Assembly (NCBI GenBank): GCA_945881915.1
Contig: CAMCVW010000004.1
Location: forward strand, 1-64,000
Length of the DNA stretch: 64,000 nt
Reading direction: 5' to 3'
Origin: Thermoflexus hugenholtzii JAD2
GTDB taxonomy: Bacteria > Chloroflexota > Chloroflexia > Chloroflexales > Roseiflexaceae
How positions within the stretch are numbered: position 1 is the first letter of the stretch; every line of letters begins with the position of its first letter. Below are positions 1 to 64,000 of the stretch, one piece after another. Below the pieces are notes generated by a model. It ran no database searches, was not told where the DNA came from, and worked only from the letters and a program-made list of their open reading frames with translations. The translations under genes were made by a program, and so were the position numbers.

Positions 1-839
1 CCGATACCGCCCAATTTTTTGTGGCCGTATGCGTCTTCTTCGCCATATTCCATCGACTGACCGTCAATCATGTGTGCACCTTCGGACATCACCATAATGG
101 CGTAGTTCGATGGGTTGCGCTTCTTGTCAGCAACCAACTGATGTGCGAGTCGTTCGATGTCGAAGGGTACTTCAGCAATGACGCTCCGATCGGCGTCGGC
201 CAAGAAGCCGGCGACGAGTGCGGTCTCACCGCAGTTGCGACCAAACAATTCGACCACCGCGATGCGCTCGTGTGAACCGGTAGGCGTTCGGAGTGCATTG
301 ATGAACTCGACCGAGCGCGTAATGGCAGTAGAAAATCCTAAACAGTAGTCGGTCCCAAACACGTCGTTGTCCATGGTCTTGGGAATGGCAATCACGCGCA
401 CGCCCTCTTGGTGCATGCGTACGGCGTAAGACAACGTATCATCACCACCAATGGGTATCAACGTGTCGATGCCGAGATGTTCGAGGACCTTCATGATGTG
501 CGCAGTGGCGTCGGCGGTGTTTTTGGGACCGCTATGCGTGAATCGCCCTTTGAGGAACTCGGGCATCATTTTTTCGCTGACGCGCTGTGGATTGGTGCGC
601 GACGAGTGCAAGGTGGTGCCACCGTACCGGTCAATGGTGCGTACGTGCAACTGCGTGAGCGGTGCAGCCCATTCTTCGTTGCCTTCCGGGTTATCGAGAT
701 TGTAGTTGAGCAAACCGCCCCAACCTCGTTTGATACCGATGACCTCGATACCTGCTTCCGCGCATCGATTGACGACTGCTTTAATTGCTGGATTCAAGCC
801 TGGGACGTCGCCGCCTCCGGTCAAAATACCTACTCGCAC
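1..839 (-). CDS. 6-phosphofructokinase, PPi-type signature (partial, C-terminus off window)
   Basis: Phosphorylates fructose-6-phosphate to fructose-1,6-bisphosphate in the cytoplasm. The visible 279 residues begin at a GTG at 839, six bases after a GGAGG ribosome binding site (846-850). The N-terminal phosphoryl-donor loop reads [17 protein letters not shown] lies at about residues 131-134 and PKTMDND at about 153-159, with the catalytic Asp of the TxDND motif present. ATP-dependent enzymes have Gly at the second Asp of GGDD and at the Lys of PKT; Asp and Lys there are the hallmark of pyrophosphate-dependent or mixed-donor enzymes, so PPi use is inferred. The C-terminal part lies beyond the left edge. 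A 14-bp dyad sits about 50 bases upstream of the start. Confidence 0.93.
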
Positions 840-885
840 AATTGACCTCCATCACTCTGATTGACGAATTATGGACTGCACAGTG

Positions 886-899
886 TGTCTGAGCAGACA
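886..899. promoter_or_regulatory. Dyad TGTCTGAGCAGACA upstream of phosphofructokinase
   Basis: Two perfect 6-bp half sites (TGTCTG / CAGACA) separated by two bases, 47-60 bases upstream of the phosphofructokinase GTG. It lies just upstream of a CATAAT on the minus strand that could be a -10 box. It would fit a dimeric repressor or activator, but no regulator gene is adjacent and the site is seen only once here. Confidence 0.3.
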
Positions 900-992
900 T
901 ACCAAAAAAAGGAAAAATCGCCGGGCCGCGGATACGTGTCATACGTAGATTCGCGAGCACCGGCGCTCATGTGTATTGTCGAGGAGGGGAAT

Positions 993-2414
993 TTAGCCGC
1001 CGCCGGCTCCAAATCCCATAATACCACCCTTTGTCATTGCATGCACGTCGAGGAGTTCGTCGATGCGTTCTGCACTGAGTAGACCTTTTTCCATCACGAC
1101 TTCCTTGATGGTTTTGCCCGTTGCCATTGATTCTTTGGCGACGGCGGCACCGTTTGCGTAGCCGATTTCGCGGTTGAGTGCAGTGACCAAAATGGCATTC
1201 TTTGCCAACCAGCCAGACGCTTTTTCGCGATTTGCCGTCAACCCGACCACACACTTGGATGTGAAGGCGTTGATTGCACCAATCATGACGTGCATCATTT
1301 CGTACAGGTTGTGCGCGATGATGGGCATCATGACGTTGAGTTCGAGTTGGCCTGCTTGGGCGGCCAACGTCACGGTGTGGTCACACCCTTGGACGTGGAA
1401 GCATGCCATGTTCAGCATCTCGGCCAATACCGGATTGATTTTGCCAGGCATGATGCTTGAGCCTGGTTGTACCGCCGGCAATCGCAACTCGTCGAATCCG
1501 GTCGCAGGCCCAGAGGCGAGCAAGCGGAAGTCGTTGGCGATACGCGTCAGTGTCACGCACAAGGTTCGTATAGATGACGAAAAATCTGCAGCATCGGCCA
1601 TGTTTTGCATCGACTCGAACAGATTCCCGGACGTGCGCAGGTCTTGGCCAAGCAGTCGACTCAGCGTAACAACCATGCGCGAATGATAGTCTGGGTGCGC
1701 GTTGAGTCCCGACCCAGTCGCCGTCCCGCCGATGCCGATGCGGCGCAGACGTGCTGCAGCAGTTGCGACTCGTTCACGATCATTCCGGACTGCCAGTGCA
1801 TAGGCACCGAATTCTTGGCCCATGGTGATGGGGACGGCGTCTTGTAGATGGGTTCGACCGGACTTCACGACATCAGCAAATTCGCTAGATTTGACTTCGA
1901 GCGCGTCGGCGAGGGCGTCAATCGATGCCAACAGTTCATTGACGCGCCAGAGTGCCCCGAGGCGAATGGCGGTGGGAATCGTGTCGTTGGTACTCTGTGC
2001 CATGTTGACATGGTCGTTGGGATTGACGGGTTTTTTCGCGTCTTCGAGGCTGAACCCAAGGATCTGATTGGCACGGTTCGCCAAGACCTCGTTGAGATTC
2101 ATATTGTGGCTCGTGCCGGCTCCAGCCTGGAATGGATCGACCACGAATTGATCGGCATGGTTGCCAGCGATGACCTCGTCGGCTGCGCTGATAATCGCCG
2201 TTGCTGCGGAAGCATCGAGGAGTCCAAGGTCGCGGTTGACTTCAGCGGCAGCGCGTTTAATCACTGCCATTGCCCACACAAATGCGGGGTATGGGCGCAT
2301 CCCACTGACGGGGAAGTTGTGTACGGCGCGTTGTGTCTGAGCACCATACAATGCACTCGCTGGGACTTGGACATCCCCCAGTGAGTCTTTTTCGGTACGA
2401 AATCCTTGCGTCAT
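993..2414 (-). CDS. Class II fumarase/aspartase superfamily lyase
   Basis: A 473-residue member of the homotetrameric lyase family that adds water or ammonia to fumarate. The start chosen is the ATG at 2414 (MTQGFRTEKDSLG), with AAGGG at 2425-2429, because the upstream extension does not resemble the family. The N-terminus (RTEKDSLGDVQVP, YGAQTQRAV) and SGRTHLQDA look fumarase-like. The flexible active-site loop is GSSIMPGKINP with the catalytic Ser. The segment following it (AAQAGQLELNVM) and HNMNLNEVLANRA are closer to aspartase than to FumC, so substrate is left open between fumarate hydratase and aspartate ammonia-lyase. It is divergent from the 3-hydroxyacyl-CoA dehydrogenase at 2528. 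No terminator is evident between it and phosphofructokinase. Confidence 0.9.
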   Translation of the reverse strand: MTQGFRTEKDSLGDVQVPASALYGAQTQRAVHNFPVSGMRPYPAFVWAMAVIKRAAAEVNRDLGLLDASAATAIISAADEVIAGNHADQFVVDPFQAGAGTSHNMNLNEVLANRANQILGFSLEDAKKPVNPNDHVNMAQSTNDTIPTAIRLGALWRVNELLASIDALADALEVKSSEFADVVKSGRTHLQDAVPITMGQEFGAYALAVRNDRERVATAAARLRRIGIGGTATGSGLNAHPDYHSRMVVTLSRLLGQDLRTSGNLFESMQNMADAADFSSSIRTLCVTLTRIANDFRLLASGPATGFDELRLPAVQPGSSIMPGKINPVLAEMLNMACFHVQGCDHTVTLAAQAGQLELNVMMPIIAHNLYEMMHVMIGAINAFTSKCVVGLTANREKASGWLAKNAILVTALNREIGYANGAAVAKESMATGKTIKEVVMEKGLLSAERIDELLDVHAMTKGGIMGFGAGGG

Positions 2415-2527
2415 TCCTGCATTTCCCTTATGCTGACGGCACACCAGACTGGCGTGTCGCTCACGTTCGCGCGCCATAGTAGCATGAATCAGCCGTTTCG
2501 TCGAACGGACATGCACGGGAGTCAGCT

Positions 2528-3379
2528 ATGAGTATCCAGACCGTCGCCGTCGTCGGCTGTGGATTGATGGGTGCAGGTATTGCCCAAGTGGTTGCCGCTG
2601 CCGGGTATACGACCATCGTCTGTGAACAGCAAGACGAACCCCTGCAACGCGGCCTGGCACGTATCCGTGATGGGTATGCACGTTCCGTCAAAAAAGGAAG
2701 TATGACGACACACGAAGCAGATCAGGCATTTGCGCGCATCATCCCGACCCTCGATCGTCAAACCCTCGCCCAGACTGACCTCGTCATCGAGGCAATCGCC
2801 GAACAAGCCGAACTCAAATTCGCCCTGTTCCACGAGCTCGACGGGATCTGCCAACCCAATACCATTTTTGCATCCAATACGTCTTCTATTCCCATTCATC
2901 AGATTGCACAGGCAACGACGCGCCCTGACCGCGTCGCAGGATTCCACTTCTTCAATCCGGTACCGCTGATGCAACTCATTGAGCTCGTTTCGACACCATT
3001 CACCAGCACAACAACGCAAACGGAGTTACGTGCTGTTGGGACACAACTGGGCAAGACCGTTGTTTCGGTGGCGGACCAGAGTGGATTCATCGTCAACCGA
3101 CTGCTGATTCCGTATCTGTTTGAAGCGGTACGACTGCTCGACAATGGTGTCGCTGATCGCGATGCCATTGACACCGCAATGAAGCTCGGGTGTGGCTATC
3201 CGATGGGGCCATTAATGCTGCTCGACGTCATTGGCATCGACACCGCAGTGGCAATCGGCGAGGTCCTCGCACGTGAATTGCACGATGAGCGACTTGCGGC
3301 ACCGGCACGCCTGCGTACCATGGTTGCAAACGGCCTGCTCGGTCGTAAATCTGGTGGTGGATTTTACCCATTGGCGTAG
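2528..3379 (+). CDS. 3-hydroxybutyryl-CoA (3-hydroxyacyl-CoA) dehydrogenase
   Basis: NAD(P)-dependent oxidation of 3-hydroxyacyl-CoA to 3-ketoacyl-CoA in beta-oxidation or butanoate metabolism. At 283 residues it has the usual length for a stand-alone enzyme. The N-terminal Rossmann fold carries VVGCGLMGAGIAQ (residues 8-20). The HFFNP motif gives catalytic His140, with Glu152 as its partner. The C-terminal helical domain starts at about residue 185 with SGFIVNRLL. It is followed after 27 bases by an enoyl-CoA hydratase, the enzyme acting one step earlier, so the two are probably co-transcribed. PaaH/Hbd-type specificity (short chain or phenylacetate pathway) cannot be decided from sequence alone. 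Confidence 0.95.
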   Translation: MSIQTVAVVGCGLMGAGIAQVVAAAGYTTIVCEQQDEPLQRGLARIRDGYARSVKKGSMTTHEADQAFARIIPTLDRQTLAQTDLVIEAIAEQAELKFALFHELDGICQPNTIFASNTSSIPIHQIAQATTRPDRVAGFHFFNPVPLMQLIELVSTPFTSTTTQTELRAVGTQLGKTVVSVADQSGFIVNRLLIPYLFEAVRLLDNGVADRDAIDTAMKLGCGYPMGPLMLLDVIGIDTAVAIGEVLARELHDERLAAPARLRTMVANGLLGRKSGGGFYPLA

Positions 3380-3406
3380 ACGAGACCGGCGAATAGGAGT
3401 ATCACA

Positions 3407-4180
3407 ATGAGCGTCTGGACCCAAACCAATACCGATGGAATTGTCATTTTGACGATCAATAACCCGCCCGTAAATGCTCTGAGTATGGCCGCTGTTGCAG
3501 AATTACTCGAGCAGCTGGCTTTGGTTACGCACAACGCACCAAAAGCGGTCATCATTACGGGGTCCGGTGAGAAGGCCTTTGTCGCAGGTGCAAACATCAA
3601 AGAAATACACGCGTTGTCAGATGTCAACGCAGGTGCCGCCTTCGGCGAGGTGATGTTGCGTCTGGGTGCGATGATTCGTCATGCACCGTTCCCCGTTATC
3701 GCCGCAATCAACGGAGTTGCCTACGGAGGCGGCTGCGAATTAGCGTTGATGTGTGATATGAGAGTTGCCAGCACAACCGCTCGGATGGCACTTCCTGAAG
3801 TGACATTAGGGCTCATGCCAGGTTGGGGTGGAAGTGTCCGCGTCACCCGGAGAGCCGGCGTCAGCTCGGCGTTGCTGATGGCACTGACTGGCGATCCGTT
3901 TGATGCCGATACCTGCCTCAGGCTGGGCTTGATTGACAGCATCGCCGAGCCAGCCGACCTCATCAATACTGCGACCAAACTCGCAGCGCGGATCGGTTCG
4001 ATGTCTGCGCGTGTCGTTGCAACCATCAAACGCACGATTCACAATGGCGCTGACCAGAATCTCGAAGAGGCCCTCGCTGATGAATGCGCCACCTTTGCCC
4101 GCATTGTGGTTTCTCCAGACGCCAAAGAGGGAACCGATGCATTTTTGAACAAACGCGCACCACAGTGGAAGAAACAATAA
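3407..4180 (+). CDS. Enoyl-CoA hydratase/isomerase (crotonase) family protein
   Basis: Hydrates trans-2-enoyl-CoA to 3-hydroxyacyl-CoA. It is 257 residues long, the family norm, and starts at an ATG eight bases after AGGAG. The oxyanion-hole segment is AFVAGANIKE (about 57-66). Both catalytic glutamates of true hydratases are present: Glu111 in GGGCELALMCD and Glu131 in LPEVTLG, 20 residues apart as in the mitochondrial enzyme. This favours hydratase over a catalytically diverged crotonase. It lies in an apparent operon with the dehydrogenase upstream and overlaps the sfsA frame downstream. Confidence 0.93.
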   Translation: MSVWTQTNTDGIVILTINNPPVNALSMAAVAELLEQLALVTHNAPKAVIITGSGEKAFVAGANIKEIHALSDVNAGAAFGEVMLRLGAMIRHAPFPVIAAINGVAYGGGCELALMCDMRVASTTARMALPEVTLGLMPGWGGSVRVTRRAGVSSALLMALTGDPFDADTCLRLGLIDSIAEPADLINTATKLAARIGSMSARVVATIKRTIHNGADQNLEEALADECATFARIVVSPDAKEGTDAFLNKRAPQWKKQ

Positions 4181-4899
4181 CGCCCATCGGGGTGCCTCTG
4201 GCTGGTGGTGGTCTGCAATGTCTCGCGACATTTGTTGATCGCCCCAATCGTTTTGTGGCTGTCGTGCAGCTACCCGATGGCGGTATCACAAATGCCCACA
4301 TCGCTGATCGCGGGCGACTCATCGAGACACTCACCCCGGGAGTCACCATATGCCTGGTTGCACGCGACGGCGAGAAGCGTGCCACCCAATGGCAAGCGGC
4401 AGCTGCACAGCGTCCCGATGGTAGTTGGGCGTCGCTGGATACATTGCTCCCGAATCGCTTGATGAAATTGGTGCTCACCCAACATGCCATCCCGGAACTC
4501 CCACCGTATAGTGCTATTCGTGCCGAAGTCACCGTGGGGACGAGCCGATTTGATTTCGTGCTTGCAGGGACGGATCGACCAATTCTCCTCGAAGTCAAAT
4601 CCGCTGGACGCCTGCTAGCCGATAGCGCATTGGTTCCAGATGCGCCGAGTGCACGGGCTGCTCGGCACGTCCAGGAACTTGCCCACCATGGAGCTCAGGG
4701 CGGCACTGCGGTGCTCATCGTCGTCGCCCAGGGCAGCGTGAAACGGGTTGCAATTGACGCGACCATCGACCCTACGCTGGCCCATTCGGTCGAAACTGCA
4801 GTAACTGCAGGCGTCATCGTCCTTGGAGTATCGGCGCAGTTTGACCGAAATGGGTTATACTTTGAACGTACCGTCCCATGTGATATTTATCGGGCATAA
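4165..4899 (+). CDS. sfsA: SfsA family protein (sugar fermentation stimulation protein)
   Basis: A 244-residue protein of the SfsA family, which has an OB-like N-terminal part and a PD-(D/E)XK-nuclease-like core. In E. coli the protein is a DNA-binding factor affecting maltose metabolism; its role here is unknown. The conserved RPNRFVAVVQL, AHIADRGRL, RFDFVLAG and LLEVKSAG segments are visible, the last two giving the nuclease-like acidic and Lys residues. The frame is open upstream to an ATG at 4084 inside the hydratase gene, but the family begins close to the GTG at 4165, which is preferred and still overlaps the hydratase end by 16 bases. An alternative is the GTG at 4192. Confidence 0.88.
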   Translation: MEETITPIGVPLAGGGLQCLATFVDRPNRFVAVVQLPDGGITNAHIADRGRLIETLTPGVTICLVARDGEKRATQWQAAAAQRPDGSWASLDTLLPNRLMKLVLTQHAIPELPPYSAIRAEVTVGTSRFDFVLAGTDRPILLEVKSAGRLLADSALVPDAPSARAARHVQELAHHGAQGGTAVLIVVAQGSVKRVAIDATIDPTLAHSVETAVTAGVIVLGVSAQFDRNGLYFERTVPCDIYRA

Positions 4900-4929
4900 C
4901 ATTCCCTGACACGCGCAGAGGAGGCTCAT

Positions 4930-6261
4930 ATGTTTGCAGGCAATACCGAGCAACGGAGTTGGTATTATTTTGACTGGGCCGTCTCAGCGTATTCGACAAC
5001 AGTCATTGCGGTGTTCCTAGGACCATACCTCACCAGTATTGCCAACGCAGCTGCCGAAGGCACTGCCGGAATGCTCTATCCTTTTGGCCCTTCGATTCCT
5101 ATCGCAGCAGGTTCGTTGTTCGCCTATGTGACGTCGCTATCGGTGTTATTACAAGTCTTCTTTTTGCCAATACTCGGAGCGGTGGCAGACTACACCACAC
5201 TCAAGCGTCGCATGATGGGAATTTTTGCCTACATCTGCACCATTGCCGTCATTCTGATGTACTTCTTGCAGGGAACGAATTACCTGTACGGTGCTGCACT
5301 GTATCTGATTGCCAATCTCACCTTCGGTGCATCGATGGTTTTTTACAATGCCTTTCTGCCCGAAATAGCCACTCCTGACGAACGCGATGCCGTTTCGTCG
5401 CGGGGCTTCGCATTCGGATACCTCGGTGGGGGCGTGCTGTTGCTCCTCAATCTTGTGCTATTCACAATGCATGACACATTCGGTATCGATAGTGGGATGG
5501 CGGTGCGCATCTGTCTGGCTTCGGCAGGGGTATGGATGGCAATATTCTTGCGCATCCCGTTGACCCGATTGCGTGTCGGTTCGCCGGCCAGAGAGCTTGC
5601 ACAAGGGCAATCAGTTCTTTCTGCAGGGTTCCGCCAACTCGGCGAAACAATCAAAAACGCCGGGCAGTACCCGCAGACACTGCTTTTTCTGGCTGCCTAC
5701 CTGCTCTACAACGACGGCGTCCAAACCGTCATTTCTTTGTCCTCCCAATTCGGCACCGAAGAATTGGGCATGGAATCGCAGACGCTCATCATCACGATTT
5801 TGATGGTGCAGTTCGTTGCCTGGTTCGGCGCACTGGCATTCAATCGCATTGCCAAAATGACCGGTGCGAAAAAGGCAATTGTAATGAGTCTGCTGGTTTG
5901 GACGGGTCTGACGTTTGTCACCTACTTCATGGCGAAGGGGAATGTCTATCAATTCCTCGGCTTAGGTGCCGGCATTGCAATAGTATTAGGTGGCACACAG
6001 GCATTGAGCCGGTCGTTGTTTGCACAGATGATACCCTCAGGCAAAGAAGCCGAGTATTATAGTTTGTATGAAGTGAGTGAGCGTGGGACGAGTTGGATAG
6101 GACCGTTGGTCTTTGGACTCGTATTCCAGTTCACGGGGTCGTACCGGCTCGCGTTGGTCATGATCGCGTTCTTCTTCATCATTGGATTGCTGTTGTTATT
6201 GTTTGTGAATGTCCGTCGTGCAATAATCGAAGCCGGCAATGTCCCGCCGGCAATCGTCTAG
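4930..6261 (+). CDS. MFS transporter, UMF1/Atg22-like
   Basis: A 443-residue integral membrane protein with about 12 predicted transmembrane helices. The N-terminal RSWYYFDWAVSAYSTTV is characteristic of the UMF1 (Atg22-like) branch of the major facilitator superfamily, whose fungal member exports amino acids from the vacuole; bacterial substrates are mostly unknown. A conserved cytoplasmic loop with charged residues follows TM4 (LPEIATPDERDAVSSRG). The start ATG lies just after AGAGGAGG. It is in line with sfsA upstream and the molybdenum hydroxylase subunit 15 bases downstream, so one transcript is likely. The substrate is not predictable. Confidence 0.9.
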   Translation: MFAGNTEQRSWYYFDWAVSAYSTTVIAVFLGPYLTSIANAAAEGTAGMLYPFGPSIPIAAGSLFAYVTSLSVLLQVFFLPILGAVADYTTLKRRMMGIFAYICTIAVILMYFLQGTNYLYGAALYLIANLTFGASMVFYNAFLPEIATPDERDAVSSRGFAFGYLGGGVLLLLNLVLFTMHDTFGIDSGMAVRICLASAGVWMAIFLRIPLTRLRVGSPARELAQGQSVLSAGFRQLGETIKNAGQYPQTLLFLAAYLLYNDGVQTVISLSSQFGTEELGMESQTLIITILMVQFVAWFGALAFNRIAKMTGAKKAIVMSLLVWTGLTFVTYFMAKGNVYQFLGLGAGIAIVLGGTQALSRSLFAQMIPSGKEAEYYSLYEVSERGTSWIGPLVFGLVFQFTGSYRLALVMIAFFFIIGLLLLLFVNVRRAIIEAGNVPPAIV

Positions 6262-6276
6262 ACCATCGAGGAACCA

Positions 6277-8556
6277 ATGACCGCCAAAAAAGAGTACAAG
6301 AGCCTCGGCAAACGCCACAAAATCATCGACGGCCCCGAAAAGCTGTCCGGTTCTGCACAGTACACCGGTGACATGCGTCTGCCGGGTATGCTGTATGGTC
6401 GTCCAGTCCTCAGCCCCTACGCACACGCCAAAATCACCTGTATCGACCGCACCGCTGCTATGGCAGTACCCGGCGTCGTGGCAGTGTTGACCGCTGCAGA
6501 CCTCCCCACCAAAGACCGCCCCGTCAACTCACGTGGCAGCGCAGTTCTTGCGCATGACGTGGTGTTGTTCCGCGGTCACCCTGTGGTGGTCGTCGTCGCA
6601 ACCTCCGAAGCTGCTGCCAAAGACGGCGCAGACGCGGTGCTCATTGACTACGAGCCACTCCCCGTCGTGGCCGACATGGAATCGGCGACGCTCCCTTCTG
6701 CACCAGTGATTTGGCCCAATGGTCTGCCCAAAGACGGCATGGACTTGACTGCAGCGCACGCTGCCGTTGACAAAGGCGCCGATGAGGGTCACCGCGAGCC
6801 GTCCAATCTCCACGAAGAAACCAAATTCAACCGCGGTGATGTCGACGCAGCCATCAAAAACGCGGATATTGTCATCACACGCCGCTACACCACGCCGATT
6901 GTCCACCAGGGGTACCTCGAGCCGCATGCCGTCGTCGCCGACCCACACATGATGCGTGGGGAACTCACGGTCTACACCAGCACGCAGGGCCAATTCGGTG
7001 TTCGTGACGAGATAGCCCGTCTCTTGTCGATGCCCAAGTCCAAAGTTCGGGTCGTACCAATGGTCGTTGGCGGTGCATTCGGTGCCAAATACGGTATCCT
7101 CGATCCACTCGTCGCCGCCGTCGCCTGGGCAGTTCGTCGCCCGGTCAAAATGGTATTGACCCGTTCAGAAGACTTTTTGTCCACTACTCCGACGCCAGCT
7201 ACGATTATCGATTTGACCATTGCCGCCAAAAAAGACGGTACGCTGTTGGCCCTCGATGCAGTGGCTACCCTTGATAACGGCGTATTCCCATTCACCATCG
7301 GTGGAATCTTGGGAATTCTCCTGGGCGGTTATTACAAGTGCGACAATGTGCGCATTCTGTGCCGTGAAGTGTTGACCCACAAGCCACAAGGCGGTGCATA
7401 CCGCGCACCGGGGGCACCATCAGCCACATTCGCTATCGAATCCAGCATCGACGAACTGGCTATCCAGCTGGGTCGCGATCCACTCGAATTGCGCATGCAA
7501 ATCGGCGTGGATGAAGGCGATCGCATGGGCAACGGCGACAAATGGCCGAACATCGGTCTCAAAGCATGTCTGATGGCCGTCCAAAACCACGAAATGTGGA
7601 AGACACGAACCACCGAAGCCAATACCGGCTGGGGTCTCGCCGTCGGCGGTTGGCCGTGCGGTATGTCACCTGCAGCTTCTGTCTGCCGCGTCGACAGTGA
7701 CGGCGCAGTGCGCATCCACGTCGGATCGGTCGATATTTCGGGCGTCAACAGTTCGTTGGTGTTGGTCGCCGCCGAAATCCTCGATATCAGCCCAGATCGC
7801 ATCCAACTCATCCAGGGCGATACGCTCACCGGCCAACGCGCTGGCCCAAGCGGTGGTAGTCAAACAACCTACAGCGTGTCAGGCGCTGTCGCTGCCGCAG
7901 CAACTGCGGTGCGCACCAAATTGCTCGAAACAGCCGCTGACCACTTTGAGGCAAGTCCTGCTGACCTCGAACTCGTCAACGGTGTCGTCAGCGTGAAGGG
8001 CTTCCCCGACAAAGCAATGGAAATTGGCGCAATTGCCGAACTGGCAGAAAACAAATCCGGTGGTAACGGACCCATCGTCGGCGAAGGTACCTCTGCGGTA
8101 TCAGAAAACGCACCGGGCTTTGTCGCTCACCTCGCCAAAGTCCACGTTGACCCCGACACCGGGCATGTCACTCCGCTGCGTTACCTCGCAGTCCAGGACG
8201 TTGGTTTTGCGCTCAATCCGATGTTGGTTGAGGGCCAAATCCATGGCGGCGTTGCCCAAGGACTTGGGTGGGCGTTACATGAAGCAATGATCTATGACGA
8301 GTATGGTCAACTGTTGACGGCCAGCTTCATGGACTATGATCTGCCAGGCTTTGAAGTCATGCCAGACATCGATGTCGTATTGGTCGAGAACAAATCACCG
8401 TTTGGTCCCTTTGGGGCTCGCGGTATTGGTGAACCTCCAATCACTGCTGGCGCAGCAGCAGTCGCCAACGCAGTCCGCAATGCTGTGGGGGCACGCGTCA
8501 CTGATTTGCCGCTTCGTGCCGAGCGGGTATGGCGAGCGCTTCACGATTCTAAGTAA
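6277..8556 (+). CDS. Xanthine dehydrogenase-family molybdopterin-binding large subunit
   Basis: A 759-residue catalytic subunit of the molybdenum hydroxylase family (xanthine dehydrogenase, aldehyde oxidase, CO dehydrogenase), which hydroxylates carbon using water and a Mo cofactor. An N-terminal hammerhead domain (about 15-130) is followed by the two-part Mo-cofactor-binding domain. Visible cofactor motifs include VVGGAFGAKYG, GGAYRAPGAP, GPSGGSQTTYSVSGAV and the C-terminal GARGIGEPP with the proposed catalytic Glu. The active-site loop is not the AYxCSFR of form I CO dehydrogenase, so CoxL is unlikely. The usual FAD and 2Fe-2S subunit genes are absent on both sides. It is GC-rich like the left part of the window and ends at a strong terminator. 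Confidence 0.93.
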   Translation: MTAKKEYKSLGKRHKIIDGPEKLSGSAQYTGDMRLPGMLYGRPVLSPYAHAKITCIDRTAAMAVPGVVAVLTAADLPTKDRPVNSRGSAVLAHDVVLFRGHPVVVVVATSEAAAKDGADAVLIDYEPLPVVADMESATLPSAPVIWPNGLPKDGMDLTAAHAAVDKGADEGHREPSNLHEETKFNRGDVDAAIKNADIVITRRYTTPIVHQGYLEPHAVVADPHMMRGELTVYTSTQGQFGVRDEIARLLSMPKSKVRVVPMVVGGAFGAKYGILDPLVAAVAWAVRRPVKMVLTRSEDFLSTTPTPATIIDLTIAAKKDGTLLALDAVATLDNGVFPFTIGGILGILLGGYYKCDNVRILCREVLTHKPQGGAYRAPGAPSATFAIESSIDELAIQLGRDPLELRMQIGVDEGDRMGNGDKWPNIGLKACLMAVQNHEMWKTRTTEANTGWGLAVGGWPCGMSPAASVCRVDSDGAVRIHVGSVDISGVNSSLVLVAAEILDISPDRIQLIQGDTLTGQRAGPSGGSQTTYSVSGAVAAAATAVRTKLLETAADHFEASPADLELVNGVVSVKGFPDKAMEIGAIAELAENKSGGNGPIVGEGTSAVSENAPGFVAHLAKVHVDPDTGHVTPLRYLAVQDVGFALNPMLVEGQIHGGVAQGLGWALHEAMIYDEYGQLLTASFMDYDLPGFEVMPDIDVVLVENKSPFGPFGARGIGEPPITAGAAAVANAVRNAVGARVTDLPLRAERVWRALHDSK

Positions 8557-8565
8557 ATTCCGAGC

Positions 8566-8600
8566 GGGTGCAGGAGGATTCCTCCTGCACCCCTTTTTTT
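8566..8600 (+). terminator. Intrinsic terminator after the Mo-hydroxylase gene
   Basis: A 12-bp perfect stem, GGGTGCAGGAGG (8566-8577) with its complement at 8581-8592, is followed by CCTTTTTTT. It lies 10 bases past the stop codon and closes the run of genes from 2528. Confidence 0.93.
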
Positions 8601-9292
8601 GTAAAAAACAGGGTGATTCCTCAGTAGTCGCGAAATCTGTTGCTGTTCCGTCTCAGAGGAGCAATGAATCATTGTGTGATGATGGTTTTTGATGGAAATT
8701 TAGTGTGTGCGAATACTCCGTCTGTATTAATGTGCTGTTTGACGCTTGTCCACACAAGCTGTTGTATTGGTTGTTCTACGATATACCGAACAGCAGGAAT
8801 GCGTCGCGTGCGCTCACAATTACAACGCTGATGTGCTCCTCCACGCAGCATACTTCCACTGAGAGATGCGCTGCGGCGAGTCGCTCATCTCATCGCTCCT
8901 TGCCAACCCACTGGAGCGTCTAGAGTCCAGATTTTCACCGAAACATTCAACCCTATGCTATGCATTGCCTCTCACAATGTGGAACGAGCACGTGCTTGCA
9001 CAGGCAAACCAATTCAATCCGCAATACGCTCGATAAGCAATAATCTGTTCACTCGTTTCAATTCTGCGGAATCGTTCCGTCTGTTGTAATATTTCATTTA
9101 TGCAATACAATCGTGCAAGATACATTTGAACGTTGCTAGAGAGAACTTACAAATGTGGTATAAACAAGATTACGATATGTAATCGGTTAGACGACCGTGA
9201 CAGGGTGCGTGTGTTACTATTTTGGATGTAGGGGAATTGGCAGCTCGTACGTACGGCATCTACTCTATCCTTCAATAAGGAACAATACGAAC
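8601..9292. other. Gene-free AT-richer stretch
   Basis: About 690 bases with no credible reading frame on either strand and no tRNA-like or repeat structure that I can see. Composition shifts to AT-rich relative to the upstream genes. Near its right end there is an extended -10-like TGGTATAAA (9156-9164) about 130 bases before the next gene, without a good -35. A short dyad ATTAC-5-GTAAT lies at 9169-9183. It may be an untranslated leader plus decayed sequence. Confidence 0.5.
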
Positions 9293-11314
9293 ATGGTAAA
9301 TACGGTCGCTCGCACACAGAATTTTCTGACAAAAAGCCGATTTTGGGTATTTGTTACCAAGTTCTTCTCGAATCACTTCACTGCTATTTTGGAATACGGG
9401 CTTATTGTTGCTCTTTGGTACTTTGCTTTTGGACGGATTTGGAATGCAGAATTCATCCCTATGGGGGGTGAGTACTCGCGCAGTATGAGCCCGTTCTTTT
9501 TTTGGGATAACCTGAAGCAATGCGGTGGCTGTGCGTTCTGGTTTCCACATGGTGGTGGGAAGCCAATTCTTGCAGATGTATTTGGCTCTTTTTTGCATCC
9601 TGCAAGTATGCTCTTCGGCCTCTTGTATGGTGCAGTCGCTGGTGCATCCTACACCGAATCTTTTGCATTTCTTCTCATGGGTGTTTCTGCGTTGTGGTTA
9701 GGGCGCATGGTTGACTTGACACGATCTGTACGGATTTGGTTTGCAACTGCAAGTATGATTGGTGGACATATTGTATGCCGCCTTGAACTTGGTTCAATTG
9801 GAATGCCGCTTTCATTAGCCTCGCTGTTTTTTGCACTGGTCACAATTTATTTTTATTTTACTGCGCCGAGTATCAGACGGGCGATTCTGGTTGGTATAGC
9901 AACAGGTTCATTGTTTACTGCCGGTCAAATGTATTATCAATATTTTTTTGTGGTGATAGTTGTTATCGGACTGCTCTATAGCCGGCGTAATGGATTAATG
10001 CGGCAAACGAGCGAAGTGTATCGACACATGGTGTTAGCAGGCTGTATTGCTACATTGTTTGCAGCACCGATTGTCATCAACATGCTGGTAAATCAGGGAT
10101 TGTTTGACAAAGAAACAGATACAGACGTTAAATTCACTATTCCAATTCAAACACAGATTATCAATTTTCTCATACCGAATGATGCTGTTGCCCGGACAGA
10201 ATTGCTGAATCCATTCCCATATCCATGGGCGTATGCTACCTATATTGGTGTCCTGCCACTTGTGGCTGCGCTGGGATGGTTTTCAAGTATTTTCAACGAA
10301 ACCCACAAAAGACTGGCACACATAGCACTTGTAATGGGTGCATTCGCGATGGTTACTGCCACTGGTATTTTCACACGACTTGCGTTGTCATTAGATAATT
10401 CTTTGGTGAACTTTTTGGCCAGCTCGTTTCGTTTCGTCGTGATATACAACGGGATTGCCGGAATAGCAATTTTACTCATTGCTGCATTGAGTGTGGATGC
10501 GTTTTTACGATCGTCTGGTGACAAATCGTCGTTGATTGATCGCGCAATTCTCGTCATTCAACAAAAACTGAATGTTAATATTCGCAGCACGATAATTTTG
10601 CTCTGCTTGATTGGTAATGTACTGAGTCTCCAAGACAATATGACTCACTATGTGCACGACGTACCGGTACTAGACAACAGTGCAAAAATTATGTTGACAG
10701 ATCTGCAGCGCTACGGCAGCGGGAATATTGATGCTCCCGACTGGATATTTATTAAAATGATGCAAAATGGGTTGATGTCGGCCAGTTATTATTCTTCGGT
10801 AATTCTAAAAGGAAGAGATTTCCCGCCACCACAATATATGCTCACGCAGATTGTACCTGACACCATCCCAACTACTATCCTAAAAACATACAGTGAGGAT
10901 TGGAAGTTGGTGAAAAATGAAGCCCCCGACCAACAGTTTGCTTCATTACTATCCAACGTTGATCAGTATACTTTATGCACTCCTGCGGGCGAAGGTGGTC
11001 ATATTACCGTAGCATGTGATGCGGAAAGTAGCGGAACAATACGAGTATTGGCAAATGCGGTACCTGGTTGGGAGTATTCTTTGAATGGGAATGACTACGT
11101 AGCAGCGTCGGTTGGCCAGTGGCTCAGCGTAGACGTCCCAGCTGGTAAGAATACGGTTGTTTTTCGATATGAACCATGGTATGCGTGGGTGGCACTCTTA
11201 TTGATTCCACTGACTTGGATTCTTGTGCTGACGCTTCTGGTACAAAGTTTTTGGCGTGGATCACCGCAAGCAACACACCCTACTTCACCGTCGCAACCGT
11301 CGTCTGCATCATAA
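9293..11314 (+). CDS. Large multi-pass membrane protein, YfhO-like
   Basis: A 673-residue membrane protein with about 12 hydrophobic segments covering residues 25-470, then a soluble C-terminal region and a final transmembrane helix at about 635-657. The C-terminal segment (GWEYSLNGNDYVAASVGQWLSVDVPAG, shown in parts: GWEYSLNGND, VDVPAGKNTVVFRYEPWY) resembles the end of YfhO-family membrane glycosyltransferase-like proteins, which act in cell envelope glycosylation. No catalytic motif is certain, so the function is not assigned. The start ATG at 9293 follows AAGGAA by 10 bases. The gene is clearly more AT-rich than neighbours and isolated between two long gene-free stretches, which suggests acquisition or fast divergence. 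Confidence 0.7.
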   Translation: MVNTVARTQNFLTKSRFWVFVTKFFSNHFTAILEYGLIVALWYFAFGRIWNAEFIPMGGEYSRSMSPFFFWDNLKQCGGCAFWFPHGGGKPILADVFGSFLHPASMLFGLLYGAVAGASYTESFAFLLMGVSALWLGRMVDLTRSVRIWFATASMIGGHIVCRLELGSIGMPLSLASLFFALVTIYFYFTAPSIRRAILVGIATGSLFTAGQMYYQYFFVVIVVIGLLYSRRNGLMRQTSEVYRHMVLAGCIATLFAAPIVINMLVNQGLFDKETDTDVKFTIPIQTQIINFLIPNDAVARTELLNPFPYPWAYATYIGVLPLVAALGWFSSIFNETHKRLAHIALVMGAFAMVTATGIFTRLALSLDNSLVNFLASSFRFVVIYNGIAGIAILLIAALSVDAFLRSSGDKSSLIDRAILVIQQKLNVNIRSTIILLCLIGNVLSLQDNMTHYVHDVPVLDNSAKIMLTDLQRYGSGNIDAPDWIFIKMMQNGLMSASYYSSVILKGRDFPPPQYMLTQIVPDTIPTTILKTYSEDWKLVKNEAPDQQFASLLSNVDQYTLCTPAGEGGHITVACDAESSGTIRVLANAVPGWEYSLNGNDYVAASVGQWLSVDVPAGKNTVVFRYEPWYAWVALLLIPLTWILVLTLLVQSFWRGSPQATHPTSPSQPSSAS

Positions 11315-12046
11315 GGCTTATGTGGCACATTGGTTGTGCATATGTGCAACGTATCGGGTATCAGGGATGAAGAAGGACTAATGCGGAAACAGACGATAAC
11401 TTCGTACTGCGCCAGAGAATGCTGGAAAAGAGCGAATTTACCTTCTGTAAGGTCGATAGTGCATTTGTAATAACACATCGATGGTGGAATTTGACATACA
11501 AGGAGCGGACTGCATCGTTGCTAATCTAACAGCTTTGCATGATGGTGCTGCCATTAAACCGTTTCATTTGCACAGCTGGTTACTTACAGCTTCGTAAATA
11601 GTACAACTGCACTCGCTGAATGATGTCGATGCGGTACATTGAGCGAATGAAAAGTTGAAACCAGCAAAGTTGTCAAGAGTCCTACGTCATCCTGCTTACG
11701 AATGATCTACCCAAGTCACACAAACGCACGGTTTTTTTGCATGGTAACAAGCTGTTCGTTTGTTGCTCAGTTACTCAAAGTAATTGTGTCGTTGTTATTT
11801 CAGACATGTGTAAACCCATAATCGTATCACTCGTGAGACACGCTCGCAGCGAACGTCATCCAGTGACGTGAAACATACTGCCTTTATGCGTTGTGTCGCT
11901 ACGGCTCCACTCTGCCTGACATGTATGAAAGTCGTCGAGTTTGTGTCATTCATCCCCTTTCGGGAATTCAAATAATGGACAGCCAACTCCATATACACGC
12001 AATACAAACGAAACTATCCCGAAAGTATGCCGATTCAGGAGGAGCA
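11315..12046. other. Gene-free AT-richer stretch
   Basis: About 730 bases without a convincing gene. A 38-codon frame at 11481-11597 (plus strand) has no ribosome binding site or recognised similarity and may be a remnant. No terminator hairpin with a T-run was found after the YfhO-like gene. I see no direct repeat or transposase trace. Confidence 0.5.
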
Positions 12047-12463
12047 TTATTTGCTACGAATGCGCACTCTGACGTTATTTTCCCCACTCAGCAGATTGAG
12101 CACAAAGGTCGTCAATGAAATAACGATGGCACCAATGAGTGCCGTCATGAATGTTTCGACCTGGAAATCAATCCCGAGGTATTTGGCAAAATTCGCCGTC
12201 AGCAACAACAAAATTGCATTGATGATGACCGTGAACGTGCCCAGGGTCAGAATAATCATCGGGCAGGTGATGAGGGTCAACACTGGACGAATGAGCAAGT
12301 TAATGACACTATAGATCATGGCGATGATGCCGATTTCATAGCCGTTCCCGCTGAACGTGATGCCGGGTACCAACGAAAATGCGGCGAAAATCGCCAAGCT
12401 GGTAATCAACCACTGCAGAACCCAACGCCGCAGGGTCTGCATACTATTTTCTTTTTGTTCCAT
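12047..12463 (-). CDS. Phage holin family / YvlD-like four-TM membrane protein
   Basis: A 138-residue hydrophobic protein with four predicted transmembrane helices (about 14-32, 42-60, 65-88, 105-125). The segment LLIRPVLTLITCPMIILTLGTF is the core of the Pfam Phage_holin_4_2 family (quoted in parts: LIRPVL, LTCP-like turn, LTLGTF). Bacterial chromosomal members such as YvlD are stress-associated membrane proteins, not true holins. It lies eight bases after the helicase stop and is the last gene of the minus-strand operon. The start may be Met1 at 12463 or Met8 at 12442. Confidence 0.85.
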   Translation of the reverse strand: MEQKENSMQTLRRWVLQWLITSLAIFAAFSLVPGITFSGNGYEIGIIAMIYSVINLLIRPVLTLITCPMIILTLGTFTVIINAILLLLTANFAKYLGIDFQVETFMTALIGAIVISLTTFVLNLLSGENNVRVRIRSK

Positions 12464-12471
12464 CGGGACTC

Positions 12472-14496
12472 CTACTGATTGCGCCGGCTGGCGAGTTCGC
12501 GCCCGTATGCTTCGATGTCGTCGTAGAAGCGCGAGCGCTTGGCGGACTTGGTACTACTGACGCTCGATTTTTTGTTGCGGTTGCTCGCACTGCGCTCGCG
12601 GCACCACGACACATACAATCGTTCGGCAGCCCGGGTCACCGCCACATAACACAATCTTCGTTCTTCTTCGATGCCCTCTGGCGTTGCCATGCTTCGTTCG
12701 TGTGGCAGAATGCCTTCTTCGAGGCCGCATACAAACACATAGGGCCATTCCAGTCCTTTAGCGGCGTGGATGGTCATGAGTTGGATTTGATCGCGTTCTT
12801 CGTCGCCATCATCGGTATTGGTCATGATGGCGATGTATTGCATGAATACTTCGATGTCGTCGTGTTCATCGGCGACGATGAGGAGTTCTTCAATGTGTTC
12901 TTTGGCATCAGTCAACTTTTCGGGGTCTTTGGCATGCAGTCCTTCGATATACGCGTGGTAGTTCGTCTGATGAATGACGTCTTCGATGACCTCTCGTGGA
13001 GCCGAATGGCGTTTGAGGTGCCCACGTAAGCGACCAAGGATGGTCCCGAGTGCCCGGGCACCGTTGCGCGCTTTTTCGTCGAGTTGTGCCAGGATCATCA
13101 CGTCCGCCAGCACATCGGCTATAGCCAGGTTGCGGCGGGCCGCTTCGACGCTGAATGTTTTGAGTGGTTTGGCACTCAAACCGCGCTTTGGTGTATCTGC
13201 GATGCGAGACAATGCCATGTTGTCACGACTATTGACCGCCAAACGGACGTAGGCCAATAGGTCGCGAATGACCGCCCGGTCGTAGAATCCCTGTTGGCCT
13301 TTGAGCTTATAGGGTAATTTGTGCATCCGTAGGGATTCTTCGAATTGCCGGCTCATGTGTTTTGACCGGTACAAAATGGCGAATTCTTTGGCTTGGCGAC
13401 CAGCTACAGCGACATCACCAAATGCACCGCCATCGGGTGATCCTGCTTGCACCAGCGCTGCTATTTCGTAGGCGATTTTGTCGGCCTCTTCTTTGCCGTT
13501 GGTGTATTCCAAAAAGACCACGCTCCGCTCACCCTCGATACTGCGTTGATTTGCTTTGAGTTGCATCGGCAGCACCAAGCGGCTTGGTCGGATGACGGCG
13601 AAGGCGGCGTCGAGGATGGCCTGCCGGCTGCGATAGTTTGTTTTGAGTTCGATGACGGTGGCCCGCGGGAATGTTTCGCCGAAGCGCGAAATGATGGTAT
13701 GGTCGGCATTGCGGAATCCATAGATGGATTGCATGGCATCGCCCACTACGAACAGCGATCGCGCTTGACTCCCCACGGGTTCGCTGAGTACGCGAATCAA
13801 ACTGAATTGGCTGGGGTCAGTGTCTTGGTATTCATCTACCAATAAATGCTTCCAACGCTTCTGGACTGCTTCGAGGACATCTTCGTGCTCGCTCAATAAT
13901 CGAAAGGTTTGTTGGATGAGGTCGTCAAAGTCGAGCGCATTTGCTTCGGCGAGGAGGCCCTGATAGTGGCGGTAACGCAGTGCAATCCATGAATCATTCG
14001 CGTTTTCCGCTTGGGCCAGGAGCATTCGTGGCGTCTGTAAGCGGCTTTTGGCACGAGAAATACGCCGCATCAGATCATCGGCGTCGGTCGCTTCGGGTGA
14101 CGGTTCAGGGGCGGCATCAATGGATTGCTGGACCAATTGTTCTTGTTCATCACCGGAATAGATGCTGAAGTTGCGGGTGAAGTGCCCTATTTTGCCTTCG
14201 ATATAACCACGCAGGATCTGCACACAGATCGAGTGAAAGGTCCCCGTCGTCAGTTGCTTGACTTGACTCCCCAAAACGCTCCTTAAGCGCGAGCGCATCT
14301 CTTTGGCGGCTTTGTTGGTGAACGTCAATGCCAAAATTGTACTTGCATCGATTTCATGATGCAGCACCATATGTGCAATGCGGAGCGTTAAGACGCGGGT
14401 CTTGCCGCTGCCTGCACCTGCTTTGAGCAAAATGGGTCCGATGGGCGCGTTTACCGCATTCCGTTGTTCTTCATTGAGGCCGGCAAGGTATGTCAC
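12472..14496 (-). CDS. UvrD/Rep/PcrA-family ATP-dependent DNA helicase
   Basis: A 674-residue SF1A helicase for DNA repair or replication restart. All motifs are visible in order: Q motif LNEEQRNAV, Walker A AGAGSGKT, Ia TFTNKAAKEM, II VDEYQDTD, III VVGDAMQSIYGFR, IV TNYRS, V MTIHAAKGLEW, VI RLCYVAVTRAAERLYV. It ends with a basic Ser/Arg/Lys-rich tail. At 674 residues it is somewhat shorter than typical UvrD/PcrA (about 720-750) and could be the Rep/PcrA-like paralogue, so no symbol is given. It lies within a minus-strand operon, 32 bases downstream of the DUF72 gene and directly before the holin-like gene. Confidence 0.95.
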   Translation of the reverse strand: MTYLAGLNEEQRNAVNAPIGPILLKAGAGSGKTRVLTLRIAHMVLHHEIDASTILALTFTNKAAKEMRSRLRSVLGSQVKQLTTGTFHSICVQILRGYIEGKIGHFTRNFSIYSGDEQEQLVQQSIDAAPEPSPEATDADDLMRRISRAKSRLQTPRMLLAQAENANDSWIALRYRHYQGLLAEANALDFDDLIQQTFRLLSEHEDVLEAVQKRWKHLLVDEYQDTDPSQFSLIRVLSEPVGSQARSLFVVGDAMQSIYGFRNADHTIISRFGETFPRATVIELKTNYRSRQAILDAAFAVIRPSRLVLPMQLKANQRSIEGERSVVFLEYTNGKEEADKIAYEIAALVQAGSPDGGAFGDVAVAGRQAKEFAILYRSKHMSRQFEESLRMHKLPYKLKGQQGFYDRAVIRDLLAYVRLAVNSRDNMALSRIADTPKRGLSAKPLKTFSVEAARRNLAIADVLADVMILAQLDEKARNGARALGTILGRLRGHLKRHSAPREVIEDVIHQTNYHAYIEGLHAKDPEKLTDAKEHIEELLIVADEHDDIEVFMQYIAIMTNTDDGDEERDQIQLMTIHAAKGLEWPYVFVCGLEEGILPHERSMATPEGIEEERRLCYVAVTRAAERLYVSWCRERSASNRNKKSSVSSTKSAKRSRFYDDIEAYGRELASRRNQ

Positions 14497-14528
14497 AGGT
14501 GGCGAACTCTCTAGCGCAGGGGAGTGCT

Positions 14529-15386
14529 TCAGAACAAAGACGTCTGCGTCTCTGGAGGAGAATTATCCCATAGTGAAGCAGGTGCAGGCAACACGTTGGC
14601 TAGTTCGCTCCGCAGAAGGTGCAGGTGGGCGGGGGAACGGTCTTCGTTGGGGCAGTGCATAAAAAAGTATGTGTCGATTCCTTGTGCTTCCCAATGCGCA
14701 ATCCGATGTGCCCACTCCGCGAGATAGCGCACATTGGTAACGGTGTCAGGATGACTAATGTAGCGCACGAGCGCCAGCGATCCACTCACCCATGGATCGA
14801 GTGGAACGTTGGGCTTGTGGTCGCGAGCCAGATCGAGGTCTGCGTCTGCACCAGGCAGGTCAGGCTCGTCCAGGGGTCGCACATCCATGATGCAATGCCC
14901 AACGTGTCCTCGGTCGAGCAGGTTTTGTAATGCATCCCGACCGCGCGGGGTGTACCAGCTCGGGTGGCGGACTTCCACGGCTATGCGCAGCGACGTGGGC
15001 CATGATGCGAGCCAGGTGCGCAAGTCAATAATGTGTTGCGAGCTATAGCGAGGCGGCAGTTGCAGAAAAAACGGACCTTGGCGCTCGCCCAGCGGAGCCA
15101 TCCGCTCCAAGAAGGCGTCGCGGGCGGCAATGGTGGTATGGAGGGCGGGTGCGTGGCTGATGGCTTTGGGGATTTTGCAGCAAAAACGAAACGTAGGCGG
15201 AGTCTCTGCGCACCATTTTGCGACCGTCGCGGCGCTGGGGACTGCGTAGAAGGTCGCATTCCCCTCGACCGTATCGGTCCGCTCGCTGTACCGTCGCAAG
15301 AGTGCGGCTTGTGGTGTACCAGCGGGATAAAACGTCCCAATCCATGGTTTATGTGCCCAAACGGCGCAGCCCAAGCGGATGGTCAT
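14529..15386 (-). CDS. DUF72 domain-containing protein
   Basis: A 285-residue protein of the DUF72 (YecE-like) family, which adopts a TIM-barrel fold and has no firmly established function. Hallmarks are the N-terminal RLGCAVWAHKPWIGTFYP, the VEGNATFYAVPS strand, the FRFCCKIPKAISH segment and the FFLQLPPRY and VEVRHPSW motifs. The start ATG overlaps the stop of the upstream Gfo/Idh gene by four bases (ATGA), indicating translational coupling. Confidence 0.93.
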   Translation of the reverse strand: MTIRLGCAVWAHKPWIGTFYPAGTPQAALLRRYSERTDTVEGNATFYAVPSAATVAKWCAETPPTFRFCCKIPKAISHAPALHTTIAARDAFLERMAPLGERQGPFFLQLPPRYSSQHIIDLRTWLASWPTSLRIAVEVRHPSWYTPRGRDALQNLLDRGHVGHCIMDVRPLDEPDLPGADADLDLARDHKPNVPLDPWVSGSLALVRYISHPDTVTNVRYLAEWAHRIAHWEAQGIDTYFFMHCPNEDRSPAHLHLLRSELANVLPAPASLWDNSPPETQTSLF

Positions 15387-16447
15387 GGCAGGCCCGCCAC
15401 GTCTTTGGTGGCAACCCAGCCGCTTCCCTGTTCTACCGAGCGCGTCATTGCAGTCAATACTGCGAGCGCAGCCACGCCATCACTCACATTTGCTGCATGC
15501 TGCTGTGGGATACCACGAATGGCAGCGCAGAATGCTTCGATTTGACGCCGGTAGCTATAGCCGTCGGCTGCGAGTGGCCGATGGTATTGTTGGTCGCTAC
15601 TGGTGAATACTTCGACGTCGCTACTCTTGGAAAACCAAGGCAGGTAGGTTTTCGCCTGGATGGAACCATGCTGGCTATACAGATGGAAGCCTTCGTGATG
15701 GTCGCCCTGAATCGTCACCGTTAAATCCAAATGGCCGAGGGCACCGTCTGCAAAGGTGACTGCACTGAACCAACAGCGTGCGTCTGCTCGTTCGAGGAAT
15801 TGCGTCTGGACGCGGACAATTGGGCCACACAGATAACGTGCTGTGTCGACCAAATGACTGCCGTGGGTCAGTAACAAGTAGCGCCGCCGATCTGCTTTGG
15901 GATTACCGCTGGGGCGCAATGCATCCTCGCCGCTGACGAATGTCGGTTGGAGGTTGTCAGTCACCGTGTAGCGTGCATGCGAATCACAGTACCATCCTCG
16001 GTAGGCGACCCTTTGGCCTAACTGATTCCACGCCATGTCGTGTGCGTACGCAATCCCGGCATCGGCGCGTTTGTTGTTGCCCACATGCAGGATGAGTTGC
16101 GAAGCTGCGTGCACTGTTGCCAGGGACAACGCACTTGCGAGTGAATCAGCCAGCGGTTTTTCGACCAGCACATGTTTGCCGGCCTGCAGTGCGGCGCGGG
16201 CGAGGGGAACGTGGAAGGCATCGGCGACCGCGATGATTACCGCTTCGACGGCCGGATCTGCCAACAGTTCTGCTGCATCGGCATAGGCACGCGTTGCACC
16301 ATGTACCTGCTGCGCCGCCATACGAAGCCGTTCGGAACGATCACAGACCGCAACGAGCTGGGCATTGTGCGCTTTGACGGTCGCAGGCAGGTGGGCTGCC
16401 TGCGCAATCGGGCCACAGCCGATGATACCGATGCGTACGGGGTTCAT
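15383..16447 (-). CDS. Gfo/Idh/MocA family oxidoreductase
   Basis: A 354-residue NAD(P)-dependent sugar or polyol dehydrogenase-like protein. The N-terminal Rossmann motif is IGIIGCGPIAQAAH (residues 6-19). The EKP dinucleotide/substrate motif is in HVLVEKPLADS (about residues 92-102). The C-terminal domain has GSHLVDTARYLCG, giving the His/Asp pair typical of catalytic members. It overlaps the epimerase gene upstream and the DUF72 gene downstream by four bases each. The substrate is not predictable. Confidence 0.93.
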   Translation of the reverse strand: MNPVRIGIIGCGPIAQAAHLPATVKAHNAQLVAVCDRSERLRMAAQQVHGATRAYADAAELLADPAVEAVIIAVADAFHVPLARAALQAGKHVLVEKPLADSLASALSLATVHAASQLILHVGNNKRADAGIAYAHDMAWNQLGQRVAYRGWYCDSHARYTVTDNLQPTFVSGEDALRPSGNPKADRRRYLLLTHGSHLVDTARYLCGPIVRVQTQFLERADARCWFSAVTFADGALGHLDLTVTIQGDHHEGFHLYSQHGSIQAKTYLPWFSKSSDVEVFTSSDQQYHRPLAADGYSYRRQIEAFCAAIRGIPQQHAANVSDGVAALAVLTAMTRSVEQGSGWVATKDVAGLP

Positions 16448-16851
16448 TGGTGTTGGACCAACTCGATGAGGGTGCCCATGGTCGCTTTGGGGTGAACGAA
16501 AGCCACCAATGTTCCGTGCAAACCCGGACGGGCGACGTCGTCAATGAGGCGCAGTCCTTGTGCCTTGAGGTCGGACAGTGATGCTTCGATATCTGCAACG
16601 CGGTATGCGATGTGATGCATGCCTGGTCCTTTTTCGGCCAAATATTTGGCAAACGCTGCATCGACAGAGGTAGGTGCGATGAGTTCGATGGCACTGTCAC
16701 CGTAGTGGGCCACCGCGACGCGCATGGCTCGTTCGGGTAAATCGATGTGTTCCCAATCGGTCACCCCGAATGTGTTGGTATAGAACGCAACTGCTTCATC
16801 GAGGTCTGTGACGGCAATCCCAATATGGTCAATGGCGATAAAGTGGTTCAT
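16444..16851 (-). CDS. mce: Methylmalonyl-CoA epimerase (VOC family)
   Basis: Interconverts (R)- and (S)-methylmalonyl-CoA between propionyl-CoA carboxylase and methylmalonyl-CoA mutase. The 135-residue protein is a two-module vicinal-oxygen-chelate fold. Likely metal ligands are His9 (DHIGIAV), His80 (GMHHIAYRV) and Glu130 (LIELVQ), matching the family. The mutase genes are not in the window. It lies 10 bases after the methyltransferase stop and overlaps the next Gfo/Idh gene by four bases. Confidence 0.92.
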   Translation of the reverse strand: MNHFIAIDHIGIAVTDLDEAVAFYTNTFGVTDWEHIDLPERAMRVAVAHYGDSAIELIAPTSVDAAFAKYLAEKGPGMHHIAYRVADIEASLSDLKAQGLRLIDDVARPGLHGTLVAFVHPKATMGTLIELVQHQ

Positions 16852-16861
16852 CTTTTCTCTC

Positions 16862-17503
16862 TCACAATGCGCGACGTTCTGCGATGATCCACAGGAATGT
16901 CACCGACACGCCGTCTTCGTCTTGGGTTTCTTCGACCGCACTGTGCACCGTCAGTCCTGCCTCGCGGAGAAGTTCACGGTTGCGTTCACTACTGTACCCA
17001 CTCCAGTACATGGGGACGCCGAGCCAATCTGCCGAAAATTCCTCCGGCAAATCGTAGGCGGTCAGGCATCCGACAAACAGCCCATTTGGTCGTAACCACC
17101 GGGTAATGCGCCCAAAGAATTCTGGCAAATCCTCACGTGGGATGTGAATCAAGGAATAGAACGCGCTGATAGCATCGAATGATTCCGGTGGGAAGGACAG
17201 CTGCGTCATATCTGCGCAGATGACCTGGGCTTTCGGAATTGCCCGTGCTGCGAGTTTGGCATTTTTGGGCGAAATGTCGACGGCAGTGACTTTATATACC
17301 TCGGCGAGCCGTTTGGTCGAGGTCAACCCCGTGCCGCAACCAAGATCGAGGAGGCGCATGGATCCACGGGCGTGGTCGAGGAGGATTTGCATGTAGCGTC
17401 CACGCGACTCGTCGTGCTTCGCTGTCGCCCAGTCAGTGTAGCGCTCAGTGAGTTGGTCGTAGCCGCGAGCTACAATCTGGCGTGGCGTCGGTGTATCTGT
17501 CAC
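16862..17503 (-). CDS. Class I SAM-dependent methyltransferase
   Basis: A 213-residue methyltransferase with motif I LLDLGCGTGL (about residues 52-61), followed by VTAVDISPKN (motif II acidic residue) and ICADMTQLSFPPESFD (post-II and motif IV). It resembles small-molecule methyltransferases of the methyltransf_25/11 type. The substrate is unknown. Its ATG overlaps the AIM24 gene stop by four bases. Confidence 0.9.
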   Translation of the reverse strand: MTDTPTPRQIVARGYDQLTERYTDWATAKHDESRGRYMQILLDHARGSMRLLDLGCGTGLTSTKRLAEVYKVTAVDISPKNAKLAARAIPKAQVICADMTQLSFPPESFDAISAFYSLIHIPREDLPEFFGRITRWLRPNGLFVGCLTAYDLPEEFSADWLGVPMYWSGYSSERNRELLREAGLTVHSAVEETQDEDGVSVTFLWIIAERRAL

Positions 17504-18348
17504 GAAATGAGTTCCTCTAGGGTGCGGCGTGGCCGGGTAGGCGATGCACTGCGCGGACCGTAGGGCATTCCTGCACGTTGCAAGAGATCAATGAGTTGTT
17601 CATACCCGTGTTCCGCGGGTGCCAGCCAGACCTGACCTGTCCCACGAAAGACATTGACCAAACCTTCACCGGACGTCACGAGGCCGGGGATGTCTCCCGT
17701 CGCGCCTGACACCTTCTGATCAAGTTGTCCTTTGCGGAACAACACGATGTCACCGTCGACACGGAGTTCTTGGTCGACCAAATCTATGCGCAACACGTCG
17801 CTCGCGGCAATGGGACTCTGGACCACACACCACCCATTGCCGGTGATCCGCGTGCGAACGACTTCATCTTTACTCAATAACAGGCTCGAAATGCTCTTTT
17901 TGAAGGCCAGGCCATTATCAACGCCCGCTTCACTTGCCACATAGCGACCGTCATCGACGATGGCTTCCTCGCCAGGAGCAATCCGTGCAAGCAGATAATG
18001 GTCGAATGTCGGTTCGGTATAGATGACGCCGTTGCCATTGAATGTCGTTCGAAAAATGGATTCGTTGTTGAAGCGCTTCTGGACATAGCGTTTGAGGAAG
18101 CCCCACGCGCCTCCGGCTGTTGTGTTCGACGTAATCGTACCGTGACTAAATTGGAGCATCCCAGGCTCGATCGAAGCGCCACCGCCAGTCAAGGTTATAC
18201 GCAACTGGCGCAAGCGTATGCCCATGTGTTGTGCATAAAAAGCGATTGCTGCCAAATCAGGTCGGCGGGTCAGATTCAACGACGGGTATTCGATGACCTC
18301 AATGATGCTCTCGTCGCCGTCCATTCGGGCGATGACTGTGTCATTCAT
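17500..18348 (-). CDS. AIM24 family protein
   Basis: A 282-residue member of the AIM24 (TIGR00266-like) family, a beta-sheet-rich fold found in bacteria and, as Aim24, in mitochondria. Its bacterial role is unclear. Recognisable parts are GGGASIEPGMLQFSHG, the mid-protein GEEAIVDDGRYVASEAG and GEGLVNVFRGTGQVWLAP near the C-terminus. It starts 21 bases after the small membrane protein gene and is translationally coupled to the methyltransferase downstream. Confidence 0.88.
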   Translation of the reverse strand: MNDTVIARMDGDESIIEVIEYPSLNLTRRPDLAAIAFYAQHMGIRLRQLRITLTGGGASIEPGMLQFSHGTITSNTTAGGAWGFLKRYVQKRFNNESIFRTTFNGNGVIYTEPTFDHYLLARIAPGEEAIVDDGRYVASEAGVDNGLAFKKSISSLLLSKDEVVRTRITGNGWCVVQSPIAASDVLRIDLVDQELRVDGDIVLFRKGQLDQKVSGATGDIPGLVTSGEGLVNVFRGTGQVWLAPAEHGYEQLIDLLQRAGMPYGPRSASPTRPRRTLEELIS

Positions 18349-18369
18349 GTGGTACTCCTTTGGTACACA

Positions 18370-18561
18370 TCAATCACCGCTGGGTGTGTTCCGTATCGGA
18401 ATAAACAAGGCAATCAAAATAGACAATGGCCCCAGCAGTAGCCCAATTGCCACAGCTGCAGCTAAATGATATCCCTTGCGATACATGAGTGCCGCCGCCA
18501 TCGCTCCGCAACTCACCCAGACAAACAGTGCGATTCGTGGCTCAAAAACTCCCTGGTTCAT
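18370..18561 (-). CDS. Small two-TM membrane protein, unknown function
   Basis: A 63-residue protein with two hydrophobic segments (about residues 9-24 and 31-53) separated by a short YRKGYH turn. The start ATG at 18561 follows AAAGGA by a normal distance and is preferred over the upstream ATG at 18585. It is the first gene of the long minus-strand operon leading to AIM24. Not recognised. A perfect 12-bp palindrome TATGGTACCATA lies at 18599-18610, 38 bases upstream of the start. Confidence 0.65.
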   Translation of the reverse strand: MNQGVFEPRIALFVWVSCGAMAAALMYRKGYHLAAAVAIGLLLGPLSILIALFIPIRNTPSGD

Positions 18562-18715
18562 GCCTGTTCCTTTTTCGCCATGCATAGACCGATATCGCTA
18601 TGGTACCATACCGAACTCACACAGGGGTGATCATTGATTCCTTCCTACGTCATGTCGTATGCGACTGGTTTGTGTATGCCATTCCCGCGTTACCGCTTGA
18701 GGAAAAACGTATCAG

Positions 18716-19441
18716 CTAGCTTTCTTGGCTGAGTCGCAACCGCTCCGCGATGGCAGGCAAATCGGCCAGTGCAATGATTCCCAACAACGTGCTCGCAGCA
18801 GTCCCATCTGCGGATATGAGTATTGCGTCAACAGGATTTCCGCGGCGACTGTGTGTGGTAAAGACATTCAACGCGACCACGAGCGATGCGTCAGGTGCCA
18901 CAAAGAGTGCAGTGTCCGCCGGTTCGGTATGATCTAACACAGCAGCGACACGTACTTGTGTCAAGTCGAGTTTTGTCGCGTTTTGCGCACCCAACCAATA
19001 GGTGATGTTACGGATGGTGAGGAGACCGACATAACCGGTATCGCCATAGACAGGGAGCTGTGAATAGTGGTGTTCGTACATGATCCGTGAAGCTGCCCCG
19101 AGGTGATCATCACTCCGAATTGTTAAAACATTATTTATTGCAAAAATGGCCACCGTCGGCGGCTGCACCAGCATGTCGCGGACATGACAGATGCGCTCCA
19201 CTGCCCAATCGTTTGGTTCGGCCAGCACCTGACCGCCGCCCCGTTCATGCACAATGACGTTGCGTAGCCGCGCAAATGCTTTTAGGTCTTCTGCATAGGC
19301 CTGCACGGTCTGGTCCGTTAGACGCAGGTTGTCGACTTGGGCAACGAATGGAACACCTTTGCCGGCGGACGAGAGTGACGCAACATACGCTTCTATCATG
19401 ACGAATGCCTCGAGGAAGCGCGTCGAGTTTTGGTTCATCAT
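18716..19441 (-). CDS. HEPN-like plus CBS-domain protein
   Basis: A 241-residue protein in two parts. Residues 1-95 are helical and contain ARLRNVIVHERG, with Arg60 and His65 in the R-X4-H arrangement of HEPN domains (often ribonucleases or nucleotide-binding helpers). Residues 105-235 form a tandem CBS pair (DHLGAASRIMYEHHYSQLPVYGDTGYVGLLT region, then ASLVVALNVFTTHSRRGNPVDA), which usually binds adenine nucleotides. The start overlaps the esterase stop by four bases. HEPN assignment rests on the motif and helicity; CBS is more secure. Function unknown. Confidence 0.75.
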   Translation of the reverse strand: MMNQNSTRFLEAFVMIEAYVASLSSAGKGVPFVAQVDNLRLTDQTVQAYAEDLKAFARLRNVIVHERGGGQVLAEPNDWAVERICHVRDMLVQPPTVAIFAINNVLTIRSDDHLGAASRIMYEHHYSQLPVYGDTGYVGLLTIRNITYWLGAQNATKLDLTQVRVAAVLDHTEPADTALFVAPDASLVVALNVFTTHSRRGNPVDAILISADGTAASTLLGIIALADLPAIAERLRLSQES

Positions 19442-20094
19442 AGCGTTGCCCCGAGATAGTTTGTCACCGCGGCAATGACTTTCAGATCAATCGTGTGACC
19501 AATGGGGTACTCGGCATATTGAACCCTTCCACCGTGGCGCACAAATGCATCACGCGTACCATGGCCTGTTGATAGAGGAACCACTTCGTCGTAGGACCCA
19601 TGAACCACCAATACTTCGGGATGGAGTACCTGGATGTCTTCGGCAGGCAGCATTGCAAAGGGATTGAGACCGCTCAGTAACAACGAGCACCGGATTGACG
19701 GTTCTGTCAACGCCAACATACCTGCCATCCCCGCACCTTGGCTAAAACCAATCACTGCGACACGGGCAGGGTCACAGCTATATGCCGCGATGGCTGCATG
19801 ATAGGTTTGTCGCAGAGTGTTCAACGCACGCAGTGCTTGGGGAATGTCGGCAATGATCCCTTCCTGGGTGAACCCGAGTTCATACCAGCAATTTGCCCCG
19901 GGCGAGAGCATGAATGGTGCACGCAACGAAACGATCTGGCACGCATCCGGGAGGTACGGCGCGAGTTGGAGCAAGTCTTCCTCGTTGCTGCCGTACCCAT
20001 GCAACAGCATGAGTAACGGTGGATGTGCACTGGGGCTGCGCGGCTGAAGTGCTTCATGGCGCAACGGCAAATCGAGTGCATCGTGATTATTCAT
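19438..20094 (-). CDS. Alpha/beta hydrolase, phospholipase/carboxylesterase family
   Basis: A 218-residue serine esterase. The oxyanion region is LLMLLHGYGSNEEDLL. The nucleophile Ser lies in GFSQGAGM, the Asp in HGSYDEVVP and the His in YPIGHTIDL, giving a complete catalytic triad in the order of the acyl-protein-thioesterase/carboxylesterase family. It overlaps the RidA-like gene by eight bases and the HEPN-CBS gene by four bases. The natural ester is unknown. Confidence 0.92.
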   Translation of the reverse strand: MNNHDALDLPLRHEALQPRSPSAHPPLLMLLHGYGSNEEDLLQLAPYLPDACQIVSLRAPFMLSPGANCWYELGFTQEGIIADIPQALRALNTLRQTYHAAIAAYSCDPARVAVIGFSQGAGMAGMLALTEPSIRCSLLLSGLNPFAMLPAEDIQVLHPEVLVVHGSYDEVVPLSTGHGTRDAFVRHGGRVQYAEYPIGHTIDLKVIAAVTNYLGATL

Positions 20095-20473
20095 GATGGA
20101 TGACTGCGTCGGCTTCTATTTCGACCAGTTGACGGGGATCAACCATACTCGCGCTGACGAGGGTATTTGCCGGTCGAATCTCACCGAATATTGCCCCATG
20201 GGCGCGAGCGACTGCTTCCCAATCAGTGATGTTGGCCACAAAAATACGCGTCCGGATGACATCTGACAGCGATGCACCGGCGTTCTGCAAGGAAACTTCG
20301 ATTTTGCGGATGATGTATGTTGCCTGTGCTCCTGCATCGCCGATGTGCTGGACTTCTCCGGCTGCGTTGGATGCGGTCGTGCCCGAAACAGCGATGACAT
20401 TGCCGATACGAACGGCCCGAGAATACCCGGCGAGCGCTTCCCACGGAGTGTGTGTCGAGTAATTCTGGCGCAT
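20087..20473 (-). CDS. RidA/YjgF family protein
   Basis: A 128-residue member of the Rid family, which hydrolyses reactive enamine/imine intermediates. The start ATG at 20473 follows AGGAGAAACGC and is preferred; the frame continues upstream but without family similarity. Visible are YSRAVRIGNVIAVSGTT, the RTRIFVANI strand and RPANTLV with the active-site Arg, followed by LVEIEADAV. First gene of a three-gene minus operon with the esterase and the HEPN-CBS gene. Confidence 0.92.
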   Translation of the reverse strand: MRQNYSTHTPWEALAGYSRAVRIGNVIAVSGTTASNAAGEVQHIGDAGAQATYIIRKIEVSLQNAGASLSDVIRTRIFVANITDWEAVARAHGAIFGEIRPANTLVSASMVDPRQLVEIEADAVIHHE

Positions 20474-20512
20474 GCGTTTCTCCTCTGGCGACAAGTTCCT
20501 GATTTTGTGTCT

Positions 20513-20518
20513 ATTATA
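20513..20518 (-). promoter_or_regulatory. Probable -10 box (TATAAT) of the ridA-like operon
   Basis: TATAAT on the minus strand, about 40 bases upstream of the RidA-like start codon, in the divergent region between 20473 and 20630. No good -35 is present at the expected distance. Confidence 0.4.
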
Positions 20519-20629
20519 ACGGTCCCGAACGGATTGAATGAGGTGTAAAACTGGCACGCCGCTCTTCAGAAGGGATGTTACTTTACGGCATGCCACGGAG
20601 ATGGTAGTATTTGGAGAGACGAAAGTGCA

Positions 20630-21541
20630 GTGTGTATGCCGAATCTCGCCATCATCATCGTGAATTACAATACCGCTCCGTTATTGCGGGCATGCCTAAC
20701 CTCGCTTCCTGCGGGATATCAGCATGGAACACTTGACATCTACGTCGTCGACAATGGATCGACGGACGACACGTTAGTGATGCTTCAGGACGAATTCCCT
20801 GCCGTGCATGCCATCGCCAGCCCTAGAAATGGCGGCTTTGCATACGCGAATAATATTGCTATCGGGCGCATTCTCGCGCAGCCCGACGCTCCTTCGTACA
20901 CGGGTATTCTCAATCCTGATACCGTGGTCGAACCGGGTGCGTTCGACATTTTGATCAATTATTTACACGCGAATCAGAACGTCGGAGTGGTTGGCCCACG
21001 ACTTCTGTTGCCCGACGGAACGCTAGACAAAGCGTGCCGTCGTTCCTTCCCAACACCAACAGTATCATTTTGGCGGATGCTCGGATTATCTCGTGTTTTC
21101 CCCCGAAATCCGCGGTTTGGACGCTACAACATGACCTTTGTGGATCAGCGGCAGACAATCGATGTCGATGCTATTGTGGGTGCCTGTATGCTCATGCCCA
21201 CAGCGGTCTTGCGCGAGGTCGGTGGACTCGACGAGACATACTTTATGTACGGCGAAGACCTCGATTGGTGCTTCCGATTCAAACAATATGGGTGGCGAAT
21301 CGTCTATGTGGCAGATGCTGTTGTCCACCATGTAAAGCGCGCGTCGAGCCGGCAACAACCGGTACAGACTATTCACTACTTCTATGATGCAATGCGGATT
21401 TTCTTCCGACGATACTATGCCCAGACAACTCCTGCTCCCATCCGTTGGGTCATTGAGTTTGGTATCACTGCATCCGAACAACTCGCTTTGCTTCGTAATC
21501 GACTGCGACCACAGCGAGCTACAAAAGGGTTTGCAGTATGA
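20630..21541 (+). CDS. Family 2 glycosyltransferase (rhamnosyltransferase-like)
   Basis: A 303-residue GT-A enzyme transferring a sugar in cell-surface polysaccharide synthesis. N-terminal LAIIIVNYN, VVDNGSTDDT and NGGFAYANN are typical of WbbL-like GT2 members. The DXD-like acidic motif is in LNPDTVVEPG, and VGACMLMPTAVL with FMYGEDLDWCFR completes the family pattern. The GTG at 20630 is 11 bases past GGAGAG; the ATG at 20636 is an alternative. Its end overlaps the sugar transferase by four bases. Confidence 0.92.
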   Translation: MCMPNLAIIIVNYNTAPLLRACLTSLPAGYQHGTLDIYVVDNGSTDDTLVMLQDEFPAVHAIASPRNGGFAYANNIAIGRILAQPDAPSYTGILNPDTVVEPGAFDILINYLHANQNVGVVGPRLLLPDGTLDKACRRSFPTPTVSFWRMLGLSRVFPRNPRFGRYNMTFVDQRQTIDVDAIVGACMLMPTAVLREVGGLDETYFMYGEDLDWCFRFKQYGWRIVYVADAVVHHVKRASSRQQPVQTIHYFYDAMRIFFRRYYAQTTPAPIRWVIEFGITASEQLALLRNRLRPQRATKGFAV

Positions 21542-22965
21542 TGCGACAACTCTGGCGAAATCGCATCGTCGTTATTGGCGCAGCAGTAATTGCAGATTTC
21601 TCGGCGACGAATTTTGCGGTGCTGTTGTGGTATTGGTTTTTGCGTCCTCTATCTTTCGAAGGGCAAATCCTGTTCGATAACTCGCCTCAGGCAGGTAGCA
21701 TCCTGTTTGTGGCAGTGTTGAATGGCGCTGTCTTTGTGAGCTACCTGGTAGCTGGCATGTATAGCCTGCCCCGTGGGATTTCACGCATTGACGAGAGCTT
21801 CAAAGTGCTGTCCGCGACCTCGGTGGGGATATTCATTGCCTACATCAGCAATTTAGTCGCACCGCAATTTGCACTTCCCGACGTCTTCATCGACACAACG
21901 TTACTCTTTGGTGGATGGTTACTCGTCTTATTTTGGACAGTGCTGTTCCGGGTTGTCTACCGGTCGATTTTGTCGCGACTGCGTCGGAATGGTGTCGATA
22001 TTCGCCGGGTCCTCATCATCGGGGCACTCGATCCCGGTCAGATCGTTTTTCGTTCGATTACGCGTGATGATAGCCTCGGCTACCGCGTCGTCGGATTTGC
22101 GTCCGATTTTGTGCCTGAATCAGGCATAACGGCAGGCCCAATTCTGGGTAACTTTGACGACATCGGCGACATCATCAAAACCCAACATGTCGATCTCGTC
22201 ATCGTCGCATTGTCTGGTCGTGCATCACATGAGCTCTTCGACATCATCATGCGTGCGGAGGACGCACATGTCGAGGTCAAACTCTATCCCGACGCTTTTA
22301 CCCTCATCACCAATAACGTCGTTTCGGAAAACGAAGTGGCCGGATTGCCGTTGTTGAATGTCCGTAACGGAGCGCTTGCTAATCCATTTAATCAGTTCCT
22401 AAAGCGACTCTTCGATATCACCTTTGCATCGTTGCTGCTCCTCGTGGCTGCACCGTTGATGATGCTCATAGCAGTGCTCATCAAGCTTGAGTCTGCGGGA
22501 CCAGCGTTTTTTGTGCAACCGAGAGTGGGCATCGACGGCATTCCATTCCCCACGATCAAATTCCGAACGATGCGGGTCGATGCACCGAATTTGGCATCGT
22601 GGACAACCAGAGATGATCCGCGCAAAACCCGTACCGGCACTTTTCTGCGCAAGACTTCGTTGGATGAACTCCCCAACTTCATCAATGTCATTCGTGGCGA
22701 GATGTCGGTTGTGGGACCACGTCCGGAGCAAGTGTTGTGGGTCGAACGCTTTAGTCAAGAAATCCCGTATTACATGCGACGGCACCAGCAAAAGGCCGGC
22801 ATCACGGGGTGGGCACAAGCAAATGGACTTCGGGGTGACACAAGTATCGAGGACCGGACCCGATACGATTTATACTATGTAGAGAATTGGTCACTGCTCT
22901 TCGATATCAAGATTTGCATCAAGACCTTTGTCGATGTTGTAACTGGCCGCAATAAAGGCTATTGA
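21538..22965 (+). CDS. Polyprenyl glycosylphosphotransferase (sugar transferase)
   Basis: A 475-residue membrane enzyme that loads the first sugar-1-phosphate onto undecaprenyl phosphate for exopolysaccharide or O-antigen synthesis. Four N-terminal transmembrane helices (about 10-135) are followed by a CoA-binding-like domain (about 150-270, RRVLIIGALDPGQ) and the C-terminal WcaJ/WbaP-type catalytic domain beginning with KRLFDITFASLLLLVAAP. Conserved KFRTMR, LRKTSLDELPNFINVIRGEM and VGPRPE are present. Sugar identity cannot be read from sequence. It is translationally coupled to the upstream glycosyltransferase. Confidence 0.95.
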   Translation: MMRQLWRNRIVVIGAAVIADFSATNFAVLLWYWFLRPLSFEGQILFDNSPQAGSILFVAVLNGAVFVSYLVAGMYSLPRGISRIDESFKVLSATSVGIFIAYISNLVAPQFALPDVFIDTTLLFGGWLLVLFWTVLFRVVYRSILSRLRRNGVDIRRVLIIGALDPGQIVFRSITRDDSLGYRVVGFASDFVPESGITAGPILGNFDDIGDIIKTQHVDLVIVALSGRASHELFDIIMRAEDAHVEVKLYPDAFTLITNNVVSENEVAGLPLLNVRNGALANPFNQFLKRLFDITFASLLLLVAAPLMMLIAVLIKLESAGPAFFVQPRVGIDGIPFPTIKFRTMRVDAPNLASWTTRDDPRKTRTGTFLRKTSLDELPNFINVIRGEMSVVGPRPEQVLWVERFSQEIPYYMRRHQQKAGITGWAQANGLRGDTSIEDRTRYDLYYVENWSLLFDIKICIKTFVDVVTGRNKGY

Positions 22966-22978
22966 ACGGGATGATTGC

Positions 22979-24427
22979 ATGAAACTCCATCATTTGACCA
23001 TTGCAGACATGCGGGCACGCCTCGATTCAGGGGAACTCACGGCAGTCACGTTGACCGAGGCTGTCCTCAGCAACATCAACGCAAACGATACGTCTGTAGG
23101 GGCATACCTACACGTCGATAGTGATGGTGCGCTGGCGCAAGCGAAAGCAGCCGACGCCCGAATTGCTGCAGGCGAACGAACCCCCATGCTCGGTATTCCG
23201 CTCGGCATCAAAGACGTGTTGTCGACAAAGGGTTTGCCAACGACCTGTGCATCGAAGGTGCTCGAAGGCTATATTCCGCCATACGACGCTACTGCGGTTG
23301 CGCGCCTGAAGAACGCTGGCGGAGTAATCCTTGGCAAACTCAACATGGACGAGTTTGCTATGGGATCTTCAACCGAAAACAGTGCCTACCAGCTCACCCG
23401 CAATCCCTGGAATCATGACTGTGTACCAGGTGGATCGTCCGGCGGTTCCGCAGCGGCAGTGGCCGCCGGATTGGCTGCCGGCACGCTGGGTACTGACACA
23501 GGCGGTTCTATCCGCCAACCCGCATCGCTGTGTGGAATCACCGGACTCAAGCCGACCTACGGTCGTGTGTCGCGCTACGGTGCCGTCGCCTTCGCGTCGT
23601 CTCTTGATCAGATCGGTCCTATGGCATGGACTGCTCGCGACGCCGCCATGATGCTCCAGGTGATTGCCGGTCAAGACGAGCACGATGCGACGTCTGCCCC
23701 GTTGGCTGTGCCGGATTATTTGGCTGCGTTGGGTGGTGACTTGAAGGGTGTGCGCGTCGGCATCCCGCGTGAATTGTTTGTCGAAGGCATCCAAAAAGGG
23801 ACTGAGCAAGCGGTTCGCAACGCTGTTGACGTCCTCAAGCAACTGGGTGCCATCATCAAAGAGATTTCATTGCCCCATAGTGGATATGCCTTGCCGGTCT
23901 ACTACATCGTTGCGACAGCCGAAGCTTCTTCGAACTTGGCACGCTTCGACGGTGTACGCTATGGCAATCGAAGTGCAGGCGAGAGCTATCGTGAACAACT
24001 CGATGCCACACGTGGAGATTTGTTTGGACCCGAAGTGCGCCGGCGGATCATGCTCGGCACGTACGCACTCTCGGCAGGGTACTACGATGCCTATTACAAA
24101 CGTGCCCAACAAGTACGCACATTGATTCGGCAGGACTTCACTGCAGCGTTTGCCGATGTCGATATCATCGCTGCACCCACGTCACCGAATGTGGCATTCA
24201 AGTTTGGCGAAAACTCGGACGATCCGGTCGCAATGTACCTCCAGGATGTCTGCACGTTGCCAGTCAGTTTGGCCGGGCTGCCGGGTATCTCGGTGCCATG
24301 TGGATTCGATAACGGGCTACCGATTGGCCTCCAGTTGATTGGACCAGCCTTCAGCGAAGCAGAATTGCTGCGTGTGTCAGATGCATACCAAACGCAGACC
24401 GAGTGGCATAGTAAACGACCGGCATAA
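22979..24427 (+). CDS. gatA: Asp-tRNA(Asn)/Glu-tRNA(Gln) amidotransferase subunit A
   Basis: The 482-residue glutaminase subunit of the GatCAB complex, which converts Glu-tRNA(Gln) and Asp-tRNA(Asn) to the amidated forms. The amidase-signature triad Lys78 (GIKDVLS), cis-Ser153 (GGSSGGS) and nucleophile Ser177 (TDTGGSIRQ) is intact and spaced as in characterised GatA. It starts 13 bases after the sugar transferase with no terminator between, and ends at a strong terminator. The gatB and gatC genes are not in the window. Confidence 0.96.
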
Positions 24428-24435
24428 TAATGAAC

Positions 24436-24467
24436 AAGCCCCCCAGCAACCGCTGGGGGGCTTTTTT
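24436..24467 (+). terminator. Intrinsic terminator after gatA
   Basis: AAGCCCCCCAGC with its complement GCTGGGGGGCTT around a short loop, followed by a T-run. It stands between convergent gatA and the S41 protease gene and, because the flanks are A/T symmetrical, may act on both strands. Confidence 0.93.
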
Positions 24468-24472
24468 GTGTG

Positions 24473-25882
24473 CTATTTTTGCAATTCCTGTACTGCAGCT
24501 TGTATCACTGGATCGCTACGCGGGTCGTACGCATCTGGATTTTCTGGAACGGTGATGTCGGGAGCGACGCCGAGACTATCGACATACGTTCCATCGTTTT
24601 GGCGGAACAATACTTCAGCAAGCCACAAAACAGAGCCGTCATCAAATTCATAGGGATACAGATTTTCGGTGTTTCCTGCAGTGGTGTCGCCGATCAAGAC
24701 CGCTTTTCGCAGACTGTGCATGCCAGACGCAAACATTTCGGCTGCACTGACCGTTCCTTCCCCGATGAGGACCACGATGGGGATATCGGCATAGAGTGGC
24801 AAAACCTGCCCAGCATCGACGGTAACGGGATATGTTTCGTTCCGACCAACTGCCTCCCCGAGGACTCCACCGTCATGGAATAATCCAACGATTTGTGACA
24901 TGGCTTCTACCGATCCACCGCCGTTTTCCCGCACATCGATAATCAGGCCCGAAGGGATGACACCGGGTGTCGTTGTTGCTGCCAAGGCATCGACGACGAG
25001 TGCACGTAGATTTTCGCGGTTGAAGCTGTCTATGGTGAGTAATTGGATTGATGTCCCAGGGAGAGTTGTTGCAACTGCCTCGGGGAATGCATCACCGGGA
25101 ATTGCATTGCGCGTAATTGGGATGTCGAGGTTCTTTTTGCCACGCAAAATCGAAAGCGTCACCGTGGTTCCGATGGGGCCACGCACCGCACTCCCGTAGT
25201 CTTCGTTTTTGGCAACAAAATCTGCCACAGTGCGCCCATCGATAGCGGTCACGAGGTCAAAGGGGCGGATCCCTGCTTGCTCTGCTGGACCGCCGCGAGC
25301 GATGCGAATAATCAATATCTGCTCAGACAGGTCTCGAAGCATCACCCCAATACCCGCGTACCCTGCGGTACCCGAATAGACTGCTTCATCAGCAGCGTTA
25401 TCTTGGGGTGAATCGAAGCGTGTATGGTCGTCGTTGAGTGAGTCAACCGCCTCTTGGACTATCTCGTAGAACGCAGAGGTACTCGCTGCATCGCCGATGC
25501 GTGTGTCGTATCCGTGTTCTGCAGCGGCCCAATCAACCCCATTGAAATCCGGGTAGACATAATTTTCGTTCACAATCTCCCATACTTCATGGAAAATTCG
25601 CCGCCGTTCAAGTCCGGTATACCTGATGTACGTCGGCGTTGGTTCACTCTGTACCACGCCGAGGGTAGGTACAGCGGTGCCGGTAGGCGGAGGAATCGTG
25701 CCAGTCGCGGGCGGTGCGGCAGCGGTTTGCGTGGCAACGGGTGATATGGCAATCATCGGGCTCGGTACACCAGCGATCGGCGTCGTCGCACAGCTTGTGC
25801 ACACAAACGCCCCGACGATTGTCATCTTGATGATGCTACTGACGCACGGTGCGCGTTTAGACTGCGTTTTTCGTGACCACAT
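24473..25882 (-). CDS. S41-family peptidase with PDZ domain, exported
   Basis: About 469 residues. The N-terminus is a signal sequence ending near CTSC, possibly a lipobox, followed by a Pro/Thr/Ala-rich linker. A PDZ domain (GIGVMLRDL ... GGPAEQAGIRPFDLVTAIDG) precedes the tail-specific protease domain, with the nucleophile Ser in GEGTVSAAEMFASG and IIDVRENGGGSVEAM. The position of the catalytic Lys of CtpA-type enzymes reads GDTTAGNTENLYPY with no Lys, so it belongs to the other S41 lineage or is altered. Met at 25882 gives the best signal peptide; 25903 and 25825 are alternatives. It overlaps the MFS gene end. Confidence 0.88.
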   Translation of the reverse strand: MWSRKTQSKRAPCVSSIIKMTIVGAFVCTSCATTPIAGVPSPMIAISPVATQTAAAPPATGTIPPPTGTAVPTLGVVQSEPTPTYIRYTGLERRRIFHEVWEIVNENYVYPDFNGVDWAAAEHGYDTRIGDAASTSAFYEIVQEAVDSLNDDHTRFDSPQDNAADEAVYSGTAGYAGIGVMLRDLSEQILIIRIARGGPAEQAGIRPFDLVTAIDGRTVADFVAKNEDYGSAVRGPIGTTVTLSILRGKKNLDIPITRNAIPGDAFPEAVATTLPGTSIQLLTIDSFNRENLRALVVDALAATTTPGVIPSGLIIDVRENGGGSVEAMSQIVGLFHDGGVLGEAVGRNETYPVTVDAGQVLPLYADIPIVVLIGEGTVSAAEMFASGMHSLRKAVLIGDTTAGNTENLYPYEFDDGSVLWLAEVLFRQNDGTYVDSLGVAPDITVPENPDAYDPRSDPVIQAAVQELQK

Positions 25883-27044
25883 GTAAGCGTTGGGCGAATC
25901 CAAAAAGACATACTCCTACCACGATCGTGGTGATAAGGGCGATGTGGAGCGAAGTCAATTCTGCGATGTTCCCAATCAGAGGGGCGCAGACAATGAATGA
26001 CATATAGGTAATCGACATTAACGCCCCAGAAAATGCACTATTTTGGCCAGGGACGAGCTTTGCGCCCGCAGTCAGTGCGGTTGGGATCGGACCAGCTGCA
26101 CCAAAACCCAGAATGGCAAAGGCAGCAATTGCAAACCACAGACTATCTGTTGCAAAAAGCAACACTCCGGAGACGGTAATGGCTACCGCCGAGACCATGA
26201 TTGAACGGACTACCCCGAATCGATTGACAATCGATGCATTCGTCATTCTGCCGACAAACATCACGGTATTGAACAACGCAAATCCGAATCCGCCGATGAC
26301 GGCCGAGGCTCCTAAATTGCTCAAGTGAAGGACCGACCACGTAATCGCGATTCCTTCGGCAAATGCCGCAAAAAAGCTAATCATGCTGAGCGTCAACACG
26401 ATGTTATTTGTGCGCAGGAGCCGGAATGCTGCGCCTGCGTCACTCGTGCCCTCTTGGACAACGCTCATCGGGAAGCGCAAAAAGAGGTTCACGAGAGCCA
26501 AAATGCCACCTATCCCTGCGATTCCCCACAAAATCTGTGCGTATGAAACTCCCACCTGGAGTAATTGTCCTGCAAGCAAACTCGAGATAACTGCCCCGGC
26601 GCAGAATACCGCGTGCACGTAATTCATGACACTTCGACCACGTTCACGTTCCCAGTCAAGTGTGACGGAGTTAATGGTAATCTCGATCGTGCCGTATCCC
26701 AACCCATAGAGGAGATTTACCAGTGCAAAATGCAATGGTGATGCCGCGGCCGATAATGTCATTGTGGCAGCGGTTATGATGATGAGTCCGATGGTCAGTG
26801 CGATGCGCTTTCCCATGCGCTCGATCACCGGGCCGCCAAACAACAAAATAAATACAGCCGTCAACGGCGCGATGAGTGAAAGTTCGCCAAACAAAGCTTC
26901 ACCCATGCCGGTTGCAGGCATGATATCCTTCCAAAAAACGCCATTGGCACCAATGCTGAATCCGAAAAACACGAACACCGCGAAAACCATTGCAATCACA
27001 CCGCGGTGATGCCACTGACGAGCCTGTTGCAAAAGAACCTCCAT
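25857..27044 (-). CDS. MFS transporter
   Basis: A 395-residue major facilitator with about 12 transmembrane helices. The loop after TM2 carries GGPVIERMGKRIA (equivalent to the family GxxxDRxGRR signature) and the N-half has FGFSIGANGVFWKDIMP. No substrate-specific signature is recognised. The ATG at 27044 is chosen; no ribosome binding site precedes it, but a TATACT on the minus strand (27067-27072) could be a -10, implying a short or nearly leaderless transcript. Divergent from the Gfo/Idh pair at 27146. Confidence 0.88.
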   Translation of the reverse strand: MEVLLQQARQWHHRGVIAMVFAVFVFFGFSIGANGVFWKDIMPATGMGEALFGELSLIAPLTAVFILLFGGPVIERMGKRIALTIGLIIITAATMTLSAAASPLHFALVNLLYGLGYGTIEITINSVTLDWERERGRSVMNYVHAVFCAGAVISSLLAGQLLQVGVSYAQILWGIAGIGGILALVNLFLRFPMSVVQEGTSDAGAAFRLLRTNNIVLTLSMISFFAAFAEGIAITWSVLHLSNLGASAVIGGFGFALFNTVMFVGRMTNASIVNRFGVVRSIMVSAVAITVSGVLLFATDSLWFAIAAFAILGFGAAGPIPTALTAGAKLVPGQNSAFSGALMSITYMSFIVCAPLIGNIAELTSLHIALITTIVVGVCLFGFAQRLHVVTKNAV

Positions 27045-27145
27045 ACTGCGTCGTAATGAGTAATTTAGTATACCATGTTGCTTTTTGCTACAATGACCGC
27101 GAACGCACACCGGTTTGTGTGCTTTGCACCGACGAGGAGGTCGTG

Positions 27146-28141
27146 ATGCGATACGGAATTATTGGCGCAGGTGGAATGGCGATGACGCATGCCTCCCATA
27201 TGCTTCGTCATGCTGCCACAACCCTGGTCGCATGTGCTGCCAAAGAATACGCACCCGCAATGCAGGCACTCACCGCAACAGCCGGCGTTCTGTGTTTTGA
27301 CAATGCCACTGAACTGCTCTCGCGATCTGATATCGATGCGGTCTTTATTGCCACACCCACTGACACTCACGCCCACCTCGCCATCGAAGCTCTCCATGCA
27401 GGCAAGCACGTATTTGTCGAAAAGCCGCTCGCACGAACCGTGGCTGAAGGTCGTGCCATGCTCGCTACTGCACAGGCGACGAACCGAAAAATTTTGTGCG
27501 GGCAGGTGGTACGCTACTTCCCCGAATACGCGCAGTCGCATGACCTGATTACCAGCGGTGCCATTGGCCGCGTCGGGGTGGCACGCACCTCCCGTGCCGG
27601 CGCACACCCACCTCCCGAGAGCTGGTATGCAGATACCCCCCGCAGTGGTGGCGTCGCACTCGACCTGTTGATTCATGATATCGATTGGTTGCTCTGGACC
27701 TTCGGCCCTGTGCAACGCATCTATGCAAAGAGCATCACTGCACGGAACCTCTCTGGTCGTGACGGGGTGTTGGCAATCCTCCGTTTTCATTCGGGGGTAA
27801 TCGCACACGTCGAAGCAAACTGGGCGTACCCCAATGGATTTGTCACCACCCTCGAAGTCGCGGGAAGCGACGGCATTGTGTCGCATCGCAACACCGATGC
27901 CCCAGATGTAAGCCTTCGTCCATACCTGCATACGAGTGCACAACTCGCACCCGACGCATTGGCAATGGAAGACCCCTATTACATCCAATTCTGTGCCTTT
28001 GATGCCTGGCTTCGTGGTGGTCCGACGCCGCGCAGCACGCCGGAAGATAGCCTGCGGAGCCTGGCTACTACACTGGCGATTGTCGAAAGTGCGCAGACCG
28101 GGTCGGTCCTGACATTTTCGCCCGAAGGAGCAGCGCAATGA
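27146..28141 (+). CDS. Gfo/Idh/MocA family oxidoreductase
   Basis: A 331-residue NAD(P)-dependent dehydrogenase-like protein. YGIIGAGGMAMTHA is the Rossmann motif, HVFVEKPLART the EKP motif, and DLLIHDIDWLLW supplies the His-Asp pair in the C-terminal domain. The start ATG at 27146 follows GAGGAGG at 27134-27140. It overlaps the next Gfo/Idh gene by four bases, so the two probably act on one substrate or form an oxidation/reduction pair. Confidence 0.92.
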   Translation: MRYGIIGAGGMAMTHASHMLRHAATTLVACAAKEYAPAMQALTATAGVLCFDNATELLSRSDIDAVFIATPTDTHAHLAIEALHAGKHVFVEKPLARTVAEGRAMLATAQATNRKILCGQVVRYFPEYAQSHDLITSGAIGRVGVARTSRAGAHPPPESWYADTPRSGGVALDLLIHDIDWLLWTFGPVQRIYAKSITARNLSGRDGVLAILRFHSGVIAHVEANWAYPNGFVTTLEVAGSDGIVSHRNTDAPDVSLRPYLHTSAQLAPDALAMEDPYYIQFCAFDAWLRGGPTPRSTPEDSLRSLATTLAIVESAQTGSVLTFSPEGAAQ

Positions 28142-29130
28142 CCACAGACACGATACGTATCGGTATTGCCGGTGTCGCCCATGGCCATGCGCACAGCTAT
28201 GCACGTGCGGGGAAGTCCCTCTCTGGGGTGCAGGTTGTCGGTGTGCATGACCACGACCAGCGCCGCGGTCAGGAATTTGCCGACCACTACGGTTTGCCTT
28301 TTTTTGCCACCATTGCAGCTCTGCTGGCCACCTGTGACACCCTGATGATTGCTTCAGAAAACAGCTACCACCATCCATATGCAATGCAGGCAGCAGCAGC
28401 CAACATTCCGACACTCTGTGAAAAACCGCTGGCTAGCAATGTCGCCGACGCGCGCGCGATGGTGCAGGCGTTTGCCTCTGCTGGGGTCCAGCTCGGCACG
28501 GCCTTCCCCGTCCGTTACAGCCCGGCTGTACGGCGCCTGCGTGACACGATTGTGAATGGCTCATTAGGCGATACGTTGATGGTCAGAGCGACCAACCGAG
28601 GAACCTATCCCGGTGGTTGGTTTGGAGACCCCACGCTCGCCGGCGGCGGTGCAATCATGGATCACACGGTGCATGTCACCGATTTGGTGCGCTGGATTTG
28701 GGGGCGTGAAATCGTCGAAGTCTATGCCGAAGGCGATACCATGTTGCATGACATCCCAGTCGACGACGTCGGCATGCTCTTGCTGACACTCGACGATGGC
28801 ATGGTCGTGAGCCTCGATCCGAGTTGGTCACGTCCTGCTGGTGTCTATCCGACGTGGGGGGATGTCACCATGGAAGTCACCACACAGAATGGTATTGTCA
28901 ATCTTGATACATTTGGACCACACGTTGACCTCTATCAAAAGTCAACCGCGCAGGTCCGTTGGGTGGGTTATGGGGTCAACTTCGATGCGTTCATGATAGA
29001 TGATTGGATCAATGCGGTGCGCACTGGTGGCCCAGCGCCCATTTCGGGCGTAGATGGTCTGCGTGCAGTCGAAGTGGTCGACGCAGCATACCGCTCAGTG
29101 CGAAGTCACCGCCCCGAGCGTGTCCAATAG
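28138..29130 (+). CDS. Gfo/Idh/MocA family oxidoreductase
   Basis: A 330-residue paralogue of the preceding gene. The N-terminal IGIAGVAHGHAHSYARAG has a His-rich variant of the Rossmann loop. EKPLASN is the EKP motif, and MDHTVHVTDLVRWIWG holds the C-terminal His/Asp pair. A GGWFGDP segment lies in the substrate domain. Translationally coupled to the upstream gene. Substrate unknown. Confidence 0.92.
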   Translation: MTTDTIRIGIAGVAHGHAHSYARAGKSLSGVQVVGVHDHDQRRGQEFADHYGLPFFATIAALLATCDTLMIASENSYHHPYAMQAAAANIPTLCEKPLASNVADARAMVQAFASAGVQLGTAFPVRYSPAVRRLRDTIVNGSLGDTLMVRATNRGTYPGGWFGDPTLAGGGAIMDHTVHVTDLVRWIWGREIVEVYAEGDTMLHDIPVDDVGMLLLTLDDGMVVSLDPSWSRPAGVYPTWGDVTMEVTTQNGIVNLDTFGPHVDLYQKSTAQVRWVGYGVNFDAFMIDDWINAVRTGGPAPISGVDGLRAVEVVDAAYRSVRSHRPERVQ

Positions 29131-29137
29131 TACCGTT

Positions 29138-29166
29138 TTGACACGCCCCAAACACGCTGGTATAGT
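29138..29166 (+). promoter_or_regulatory. Sigma70-type promoter of metG
   Basis: TTGACA (29138-29143), a 17-base spacer, and TATAGT (29161-29166). Transcription would begin near 29173, giving a leader of about 155 bases before the metG ATG, just eight bases after the stop of the preceding gene. Confidence 0.85.
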
Positions 29167-29191
29167 TTGGGTAGAGAAGTGGAGTACACCG

Positions 29192-29257
29192 TTGCGTTGT
29201 ACACATCGGTTCGATAACATGATGCACATGACAGACCCCGCGTGGAGAGCGACGTAA
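29192..29257 (+). CDS. Putative Met-rich leader peptide of metG
   Basis: A 21-codon frame beginning at TTG (29192), seven bases after GGAG (29181-29184). It encodes fMRCTHRFDNMMHMTDPAWRAT, with three Met in four codons at 29219-29230, and stops 12 bases before a strong terminator hairpin. An internal ATG at 29219 gives a 12-codon version without a ribosome binding site. Its position between the metG promoter and the terminator and its content of the cognate amino acid suggest a stalling peptide that controls attenuation. Translation is inferred, not shown. Confidence 0.55.
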   Translation: MRCTHRFDNMMHMTDPAWRAT

Positions 29258-29269
29258 CTGTTGCTGATA

Positions 29270-29306
29270 CACCGCGGGTACAGCACGTACCCGCGGTGCT
29301 TTTTTG
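29270..29306 (+). terminator. Intrinsic terminator/attenuator in the metG leader
   Basis: A perfect 12-bp stem (29270-29281 with 29287-29298, loop AGCAC) followed by CTTTTTT. It lies 22 bases upstream of metG, downstream of its promoter. CCCGCG at 29237-29242, inside the leader peptide frame, is complementary to CGCGGG at 29273-29278 in the terminator's left arm, so a competing antiterminator pairing is possible. Confidence 0.85.
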
Positions 29307-29328
29307 TTTAAACAGAATGGAAGGACAT

Positions 29329-31083
29329 ATGGCAGAACATATTCTCGTCTCGGTTGCATGGCCATACGCCAATGGGCCGTTTCATGTAGGGCACATTGCA
29401 GGGGCGTATTTGCCGGCCGATATTTTTGCCCGCTATAGTCGCCAACGCGGCCGTGACGTGCTCATGGTGTCCGGTTCGGATTGCCATGGCACCCCGATTA
29501 CCCTCGCCGCCGAAAAAGAAGGTGTGCCACCGCAGACCATCATCAATCGCTACCACGCCAGCTTTATCGGCACGCTGCAGGCAATGGGCATCACCTTCGA
29601 TCTATTCACCCAGACTTATACCGACAATCACTATGCGGCCACCACCGATATATTCGAGGTGCTGCAGTCCAAAGGGTATATCTACCGCGAAACAGCCGTA
29701 GGGTCGTATTCCGAATCACTTGCACGGTTCCTCCCGGACCGATTCGTCGAAGGCATCTGCCCGAACTGTAAATACGACAAAGCGCGCGGCGACCAATGCG
29801 ACAAGTGTGGGCAACTGCGTGATCCCAAAGAGCTTGGGAGCCCGCGCTCAACCGTCGATGGCGCGCCAGTGACATTCCGTGACACCGAGCACTTCTACCT
29901 CGATTTGGCAAAGCTCGAACCCGGCCTACGCACATGGCTCGATTCGACTTCGCGTGACTACTGGCGCAGCAACACTTTGGCATTCACCCAGAACTGGTTG
30001 CGCGAGGGGCTCCATGGACGTGCGATTACCCGTGACCTCGAGTGGGGAGTGCCGGTTCCTGGCAATCTGGCAGAGTTCAAAGACAAACGTATCTATGTCT
30101 GGTTTGACGCCGTCATCGGGTATTACTCGGCTTCGCTCGAATGGGCAAAACGCACCGGCAACATCGACGCATGGCGCGAATGGTGGGACCCCACAAAGTC
30201 AGCCAAAAGCTACTACTTCATTGGTAAAGACAACATCCCATTCCACACGATCATTTGGCCGGCGATGTTGTTGGGGTACGGAGATCGAGCGTTGCCGTTT
30301 GATGTGCCTGCCAATGAATTCCTCAACCTCGAAGGCGAGAAAATGAGCACTAGTCGTAATTGGGCACTCTGGATGCCAGATTTGCTGACGCGCTACGAAC
30401 CTGATTTGTTGCGCTACTACCTCACCGCAGCAGCTCCCGAAGGCAAAGACAGTAATTGGAGCTGGGCAGAATTTGTGCAGCGGGTCAACAGTGAACTTGT
30501 CGCAACGTGGGGTAATTTGGCCAATCGGGTACTCACATTATCGCAACGCAACTTCGGTGGCGTTCCCACCCCTGGCGAGTTCTTGCCGGTTGACACGACG
30601 CTCATGAACGCCATAGAAGACGGCTTCGTCCGCGTGCAAGAGCTCTATGATGCCGTCAAATTACGCTCAGCGCTCCAAGAAGCGATGTCGTTGGCACAGC
30701 TCGCGAATCAGTATTTGAGTGAACAAGAGCCATGGAAAGTCGTCAAAGTCGATCCGACCCGGGCTGGTACGGTGATTTTTGTGGCGTTACGTGCTGTCGA
30801 TAGCATCAATAGGCTGATGGCTCCCATCATGCCACATGCATGCCAGCGCTTGCACTTCATGCTCGGTTTTGATGATGTGCTCGCGCCGCAACCCGTCATC
30901 GAGACCGAACAAGACCCCGAGGGTAAACCGCGACCAGTGTTGACGGGTGATTATTCCCATCATGCGGGTTGGCATGTCAGTGCACTCAAACCCGGAACAC
31001 TCATCCGCGAACCAGCGCCACTGTTCCGCAAACTCGACGACACACTCGTCGCCGAAGAGCTCGCCCGGTTAGCCACCACATAA
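29329..31083 (+). CDS. metG: Methionyl-tRNA synthetase
   Basis: Charges tRNA(Met) with methionine. The 584-residue class I synthetase starts at the ATG at 29329 (MAEHILVSVAWPYANG) after AAGGA. The HIGH motif appears as FHVGH, the zinc knuckle as CPNC ... CDKC (four Cys), and the KMSKS loop as GEKMSTS. It ends after the anticodon-binding domain without the C-terminal tRNA-binding extension seen in some bacteria. It has its own promoter and an apparent attenuating leader, and is closed by a strong terminator. Confidence 0.97.
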   Translation: MAEHILVSVAWPYANGPFHVGHIAGAYLPADIFARYSRQRGRDVLMVSGSDCHGTPITLAAEKEGVPPQTIINRYHASFIGTLQAMGITFDLFTQTYTDNHYAATTDIFEVLQSKGYIYRETAVGSYSESLARFLPDRFVEGICPNCKYDKARGDQCDKCGQLRDPKELGSPRSTVDGAPVTFRDTEHFYLDLAKLEPGLRTWLDSTSRDYWRSNTLAFTQNWLREGLHGRAITRDLEWGVPVPGNLAEFKDKRIYVWFDAVIGYYSASLEWAKRTGNIDAWREWWDPTKSAKSYYFIGKDNIPFHTIIWPAMLLGYGDRALPFDVPANEFLNLEGEKMSTSRNWALWMPDLLTRYEPDLLRYYLTAAAPEGKDSNWSWAEFVQRVNSELVATWGNLANRVLTLSQRNFGGVPTPGEFLPVDTTLMNAIEDGFVRVQELYDAVKLRSALQEAMSLAQLANQYLSEQEPWKVVKVDPTRAGTVIFVALRAVDSINRLMAPIMPHACQRLHFMLGFDDVLAPQPVIETEQDPEGKPRPVLTGDYSHHAGWHVSALKPGTLIREPAPLFRKLDDTLVAEELARLATT

Positions 31084-31091
31084 ATCCTCCC

Positions 31092-31126
31092 AAAACCCTC
31101 GTGATGGTTCCATCACGAGGGTTTTC
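31092..31126 (+). terminator. Intrinsic terminator after metG
   Basis: AAAACCCTCGTGATGG (from 31092) pairs with CCATCACGAGGGTTTT (to 31125) around a small loop and is followed by a T-rich tail. Located 9 bases past the metG stop. Confidence 0.92.
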
Positions 31127-31145
31127 TCATTTATTGGAGCAGATC

Positions 31146-31583
31146 ATGCGTTTTGGTCATGTGAATCTCGTCGCCCGTGATTGGCGGACATTGGCTGATT
31201 TCTACTGCAGGCACCTAGGGTGCACGTTGCTTGCGCCTGAGCGTGATCTCCACGGTGCGCTGGTCGATGCAGGCGTCGGCGTCGCTGATGCACATATTCG
31301 TGGTGTCCATATCCGACTGCCTGGCTACGACGAAAACGGACCAACCCTCGAGATTTACCGCTACGACCCACTCATCGATGTTGCGTCCAGTGTCCGCCGC
31401 AGTGGATTTGGTCACATCGCCTTTCAGGTCGACGATATCGATGTTACACGTGCGGGGATTTTGGCGGGTGGCGGCTCTGCCATTGGCGACGTCGTCACGA
31501 CCGTTGCAGGCACACGAAATGTCTCTTGGTGCTATGTCGAAGACCCCGAAGGGAACGCCATCGAACTACAACGCTGGCATTGA
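31146..31583 (+). CDS. VOC family (glyoxalase/dioxygenase-like) protein
   Basis: A 145-residue vicinal-oxygen-chelate protein with two beta-alpha-beta-beta-beta modules. Likely metal ligands are His5 (RFGHVNLVA), His95 (FGHIAFQVDD) and Glu140 (GNAIELQRW). The start ATG is eight bases after GGAG. It follows the metG terminator and would need its own promoter or readthrough. Substrate unknown; methylmalonyl-CoA epimerase is already present elsewhere. Confidence 0.88.
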   Translation: MRFGHVNLVARDWRTLADFYCRHLGCTLLAPERDLHGALVDAGVGVADAHIRGVHIRLPGYDENGPTLEIYRYDPLIDVASSVRRSGFGHIAFQVDDIDVTRAGILAGGGSAIGDVVTTVAGTRNVSWCYVEDPEGNAIELQRWH

Positions 31584-31635
31584 CGGCAAATGCCAATCAT
31601 GCAGAAGCGTGTATAGACCGCAGGCGTCCTCAGAT

Positions 31636-32490
31636 TCAGCGTTGGAAGAAGAATAACTCCCCGGGCTTGAATGTATGCACGGCCAAATCAGGAGCTGACC
31701 GTTCAATCTGACTGGCGACTTCCCCCGCAGGCAAGCGGTTGCTGGCAAACAAATCATTGTGCCCTGCGATGAGCGTCTTCCAGCCGAGTGCATCGGCGAC
31801 ATATGCTGCCTCGGCAGGACTCATGTTGCCAGCGATGTCAAGGGCGTTGCGCATTGCATCACTCCCATTGCAGGCGAGAATGCCCACATCAGCCTGCGGG
31901 AGTGCTGCCACTGCAGCAATGTAGCCGTCATAGACAATCGTGTCGCCACCATGGAACAATGCCACAGTGCCCCAATCGAGCAGCATGCTGACCCATCGTT
32001 GACCGCGTTGCGTATCCGATTCGACGGTGTAGTGTGCGGCTGGTACATAGGTCACTCGCAGCACACCGTGATCGTAGGTGATACCGGTGCTCATGGGCAA
32101 GCGCCGATCGGCAGGAATGCGTGCCTCATCCAATATGCCCTGCGCCCACCCCGTTGCAACGAATCGCGCATGCGGCGATGCCCCCAAAATCCCCGCTAGC
32201 GTCTCGCCACTGGTGTGATCACCATGCTCGTGTGAGCAGATGACGAGGCTTGCATTGGTGACTTCCTCTGGGCGCAGCGGTGGTGCAAATGCCCTACCCC
32301 ACAAAAATGTCGGATCGGTCTGCGCGCTGGCCATTGGGCCCACCAAAAACGGATCGATGTAGATCATCCGCTGGTCAGGTCCCTTTATGGCGACGCCCAT
32401 TTGTCCGAGCCACCACAGTGCAAAACTCCCAGCTGGGATGTGCAACGCGTTCATCTGGTCAATGAGGGACTTCCCACTGCGGTGTTTCAT
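31636..32490 (-). CDS. MBL-fold metallo-hydrolase, UlaG-like
   Basis: A 284-residue metallo-beta-lactamase-fold hydrolase. The zinc/manganese-binding SHEHGDH motif, a later His in VPAAHYTVES, GGDTIVYDG and the C-terminal AGHNDLF are visible. The N-terminal WWLGQMGVAIKG and the overall order match the UlaG (L-ascorbate-6-phosphate lactonase) branch, but no ascorbate-utilisation genes are adjacent, so the substrate is open. Convergent with the VOC gene and divergent from the riboswitch-controlled unit. Confidence 0.88.
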   Translation of the reverse strand: MKHRSGKSLIDQMNALHIPAGSFALWWLGQMGVAIKGPDQRMIYIDPFLVGPMASAQTDPTFLWGRAFAPPLRPEEVTNASLVICSHEHGDHTSGETLAGILGASPHARFVATGWAQGILDEARIPADRRLPMSTGITYDHGVLRVTYVPAAHYTVESDTQRGQRWVSMLLDWGTVALFHGGDTIVYDGYIAAVAALPQADVGILACNGSDAMRNALDIAGNMSPAEAAYVADALGWKTLIAGHNDLFASNRLPAGEVASQIERSAPDLAVHTFKPGELFFFQR

Positions 32491-32561
32491 GATTGTGCCT
32501 TTCGTGGCTCATATGCCATAGTGTATCAGGTATGCGCAAGACGCTCCCGGTGGTTGGTGCG

Positions 32562-32590
32562 TTGACAATAACCCCAATGCCGTTTATGAT
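32562..32590 (+). promoter_or_regulatory. Sigma70-type promoter of the TPP-riboswitch unit
   Basis: TTGACA (32562-32567), 17-base spacer, TATGAT (32585-32590). A start near 32597 places the riboswitch at the very 5' end of the transcript. Confidence 0.85.
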
Positions 32591-32607
32591 TCTCACATAA
32601 TTACATA

Positions 32608-32702
32608 GTGCTGGGGGCGCCAAGTGAGCTTGGCTGAGATGCGACCCGAATGTCGCTGACCCTTTGAACCTGATCCGGTTAATACCGGCGGAGGAAAGCT
32701 CG
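32608..32702 (+). ncRNA. TPP riboswitch (THI element)
   Basis: Carries the conserved core of the thiamine pyrophosphate aptamer: GGCTGAGAT at 32632-32640, ACCCTTTGAACCTGATC at about 32659-32675 and GTTAATACCGGCGGAGG at about 32678-32694, the last forming the pyrimidine and pyrophosphate sensor arms. It lies between a promoter and an attenuator-like hairpin, so it probably terminates transcription of the downstream thiamine-binding protein gene when TPP is plentiful. Confidence 0.97.
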
Positions 32703-32716
32703 TGACGCTCACTGCG

Positions 32717-32747
32717 CACCCAGCAAGACATTGTGTGGGTGTTTTTT
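32717..32747 (+). terminator. Expression-platform terminator of the TPP riboswitch
   Basis: CACCCA (32717-32722) pairs with TGGGTG (32736-32741) around an internally structured loop, followed by six T. It lies 21 bases before the start of the controlled gene, which fits a transcriptional off-switch. Confidence 0.75.
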
Positions 32748-32768
32748 ATATATGGAAGGAAGAATCTG

Positions 32769-33866
32769 ATGCGTCGACGTCAATTGTTGGTGATCGCTGC
32801 CCTCATTTTCACTGCATGCGGTCAACCGTCTGTCACGCAGCCCACTGCCGTTTCTGTTGCGCCTCCGACCGAAACGGCATTCATGGTCGATGCACCAACG
32901 GATACGCAACCACTCACGGTAATGACACATGATAGTTTTGCCATCTCGCCTGAAACACTGCTTGCATTCGAACAGCAACACAACGCCAAAGTGACCATCC
33001 TCAACAGCGGTGATGCAGGTAGCATGCTCAATAGAGCAATTTTGAGCAAAGACGCTCCGCTCGCCGATGTGCTCTATGGGGTCGATAACACCTTCCTCAG
33101 TCGTGCCCAGCAAGCAGATGTTTTTGTTGCCTATACCCCCGCCGCGGCGAACTTCACCGACGGCGTCGATCTCTCAAGCAGTGCGCCACTTATTCCCATT
33201 GACCGCGGCTATGTCGTCATTAACTACGACATCGCCGCATTGGCATCACGAGGTCTCGAACCGCCACGCAGTCTGCAGGATTTGTTGATGCCGGAATACA
33301 AGGGCTTGCTCGTCGTACAAAATCCCGCGTTGTCATCCCCCGGGTTAGCGTTCTTGTTGGCAACTGTGGCAGAATTTGGCCCCACCAAGTGGCAAGGCTA
33401 TTGGAAATTGCTGCGTGAAAACGACGTCCTCATTGCACCAGATTGGAACACCGCCTATTACACGCACTTCAGTGGTTCGAGCGGCAAAGGTCCACGCCCA
33501 TTGGTTGTCTCGTATTCGTCGAGCCCTGCAGCCGAGGTCGTTTTCGCAGATCCCAAGCGAGACACTGCTCCCACGGCAAATGTCGATTTTGCGGCCTTCG
33601 AGCAAACAGAATATGTCGGGATTCTCAAAGGTACTCCGCAAGAAACACTGGCAAGGGCCTTTGTAGACTTCATGTTGACCGATACGTTTCAAAACGATAT
33701 GCCGCTGAATATGTTTGTCTATCCCGTCACGAAAAGCGCCGTGTTGCCAGAGGTGTTCCGGAAATTTTCTTCCATTCCCACGGTCCGTGCACAATTGGTC
33801 CCTGCCGAAATAGCAGCTAACCGTGATGCATGGGTCAAAGAGTGGGACGCTATCATGCTGAAGTAG
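32769..33866 (+). CDS. Thiamine ABC transporter substrate-binding lipoprotein
   Basis: A 365-residue exported binding protein of the thiamine/TbpA type. MRRRQLLVIAALIFTAC is a lipoprotein signal with Cys17 as the likely lipidated residue, followed by a Thr/Pro-rich tether. The mature domain begins PLTVMTHDSFAISPETL and has the GDAGSMLNRAILSKDAPLADVLYGVDNTFL region (in parts: GDAGSMLNRAI, ADVLYGVDN) typical of the family. The start ATG follows AAGGAAG. Riboswitch control supports thiamine or a precursor as ligand. The expected permease and ATPase genes do not follow; a P-type ATPase does. Confidence 0.93.
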   Translation: MRRRQLLVIAALIFTACGQPSVTQPTAVSVAPPTETAFMVDAPTDTQPLTVMTHDSFAISPETLLAFEQQHNAKVTILNSGDAGSMLNRAILSKDAPLADVLYGVDNTFLSRAQQADVFVAYTPAAANFTDGVDLSSSAPLIPIDRGYVVINYDIAALASRGLEPPRSLQDLLMPEYKGLLVVQNPALSSPGLAFLLATVAEFGPTKWQGYWKLLRENDVLIAPDWNTAYYTHFSGSSGKGPRPLVVSYSSSPAAEVVFADPKRDTAPTANVDFAAFEQTEYVGILKGTPQETLARAFVDFMLTDTFQNDMPLNMFVYPVTKSAVLPEVFRKFSSIPTVRAQLVPAEIAANRDAWVKEWDAIMLK

Positions 33867-33891
33867 ACCACCGCTCGAAGTTACATATACT
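33864..33891 (+). promoter_or_regulatory. Possible promoter of the P-type ATPase
   Basis: TAGACC (33864-33869), a 16-base spacer and TATACT (33886-33891), lying across the stop codon of the thiamine-binding protein gene. It matches the -10 well and the -35 moderately. Confidence 0.4.
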
Positions 33892-33912
33892 CGCTTTTCA
33901 CCTGCACAACCT

Positions 33913-36015
33913 ATGCTGCCACCACACCCGCCTCAATTGATAGAAGAGACCCGCTCAAGCCCCATGCCACAGAGAACGCCACTCTGGCATGGGGAGTGGT
34001 TGTTTCGCCTGCGAAGCAGCGGGCAGATTCTGTTGCGCGAGAGTACTCATCCGCTCACGATGGTGAACTATGCACTCGGTGCGTTGTTGTGGAGCATCGC
34101 CCTTGTTCCTGAGGCCATCGCTACCATCTTGGTCGTCAGTCTCAATCTGTGCATCACCGCAATCCAATTGGGCAGGGCGCAAGCCACGTTGGCGCGCATC
34201 CAGCAGACGTATCAAGCTCCCATTGCGGTCTGGCGCGATGCACATGTGCAGGAACGAGTCCCGGCAGCATTGGTGGTTGGTGACATCCTGATGCTCAGAC
34301 CAGGCGACCGCATCCCAAGTCAAGTCAGCGTGTTGGAGTCTGCAGGCATGCTCATCGACACTGCAGCGCAGACCGGGGAATCCGAGCCGATGAGTGTCAG
34401 TCGCGGCATGCAGATCGAACCGGGTTGTACGGTGCGTGCAGGCGCGGCGTGGGTGCAGACGACCGCTCCTATTCCCATGCAGGCTACACGCCCTGTCACA
34501 GAAGTCAGACGCCAAGGTGTTCAATCAGCGCAATTAATCCGCATTTTGCATGGCGCTGCATGTGGTGCAGGGATCATTGCCCTGATCACCATCGGCTGGG
34601 GGAGTCTGCAGGGAGCCACGTGGGCACAATACATCACTGCACTCACTGTCGTCTGCGGACTCATCCCGAATGCATTAGTGGTATATGCGGCTGTTGCACA
34701 TGCGCGGACTGCGCTGCCACTCATTGCGCACGGCGTTGTTGTCAATACGCCGAGCGTTGTGGAACGTATGGCAGATGTGGATGTGGTCTGCTTCGACAAA
34801 ACTGGTACGTTGACAACCAACGCCTTGACGCTCCAGCAATGCGTTCCACTGGCTGTTGCTGAGCAAGAATTTCTGGATATCCTCGGCGCATATGCCGCCG
34901 CTGATGGTGCAGGGAATCAGAGTAGCGTGACAATTGCTCGTGCAATTCCCCGTACCCCGATGGCCGTTCGCACCAGTACTGCATTTGATAGTCGCCAAAA
35001 ATGGAGTAGCATCAGCACTGCTACGCAGACCTACGTCCTCGGTGCTCCCGATGTGCTCGCGCCGTCGCTCGCAGAAGAGTGGCAGCACGTACGCACGATA
35101 GACGCAACGCTCCCTGACGGGAGGGTACTTCTGCTGCTCGCAGTGCCACCCAATTGGGCGAGCGAGCGTGCTGGCGCAATTCCAATCGGAGCGGTGATTT
35201 TACGCGAAGAACTCCGTCCTGGCGTCCATGCCGCGCTTGCATACCTACAGTCACGTAATGTACGGGTCGTCGTCCTCTCGGGTGATGATGCACGTGCCGT
35301 CAGCCGCGTCGCAACGGCAGTGGGCATTACGGGAGGGCAGCGCATACACGCGACAGCCCTCGATGCTGGCCCGCTGACACACAGCGATGTTCTTCGTGAC
35401 GTGTCGGTCATCGGGCGGATGAAGCCCGCGCACAAAGCAGACGTTATCCGGGCATTCCAACAACAAGGTCAGCGCGTTGCATTTGTGGGTGACGGGTTCA
35501 ACGACCTCGACGCGCTTCGTAGTGCAGATGTCGCTATTGCTTTTGCCGCAGCCCACTCGGTCGTGCGCGACAGCGCAGATATCGTCATCCTCGGCGATGA
35601 TATGCATGCACTGACGATCATCCAGCACAGCAGCGATCAGGTTGCCCGTACGTTGCAGGCCATCGGAGAGCTTGTCTTGGCGCGTGTCACCCTCAGCGCG
35701 GTAGTCTGGCTGGGCACAATGGCGCTCGGACTCCCCACCTGGAGTCCCATCGATAGCACCCTGATTGCCTTGTTGGGCGTCGCATTGCCCTCACTCGTCA
35801 TCGTCGCAATTCCCCACCGAATGACTTCGCTCGGGTCTCATCAGCGAGTCATCGTGCGCGTAGCGATGAGCGGGATTTGTTTGGTCGGTGGCTGGTGGCT
35901 GTGGGTCGTCGCGTATGGATGGGGTGATATTCACTGGCTCACCGGAGCGGTCATCTGCTTCTTGTGGGGACATCTGCTGGTGGCACTGATTCGAAGAACA
36001 GTTGTGGTAAGATGA
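33913..36015 (+). CDS. HAD-IC family P-type cation ATPase (CtpE-like)
   Basis: Up to 700 residues, a membrane ion pump. The actuator loop has AAQTGESEP, the phosphorylation site is CFDKTGTLT, and the P-domain has VVLSGDD and [11 protein letters not shown]4 reads [15 protein letters not shown], with IPNAL where many family members have the ion-binding PEGL, so no acidic ligand is seen there. The N-domain has [10 protein letters not shown], as in the CtpE-like branch. No N-terminal metal-binding domain is present. The start is the ATG at 33913 or that at 33964. It follows the thiamine-binding gene by 46 bases and rsmI begins four bases after its stop. The transported ion is unknown. Confidence 0.88.
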
Positions 36016-36019
36016 CCGC

Positions 36020-36781
36020 ATGCTATACCTCGTTGCTACACCAATAGGGAACCTCGGCGACATCACCATGCGCGCGCTCGAGACACTCCGTCTCGTCGAC
36101 ATGATCGCCAGTGAAGACACGCGCAAAACGTCCATTTTGCTCAAACACTACGACATCCACAAACCGATGATGGCATGTCATGAGCACAACGAAAAAATCG
36201 CGACCGAGCGTATCATCGGCATGCTCCGCGAAGGGAAGTCAGTTGCGTTAGTCAGTGATGCAGGCACACCGGCGATTTCGGATCCTGGGTTTGTTCTCGT
36301 GCGCAGGATTCTCGAGGAAGGTCTTGAAGTCACCGCGATTCCGGGGCCGGCAGCGCTCATCCCGGCACTAATTGTATCGGGCCTTGCAGTCCATGCGTTT
36401 ACCTATCGGGGCTTCCCACCACGCAAAAGAGGGCAACGCCAACGCTGGTTAGCCCAAGACACGCACACGCCGCACACATTGATTTTCTATGAAAGCCCCT
36501 ATCGCATCACTGCCCTCATAGAAGACGCTATCACGGTATACGGCGATCGTCCCGCTGCACTCGCCAATGATTTGACCAAATTCTACGAGACCGTCTGGCG
36601 TGGTCCCCTCAGTTCCATCCAGCAGACCCTCGCCAAACGTTCCATCAAGGGTGAATTTGTCCTGTTGATTGCTGGTACCGGTGCGTATGAAGGGCATATC
36701 CCCGACTTCGAAGCGGGTTCTGACGATCAAGACGATTCCGCTGATGAACGCACCGACGAAGATATCGCTTCCACCATGTAG
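36020..36781 (+). CDS. rsmI: 16S rRNA (cytidine1402-2'-O)-methyltransferase
   Basis: Adds the 2'-O-methyl group of C1402 in the ribosomal P-site. The 253-residue protein has the tetrapyrrole-methylase fold with [14 protein letters not shown] at the N-terminus, [31 protein letters not shown] and [12 protein letters not shown]. An acidic Asp/Glu tail follows residue 235. It begins four bases after the P-type ATPase stop and ends 18 bases before the M20 peptidase. Confidence 0.96.
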
Positions 36782-36799
36782 AGAAAGAGACGGCCGAAG

Positions 36800-37891
36800 A
36801 TGACCGATGTACGTGCAGATGTCCTCAAGATGACCATCGAATTGTGCAAGTATCCTTCCACGCTGGACCATCCAGACCAACTCCAGGCCGTCATCGATTA
36901 CACCGTCGCTCAGCTCAAAGACCTCCCTCGTGGCACGATTACGCACTTCAACTCCAACAATAAACCCGCAATTGTCTACTCACTGCGTGGCAACAAACAC
37001 GCGAAACTCATCCTCAATGCACACCTCGACGTCGTCCCCGCCCGTGACACTCAATTTGCTCCATACGAAAAAGACGGACGGCTCTACTGCCGTGGTTCTC
37101 AGGACATGAAGGGTGCAGCAGCCATCCTCATTCGCCTCGCCAAAGACTTGGCACAAATGCCTGAGCCGCCGGACGTCAACTTCCAATTCGTCACCGACGA
37201 AGAGATAGGCGGGATGCACGGTACCAATTACATCCTCAACCAGGGCTATACGGCAGACTTCTTTATCACTGCAGAGCCCACCGACCTGAATATCTGCAAC
37301 ATTCACAAAGGCGCATCCCCCATCGATGTCATCATTCATGGCGTGCCGGCCCACGGTTCACGACCATGGTTGGGACGGAATCCCCTGCACACCTTGCGTG
37401 AAGGGTTGATTGCCCTCGAAAAGGCATATCCAACTCCTGACGAAGAAGCCTTTGTAACGACCTGTGTCCCAACGATTATCAATGGTGGGAATGCGGGCAA
37501 CCGTATCATGGAAGAACTCGTCATGCACCTCGACATCCGCCGTGTCCCCACCGAAACATCCGAGCAAGTGCTTGCTAAGGTTGCGGCCTGCTTCCCCGAG
37601 CACTGCACGGTTTCGTTGATGGGCGACGGGGTGGGACTCCATACCGACCAGAACCACCCTGCGGTCCAGCAGCTCGCCGGCATCGTTCGCACGGTCACTG
37701 GGTTACCGGGCTACTTCTATCGCGAGCACTTCGGCACTGATGCACGATTCTACAGCTCCAAAGGCATTCCAGCCGTCTGCTGTGGACCAATTGGCTTCGG
37801 GTTGCACTCCGATGAAGAATGGGTGGATATCAACAGCCTGACCCAGACCTACGACGTTTTCCGCGAGCTCTCGCTCACCTACGCCAAATAA
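36800..37891 (+). CDS. M20 family metallopeptidase (ArgE/DapE-like)
   Basis: A 363-residue zinc-dependent amidohydrolase. The first metal ligand region is NAHLDVVPA (His-x-Asp), the bridging Asp is in CRGSQDMKGA and the catalytic Glu pair in TDEEIGGMHG. A later Glu in TAEPTD and the C-terminal His of FGLHSDEEW complete the set. The dimerisation lid domain lies between about 175 and 285. Substrate (N-acyl amino acid, succinyl-diaminopimelate or a peptide) cannot be fixed. Next to an IolE-like gene and Gfo/Idh gene with short gaps. Confidence 0.92.
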   Translation: MTDVRADVLKMTIELCKYPSTLDHPDQLQAVIDYTVAQLKDLPRGTITHFNSNNKPAIVYSLRGNKHAKLILNAHLDVVPARDTQFAPYEKDGRLYCRGSQDMKGAAAILIRLAKDLAQMPEPPDVNFQFVTDEEIGGMHGTNYILNQGYTADFFITAEPTDLNICNIHKGASPIDVIIHGVPAHGSRPWLGRNPLHTLREGLIALEKAYPTPDEEAFVTTCVPTIINGGNAGNRIMEELVMHLDIRRVPTETSEQVLAKVAACFPEHCTVSLMGDGVGLHTDQNHPAVQQLAGIVRTVTGLPGYFYREHFGTDARFYSSKGIPAVCCGPIGFGLHSDEEWVDINSLTQTYDVFRELSLTYAK

Positions 37892-37925
37892 TCGGTATGT
37901 TGCCCATACAGAAAGTGTAACTGCG

Positions 37926-38804
37926 ATGGCTGATTGGTTGATTGGATGCGGGCAAATCACCTGGCCGCGTGATGTCGCCGAGGAAGTCGTCCTCGCCGAT
38001 ATTGCCGACGCAGGCTACGCGGGAGCGCCAATCGGGCCCAAACCCGCTACCAGTGCTGCAGACCGCAGTGCCCTGTGGGAGCGGCACCAGCTGCTTCCCG
38101 CCCCTGGGTACATCGGCGCAGATTTTTGGGATCCCAACAAGTACGCCGCCATCATCGCCCAGACGACCTCATATGCGCAGTTTGCCCGCGAGGTCGGGGT
38201 CGATGCCTGTTACGTCGCCGCCAATGTCGATAACTCCAAGCCCGTCAACGGCCGCACGCGGATGCAGGCAGCTGGGCATGTCACTCCTGCAGATGGACTG
38301 ACCGATGCAGAGTGGACGCAATTTATCGCCACCATCAGCGACGTGGCTGCCATCCTCAAAACACACGGCGTACGCGCAGCCTTCCATAATCACGTGGGGA
38401 GCTTCGTCGAAACGCGCGCCGAACTCGATCGACTCATGACCGCCGTCAGCCCCGACGTGCTCGCCCTTGGTCCCGATACGGGGCATATGGCCTGGGCTGG
38501 CGACAATCCTGTCGATATGGTCAAGACCTATGCGTCACGCATCATCACTATGCATCTCAAAGATGTCGACGCAGCCGCCGCAAGCCGCGCCCGCGCTGAC
38601 AAAACCGACTACCGCGGGGCAGAACGCTATGGGGTATGGACAGAGCTCGGGAAGGGCTGCGTCGACTTCCCATCAATCTTTGCAACGCTCACACAGGCTG
38701 GGTTTGCGGGTTGGCTCATCGTCGAAACAGACGTCACGCAATTGGCCACCCCACTCGCCAGTGCCCTGCAGAGCCGCGCATACCTCCGTTCCCTCGGCAT
38801 GTAA
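37926..38804 (+). CDS. Sugar phosphate isomerase/epimerase, IolE-like TIM barrel
   Basis: A 292-residue xylose-isomerase-like barrel. Candidate metal ligands and catalytic residues are in FHNHVGSFVET, GPDTGHMAWAG, TMHLKDVD and LIVETDVTQ. It resembles inosose dehydratase (IolE), but the N-terminal segment that carries a Glu in IolE reads GYAGAPIGPKP here, so the reaction is uncertain. It sits between the M20 peptidase and a Gfo/Idh gene (33-base gap), a common pairing in inositol and sugar-acid catabolism. Confidence 0.88.
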   Translation: MADWLIGCGQITWPRDVAEEVVLADIADAGYAGAPIGPKPATSAADRSALWERHQLLPAPGYIGADFWDPNKYAAIIAQTTSYAQFAREVGVDACYVAANVDNSKPVNGRTRMQAAGHVTPADGLTDAEWTQFIATISDVAAILKTHGVRAAFHNHVGSFVETRAELDRLMTAVSPDVLALGPDTGHMAWAGDNPVDMVKTYASRIITMHLKDVDAAAASRARADKTDYRGAERYGVWTELGKGCVDFPSIFATLTQAGFAGWLIVETDVTQLATPLASALQSRAYLRSLGM

Positions 38805-38837
38805 TCCGCCAACACATATGCATCAAAGGAGATCGCC

Positions 38838-39869
38838 ATGAGTTATCGCGTCGGAATCATTGGCTGTGGCCGACCTTGGAAGAGTGAAGGTGCCACGGGC
38901 TTCGGGATGTCACACCAGCATGCGTTCGGCTACAAAGCCAGTGGCCATGCCACCGTCGTCGCCCTCGCCGACGTCGTCAGGAGCAATGCTGAAGCGTTCG
39001 CAGCCATCCATGGCGGCGCCGATGGCATCTATACCGACTACCACGAGATGCTCGCCAAAGCCAAACTGGACATCGTCAGCATTGCCACCTGGCCCCACAT
39101 GCACGCCGATATGGTCATTGCCTGTGCAAACGCCAAGGTCAAAGCCATCCACTGCGAAAAACCGATGGCCCCAACCTACGGCGAATGCAAAGCAATGGTC
39201 GAGGCCTGTGCCGCCAACGGTGTCCAGCTCTCGTTCAATCATCAACGCCGCTTCGGCACCCCCTTCCGCGCCGCCAAAGCACTGCTCGACAGCGGTCGCA
39301 TTGGCACCCTCGAACGCATCGAAGCAACCTGCGACAACATGTACGACTGGGGCACACACTGGTTCGATATGGCCTGTTACTTCAACGATGAATGTGACGC
39401 AGAATGGGTGCTCGGCCAGATCGATCTGCGTGACCCCCAGACCGTTTTTGGGGTCGCCATCGAAAAGCACGGGGTCAGCTTCACCCGCTTCAAAAACGGC
39501 GTCACGCTGCTGCTCAGTACCGGTTACCAAGCCGGACCACGCTTCGGTCTGCGTATGATCGGCACCGATGGCATCATCGATATTGGCGTGGATAACCAGA
39601 CCCACCTCCGCGTCAAGGGCAAGGGCGATGCAGATTGGGCAATCATCCCCGACACTGAAGGGCTGCATGGCAATGACAATGTCGAACGCTGCGTCATCGA
39701 CCTCGTCGACGCCTTGCGCACGGGCCGCGAACCACAGCTCTCCGGCCGCCGGGCATTACGTGCCAGCGAGTTAATCTTTGCAACCTACGAATCCGCCCGT
39801 ACCCGCGGCCGTATCGATTTACCCCTCAAGAGCACCGATTCGGCCCTCCTCGCGATGCTCGGCAAGTAA
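38838..39869 (+). CDS. Gfo/Idh/MocA family oxidoreductase
   Basis: A 343-residue member with an unusual insertion near the Rossmann motif (GIIGCGRPWKSEGATGFGMSHQHA). The EKP motif is HCEKPMAPT. GTHWFDMACYF provides the C-terminal His/Asp. The start ATG follows AAAGGAG. It is the last gene of the M20/IolE/Gfo run and is followed by a terminator. The neighbouring isomerase suggests a keto-sugar or inosose intermediate. Confidence 0.92.
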   Translation: MSYRVGIIGCGRPWKSEGATGFGMSHQHAFGYKASGHATVVALADVVRSNAEAFAAIHGGADGIYTDYHEMLAKAKLDIVSIATWPHMHADMVIACANAKVKAIHCEKPMAPTYGECKAMVEACAANGVQLSFNHQRRFGTPFRAAKALLDSGRIGTLERIEATCDNMYDWGTHWFDMACYFNDECDAEWVLGQIDLRDPQTVFGVAIEKHGVSFTRFKNGVTLLLSTGYQAGPRFGLRMIGTDGIIDIGVDNQTHLRVKGKGDADWAIIPDTEGLHGNDNVERCVIDLVDALRTGREPQLSGRRALRASELIFATYESARTRGRIDLPLKSTDSALLAMLGK

Positions 39870-39883
39870 CACACGGAATTCAG

Positions 39884-39914
39884 ACAGCCACTCGTCAGAG
39901 TGGCTGTTTTTTTG
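39884..39914 (+). terminator. Intrinsic terminator after the Gfo/Idh operon
   Basis: A 10-bp stem ACAGCCACTC with its complement around GTCA (39884-39907), followed by seven T. Confidence 0.92.
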
Positions 39915-40081
39915 TGTCTTTTTTGCGGGAGCTCAGTATTGAATGCGAAAAAGGGTATCGCGGCAATCGACGTTGCCTGTTATTCAGGACTGCTGTCCTC
40001 AGCGTTTCAGGAGTCACGGAAACAGCACCACGCCGTTTTTTCGTACATCCCCGACTTACTGCATGTGGCTTCGTTGGTGCC

Positions 40082-41149
40082 TCAGACGGTGCCGCTGCGG
40101 GTTGTCGTGCGCAGGAGTGTGTCGATGACGTGCTCCCAGGTAATATGCGCCACACTGGCTGGGCCATGTGCGCCCAAGGATGCCGCATACGCAGCATCGC
40201 TTGCCAAACTGTCCAAAGCCTTGGCTATTGCCTGCGGTTCAGGTGCACAGATGATGCCGTTGTGCCCATTGCGCACAAATTCGAGCGTTCCCCCTGCGTC
40301 GGTACAGGTCACAACGGCTTTTTTTGCGCGCATCGCCTGTACAGTGGTAAAGCCATAGTCCTCATCGATCGGCGCATAATAGACCGCACGTGCATGAGCA
40401 TACAAATCCATCAATGTATCGGTGCTCACAAATCCGTGTAATTCCACGCGATTTTGTAGCCCCAGGCTGCGTATCAATGCTTCGAGCGCCGCCCGTTCTG
40501 GACCGGTGCTCGTCAGCACGATGCGGAACGGCACCTGCATCTGCGCCACTGCCCGAATCAGCAGATCCAATCGTTTGGCTGCATCAAGCCGTGCATCCGA
40601 TAAAATATAATCTCCGTATGTGCTGTGCCGTAATGTATCGGTGTAGGCACTCGGTGGATACAGCGCCTGTGCATCGACCGAGTTGTAGCGCTTCGCTCGT
40701 TGTGCCACATTTGCCGAAATAGCGTAGAGGCCCGTCGCCTCACCGAGTGCAGCAGTATCTGCCCGAATCAGGGCGTCGCGAATAGCCCGGTCCTCTGCGG
40801 TGTTCACAAAATCAGAGAAATTGCCGCCATACCAATCGTAGGCTTGGCGATGCTGGTGCACCAACCAGATGATTTTATTCCGATGATTGACATAATAAGA
40901 CGGAAATTTCGTCGCGATGACCAGGTCGACCGGCACGCCGTCCACTTGATTCAAATCGATGAGTCGCCACGCCAGAATACTATCGAGGAGGTGCTGATGA
41001 GGTTGCCAGCGGTAGGGCAGACTCACGATATCGACCGTATGACCGCGTGCACGCAGCGCATCGCGCAGTCCTTCGACGAGTAATTCTGCCCCGCCACGAA
41101 CGAATGGTACCTGGGCGGTACAAATGATGATCCGCAGTGATTTAGTCAT
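40082..41149 (-). CDS. Family 4 glycosyltransferase
   Basis: A 355-residue GT-B enzyme. N-terminal VPFVRGGAELLVEGLRDAL is the acceptor-side signature of GT4, and YILSDARLDAAKRLDLLIRA precedes the nucleotide-sugar-binding half. The donor motif normally E-x7-E reads EDYGFTTVQ, with Gln at the second acidic position. The start at 41149 overlaps the next gene (ending 41142); 41161 is an alternative. Last gene of a three-gene minus-strand cluster. Sugar and acceptor unknown. Confidence 0.9.
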   Translation of the reverse strand: MTKSLRIIICTAQVPFVRGGAELLVEGLRDALRARGHTVDIVSLPYRWQPHQHLLDSILAWRLIDLNQVDGVPVDLVIATKFPSYYVNHRNKIIWLVHQHRQAYDWYGGNFSDFVNTAEDRAIRDALIRADTAALGEATGLYAISANVAQRAKRYNSVDAQALYPPSAYTDTLRHSTYGDYILSDARLDAAKRLDLLIRAVAQMQVPFRIVLTSTGPERAALEALIRSLGLQNRVELHGFVSTDTLMDLYAHARAVYYAPIDEDYGFTTVQAMRAKKAVVTCTDAGGTLEFVRNGHNGIICAPEPQAIAKALDSLASDAAYAASLGAHGPASVAHITWEHVIDTLLRTTTRSGTV

Positions 41150-42335
41150 TGCAGACCGCATCTATTACCCGTCGAGCAACGTCGGGCCAACGGCAATGTT
41201 CGTTAACGTAGGCGTTCCCTGCGCGACCATATGCCGAGGCAACGTCGGGATGTTCGAGCAGGATATCGAGGGCAGCGGCAAACGACGCAAAATCTGCAAA
41301 GTCGAGCCCGCCATTTGCATCGGCCACCGCCCCTGCCGTGACGGCACAGTCACGATTGACCAACGCGGGGCGATGTTGTAACCATGCCTCCATCAAGACA
41401 AAGGCGAAGCTTTCTTGCGTGCCTGCATGGATAAAGACATCTGCAGCCGCAAATGCATTTGCTTTGTTTTGCTCCGACAAAAAACCAACATCACGGACGA
41501 ACACACGTTGATAAGAAGTGAGCTCAAGCGCGTCTCGACCGGACAGCACGAGGGTAACGAGCCTCCCGCGCCGCAAGATATACTCCTGCACATACAGGAT
41601 GAGGAGAGGAACATTTTTGGTGACATCGCGCCTACCTGCAAAAAACAGCATCGGTGTGGTGATCGCGTACTCGCGACGAAACGCTGCTCCATCACCGTTT
41701 ATCGTCAAATCAATGCCGAGGCGTGACAACACGACGCGTTCGGGGGGTAATTCGAATTGCCGCAACAAGAATTCGCGTTCAGCAGCACTATTCGCCAAGA
41801 GCTTTTGGGCATGTTGAATCTGCCAGCGTGACATCTGGTGATATGCATATGGCTCGTCATGCATGCAGGGCAACACATAACTCTGTTGTGGCACTAGCAT
41901 GACGCCCCAGACACTCATTGGTAGCGGGTAAGGCACAAAGAGATAGCGACGGTGTGCTGCTTCACTGATGAGTGCTTCAAATAGTGTGTCGGAATGAACC
42001 AAGGTCGACAACACACGCAGTTCCCGGCGTGGAGGGTGAATCTCTTTCAGTGCACGCACGATGTTTGGATGGCGCGCGATTGCAAGCGGGGCTGCACTGT
42101 CCTCGAGGGCGGGGCTTGGTGCAAAGCGGCGAATAGGGACGCTCTCGTCGATGCTCTCGCCGAGAGGGTAGTGCGCTTCACGTGGCGCAAATAAATCCCG
42201 AGCTGTAGTGCTCCAGACATCAACGGGATAGCCGAGCGCATGAATTGCCTGCGCCAAACGTCGTGCAGCGACCTCTGCACCGCCGGCAGTATCGGGACCA
42301 AACCATGTGCTGACAATCGTGAGTCTAGCGTTCAT
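41142..42335 (-). CDS. Family 4 glycosyltransferase
   Basis: A 397-residue GT-B enzyme. STWFGPDTAGGAEVAARRLA is the N-terminal signature and LFFAGRRDVTKNVPLLI the start of the donor domain. The E-x7-E motif is intact (ESFAFVLME). The start ATG at 42335 overlaps the stop of the upstream gene (42325) by 11 bases, and longer starts lack family similarity. Together with the downstream GT4 it likely builds an oligosaccharide on a lipid carrier or protein. Confidence 0.92.
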   Translation of the reverse strand: MNARLTIVSTWFGPDTAGGAEVAARRLAQAIHALGYPVDVWSTTARDLFAPREAHYPLGESIDESVPIRRFAPSPALEDSAAPLAIARHPNIVRALKEIHPPRRELRVLSTLVHSDTLFEALISEAAHRRYLFVPYPLPMSVWGVMLVPQQSYVLPCMHDEPYAYHQMSRWQIQHAQKLLANSAAEREFLLRQFELPPERVVLSRLGIDLTINGDGAAFRREYAITTPMLFFAGRRDVTKNVPLLILYVQEYILRRGRLVTLVLSGRDALELTSYQRVFVRDVGFLSEQNKANAFAAADVFIHAGTQESFAFVLMEAWLQHRPALVNRDCAVTAGAVADANGGLDFADFASFAAALDILLEHPDVASAYGRAGNAYVNEHCRWPDVARRVIDAVCND

Positions 42336-43074
42336 GGCGTGTGCGGATGTGATGCAATGGTTGGTCGACACGCAACGCGACCATGTAGGTCGCCATGTGC
42401 ACAAGGCTATGATGAATCGCCCAATTCGCACTATTCATGTGTGCGGTCACTGGGTTGATGTACCACTGCAGAAGCCGTCGCTCCATTTTGTGGATAGTAT
42501 TGGCGACGTGGTCGAGCGGGCGATCTGCCGGGAGCGGCCAGTGTGCATGGACCTTGGCAATTTGGGCACGTTGTGCTTCATCCACGCGCAGGTCGTTCTC
42601 CCACATATCGAACGGTGGTTCTGCGGCTGCGAGTGCTGATTGTATCTGTGGAGCGTTGGATTGTTCAACTGCTGCGCTGGTCCGTGGTCCCATGGGAGGC
42701 GCAACAGGCGGCGGCGGTAGCGCAGCAATTTGTTCTTCAAAGACATCAATCATCAACCGCATCGCCCGCAGTGCAGCTTCATTGAATGCGTTCTGTTGTT
42801 CGACAATCGGATTGATGTACCAGCGCAGGATGCGGCGCGTGATTTTTTGGAGGGCAGCGGTGACACGGCCAATGAGGCCTTCTCCTTGGATTGGCCAATG
42901 AGCACTGATGACGCGTGTCAGTTCGACTTCGTGGAGTGCTTCGTGGAGCACATGCAAATCTGCGCGCGTCAACGCATTGGTGCTGCCAGAGTTGTTGGTG
43001 TTGACCAGGATGCGGCGCTGGAGTTCAGCCAAAATGGCCGCCACATCGATGTCATTGTGCTGTGGCTGTTTCAT
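42325..43074 (-). CDS. Unknown protein with internally duplicated helical domain
   Basis: A 249-residue soluble protein. Two copies of a roughly 50-residue unit are visible: residues about 57-108 (SAHWPI ... RRILRWYINPIVEQQNAFN) and about 173-222 (HAHWPL ... RRLLQWYINPVTAHMNSAN). Between them is a Pro/Ala-rich linker (ALPPPPVAPP). The shared pattern is a HWP start, a helix rich in Arg/Leu and a WYINP box. Similar segments may occur beside methyltransferases in surface-polysaccharide clusters, which I recall but cannot verify. First gene of the GT4 cluster. Function unknown. Confidence 0.75.
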   Translation of the reverse strand: MKQPQHNDIDVAAILAELQRRILVNTNNSGSTNALTRADLHVLHEALHEVELTRVISAHWPIQGEGLIGRVTAALQKITRRILRWYINPIVEQQNAFNEAALRAMRLMIDVFEEQIAALPPPPVAPPMGPRTSAAVEQSNAPQIQSALAAAEPPFDMWENDLRVDEAQRAQIAKVHAHWPLPADRPLDHVANTIHKMERRLLQWYINPVTAHMNSANWAIHHSLVHMATYMVALRVDQPLHHIRTRHER

Positions 43075-43159
43075 GCGTACCTCATGGAATGCTCTTTGCT
43101 GTCAGTGATTGTAGCATACCGCTTGTTACCCGCGCGACGTGCCGGGCAGTACTGCGGTG

Positions 43160-43165
43160 TATAAT
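43160..43165 (+). promoter_or_regulatory. Probable -10 box (TATAAT) of purD
   Basis: TATAAT lies 32 bases before the purD ATG in the divergent region after 43074; the -35 position carries no clear match. Confidence 0.4.
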
Positions 43166-43196
43166 GCCGTATTGAATCACAACAGGGACACATCGC

Positions 43197-44444
43197 ATGC
43201 GCGTTCTCTTATTGGGCAGTGGTGCCCGTGAACATGCTCTTGCACGGGCAATCGCGGCATCACCGTTTTTGGACTATCTGACCATTGCTCCGGGCAATCC
43301 GGGCATGCACGAGCTCGGATCATTGGTCGCGCTGCCGACCCTGCCAGACGTGCTTGCTTGGTTAGCGGCGCATCCGACGGAGCTCGTCGTCATTGGCCCC
43401 GAGGCACCGTTGGCAGCGGGCTGGTCTGATGCAATCCGGTCCCACGGAATTGCGGTATTTGGGCCTTCACAACAAGCAGCACGACTCGAGAGTAGCAAAG
43501 CCTTTGCCAAAAGTGTCATGCACCGCGTCAATGTACCGACTGCAGGCTATCGTGCGTTCCTTCGCATCGACGACGCCGTCGCGTTCGTCCACGAAAGCGC
43601 ATTGCCCTGGGTCGTCAAAGCAGATGGATTAGCCGCGGGGAAGGGCGTCATCGTCGCCGAAACCGTCGCCGAGACCATCGATGCCATCCAGAGCCTCGGG
43701 AATATTCCTGCAGGTCAACAATTATTGCTCGAAGAACGCCTCTACGGACCTGAAGTATCGCTCATTGCCATTTGCGATGGGACCCGCTTTTCCGTACTCC
43801 CCACCGCACGTGATCACAAACGACTGGGCAATGACGACACCGGCCCAAACACGGGGGGCATGGGCACCATTGCTCCTTTACATGCGATGAATCAATACAC
43901 TGCCAAACAACTCGGCGCGTTGGTCATCCAGCCTGTGTTGGATTTTATGCGGTTGCACAATATGCCGTTTGTCGGTGCGCTCTATGCAGGGGTGATGTTG
44001 ACTGAGGATGGTCCGAAAGTCATTGAGTACAACGCACGTTTCGGTGACCCCGAGACGCAGGTCATCCTCCCGCTGTGTACCGGCGACATGCTCAAAGCGC
44101 TCGCCGATGCATCCCACGGAAAACTCGATCCGGATGAGCTTGGCTGGCAGAACCGGGCGGCAGCCTGTGTGGTGATTGCGAGCCATGGCTATCCAGAGAC
44201 TCCACGTCGCGGCGACGAAATCTTTATCGACACTGCACGCATTCCCGCAAATGGGATGATTTTGCATGCAGGCACGAAAGTCTCGGAAGGACGCCTCCTC
44301 AGTAATGGCGGTCGCGTTCTGAGCGCGGTAGGGATCGGCGATACCCACGCAGAGGCGCTCAAAATCGCGTATGCAGTCGTCGATTGCATCACGTTGGCAG
44401 GAATGCAATACCGCCTCGATATCGGTCAGTCGGAGCTGCCATGA
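43197..44444 (+). CDS. purD: Phosphoribosylamine-glycine ligase
   Basis: Ligates phosphoribosylamine and glycine with ATP in purine synthesis. The 415-residue ATP-grasp enzyme shows VLLLGSGAREHALARA at the N-terminus, PGNPGM, APLAAGWSD, PWVVKADGLAAGKGVIVA in the ATP-grasp core, and GVLYAGVML-like GALYAGVMLTEDGPKVIEYNARFGDPETQ (in parts: GALYAGVML, EYNARFGDPETQ). It overlaps purN by four bases (ATGA). Confidence 0.96.
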   Translation: MRVLLLGSGAREHALARAIAASPFLDYLTIAPGNPGMHELGSLVALPTLPDVLAWLAAHPTELVVIGPEAPLAAGWSDAIRSHGIAVFGPSQQAARLESSKAFAKSVMHRVNVPTAGYRAFLRIDDAVAFVHESALPWVVKADGLAAGKGVIVAETVAETIDAIQSLGNIPAGQQLLLEERLYGPEVSLIAICDGTRFSVLPTARDHKRLGNDDTGPNTGGMGTIAPLHAMNQYTAKQLGALVIQPVLDFMRLHNMPFVGALYAGVMLTEDGPKVIEYNARFGDPETQVILPLCTGDMLKALADASHGKLDPDELGWQNRAAACVVIASHGYPETPRRGDEIFIDTARIPANGMILHAGTKVSEGRLLSNGGRVLSAVGIGDTHAEALKIAYAVVDCITLAGMQYRLDIGQSELP

Positions 44445-45067
44445 CGGTCCCGGCAGTGGTTGTCGCTGCTTCTGGCGGTGGCTCAAACCTCCAAGCAATC
44501 ATTGATGCAATCGCGGCGGGTTCGCTCAACCTGCGCATCGCTCTCGTCATCAGTGATCAACCATCGTGTGGAGCTGTCCAGCGTGCCATAATCCACGCCA
44601 TCCCCGTCTGCGCAATCCCGTATCCGCGGCGAGCGACCGCAGCGCAACGGATTGCATGGGAGGAACAGGCGATGTCTGTCGTGCACTGTTTTGCACCGGA
44701 CCTCATCCTCCTGTCTGGATTTATGCGCATACTCAGCAGCGAAACACTCAGCCAGACCTCGGTGCCGATGCTCAATCAGCATCCCGCGCTCCTTCCTGAT
44801 GATGGCGGTGACGACGTCGTCCTGCCGGATGGGCGCGTCATTCCCGCACTCCGTGGTGCGCACGTGGTACGCGATGCACTCACCCGAGGACTGACCGTGA
44901 CGGGCTGTACCATCCACCGTGTCGTTCCTCAAGTAGATCGTGGTCCTGTCATTGCGCGTGCGACGGTCGAAATAGATCCGGCTGACACAGAAGCGACCCT
45001 GCATGCCCGCATTCGACTGGTAGAGCAGCGACTTCTGCTCGATACCCTGCACCAACGGGTCTGGTAA
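44441..45067 (+). CDS. purN: Phosphoribosylglycinamide formyltransferase
   Basis: Formylates GAR using 10-formyl-THF. The 208-residue protein has ASGGGSNLQAIIDA at the N-terminus, the active-site Asn and His in LNQHPALLP, and the catalytic Asp in VDRGPVI. Between HPALLP and GAHVVRDAL there is an insertion of about 20 residues rich in Asp/Gly/Val (DDGGDDVVLPDGRVIPALR) that classical PurN lacks. Translationally coupled to purD and followed by a long terminator. Confidence 0.93.
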   Translation: MTVPAVVVAASGGGSNLQAIIDAIAAGSLNLRIALVISDQPSCGAVQRAIIHAIPVCAIPYPRRATAAQRIAWEEQAMSVVHCFAPDLILLSGFMRILSSETLSQTSVPMLNQHPALLPDDGGDDVVLPDGRVIPALRGAHVVRDALTRGLTVTGCTIHRVVPQVDRGPVIARATVEIDPADTEATLHARIRLVEQRLLLDTLHQRVW

Positions 45068-45070
45068 AAA

Positions 45071-45115
45071 ACAGAAACACCTCCGGAGAGCACAGCTCTC
45101 CGGAGGTGTTTCTGT
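45071..45115. terminator. Bidirectional 21-bp hairpin terminator
   Basis: A perfect 21-bp inverted repeat around ACA (45071-45091 and 45095-45115) between the convergent purN and Bax1-like genes. Its A/T-rich ends provide T-tracts on either strand. Confidence 0.9.
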
Positions 45116-45119
45116 TGGA

Positions 45120-45797
45120 TTAATCGCGTCGTCCCGTTCCCAAGAAGCGCAACAGGTAGATGAACAAATTGATGAAGTCCAAGTAGAGTTTAAGTGCGCC
45201 GATAATGGCAAAACGGTGCGTGTCTTCTTCGGACGAGACATTGTTCGCCATGCGGGTCAATGCTTGCACATCGTAGGCGGTCATTCCGACGAAAATCAAC
45301 ACACCAACCGCACTGATGACCAGTGAGAAGAGGCTGTTGCCGAGGAACATGTTCACCACTGATGCAATCACCAACCCAATCAGTGCCATGAACAACATGG
45401 AACCCATGCCTGTCAAATCGCGTTTCGTGGTTGCGCCATACAGAGCCATGCTCGCGAACGTGCCGGCAGTGACAAAGAATGTCGTGCCGATCGAGCCCAG
45501 ACTATAGGCGTAGAATATCGGCGTCAATGTAACGCCCGTGAGTGCAGAATAGACAAGAAAGAGAATGGTAGCCGTCGTGGGGGCCATTTTGTTGATACGC
45601 GCGCTGAGATAAAACACCACGCCGATTTGCACGACAAACAACACAATCATCAGGGAGCCAAGTGATTCAACGAGACCGCTGTTAAACAACGTGGTCGCTA
45701 CTGCACCGGTGACCATCAGACCAGCCGTCATCCACAGGTATACCTGCTGCATGGCTTTCTGGAGGACAATAACAGGGTTGATAACGTTCGATTGCAT
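45120..45797 (-). CDS. Bax inhibitor-1/YccA family membrane protein
   Basis: A 225-residue protein with seven predicted transmembrane helices. The family core is visible in the last third: VLIFVGMTAYDVQAL and LYLDFINLFIYLLRFLG. The start ATG at 45797 follows GGAG by seven bases. Bacterial members act as membrane proteins linked to proton/calcium leak and FtsH; the role here is inferred only from family. It ends three bases beyond the shared terminator. Confidence 0.94.
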   Translation of the reverse strand: MQSNVINPVIVLQKAMQQVYLWMTAGLMVTGAVATTLFNSGLVESLGSLMIVLFVVQIGVVFYLSARINKMAPTTATILFLVYSALTGVTLTPIFYAYSLGSIGTTFFVTAGTFASMALYGATTKRDLTGMGSMLFMALIGLVIASVVNMFLGNSLFSLVISAVGVLIFVGMTAYDVQALTRMANNVSSEEDTHRFAIIGALKLYLDFINLFIYLLRFLGTGRRD

Positions 45798-45874
45798 TGA
45801 TTTCTCCGTATAATGGACTACATTCAATTATCACATACTCTACGCACATCTGTGAAGATGGGTTGCATGAACTG

Positions 45875-45903
45875 TTGATGAGGACCCTGAATCAGGGTAT
45901 GAT
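45875..45903 (+). promoter_or_regulatory. Promoter of the maf operon with dyad in the spacer
   Basis: TTGATG (45875-45880), 17-base spacer, TATGAT (45898-45903). The spacer contains the perfect dyad ACCCTGA-A-TCAGGGT (45884-45898), overlapping the first base of the -10. A start near 45910 would place the ATG at 45912 almost at the mRNA 5' end. Confidence 0.65.
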
Positions 45904-45911
45904 AAACGTAT

Positions 45912-46616
45912 ATGTCAGACAAAAACCCTTCGACGCTGCAGATCATTTTGGCGTCACAATCACCCCGTCGCGCAGCGATTCTGCAGGCTCTCGGTGTAAC
46001 ATATACGGTCAGTGTCAGCGATGCGGAGGAGGTTTCCCACTTCCCGCCGATACCGTTGCATGATCGTATCCCAGCGCTTGCTATTGCAGCAGATGATCAC
46101 CCCGCAGTCCGTGCTTGGCGCAAAGGGAATCACATTGCGTTGCAGTATCCAGAATCCGTCGTCCTCGCAGCAGACACCATCGTTGTCTGTGACACACACG
46201 TGTTGAACAAGCCGGTAGATGCAACGGATGCACTCCGAATGCTGAGCCTGCTGGCAGGACGCATCCATGACGTCTATACCGGGATGGTGCTGTTCGCACC
46301 TACACATGAACCGATTTTTTGGGTCGAAGCATCACGAGTCTCCATGCGTGAACTCACCACAGACGAAATGCAACGCTATGTCGATAGTGGTGAACCAATG
46401 GACAAGGCAGGATCTTATGGCATCCAAGGTATCGCTGGGAGTTTAGTCTCATCGGTAACAGGAAGTTTCACCAATGTCGTAGGACTCCCATTGGGAGCTA
46501 CGATATCCATGCTCGGCACCGTCGGGATTGACGTCTCCACGACCGCGGCTGAAGCATATAGCAGTTGGCGAGCCGCGCACCCACTGTTGCGAACTAATCT
46601 GGGCAACCAACCATGA
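45912..46616 (+). CDS. maf: Maf-like nucleotide pyrophosphatase
   Basis: A 234-residue house-cleaning nucleotide pyrophosphatase (dTTP/UTP or modified nucleotides). The motif ASQSPRRAAILQALG holds the S-R-R phosphate-binding residues; AADTIVVCD and the DKAGSYGIQG segment are conserved. A longer-than-usual loop lies between residues 40 and 80. No ribosome binding site precedes the ATG and the promoter predicts a leaderless or near-leaderless mRNA. First gene of a five-gene overlapping operon. Confidence 0.92.
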   Translation: MSDKNPSTLQIILASQSPRRAAILQALGVTYTVSVSDAEEVSHFPPIPLHDRIPALAIAADDHPAVRAWRKGNHIALQYPESVVLAADTIVVCDTHVLNKPVDATDALRMLSLLAGRIHDVYTGMVLFAPTHEPIFWVEASRVSMRELTTDEMQRYVDSGEPMDKAGSYGIQGIAGSLVSSVTGSFTNVVGLPLGATISMLGTVGIDVSTTAAEAYSSWRAAHPLLRTNLGNQP

Positions 46617-47557
46617 CGAACCTCGGGCCGGGTACACGCGTCGTTGTGATAACCAATGCACTCGCAGGGCAAGCTATTGCCCGCGCTGAGGCAGTCACTC
46701 ATGCAGTAAATCTGTGGCGTCAATGCGGGTGGGATGTCATCGTGCGTGAAACACTGGTGCATGGCGACGCACAACGATATGCCCGTGAGGCAGTCACAGC
46801 AGGGATAGACATCGTCATCCCTGCTGGTGGGGACGGGACGGTCAATGAGGTAGCCAATGCCCTCGTGGGAAGCACAACGATGATGGCGCCATTACCCATC
46901 GGAACGGTCAATGTGTGGGCCCGGGAAGCCGGATTTTCGATGGATGTGGCAACAGCAGCCGTACAAATCATGACCGCGCAAAGAAGTTGCATTGATGTCG
47001 GGCGCTGCGGAGAACGATATTTTGTGCTCATGGCAGGCATCGGATTTGATGCAGCTGTGGTACAACATCTATATGCACAAGATAAACGACGCTTTGGAGT
47101 GATGGCGTATATCGGACGTATATGGGCAGTGATGTGGGGCTACCGCGGTCAACAGGTGCGGGTGCAACTCGATGATGAAGTATTCGATGTGTCGCTCTTG
47201 ATGATGATCGTTGGGAACACCGCACGGTATGCAAGTTTCATTCCTTTCACTCCAGATGCGACGGTGGACGATGGAATGCTCGATGTGTATATGCTGGTAG
47301 GAGCGGACATGCTGACCGGTCCTTTTCGGTTTATTGCGCTCTATCTCAAACGTTTGTTACCGTTCCTCGACCCCCATGGCATCAGCCGCCGCGTACGCAG
47401 AGTATCCATCCAAGGGGCACCGCTGGCAATGCAGCTGGATGGTGACCACGTCGGCACGACACCGACCGAGATTTCAATTTTTCCCAAGGCACTCCACGTT
47501 TTGGTGACACCGGCAGCGGCACACACGTTGCGCCTTGCCCCATATGGAATGGAGTAG
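46613..47557 (+). CDS. Diacylglycerol/lipid kinase family protein (YegS-like)
   Basis: A 314-residue DAGK-catalytic-domain protein phosphorylating a lipid hydroxyl. The nucleotide-binding motif IPAGGDGTVNEVANALVG lies at about residues 63-80, followed by LPIGTVNVWARE and MAGIGFDAAVV. The C-terminal half is the beta-sandwich lipid-binding domain ending LDGDHVGTTP. Overlaps maf by four bases; the lipoprotein gene begins two bases after its stop. The substrate may be diacylglycerol or a related lipid. Confidence 0.93.
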   Translation: MTNLGPGTRVVVITNALAGQAIARAEAVTHAVNLWRQCGWDVIVRETLVHGDAQRYAREAVTAGIDIVIPAGGDGTVNEVANALVGSTTMMAPLPIGTVNVWAREAGFSMDVATAAVQIMTAQRSCIDVGRCGERYFVLMAGIGFDAAVVQHLYAQDKRRFGVMAYIGRIWAVMWGYRGQQVRVQLDDEVFDVSLLMMIVGNTARYASFIPFTPDATVDDGMLDVYMLVGADMLTGPFRFIALYLKRLLPFLDPHGISRRVRRVSIQGAPLAMQLDGDHVGTTPTEISIFPKALHVLVTPAAAHTLRLAPYGME

Positions 47558-47559
47558 TC

Positions 47560-48570
47560 ATGATGCGCTTCCTATATTGGTGTGTCCTCGTCGGTTTATT
47601 GGTTGGCTGTTCGCAACTCAGCACGCCGTACAACACCACTACAGATGCAACAGGTGCTTCGCAATCGCCCGCAATCATCGCGTCTCCGGGACTGCCTGGG
47701 CGGCTGTTGCTTGTCAAGTCAGGCAATCTGTTGATGTGGCATGACGGTGAACTGCAACAACTGACCTCGACCGGTGATGCATGGCAACCCTCGTTCTCTC
47801 GCGATGGGACACGTATCGTATTCGTTCGACGCGGGCAGAGCTACAGCGATATCATGTTGACTGCAGCAACTGGAGGTGAAGCCATTCAATTGACCGACAA
47901 TGGATCGCGTCATGCACTGCAAAGTTTCGAACGCATCTATGATTCAATGTGGGCGTTCTATCCGAGTTTTTCGCCCGATGGGAGTCGTATTGTCTATGCG
48001 TCGCAATTTGGTCCTCCTGAGGGATCTCCCGCATCCGAATACCGATTAGTGATGTATATCCAGGATGCACGTGCCGGTGCAGAACGTGTCACCGCATATT
48101 CTGACGGTTCCGGCAATGTGGGTCATTCGATATTCGACACGGAGAGCAAAGGGATTTATTTTTCCTTCAATCCTGCTGGACAAAACGGCGCACAGCGCAT
48201 TATGTACTACAACATTGCCAGCGGCGGCTTGTCATTGCCTTCTGGATTACCGGATCAGTCGTATGATCCTGCATTGAGCCCCGATGGCAAAACGCTGTTC
48301 TACGCCAAGCGCGATGGAGACAGTACCGATGTGTATAGCATTCCTACCGCAGGTGGGACTCCTGTCAAGTTGACTGACCGCAAAACCGCACGTGCACCTG
48401 CCGTTTCGTCAGATGGTTCGTGGTTGGTCTATTTGGCCGTGCCCGCACAAGCGGCTGGCTTCGAATTGTGGGCTCAAAAACTCGCCAATGGCACAGCAGA
48501 CGGTGACCCGGTCCAGATTACCCGTGACCAACTGTTTGATGCGGATTCTGGGATTTCCTGGGGGAATTAA
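47560..48570 (+). CDS. TolB-like beta-propeller lipoprotein
   Basis: A 336-residue exported lipoprotein. The signal MMRFLYWCVLVGLLVGC ends in a lipobox with Cys17. A Thr/Ser/Ala-rich tether precedes five or six WD40-like PD40 blades (for example PSFSRDGTRIVFV, PSFSPDGSRIVYAS, PALSPDGKTLFYAK, PAVSSDGSWLVYLA). Such propellers bind proteins or carbohydrates at the outside of the membrane. Within the maf operon, in front of a glycosyltransferase. Exact role unknown. Confidence 0.9.
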   Translation: MMRFLYWCVLVGLLVGCSQLSTPYNTTTDATGASQSPAIIASPGLPGRLLLVKSGNLLMWHDGELQQLTSTGDAWQPSFSRDGTRIVFVRRGQSYSDIMLTAATGGEAIQLTDNGSRHALQSFERIYDSMWAFYPSFSPDGSRIVYASQFGPPEGSPASEYRLVMYIQDARAGAERVTAYSDGSGNVGHSIFDTESKGIYFSFNPAGQNGAQRIMYYNIASGGLSLPSGLPDQSYDPALSPDGKTLFYAKRDGDSTDVYSIPTAGGTPVKLTDRKTARAPAVSSDGSWLVYLAVPAQAAGFELWAQKLANGTADGDPVQITRDQLFDADSGISWGN

Positions 48571-49835
48571 TGCACTTCGTACACGTCGTACAGCTGTATC
48601 ACCCCGTTACCAGTGGATCGGTAAAGTTCTTTGTTGAACTCGCAGCGCAACTCGTCCGTCGCGGACATCGGGTGACCATTCTGACCACGACAGCTGGTGA
48701 ACTCGAAGCATTTTGGCTGCCGAACAAACGAGAATTCCCTGCCGCAACCGAAGTATTGGCTGGAACCACCATCCATCGTTTTCCGATACAACGCTTTTCT
48801 CCACATCCGCTGATCTACCCCATCATCCGCCGCCTACTTGTCGAGCTCGGTCGCATTCATGTACCCGTACCATTCCTGCGTGCCCTGTCTGCGTTCACCC
48901 CACGTACACCATTGTTGAATGCATGGATTATCGCAAACGCAGCAGACATTGATGTGCTCCACGTGACTAATGTGACATTGGATGGTCTCATCCAGCCCGT
49001 CCTCGATATTGCGGAACGCCATGCGATTCCGATTGTATCTACGCCGTTTATCCATCTCGGTGTGGCGACGGATGATTCTCTGGTTCGGTATTACCAGATG
49101 CCACAACAATTGGACATTCTGCATCGCAGCCGCGTGGTGTTTACGATGACGGAACGTGAACGCCGCTTTGTCATTGAGCGCGGCGTACATTCATCCCTCG
49201 TGCACACCGTCGGGGCAGGCGTGACTCCCACCGAAGTAGTCGGTGGTGATGGGGCTGCTTTTCGGGCCGAGCATTCTATCAGCGGACCAATTGTATTACA
49301 GATTGGTGCGATGGCCCGCGACAAAGGAACATTGACTTCGATTGCAGCACTCGAGAAGCTATGGCAGTCGGGACTCGATGCAACTCTCGTCTTGATTGGT
49401 GCGCCGCTCGAACATTTTGTCAGTGCGTACGAAGCCCTCCCGCTGGCAACACAGGCGCGCATTGTGCTCCTTGCACACGCGACCGATTCCCAAAAGCGGG
49501 ATGCACTGGCAGCAGCCCAATTGCTTTTGTTACCCTCGCGAACAGATTCGTTTGGAATTGTCTTCCTCGAAGCGTGGTGTAATCGGATCCCTGTCATTGG
49601 TGCAGATGCGGGTGGGATTCCGGATGTCATCACAGACGGTGTCGACGGCTTTTTGGTCCCGTTCGACGATGCGCACACGCTCGCTGATCGGATCCGACGT
49701 ATCCTCGAAGACAATTCCCTCGCCGACCGATTTGCCGCAGCCGGATTTGCCAAAGTGACAGAGCGGTTCACTTGGGATGCCATCGGTGCAGTAATCGTAC
49801 CCTGGTGTCTGCAGGCACACAGTAGACAGCCATGA
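48570..49835 (+). CDS. Family 4 glycosyltransferase
   Basis: A 421-residue GT-B enzyme. YHPVTSGSVKFFVELAAQL is the N-terminal signature and LQIGAMARDKGTLTSI the donor-domain start. The motif SFGIVFLEAW, with Asp-Ser-Phe-Gly preceding Leu-Glu, corresponds to the E-x7-E region with Asp at the first position. The ATG overlaps the preceding stop by one base (TAATG) and its end overlaps the amidohydrolase by four bases. Confidence 0.92.
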   Translation: MHFVHVVQLYHPVTSGSVKFFVELAAQLVRRGHRVTILTTTAGELEAFWLPNKREFPAATEVLAGTTIHRFPIQRFSPHPLIYPIIRRLLVELGRIHVPVPFLRALSAFTPRTPLLNAWIIANAADIDVLHVTNVTLDGLIQPVLDIAERHAIPIVSTPFIHLGVATDDSLVRYYQMPQQLDILHRSRVVFTMTERERRFVIERGVHSSLVHTVGAGVTPTEVVGGDGAAFRAEHSISGPIVLQIGAMARDKGTLTSIAALEKLWQSGLDATLVLIGAPLEHFVSAYEALPLATQARIVLLAHATDSQKRDALAAAQLLLLPSRTDSFGIVFLEAWCNRIPVIGADAGGIPDVITDGVDGFLVPFDDAHTLADRIRRILEDNSLADRFAAAGFAKVTERFTWDAIGAVIVPWCLQAHSRQP

Positions 49836-50908
49836 TTATCGACTTTCACCAGCATTATCTGCCGGAGCGTCCGTCGTACCCCGGCGAGGTTGCGCAGCAC
49901 TGGCTCTATGCTGATTCACGCATCCAGGGATATCGCGATGTCGGTAGACTGCTGGCAGATATGGACGAGGCTGCAGTCGATCAGGTTGTCTGGCAAGGGG
50001 AGTACCTCGTCGCAGGGCAGCACTGCCGACAGCGGAATATGTTGGTCAGGGAGGCATGTCGGGCTGCACCACACCGCTTGGCAGCCTATGCGAGCCTGCA
50101 ACCGAATGATGCAGATGCCATAGAAGCACTCAAGGCTGCGCTCGACGCAGGGTTTGTCGGTGTGGGCGAGTTAAATCCTGCAGCACAACATTTTTCGATG
50201 CGTGATCAGAATGCACGGCGGCTCTTCGAATATTGTGCACAGTGGGCTATTCCAGTGCTGATCCATGTCAACGAACCGGTGGGACCAGCATACATGGGCA
50301 AAACCCGCACTCCGCTCCTTTCCGCATACGAAATCGCTGCTCGTTATCCTGAATTGCCAATCATTCTGGCACATTGGGGTGGCGGATTGTGGTGGTATGA
50401 ACAAATTCCTGCGGTGCAGCGGGTACTCAAAAATGTTTGGTATGACACTGCAGCATCGTTCTTTACGTACCCAAACACCCCGTTAATGGCACAGATGGCC
50501 GCCCTCGTCGTCCCCGACAAAATTGTTTTCGGCTCGGATTACCCACTGCATCCTGTCGCGCATCCCGAGGGGTGGTTGCGTCTGTGGACCGACACAATGC
50601 GACAAGCCTGCCCAGCAACATGTGCGCAAGCCTGGATGGGTGGCAACGCAGCTCGTTTGCTGATGCCAGCGTGGCGGACAGACCCGCGTCCGACGGTGGT
50701 AGGCCAACAGCTGCCGCTGACTGCAGCGACGCCGATAATGGTGATTGCCGAGGAATGGCCTGAACGATTCGCCATTCTCGAACGCTGGGGGATCTCATGC
50801 ACAGAGCTGACACCTTGGTGGCAAACAATCGCCCATGCCCTGAGTGAATCAGGACATGGGCCAGAGATTTTTGAACGTGTGATGGCGGATGTCACTGAGG
50901 GTTTGTAG
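49832..50908 (+). CDS. Amidohydrolase-family TIM-barrel protein with extra C-terminal domain
   Basis: A 358-residue protein. Residues 1-275 form a metal-dependent hydrolase barrel of the amidohydrolase-2 type: IDFHQHYLPE (metal His-x-His), PVLIHVNEP, IILAHWGGG and FGSDYPLHP (metal Asp). Residues about 300-358 are a separate small helical domain (MVIAEEWPERFAILERWGIS, with a Cys in SCTELTPW) resembling DUF1858/RIC-type modules. The combination is unusual. Last gene of the maf operon; its stop lies two bases from the stop of the convergent PBP gene. Confidence 0.85.
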   Translation: MIIDFHQHYLPERPSYPGEVAQHWLYADSRIQGYRDVGRLLADMDEAAVDQVVWQGEYLVAGQHCRQRNMLVREACRAAPHRLAAYASLQPNDADAIEALKAALDAGFVGVGELNPAAQHFSMRDQNARRLFEYCAQWAIPVLIHVNEPVGPAYMGKTRTPLLSAYEIAARYPELPIILAHWGGGLWWYEQIPAVQRVLKNVWYDTAASFFTYPNTPLMAQMAALVVPDKIVFGSDYPLHPVAHPEGWLRLWTDTMRQACPATCAQAWMGGNAARLLMPAWRTDPRPTVVGQQLPLTAATPIMVIAEEWPERFAILERWGISCTELTPWWQTIAHALSESGHGPEIFERVMADVTEGL

Positions 50909-50910
50909 GA

Positions 50911-53745
50911 TTACGGCCCGCGTGCTCCAATCACCACAGATGTATCTGGCATCACCCATTCACCGACGGACGGAATTGTTCCGATGACCTCATACGGAGC
51001 GTACAGATCAAATACTTCTGGGATGCGGTCCCGACTCTGTTCATCAATGAACACGTTGGTGATACCGAGCTGATTGAGTGTACTGAGGGCAGTCTGGGTG
51101 TCCATTTTGCGCAGTTCCGGCATCCGTATGGCGCCTTCGATCGGCGGACCGAATTGACTCAACATCTCGGTTGTACACACGGGGATGGTCGCAGCATCGA
51201 GAGGCAAAATTCGTGGTACGCGCTCCGCGGCATTGGTAGCTAGTTCCCAGTTCAACCTGACATTTATGTCTGGCTCGCTCGCTGGAACAATCCAGGCAAC
51301 CGCATCAATTACACGGTCTGGTGGTACCGATTGCCCTTCCGCCGGGGAACAGACGGTCGTCGAAATCACCGCAGTGTCCGTAATAACGCCAGATAACGGT
51401 AATTCAAGATTGATTTGGACCACATTCACCGGCTGGAGCAATCCGGCACAAGGATCGAGCCCCTCACCTTCAGGAAGTCCAGTAGGGTCAGGGAGTGTCG
51501 GTTCGTCACTCGGCAGCGGAGCGATTGGGCCGGGGGCCATATTCCGTGTGAAAAGCTCGGTCGAACGATTATTAAAAGGACCGGGTAATGGACAAATCGG
51601 CTGCTCGTTCAACCCTTTTGGGCGTATGAATGCAATGGGCAACTCACCGTTGAAGGGTTCAGCCAGAAGTGTATTGAGTCGTTCATCGGCAAAAATATAC
51701 TCCATGATGTTGCGCCAGATGATTCCGCCGCCCGTGAGGCTTTCGACCTTATCTGTCGGTTCGTTGTTATTGTTTCCGGTCCAGACACCGACGGTGACGT
51801 ATGGTGTATATCCCAAAGCCCACGCATCACGCCAGTCATTCGAGGTGCCAGTTTTGACACCTGCGGGACGCGAAAGTTTGAGTTTGCTATTTGTCCCCCA
51901 GATTGCAGCGCGCGCATTGTCGTCACTCATCATATCGACGATGATACCAACGAGATCTGGTTTCACTGCGGGAATGCCCACCGGAGCGGCGAGTTGGTCG
52001 ATGATCACGCCTGTTGGGTCGACGACCTTGAGGATTGCTTGAGGTTCGTAGTACACACCGTTGCTGGCAATGGTGTTGTATGCCGCGGTGAGTTCCAGCG
52101 GGGTGACTTCGCCACCCCCGAGGGTCAATGCAAGCCCGTAGAACCCTTCCCCGCGCAAGAGCGACTTGATGCCGACGCGATCGAGTAAGTCAAGCATATG
52201 GGCGATACCGCCATACCGCAAGGCTTCTATCGCGGGCATGTTGAGCGAGTTCGCCAATGCCTGTCGCATCCGGAGTGGACCGTTCCATTTGCCGTTATAG
52301 TTTTTTGGGACATACCGTTCCGTGCCGATGGAAGGGAACGTTTTCTCTACATCCCACAAAATGGTTGCAGGCGTGAGGCCGCGTTCCATTGCCGCTAGAT
52401 AGTTGAAGGGCTTTAGGGCTGAACCAGGTTGGCGCAGACTAGTTGCTACGTTCACTTGTCCGTCGAGAACGTTGCCGTCATACCCTTCGGTGGTGGTTTT
52501 TTCGGTGCGGTTATAATCCACACTGCCGACCATTGCCAAAATCTGCCCCGTGTTGGGCTGCATGACGACGACCGAGGCGTTGTGGATATTGCGATCAACG
52601 AGTTCCGCAATTCGGTCCGTTGCGACTTGCTGCGCGGTCTGCTGGAGCTGCAAATCGATGGTCGTATATATGGAGTAGCCTAATGTGGCGAATTGAGGAC
52701 CGTATTGTTCTTCGAGCAAACGACGCACATAGAACACGAAGTGCGGTGCGTTGATAGGAACTTCGACGCCAGCAAAGCGCAGGTCCTCCCCAGCAGCTTG
52801 AATCGCTTGGTCGTCGCTGATGTACCCGTTGTCGACCATTTGACGCAGTACCGCAATTTGGCGCCATTTGGTGGGGCTCGTATCGTCGCCGAGGTCATAG
52901 GTGGATTTCCGCCATCCGTCGGCGAGAGCAATCCCAGGAATAACATTGTCAACGGCGTAGAGGTACGGGTCGTATTGCGTTGGCAATTGCGGCATCCCCG
53001 CCAAGAGTGCTGCCTGAGGCAGGGTGAGTCGCGATGCAGTGGTCTTGAAGTAGGTATTCGCGGCGGCTTCGATGCCGTATGCAAGGTTCCCATAGTAGAT
53101 TTCGTTGACGTATAACTCCAAAATTTCGTCTTTGGAATATTGTCGCGAGATTTCTTGGGCAAGGACTACCTCGACGACTTTGCGGCGGAGTCGACTTTCG
53201 ATATCGTTCGAGCGTTCCTTTTCGGTCAAAACAACTTGCTTGATGACTTGCTGCGAAATGGTCGATCCACCACCGACAACTTCCCCTGCCGTCGCGCTGT
53301 AGTATGCGGCACGGGCGATACCAATGTAGTCAACACCCGGGTTAGAGTAAAAAGTCTTGTCTTCGATGGAGATCGTTCCGTTGAGCAAATCTTTCGAAAC
53401 ACTCGCCAAGCCTACTTTCGTGCGGCGGCCGGTGCCGAAGAATTCATACAAAACAGTCCCGTTGCGATCAAGCAAACGACTCGTCTCAAACGTTGTTCGT
53501 CCACGAATGATTTCGAGTCGAGGCAATAATTCAGCAGTCAATGAGGTATACGCTGCATACCCAACGAATCCCAGAATAACGAAGATGACGATTATGGCCG
53601 AAAAACAACCCATAAACAGGCGCGTAACAAATGAACTGCCTCCTGCTTTGGCAACTATTTTGCGACGGACGACTGCCAACGGCAAAGAATTATGGACACC
53701 GCGACCATTGCGGCGACGTGGTAATCGATTTGGATTATCAGACAT
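50911..53745 (-). CDS. Class A penicillin-binding protein with PASTA-like tail
   Basis: A 944-residue bifunctional peptidoglycan synthase. One transmembrane helix (about 41-66) anchors it. The GT51 glycosyltransferase domain has catalytic Glu128 in SIEDKTFY and GGGSTISQQVIKQ. The transpeptidase has SxxK at Ser442-Lys445 (GSALKPF), SxN at 500-502 (SLN) and KTG at 631-633. The last 250 residues hold a Pro-rich linker and a PASTA-like repeat (ALSTLNQLGITNVFI ... IPSVGEWV). It is divergent from the ATL gene. The exact class A subgroup is uncertain, so no symbol is given. Confidence 0.95.
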   Translation of the reverse strand: MSDNPNRLPRRRNGRGVHNSLPLAVVRRKIVAKAGGSSFVTRLFMGCFSAIIVIFVILGFVGYAAYTSLTAELLPRLEIIRGRTTFETSRLLDRNGTVLYEFFGTGRRTKVGLASVSKDLLNGTISIEDKTFYSNPGVDYIGIARAAYYSATAGEVVGGGSTISQQVIKQVVLTEKERSNDIESRLRRKVVEVVLAQEISRQYSKDEILELYVNEIYYGNLAYGIEAAANTYFKTTASRLTLPQAALLAGMPQLPTQYDPYLYAVDNVIPGIALADGWRKSTYDLGDDTSPTKWRQIAVLRQMVDNGYISDDQAIQAAGEDLRFAGVEVPINAPHFVFYVRRLLEEQYGPQFATLGYSIYTTIDLQLQQTAQQVATDRIAELVDRNIHNASVVVMQPNTGQILAMVGSVDYNRTEKTTTEGYDGNVLDGQVNVATSLRQPGSALKPFNYLAAMERGLTPATILWDVEKTFPSIGTERYVPKNYNGKWNGPLRMRQALANSLNMPAIEALRYGGIAHMLDLLDRVGIKSLLRGEGFYGLALTLGGGEVTPLELTAAYNTIASNGVYYEPQAILKVVDPTGVIIDQLAAPVGIPAVKPDLVGIIVDMMSDDNARAAIWGTNSKLKLSRPAGVKTGTSNDWRDAWALGYTPYVTVGVWTGNNNNEPTDKVESLTGGGIIWRNIMEYIFADERLNTLLAEPFNGELPIAFIRPKGLNEQPICPLPGPFNNRSTELFTRNMAPGPIAPLPSDEPTLPDPTGLPEGEGLDPCAGLLQPVNVVQINLELPLSGVITDTAVISTTVCSPAEGQSVPPDRVIDAVAWIVPASEPDINVRLNWELATNAAERVPRILPLDAATIPVCTTEMLSQFGPPIEGAIRMPELRKMDTQTALSTLNQLGITNVFIDEQSRDRIPEVFDLYAPYEVIGTIPSVGEWVMPDTSVVIGARGP

Positions 53746-53801
53746 TGTGCGTCATACTCCGGGTAGGATTCTGTTCGGATTGTACCATGCAAGGATTCGT
53801 T

Positions 53802-54101
53802 ATGGATGCACGATTTGTTGCAATCTATGCCATCGTAGCGCGTATCCCTGAGGGGAAGGTAAGCACGTATGGGGCAATTGCCCGGGTTATTCCGGTTCCG
53901 CGCGGGGCCCGAGGAGTCGGCTGGGCAATGGCGCGTTGCCCAGCAAATGTGCCATGGTGGCGCGTTGTTTCCGCGACTGGCCGTGTTACGTCACCAAATG
54001 CACACATCCAAAGCGAACTCCTGATGAACGAAGGAGTCGCGATGCGCGACAACGGGTTCGTTGATCTCACAATTGCAAGATGGGCGCTCCAAGCAGACTA
54101 A
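53802..54101 (+). CDS. Alkyltransferase-like (ATL) DNA-binding protein
   Basis: A 99-residue homologue of O6-alkylguanine-DNA alkyltransferase that lacks the acceptor Cys. IPEGKVSTYGAIARV and RGARGVGWAM (helix with the Arg finger) match the DNA-binding part; the usual PCHRV is PWWRVVS, with Trp in place of Cys. ATL proteins bind alkylated bases and recruit nucleotide excision repair. The ATG at 53802 follows AAGGA and is preferred to ATG 53787. Divergent from the PBP gene. Confidence 0.9.
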   Translation: MDARFVAIYAIVARIPEGKVSTYGAIARVIPVPRGARGVGWAMARCPANVPWWRVVSATGRVTSPNAHIQSELLMNEGVAMRDNGFVDLTIARWALQAD

Positions 54102-54137
54102 AACGTGATTCGTGCTACCATATGGCACACTCACCCT

Positions 54138-55331
54138 ATGGATGCAGCCATGTTCACAGCGCGCACGCCAAACGCCCGTTCATTACGATTTTTGGCATTG
54201 AGCCAAGCCAGCCTGTTTGCATCCAATGGTTTGACGATTCCCTTGATGGCGAATCATTTCGGAGGACTCGGTGCGACGCCGGGTGCAGTCGGTTTTCTCT
54301 TCGCTGCTCAGCAAGCAGGTTCGTTGGTTGCTCCGTATATATGGGGGGCAGGATCTGACCGCCTCGGCAAACGCCGTCCCATTATTGTGATTGCGTTGGT
54401 GCTCTCGGCACTGAGCCTGTGTGCGGTGGCATTTATCCAGCAGTTTGCTGTTTTGTTGGTCGCGCAATTTTGTATCGGTATTGCGAGTGCCGGCTTTAGC
54501 GCAGGGAATTTGGCATTGGTGGGGGACCTGATTGCAGATACAGGGTCACGTGGTCGGGTGCTGGGCCTTTTTCGCATGACCGGATCGTTGGCCTTCGCGC
54601 TCACGGCGGTGACCGGAGGATTCATCGGCGATGCGTATGGTCTGTGGGTTCCCATCGCGATTGCGGCAGCGTTGCAAGCGCTTGGTTGTTTTGCTACCTT
54701 GGGCATTCGTGAGGCCACGTCTGTTGTGCTGAGTGATGTCACCCAGGCATCTACCGTCCAACCCACCACGGACCAAAGACACGCATGGATGTTTTTTGCA
54801 GTCGTGTTCGTCTGGTTTTATGGGATGGGAGCCGTCGCGTGGCAATGGCCGGGGATGATGCACTCGCTTGGCTATGCGCAGACTAGCATCAGTGCCTTAT
54901 GGGCGTTGGCGGCGCTCGGGGAAGTTCCTGGATTGGCATTGGCCGGTATTTTGGCCGATAAATGGGGCAGGCGACCGCTCCTGATGGCGGGATTACTGGG
55001 TCAAGGAATGGTGTATGCACTCTACCGCTTGATAGCGCCAACCTGGGGAATTGTCCCGTTACAAATGTTTCGTTCATTGAGCTTTTCGAGCTACGAAACA
55101 CCGGCACTGCTCGTCGCCACAGAGCTCGGGTTACGCCAAAGTCGGGGTCGATATGCGGGGCTCTATCATACGGTTGCCGCTTTGGGTGGCGTTGTAGGCG
55201 CGAGTGTCGGTGGCCAAATCGTCGGGGTATGGGGGTATGGCACGTCGTTTATCATCGCTGGGCTATTCATGGCAATCATTTCAGTCACTGTTGCGCGAAA
55301 GCTCCCCGTTGGAACCATAAAGTCGACATAA
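54138..55331 (+). CDS. MFS transporter
   Basis: A 397-residue major facilitator with about 12 transmembrane helices. The TM2-TM3 loop carries GSDRLGKRRP, close to the family D-R-x-G-R-R signature. A second copy, ADKWGRRPLL, follows TM8. It precedes two Gfo/Idh genes, suggesting uptake of their carbohydrate substrate. ATG codons at 54105, 54138 and 54150 are possible; 54138 is chosen because it gives a short N-terminal tail. Confidence 0.9.
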   Translation: MDAAMFTARTPNARSLRFLALSQASLFASNGLTIPLMANHFGGLGATPGAVGFLFAAQQAGSLVAPYIWGAGSDRLGKRRPIIVIALVLSALSLCAVAFIQQFAVLLVAQFCIGIASAGFSAGNLALVGDLIADTGSRGRVLGLFRMTGSLAFALTAVTGGFIGDAYGLWVPIAIAAALQALGCFATLGIREATSVVLSDVTQASTVQPTTDQRHAWMFFAVVFVWFYGMGAVAWQWPGMMHSLGYAQTSISALWALAALGEVPGLALAGILADKWGRRPLLMAGLLGQGMVYALYRLIAPTWGIVPLQMFRSLSFSSYETPALLVATELGLRQSRGRYAGLYHTVAALGGVVGASVGGQIVGVWGYGTSFIIAGLFMAIISVTVARKLPVGTIKST

Positions 55332-55375
55332 CGCAGTGCGGTGTCATGTGCGTCCAGTTTCAGGAAGGAATAATC

Positions 55376-56428
55376 ATGAAGCGCCAGATTCGTATTGGAA
55401 TTCTCGGAATGAGTCATGACCATGTTTGGGATTTTATCAAATACGCCACCGATGTCGCTGACATCGTCATCGTTGCAGCGGCTGATTCCGACCCGATCCT
55501 CCGAGCGAAAGCTTCTGCGGCCGGTGTACAGACGACGTACGCGACTGCCGATGAACTGCTGACACGCATGGAACTCGATGCAGTAGCGATTTTTGCAGAT
55601 AATCGGCAGAGCGTCGACCTTGGAATTGCTGCTGCGGGACGTGGGCTGCATGTCTTGGTGGAAAAGCCGATTGCTGCGGACTATGCTGGCGCAGTCGCAT
55701 TGACGCAAGCGACCGCGCGAGCGGGTGTGACGCTGATGGTGAACTGGCCATTTGCATGGTGGGCAAACATTCAGTATGCATTCACATTGATTGAGCGCGG
55801 CCGTATCGGCAAGCTGTTTCAAGTACAGTACCGAGCCGCCCACTGCGGCCCCAGAGAGTTGGGTTGCTCGCCCCAATTTGTCGATTGGCTGTATGACCCG
55901 TATCGCAATGGTGCCGGTGTGATGATGGATTATTGCTGTTATGGTGCTGCGTTGACCTGCATGCTCCTCGGCTTACCATCGCGCGTCAGCGCCATTGCTG
56001 GGCGCTTGCGCAAAGTTGATTTGCCTGCCGAAGACAACGCGGTCCTGGTGATGCAACACGCAACAGCTATTTCGACGGCGACAGCCTCGTGGACACAACA
56101 AGGTCATTTAACCAGTTATGAACCGATTTTCTATGGCGACAAAGGAACGTTGGTTGCGCGCAATGGCAAATTATTGCTGTCGGACGCAGAGCATGACGAA
56201 GGAACCGTTTTGCGCGTCCCCAAAATCGCAGATGGGTATAACAACGCTCTCGAGCACTACGTCGCAGTCATCCGCGGCGAGGTTTCGTTGCTTCCCATTT
56301 GCAGCGGCGAGGTAGGCTTGCTCGCACAGCACGTGCTCGAGGCGGGCATCATCTCGGTGAACACGAATCAGGCGGTTTCGCTGCCGCTACCGCCTGCTGC
56401 GCTGTACGTGGGTGGAGGAGCGCGATGA
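55376..56428 (+). CDS. Gfo/Idh/MocA family oxidoreductase
   Basis: A 350-residue member beginning at an ATG preceded by AGGAAGGAA. IGILGMSHDHVWDF is a Rossmann variant with His in the loop. VLVEKPIAAD is the EKP motif. Where active dehydrogenases have His-x-x-Asp the C-terminal region reads MMDYCCYGAALTC, so the catalytic pair is unclear. It overlaps the next Gfo/Idh gene by four bases. Confidence 0.9.
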   Translation: MKRQIRIGILGMSHDHVWDFIKYATDVADIVIVAAADSDPILRAKASAAGVQTTYATADELLTRMELDAVAIFADNRQSVDLGIAAAGRGLHVLVEKPIAADYAGAVALTQATARAGVTLMVNWPFAWWANIQYAFTLIERGRIGKLFQVQYRAAHCGPRELGCSPQFVDWLYDPYRNGAGVMMDYCCYGAALTCMLLGLPSRVSAIAGRLRKVDLPAEDNAVLVMQHATAISTATASWTQQGHLTSYEPIFYGDKGTLVARNGKLLLSDAEHDEGTVLRVPKIADGYNNALEHYVAVIRGEVSLLPICSGEVGLLAQHVLEAGIISVNTNQAVSLPLPPAALYVGGGAR

Positions 56429-57675
56429 TTCGGATAGGGATCGTAGGGTGTGGACGCATACTGAATGCACATCTACAGGGCTATCTCCGCTTGCGAGAGG
56501 CCGGTGTCGATACGTTTCGAATTACCGCTTTATGTGCACGCAACCCGGATGATGCCCGTATGTTCCAGACGCGAGGGAAGGGACCGACGCCGCGCCCGCC
56601 CGTCGTAGACCCCGCCTCGGGTGATCCCCTGGCTGCCCCGCACACATACATCAGCGATTTGCATGCGGATGTCGAGGTTGGGATTTTTACGGACTATGCC
56701 GAGATGATTGCGTCCGGCACAGTCGATGCGGTCAATGACTTCACCACCCTCGCAATGCATCATCAAGTCGGTTCCGTTGCGCTCTCTGCTGGGATGCACC
56801 TGCTGACGCAGAAACCACTCGCGATTACCGTCAAAGCTGCACAGCGAATGCTCGCACTGGCCGCGGCGACGAAGCGTACGTTTGGTGTGTTCGAAAACGT
56901 CCGCCAGCTCGAGCTCGTCCGAGCACAGCACTGGGCGGTTGCGACAGGGCTGATTGGTGTACCACAATTCGCGAGCATGGGTATGTTGGGCGGCTTGTGG
57001 TCGCCCGACAAAATCGTCGCTGAAACGCCGTGGCGTCACGATAAACTCCGTGCTGGTGGCGGTGGCAGTATCGACATCGGTGTGCATCAGATGGATTGGC
57101 TTCGTTATGTGATGGGCGAAGTCGAGTCGGTCAGTGCGATGACGGGAATTTTCGTGCCGCAACGTACGCATACACACGCATCGGGGGAACAGACGACGAT
57201 CGTCGCTGATGTGGACGATACCTATATGGCGACGATTCGCTTTGTGAATCAATCTCTCGCGCAGGTCTCGTGGTCGTGGGCGGGATTACCGCAATCCGTA
57301 ATGATCGAGGGGATGCCGGTTTTTGTCGGCAGTGACGGCATGATTCGCAACGACCGTATCATCTCTCGCAGCGGTCACGAATCATCGCTTCTGGATATGT
57401 TCCATGCGAATATGACCGAATCACAACGCGAACAATGGTTCCCGCTGGGCTTGAAGGACGCTGCAGCGATTTCGCAATTCGACTGGTTGCAGGCAATTGA
57501 ACGGCAGACACAGCCCGAAACGAGTGCCGCAGAAGGAATTCGTGACCTCGCCGCTGCCTATGCAATCCTTGAATCGCAGCACAGCAACAGGCACGTCACC
57601 CTCCAAGAGGTATTGAACGGCGATGTCAGCGGATACCAACACCCCATCAATGAATGGTACGGTCTTGTCCCATAA
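56425..57675 (+). CDS. Gfo/Idh/MocA family oxidoreductase (QKP variant)
   Basis: A 416-residue member, longer than usual because of an insertion near residues 50-80 (ARMFQTRGKGPTPRPP region). IGIVGCGRILNAHL is the Rossmann motif. The EKP tripeptide is replaced by QKP (LLTQKPLAI). The catalytic His/Asp are in IDIGVHQMDWLRYV. Start ATG follows GGTGGAGGAG and overlaps the previous gene by four bases. Confidence 0.9.
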   Translation: MIRIGIVGCGRILNAHLQGYLRLREAGVDTFRITALCARNPDDARMFQTRGKGPTPRPPVVDPASGDPLAAPHTYISDLHADVEVGIFTDYAEMIASGTVDAVNDFTTLAMHHQVGSVALSAGMHLLTQKPLAITVKAAQRMLALAAATKRTFGVFENVRQLELVRAQHWAVATGLIGVPQFASMGMLGGLWSPDKIVAETPWRHDKLRAGGGGSIDIGVHQMDWLRYVMGEVESVSAMTGIFVPQRTHTHASGEQTTIVADVDDTYMATIRFVNQSLAQVSWSWAGLPQSVMIEGMPVFVGSDGMIRNDRIISRSGHESSLLDMFHANMTESQREQWFPLGLKDAAAISQFDWLQAIERQTQPETSAAEGIRDLAAAYAILESQHSNRHVTLQEVLNGDVSGYQHPINEWYGLVP

Positions 57676-57720
57676 TCTATGTATAATAACAAAATAGGTA
57701 CGATAGAATTCGCTCTCGCA

Positions 57721-57745
57721 CAGGCATGAACGTCCTTCATGCCTG
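57721..57745 (+). other. 10-bp stem-loop after the Gfo/Idh pair
   Basis: CAGGCATGAA (57721-57730) pairs with TTCATGCCTG (57736-57745) around CGTCC. Only GTTTC follows, so it may be a weak terminator or an RNA-stabilising hairpin. Confidence 0.5.
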
Positions 57746-57811
57746 GTTTCGTGAACGGATGTTCGCAACACCACACAGCCGTACACTGGTGTGATTTATG
57801 ATGGATTTACC

Positions 57812-58738
57812 ATGTCAGACCAAGATATTCCGTTAATTTTGGGAATCGACGGAGGAGCCACCAAGACCATTGCACTCCTCGGGGATGCACGCACAGGGGC
57901 GGTCATTGGCCGTGGCCGTAGTCGCGGCAGCAACTTCCACGTATACGCGCCACACGCCGCGTTTGCAGAGCTCGATGGAGCAATTGCGATGGCGTTCGCA
58001 GAAGCGCGATTGGAACGACGTACGGTCGTCGCTGCCTGTATGGGTGTGGCAGGCGTCAGTCGCATCGAAGACGAACAGATGGTACAGCACTGGGTCACCG
58101 AACGGTACATTGCAGACCGACTCTTGATTGCCAACGATGGCTGGTTGGTCATTTCTGCAGGGACTCCCGACGGGGTCGGCATTGGACTCATCTGTGGGAC
58201 TGGTTCCATTGCCTTCAGACGTGACACGAAAGGGCGCACTGCGCGAGCGGGCGGTTGGGGGTACCTCATCGGTGACGAAGGCAGCGGGTATGACGTTGCC
58301 GTCATGGCACTGCGCGCTGCATCACACGCTGCCGACGGTCGTGGCCCTCACACCGAAATTTTGCCAGCTCTATTACGCCATTGGGATCTCGCAGAGCCTG
58401 CAGATTTGATTACGTACCTCTATGGAATTGCCGACCCACGTAGTCAGATGGTGCACATTGGACCGCTCGTCGTCAATCTCGCCAACGCAGGTGATGTGGT
58501 CGCACAAAGCATTGTGTCACGTGCTGCAGACGAACTCGCACAGATGGTCCGTACCGTCGCCCGCGCACTCCAACTCCCCACACCGGTGTCTGTCGCGGTC
58601 TCTGGTTCGATGATTGTCCAGAGCGAGCTCCTCCAACAAAAGTTAATTCAATCGCTTTCAGCGCAAAAGCTCCCGATTCATCTCAGCGTTGTCCCCGATC
58701 CAACCATGGGCACTCCGCTTAGCCCACCGACTCAGTAA
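57812..58738 (+). CDS. BadF/BadG-family kinase, GlcNAc-kinase-like (probable C-terminal frameshift)
   Basis: A 308-residue ASKHA-fold kinase of the type that includes N-acetylglucosamine kinase. LILGIDGGATKTIALLGD is the phosphate-1 motif, NFHVYAP and MGVAGVSR the substrate side, ICGTGSIAF the phosphate-2 motif, and GGWGYLIGDEGSGYDVA a conserved stretch. The frame ends VVPDPTMGTPLSPPTQ; in the adjacent frame the sequence continues LRLAHRLSNGEA to a stop at 58772, closely matching the usual family ending (GAL-LA). ATG at 57812 is preferred over GTG at 57791. Confidence 0.88.
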   Translation: MSDQDIPLILGIDGGATKTIALLGDARTGAVIGRGRSRGSNFHVYAPHAAFAELDGAIAMAFAEARLERRTVVAACMGVAGVSRIEDEQMVQHWVTERYIADRLLIANDGWLVISAGTPDGVGIGLICGTGSIAFRRDTKGRTARAGGWGYLIGDEGSGYDVAVMALRAASHAADGRGPHTEILPALLRHWDLAEPADLITYLYGIADPRSQMVHIGPLVVNLANAGDVVAQSIVSRAADELAQMVRTVARALQLPTPVSVAVSGSMIVQSELLQQKLIQSLSAQKLPIHLSVVPDPTMGTPLSPPTQ

Positions 58739-58790
58739 CGGTGAAGCGAATCTCGCGTCTGAGTGGAAGTAATTCGTTGCTGAAAACACA

Positions 58791-58821
58791 GACGCCGGTG
58801 CTGCGCAGCAGCACCGGCGTC
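58791..58821. terminator. Bidirectional hairpin terminator
   Basis: A perfect 14-bp stem GACGCCGGTGCTGC with its complement around GCA, between the convergent kinase and PIG-L genes. The T-tract on the plus side is short (TTG), so on this strand termination may be modest. Confidence 0.75.
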
Positions 58822-58832
58822 TTGACTGAACA

Positions 58833-59651
58833 CTAATGAAAAGGGAACAGCCGCAAAATCGCAGCTGCATCGAGTGGCGAACCGTATTCACAACCTTCAA
58901 ACGCTTCGGCATATTGCACTGCATTGCCGCGGTCGTGACCATAACGAGCGCACAGCAATGCACGATAGCGATTAGCATCCTGGCGCATTCGCCCATCGAG
59001 ACGCGCAGCGAGCCATCGTAGCCGAGCTTCTGCAGTCGTCGGAACTTCTGCGAGATACCCCGCATTCCATGGGAGCCATTCATACATCTGTGATGCGTGA
59101 CAGTCGAGCATTGCGATTTTTTGGGTGACGGTGCTATCGATCGATACAACGACATCTGGCGCAAAAGGGAGCGGTTTTTGGAATGTGTCACTGACATACG
59201 CAATGACTGGATTATGCATCAGGTTCGGAACCGATGATCTGACGTTGGGAACCGTTACCATGTAGGCAGCATCTTGGATGACCTGCGCGGTGTATCGATG
59301 ATCAGGATGGTAATCATTGGGACGCGGCGATAAAATCAAATCCGGATTGTACGTGCGAATCAAATCAATAATTTGGTTGCGGAGCTCGAGCGTCGGCAAC
59401 AGAGCACCATCATGATTGTCCATCAGAATGTATTGCACCCCTGCGCTGGCAGTCACTGCTTCAGCCTCACGGCGGCGCACTGCCGCCAACGGTCCACCCC
59501 CGAGTGTATGGTGCCCGGCATCACCGTTTGTAACCGACACAAAACACACTGTGTCACCGCGCGCCACCCAGAGCGCTGCAGTCCCGCCTGCGGTGAATTC
59601 GCAATCATCTGGGTGGGCGCCGATAATCAATATTCTCAGTGGAGTGCTCAT
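58833..59651 (-). CDS. PIG-L family (LmbE-like) deacetylase
   Basis: A 272-residue zinc-dependent N-acetyl-sugar deacetylase. The zinc-binding motif is GAHPDDCEF (His-Pro-Asp-Asp), and the second half has PRPNDYHPDHRYTA with the third His. The start follows AGGAGGAACG. Family members deacetylate GlcNAc-containing molecules (for example mycothiol or bacillithiol precursors). Proximity to a GlcNAc-kinase-like gene supports a role with amino sugars. Confidence 0.94.
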   Translation of the reverse strand: MSTPLRILIIGAHPDDCEFTAGGTAALWVARGDTVCFVSVTNGDAGHHTLGGGPLAAVRRREAEAVTASAGVQYILMDNHDGALLPTLELRNQIIDLIRTYNPDLILSPRPNDYHPDHRYTAQVIQDAAYMVTVPNVRSSVPNLMHNPVIAYVSDTFQKPLPFAPDVVVSIDSTVTQKIAMLDCHASQMYEWLPWNAGYLAEVPTTAEARLRWLAARLDGRMRQDANRYRALLCARYGHDRGNAVQYAEAFEGCEYGSPLDAAAILRLFPFH

Positions 59652-59837
59652 CGTTCCTCCTCAGGCTTCGTTCTGGTAGCTAGTATACATGGTTGGCTCG
59701 TTTGACTTGTGACCCAGCACACCGCATATATGCGCAATTTATACACGAATCTAACGCTATCTGCTTGACGTGACCAATACGAAATCGTACGCTATAGATA
59801 TACACTCACAGTGGTATCACACTGGTATGGAGTCGCT

Positions 59838-60731
59838 ATGGCGCAACGGAATTACTACGAAGTTCTCGGTGTTCCACGGGATGCCACCGAAGAAGAAATA
59901 CGCAAGGCCTATCGGGCGCTCGCCCGCAAATTTCACCCCGATGTCAATCCGAATAATCCACAGGCTGAGGCACGCTTTAAAGAAATAAGCGAAGCCAATA
60001 CGGTTTTGTCTGACAAGAATAAACGAGCCCAATATGACCGATTTGGCGCTGCCGGTCCTAACCAGCCGAGCGGTAGTCCATTCCCTGGTGGACAACCGGG
60101 TGCTGCTGGCAGTCCATTTGGTGGATTCCAAGGGGGGGACTTCAGTGACATATTTGAATCGATATTTGGTGGAACCGACCCACGCGGTCGTTCGTCACAA
60201 GGGCAGGATGTCGAACAAAAAGTCGAGATAACCCTCGAAGAAGCATTCAGTGGGTCTGAGCGACGCTTCCAATTCCATGCACCGAGTGGGCAAGCACGAT
60301 CAATAACGGTCAAAATTCCGCCCGGCATAGAAGCAGGTGGCCGAATTCGCATCCAAGCCGAAGGTGCACCGGGGTTCAATGGCGGTCGCCGCGGTGATTT
60401 GATTGTGGTCGTTCACATCGCATCCCATCCGCGCTATGAACGCAACGGCAATGACTTGTCTGCGAAAGTTGCCGTGGATTTGTTCGAAATGATTCTCGGT
60501 GGTGAAGTCAAAGTGCCGATTATGGGTGGAAAATCCCTGACCCTCAAAATCCCTGCTTTGTCACAGAACGGAACAACCCATCGCATTCCAAATCAAGGCA
60601 TGCCGCTGCGGAGCAACGCGACACAACGAGGTGACCTGTACCTCTCGCTCGATGTCGTGTTGCCCACGACGATGAGCGAAACTGAGCATGAGTTGTATAC
60701 GAAGCTCGCCCATAACGCCGCAAAAAAATAA
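59838..60731 (+). CDS. DnaJ-family co-chaperone, type II
   Basis: A 297-residue Hsp40. The J domain occupies residues 4-68 with the HPD motif in KFHPDVNP. A Gly/Phe-rich segment (about 75-125) follows, then the client-binding C-terminal domains. The zinc-binding Cys repeats of type I DnaJ are absent, making it a CbpA-like protein. ATG at 59838 follows GGAG. No dnaK or grpE is nearby. Confidence 0.94.
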   Translation: MAQRNYYEVLGVPRDATEEEIRKAYRALARKFHPDVNPNNPQAEARFKEISEANTVLSDKNKRAQYDRFGAAGPNQPSGSPFPGGQPGAAGSPFGGFQGGDFSDIFESIFGGTDPRGRSSQGQDVEQKVEITLEEAFSGSERRFQFHAPSGQARSITVKIPPGIEAGGRIRIQAEGAPGFNGGRRGDLIVVVHIASHPRYERNGNDLSAKVAVDLFEMILGGEVKVPIMGGKSLTLKIPALSQNGTTHRIPNQGMPLRSNATQRGDLYLSLDVVLPTTMSETEHELYTKLAHNAAKK

Positions 60732-60791
60732 CCCTCCGGGATATCAGTGATTTATGGTACTCTGCAGATATACCACTTATCATGGACCATT

Positions 60792-62051
60792 ATGCAACCC
60801 ACCCCATTGACGCCTGCAGCCCGTGAAGGTGCGCTTCGACTTTCGATTTACGAAGGCGCTTTGGCGAGCGTTTTTATTAGTATTACCACCAATGGCCTCG
60901 TGACTGGACTTGCACTATACCTTGGTGCGGGTCCATTTGTCTTGGGTATCATCGGCTCATTGCCATTTATCACACAACTCATGCAACTGATGGGTGCGTA
61001 TCTCGAAGAAAAAACGGGAAATCGTCGGATGTTGTCGGTCTGGAGCGAGGCGCTGAGCCGCTTTGTGTGGATTCCTATTGCGTTGCTGCCGCTCTGGCAA
61101 CTCTCGAGCACCGTCAGTCTCACTATCTTTGTGGTGCTTCAAGTGATAACTGCTGCGCTCTTTGGCATAGCAGTCAATACCTGGTCAAGTTGGATGTCCG
61201 ACCTTGTTCCGCCGGAGCGTCGTGGTCGGTATTTCGGGATCCGTAACTTCGTGGCGAGTTTTGCGTCTATGGTTGCGGGACTCGGTTCTGGGTACGCACT
61301 CGACTACTTCAAACGTACCGCCAATGAAGGCGTCGCTTATGCGGTGACGCTCGGTTTCGGATTGGTGTTTGCCGTGGGTGGTATCATCTTGTTGCGTCTA
61401 CAAGCCGAACCGCCCATGCAACGCCGGCCAAGCGTGTCACTGCGTGAGATGTTTCTCTCGCCTTTGGCTGATTCCAAATATCGTGCGTTAATTGTCTCGG
61501 GGACGATCTGGGCGTTTGTCGTAGGGATAGCAGGGCCGTTTTTCAACGCATACGGTATCGAAACACTCAAGATGTCGTTTGCGGATTTAGCGTACATGGG
61601 AATCGTTACCAGTGTCGCATCGATGATTGTTTTTCCATTCGTCGGCCGGATGCAAGACCGCTACGGCGATCGGATTGTGATGCTTGTCAGTGCTGTCTGT
61701 GTCATTCCATTGCCAATAGGCTGGATTTTGTCGTCACCGGGGAATCTGTGGCCACTCTTTGGAACGTCGCTCGGTGCAGGTTTGTTTTGGCCAGGAATTA
61801 ACCAAGGTCTTGCCAATATGTCCATGGCACAATCGCCGCCGCACGCGCGTGGGGCATACTTGGCAACGTATGGCGCAGTCACTGGTATTGGAGTTGTGGT
61901 GTCAGGACTTGCAGGCGGCGTCATAGCGGAATTGTTGCGTGGCACCGAATTCATTGTCCTGGGGTACATGATTAATCATTATTCGGTGTTGTTCATCGTT
62001 TCGCTGTTCTTGCGTGCAGGTGCAGTGATTTTCGTGCTCCGGCGGGCGTAG
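60792..62051 (+). CDS. MFS transporter
   Basis: A 419-residue major facilitator with about 12 transmembrane helices. It begins MQPTPLTPAAREGALRLSIYEG and has SDLVPPERRGRYFGIRN in the central loop after TM4 and GRMQDRYGDRI after TM8. These resemble transporters with the UMF/MFS_1 profile, substrate unknown. It is about 60 bases downstream of dnaJ on the same strand and is followed by a 313-base gap. Confidence 0.88.
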   Translation: MQPTPLTPAAREGALRLSIYEGALASVFISITTNGLVTGLALYLGAGPFVLGIIGSLPFITQLMQLMGAYLEEKTGNRRMLSVWSEALSRFVWIPIALLPLWQLSSTVSLTIFVVLQVITAALFGIAVNTWSSWMSDLVPPERRGRYFGIRNFVASFASMVAGLGSGYALDYFKRTANEGVAYAVTLGFGLVFAVGGIILLRLQAEPPMQRRPSVSLREMFLSPLADSKYRALIVSGTIWAFVVGIAGPFFNAYGIETLKMSFADLAYMGIVTSVASMIVFPFVGRMQDRYGDRIVMLVSAVCVIPLPIGWILSSPGNLWPLFGTSLGAGLFWPGINQGLANMSMAQSPPHARGAYLATYGAVTGIGVVVSGLAGGVIAELLRGTEFIVLGYMINHYSVLFIVSLFLRAGAVIFVLRRA

Positions 62052-62364
62052 TTCGGGATGAATCAATCGCCGGCATGCATCCGCGTTTGATTCGCTCTCC
62101 GAGAAAACCAGACGCCCTCAGTATGTGTTCCGAACATCGCTTCGGAGTGACCCGTTTTATAATTCTGCTAACCGTAGCTTTCAACGTACAAAATCTGAAG
62201 GACGCGAGACGGTTTGGAGGCTTTACTCCATCCCGCGCTTCCCTTGGATGCAAAATCCCACGGTTCGAGCACAGTCAATTCGCACTTCCTGTACACGTGA
62301 CCCTTGGTCACGAGAAGTGTGCGTTCGCCCTACACGAGGATCCGCGCACGCCACGCACGTACGC
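62052..62364. other. Gene-free stretch
   Basis: About 313 bases between the MFS gene and the ABC ATPase. A hairpin TCCGAA-CATCGC-TTCGGA lies at 62129-62146, followed by TATAAT at about 62156-62161. A minus-strand frame covering 61993-62253 (86 codons, rich in Arg/Lys) has no ribosome binding site and no recognised similarity. I see no terminator with a T-run. Confidence 0.45.
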
Positions 62365-63048
62365 CTATGCAGGGAGCGTAGTCGTGTGGTGTTGCTCGAT
62401 AGCCCCAGCGCGCAGTCGGCAGATATCCGTGGCGTATTTTTCGGATGTCGGATCGTGAGTCGACATCACAATCGTTGTTCCATTCATCGCGTACGAACGA
62501 AAAAGGTTCAAGACTGCCGCTCCTCGCTGTGAGTCGAGGTTCGCTGTCGGCTCGTCGACGATGAGAATTTTGGGCTCGATGCAGATTGCTCTCGCAACAG
62601 CAATCCGCTGCTGCTGCCCTCCCGAAAGCTCTCCCGGCCGATGATGCGCATGGTCGTTCATGTCCAAAATATCGAGTGCATGGAGAATCCGGCGCTGCCA
62701 ATCGGTCCGATCGACGCCTGCAATCCGTAGCGCAAACTCCATATTTTCGTACGCTGAAGCAGTGGCGATGAGTGCGAATCGTTGGAACACAAAGCCGATG
62801 CGTCTGCGGAATGCTGCACGTTCTTCTGCATCCAAGCGTTCGACCGAGATCCCATCGAGTGTCACTTGTCCGCTCGAGGGTGCATCCATCGCGCCGATGA
62901 TATTGAGCAGCGTCGTTTTGCCGCTGCCACTAGGACCCATCAACGCTACCATTGCCCCAGTAGGGATGGCGAGTGTGATATCTGCGAGCGCGACGACGTC
63001 GCCATCGGGGGTTGCAAAAACTTTCCGCACATGTTGGATATCAATCAT
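62365..63048 (-). CDS. ABC transporter ATP-binding protein (LolD/MacB type)
   Basis: A 227-residue ABC ATPase. Walker A MGPSGSGKTTLLN, Q-loop FVFQRFALI, signature LSGGQQQR, Walker B LIVDEPTANLDS and H-loop MSTHDP are all intact. Belongs to the MacB/LolD group, whose partners are FtsX-like permeases. The start overlaps the upstream ATPase by four bases. ATG at 63048 is preferred to 63090. Substrate unknown. Confidence 0.93.
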   Translation of the reverse strand: MIDIQHVRKVFATPDGDVVALADITLAIPTGAMVALMGPSGSGKTTLLNIIGAMDAPSSGQVTLDGISVERLDAEERAAFRRRIGFVFQRFALIATASAYENMEFALRIAGVDRTDWQRRILHALDILDMNDHAHHRPGELSGGQQQRIAVARAICIEPKILIVDEPTANLDSQRGAAVLNLFRSYAMNGTTIVMSTHDPTSEKYATDICRLRAGAIEQHHTTTLPA

Positions 63049-63914
63049 GAGTTTTCTCCGTCCGTGCGGGGCGACACATCTGCCGACCATGGACGCACCA
63101 TGATGCCGCCATCCATCAGGGCAACCGTTGCACGGGCGGTCAATCCGATGCGTTGGCGCAATTCGCCGGGGAGTTGTAATCGTCCCGCCGCGTCGACGAC
63201 CACGGTTTCGACATCGTCTTGGCCACGTTCGCTACTCGTTCTGCCGTCGCGTATCGCAATGGTACGATCCGCCACATCGGCGACACGACTGTCATGGGTT
63301 ACCAAGACAATGGTCAGTGCATAGTCACGGCGGAGCTTTTGCAGGAGCGCCAAAATGCGTTCGGCACTGGCCCAGTCGACCTCGCCCGTCGGTTCGTCAG
63401 CGAGTAACAACGGTGGTTTGCAGCCGAGTGCGGTGGCAATGGCGATTCGCTGTTGTTGCCCTCCAGACATGCGCAAGGGGTCACGGTGGCGATGGTCCGC
63501 CATTTCGACTGCATCGAGGAGTTCATCTGCCCCGGCGTATGCTGCAAGGGGCGAGACGCCTGCCAACAGCGCAGGCAATGCGACGTTTTCGCGGGCAGTC
63601 AAGCCAGGGATGATGTTGCGCGTGGTCTGCTGCCACAAGAATCCTACATGGCTGCGACGGTACTCCGCACGCTGTCTGTCTGTCGCGGCTACCACATCAA
63701 TGTCTCCGACGAACAGTGTCCCTGCATCCGGACGATCGAGTGCAGACAACAGGTTCAGGAACGTGGATTTCCCAGCTCCTGATGGTCCGATGAGGGCGAC
63801 CATTTCGCCATGCTGCACGGTCAGATCGAGTCCTTGGAGCGCAAACGTTTCGACGTCTTCGCTGCGGAAGATGCGCACGAGATTGGTGGCGACAATGTAG
63901 GGATTCGCGATCAT
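63045..63914 (-). CDS. ABC transporter ATP-binding protein with C-terminal AbrB-like domain
   Basis: A 289-residue protein. Residues 1-225 are an ABC ATPase with Walker A at about 43-50 (GPSGAGKS), signature MSGGQQQRI, Walker B LLLADEPTGE and THDSR. Residues about 236-276 resemble the SpoVT/AbrB fold (VVVDAAGRLQLPGELRQRIGL, in parts: DAAGRLQLP, LRQRIGL, DGGIMVRP). The start ATG 63914 follows GAGG; an earlier ATG at 63977 overlaps the stop of the preceding gene. It pairs with the downstream ATPase. Confidence 0.88.
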   Translation of the reverse strand: MIANPYIVATNLVRIFRSEDVETFALQGLDLTVQHGEMVALIGPSGAGKSTFLNLLSALDRPDAGTLFVGDIDVVAATDRQRAEYRRSHVGFLWQQTTRNIIPGLTARENVALPALLAGVSPLAAYAGADELLDAVEMADHRHRDPLRMSGGQQQRIAIATALGCKPPLLLADEPTGEVDWASAERILALLQKLRRDYALTIVLVTHDSRVADVADRTIAIRDGRTSSERGQDDVETVVVDAAGRLQLPGELRQRIGLTARATVALMDGGIMVRPWSADVSPRTDGENS

Positions 63915-63973
63915 GCAGGCGCCTCTTGAGGTGGTTTTCGTACTTTTTGTCAAAATCAAAACTGCGGGGTCGT

Positions 63974-64000
63974 TCATAGCACCCCCATGCGCCTGCGCAG
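63974..64000 (-). CDS. C-terminal end of an upstream gene (partial)
   Basis: The last nine codons of an open frame encode LRRRMGVL and a TGA that overlaps an ATG at 63977 by four bases. Given the ABC ATPase pair it may be the end of a permease, but no family can be assigned from eight residues. Confidence 0.35.
   Translation of the reverse strand: MRRRMGVL

Follow-up and report, generated by a model that had tools for sequence, protein, structure and literature searches.

The usual control of aminoacyl-tRNA synthetase genes in many bacteria is the T-box, and the locus considered here raises the question of what controls metG, the methionyl-tRNA synthetase gene, in genome G000 (3.09 Mb), the source of the window (the whole 64-kb stretch of DNA that was analysed). 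The named relatives nearest to G000 belong to the Roseiflexaceae (Chloroflexota). The oxidoreductase gene upstream of metG ends at 29130, and the gap to metG at 29329 is filled by a leader region with the following features.

29138..29166, + strand: promoter, TTGACA, 17-nt spacer and TATAGT with an extended -10 (TG), from a consensus scan
29181..29184, + strand: Shine-Dalgarno-like GGAG, 7 nt 5' of the leader start, from the sequence
29191..29200, + strand: segment 1, candidate protector of segment 2, from the MFE fold
29192..29257, + strand: leader peptide frame with TTG start and TAA stop, (f)MRCTHRFDNMMHMTDPAWRAT, the TTG aligned with ATG in three relatives
29219..29230, + strand: putative regulatory codons Met-Met-His-Met, MxM core conserved in the genus
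29237..29253, + strand: segment 2, 5' arm of the predicted antiterminator, duplex with segment 3
29260..29278, + strand: segment 3, 3' arm of the predicted antiterminator, pairing with segment 2 and overlapping the terminator left arm
29270..29305, + strand: intrinsic terminator with a 12-bp stem, 5-nt loop and T6 tract, conserved in 8/8 same-genus loci
29329..31083, + strand: metG, the gene proposed to be controlled, TIGR00398 at 517 bits, above the cut-off

The leader is about 155 nt long. A sequence-only reading of this region had described a TTGACA-17-TATAGT promoter, a 21-codon TTG frame after GGAG with Met-Met-His-Met at 29219-29230, and a 12-bp intrinsic terminator after the leader stop; all three are present, and every position given for them holds. 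The -35 element (29138-29143) and the -10 element (29161-29166), the latter preceded by TG, together match the consensus at 11 of 12 positions, and TGGTATA is kept in the same-genus alignment, while GGGAG/GGAG is conserved in L018, L019 and the window. The frame of 21 codons ends with TAA at 29255-29257 and has Met codons at 29219, 29222 and 29228, that is, three Met among 20 internal residues; a short frame with that many Met codons arose in 0.6% of the shuffles of this region (p=0.006). Eight terminator-like sites are found in the 64-kb window, and only that of metG has an upstream frame with at least three Met codons. The arms of this terminator (29270-29281 and 29287-29298) are followed directly by the T6 tract, and its energy is about -24 to -25 kcal/mol.

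The same reading had paired CCCGCG at 29237-29242 with 29273-29278 in the left arm of the terminator. This pairing exists, but its 6 bp are only the core of an antiterminator of about 14 bp, in which 29237-29244 and 29248-29253 pair with 29260-29265 and 29270-29278. The duplex has an energy of -22.9 kcal/mol, as against -12.5 +/- 2.9 kcal/mol in 500 dinucleotide shuffles (p=0.002), and when both are scored as isolated structures the antiterminator (-21.4 kcal/mol) comes near the terminator (-25.0 kcal/mol). If a ribosome is taken to cover some 14 nt on the 5' side of its A site and 12 nt on the 3' side, all 14 antiterminator pairs can still form when it stands at the first or second Met codon and 11 when it stands at the third, as against four of the 14 when it stands at the stop at 29255.

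This arrangement is probably a trp/pheST-type ribosome-mediated transcription attenuator, predicted from its sequence to sense elongator Met-tRNA and to control metG. Transcription would start near 29173, and a ribosome would translate the 21-codon leader behind RNA polymerase. Where charged Met-tRNA is scarce, the ribosome would stall on the Met codons at 29219-29230, leaving segment 2 free to pair with segment 3; this pairing would occupy the left arm of the terminator, and the polymerase would read into metG. Where Met-tRNA is plentiful, the ribosome would reach the stop at 29255 and cover segment 2, so that the terminator would form and transcription would end. Translation of the leader, stalling at low Met-tRNA, termination and the direction of control are all inferred. 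Methionine is also needed for translation initiation, and since the same amino acid initiates the leader, severe Met starvation should cut leader translation and so limit the response; the attenuator may work only over a moderate range of starvation.

When the full window leader is folded at equilibrium, the terminator has a probability of 0.98-0.99 whichever ribosome state is simulated. Such folds with ribosome masks were rejected as a test of switching: they are uninformative, the terminator winning in nearly all states. Given this outcome, any switching would have to be kinetic and take place while the RNA is being transcribed, where the order of events is also what counts in known attenuators. 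In the MFE fold without a ribosome, segment 1 pairs with 29249-29258, with p=0.12 against shuffles in the window. This candidate protector pairing 1:2 is above shuffles in three of the six genomes of genus g4 (L026, L028 and L029, p 0.003-0.037), where the 5' part of the frame can pair with segment 2, completing the 1:2, 2:3 and 3:4 attenuator plan, and it is not clearly conserved outside g4.

The attenuation logic proposed by the sequence-only reading is supported by comparative sequence evidence. When the metG upstream regions of relatives were compared, as had been suggested, the peptide frame was found to be kept with the hairpin: leader frame and terminator are present in 8/8 same-genus genomes with metG, and in seven genera in all. 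Loss of the frame with retention of the hairpin in relatives had been named beforehand as a refuting outcome, and the comparison did not refute the reading. The TTG of the window aligns with ATG in L017-L019, whose peptides are MRRSRRYTHQMQMTTPAC, MRRIRRYTHMMQMTTPAC and MRRIRRYTQLMHMTTPAC. Between the frames of L018 and L019 there are nine differences at third positions and one at a first or second position, as expected for a translated frame; the codon-position comparison of the window with L017-L019, in which the window is more divergent, shows no third-position bias. The element pattern occurs once per same-genus genome, at metG, with an extra one-mismatch match in G005, and the element is confined to metG apart from such isolated weak pattern matches.

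Across the family, a Met-rich leader frame with a terminator precedes metG in 20 of the 22 Roseiflexaceae genomes holding this gene, the two exceptions being G015, where none was found, and G020, in which the contig ends 229 nt upstream of metG; genus g6 (L031) is without the element. The leader peptides differ considerably between the genera: they include, for example, MRTPRDMPDDRLPRAMRMMGIMSPAVCMSPG in g4, where the frames have 30-33 codons and indels come in multiples of three, as well as MMDRPINFNIMRMGMDMCRAIPVVSLC in g2, MSARRRQPGMLMWRSMTVASACRAAGGASA in g3, MYCDRDLQMGMNMCRRTPVISPC in g5, MVLLRDTMFINRPCAMRMRSMSMCIPTEGVSPG in g7 and MTDGHYNQYISSQTAMRMHMMGMAVPAAGVSPG in g8. An M-x-M-x-x-P core is conserved in most genera, and a single internal Met codon is retained in L035 (g3). 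Outside the family, 38 metG upstream regions include some frames with at least three Met codons, but this core was found in none of them. Methionine is the only residue enriched over frame shuffles in all eight groups (mean log2 2.8), the next being cysteine (log2 0.45, six groups). As a separate observation, the metG of L007 (CALQBW020000004.1) is 81% identical to that of this Roseiflexaceae genus; the public record has the title Singulisphaera sp. GP187, which is probably a labelling error.

The position of the Met codons relative to the antiterminator is likewise constant. In the window they lie 18, 15 and 9 nt 5' of the antiterminator arm. The arm could be defined in 17 leaders, of which 15 have a Met codon exactly 15 nt 5' of it, 13 have one 9 nt 5' of it, and 16 have one at either or both of these distances. 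The spacing is kept although the arm is CCCGCGUG in g1 and CCUGCGGUC in g4, and it would place the leading edge of a Met-stalled ribosome at the start of the arm. The conserved distances of 15 and 9 nt may represent a natural ruler for the stalled ribosome.

The antiterminator duplex itself exceeds shuffles (p<=0.024) in the window and in L017-L019, in each of the six g4 genomes, and in L024 and L035. Its extended form is no stronger than shuffles in subgroup g1b (p about 0.2-0.26), and none was found in g2 or g5 (L032, L033). In g4 and its allies the antiterminator has 14-17 bp of other sequence, e.g. UUGCCUGCGGUCUGCGU with ACGCAGGCCGUGGGCAG in L028. In an alignment of eight g4-type sequences, 94.6% of the antiterminator cells pair, as against 34-49% when the partner is slid by one to three columns, and two pairs have changed on both sides, including a change from G-C to A-U in three sequences. 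The covariation score of this sister-genus antiterminator was reached by one of 500 shuffles, which only partly control for relatedness. The terminator helix is well paired and nearly invariant. Two further elements were observed in the stretch from the leader terminator to metG. One, directly 3' of the terminator in L025-L030 of genus g4, is a possible second promoter (TTGCAT, 17 nt, TATCCT), which could provide basal, unattenuated metG transcription; the other, in L067 (G016), is a short frame, MAKKRSTQKERARPGNKPTFGKPPGGHNTPLSRRPPRQPGR.

In other Chloroflexales families, metG is preceded by a different conserved frame ending in W-x-G-[LIV]-[RL]-L-T-A-[RG]-G-[FY]-M, and A-[GA]-stop and a hairpin often come after this WxGLRLTARGFM-type end. 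The pattern was found in 17 of 400 Chloroflexota genomes, once in each and in all 17 upstream of metG, with no control matches; loci with this leader include L038, L040, L042, L044, L046, L047, L050, L053, L060-L066 and L068. Summed over pairs of sequences, which are non-independent, there are 58 differences at first, 49 at second and 196 at third codon positions, and this third-position excess points to conservation of the peptide itself, which extends to two genomes lacking the hairpin. These features suggest that the second leader may function as a nascent-chain arrest sensor. In L024 (G017) both leaders stand in tandem, between about 460 and 147 nt 5' of metG: the Met-rich frame with its terminator comes first, followed by a frame ending RGFMAG-stop and then by metG. 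It is about an even chance that metG in the Chloroflexales is under two unrelated leaders, a Met-codon attenuator in the Roseiflexaceae and elsewhere an arrest-like peptide whose own sequence would be the sensor. If so, this would be the first case in which methionine, the residue that also starts every protein, is the signal for ribosome-mediated control. Related-looking metG leaders ending in R-M-A-A were also observed in L031, L039, L041, L043 and L051; immediately 3' of the ATG they have a hairpin (GGCGGC/GCUGCC) whose arms seem to covary.

An alternative sensor in the Roseiflexaceae would be the leader peptide itself, with its M-x-M-x-x-P core, instead of codon hunger: the nascent chain would stall its ribosome on sensing methionine, Met-tRNA or some related signal, and this stalling would set off the same RNA switch. 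The conservation of the core across most genera would agree with this, as would the purifying selection on the N-terminal MRRIRRYT in g1 and the second metG leader of other Chloroflexales, which clearly looks peptide-specific. However, little is shared between the peptides of the genera beyond their Met residues, the number of Met codons ranges from two to six, and the antiterminator arm starts at the Pro codon of the core, which explains the conservation of the proline at the RNA level. Peptide arrest is an unlikely explanation of this leader. Still less probable is an ordinary terminator accompanied by a fortuitous or generic frame, which would end the transcripts of the upstream oxidoreductase gene or cause a constant partial termination. 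The hairpin is strong, wins at equilibrium and is flanked by two genes of the same orientation, as such a terminator would be. Against this, the promoter sits between the upstream gene and the leader, and that gene is common only to L017-L019 among 19 family loci, whereas the leader persists across genera; the leader stays when the upstream gene changes, which argues that it is more than the terminator of that gene. The Met enrichment, the codon-arm spacing and the coding signature of the frame also speak against a mere terminator.

Control of metG by a T-box, or by another riboswitch binding tRNA or a ligand, would seem plausible from the abundance of T-boxes in these genomes, with five matches elsewhere in G000 and matches in all 40 genomes searched. 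An Rfam scan of 27000-33500 at E<1, however, gave no T-box or other family at the metG leader, and no riboswitch or T-box match at E<0.1 was obtained at the metG loci of the relatives; nor does any of the described Rfam amino-acid leader families match the leader of the window or those of its relatives. A significant score of a T-box or riboswitch model had been named beforehand as a finding that would overturn the attenuation reading, and none was obtained. The leader of some 155 nt is, moreover, dominated by its coding frame, and T-boxes and other riboswitches were rejected as candidates on the Rfam scans; such control is highly improbable here. The one match within 27000-33500 was a TPP riboswitch at 32603-32713 (79.1 bits), upstream of a substrate-binding lipoprotein-like frame (32733-33866).

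An attenuator for metG, for Met codons or for the Chloroflexi was not found in the open-access literature, of which coverage was partial, and control by leader-peptide attenuation is apparently previously undescribed for metG. Methionine would be an unusual signal for a ribosome sensor, since the leader itself needs Met-tRNA to initiate. Among known systems, pheM-pheST of Escherichia coli, in which a leader peptide rich in cognate codons and a terminator control a synthetase operon, is similar in placing these elements in that order before a synthetase gene. It differs in that Phe is sensed there and Met here, in the phylum and in the lack of any sequence relation, as well as in that the amino acid sensed by the metG leader also initiates translation. 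The trpL and hisL attenuators follow the segment plan 1:2, 2:3 and 3:4 with the regulatory codons just before segment 2, and the metG leader resembles them in its Met codons lying shortly 5' of segment 2 and in its predicted pairings 2:3 and 3:4. Those attenuators control biosynthesis operons rather than a synthetase gene, and the protector pairing 1:2 of the metG leader is supported only in part of g4. T-boxes before synthetase genes, among them the Met-specific ones of Firmicutes, bind uncharged tRNA directly, without a translated leader. Like the proposed attenuator, T-box control senses tRNA charging and prevents a terminator before a synthetase gene; the metG leader, unlike a T-box, would be translated, and it has no T-box match. 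As these genomes also carry T-boxes, two sensors of tRNA charging can coexist in one genome. Attenuators before synthetase-type genes outside the Proteobacteria have been predicted by comparative genomics for the His leader peptides of hisS paralogs and hisZ in bacilli (PMC2965389) and, as a candidate, for trpS2 of Streptomyces avermitilis (PMC1262725). The metG leader resembles these in kind and differs from them in the amino acid, Met rather than His or Trp, and in the phylum, Chloroflexota rather than Firmicutes or Actinobacteria; it would add methionyl-tRNA synthetase, and the phylum Chloroflexota, to the known range of leader-peptide attenuation.
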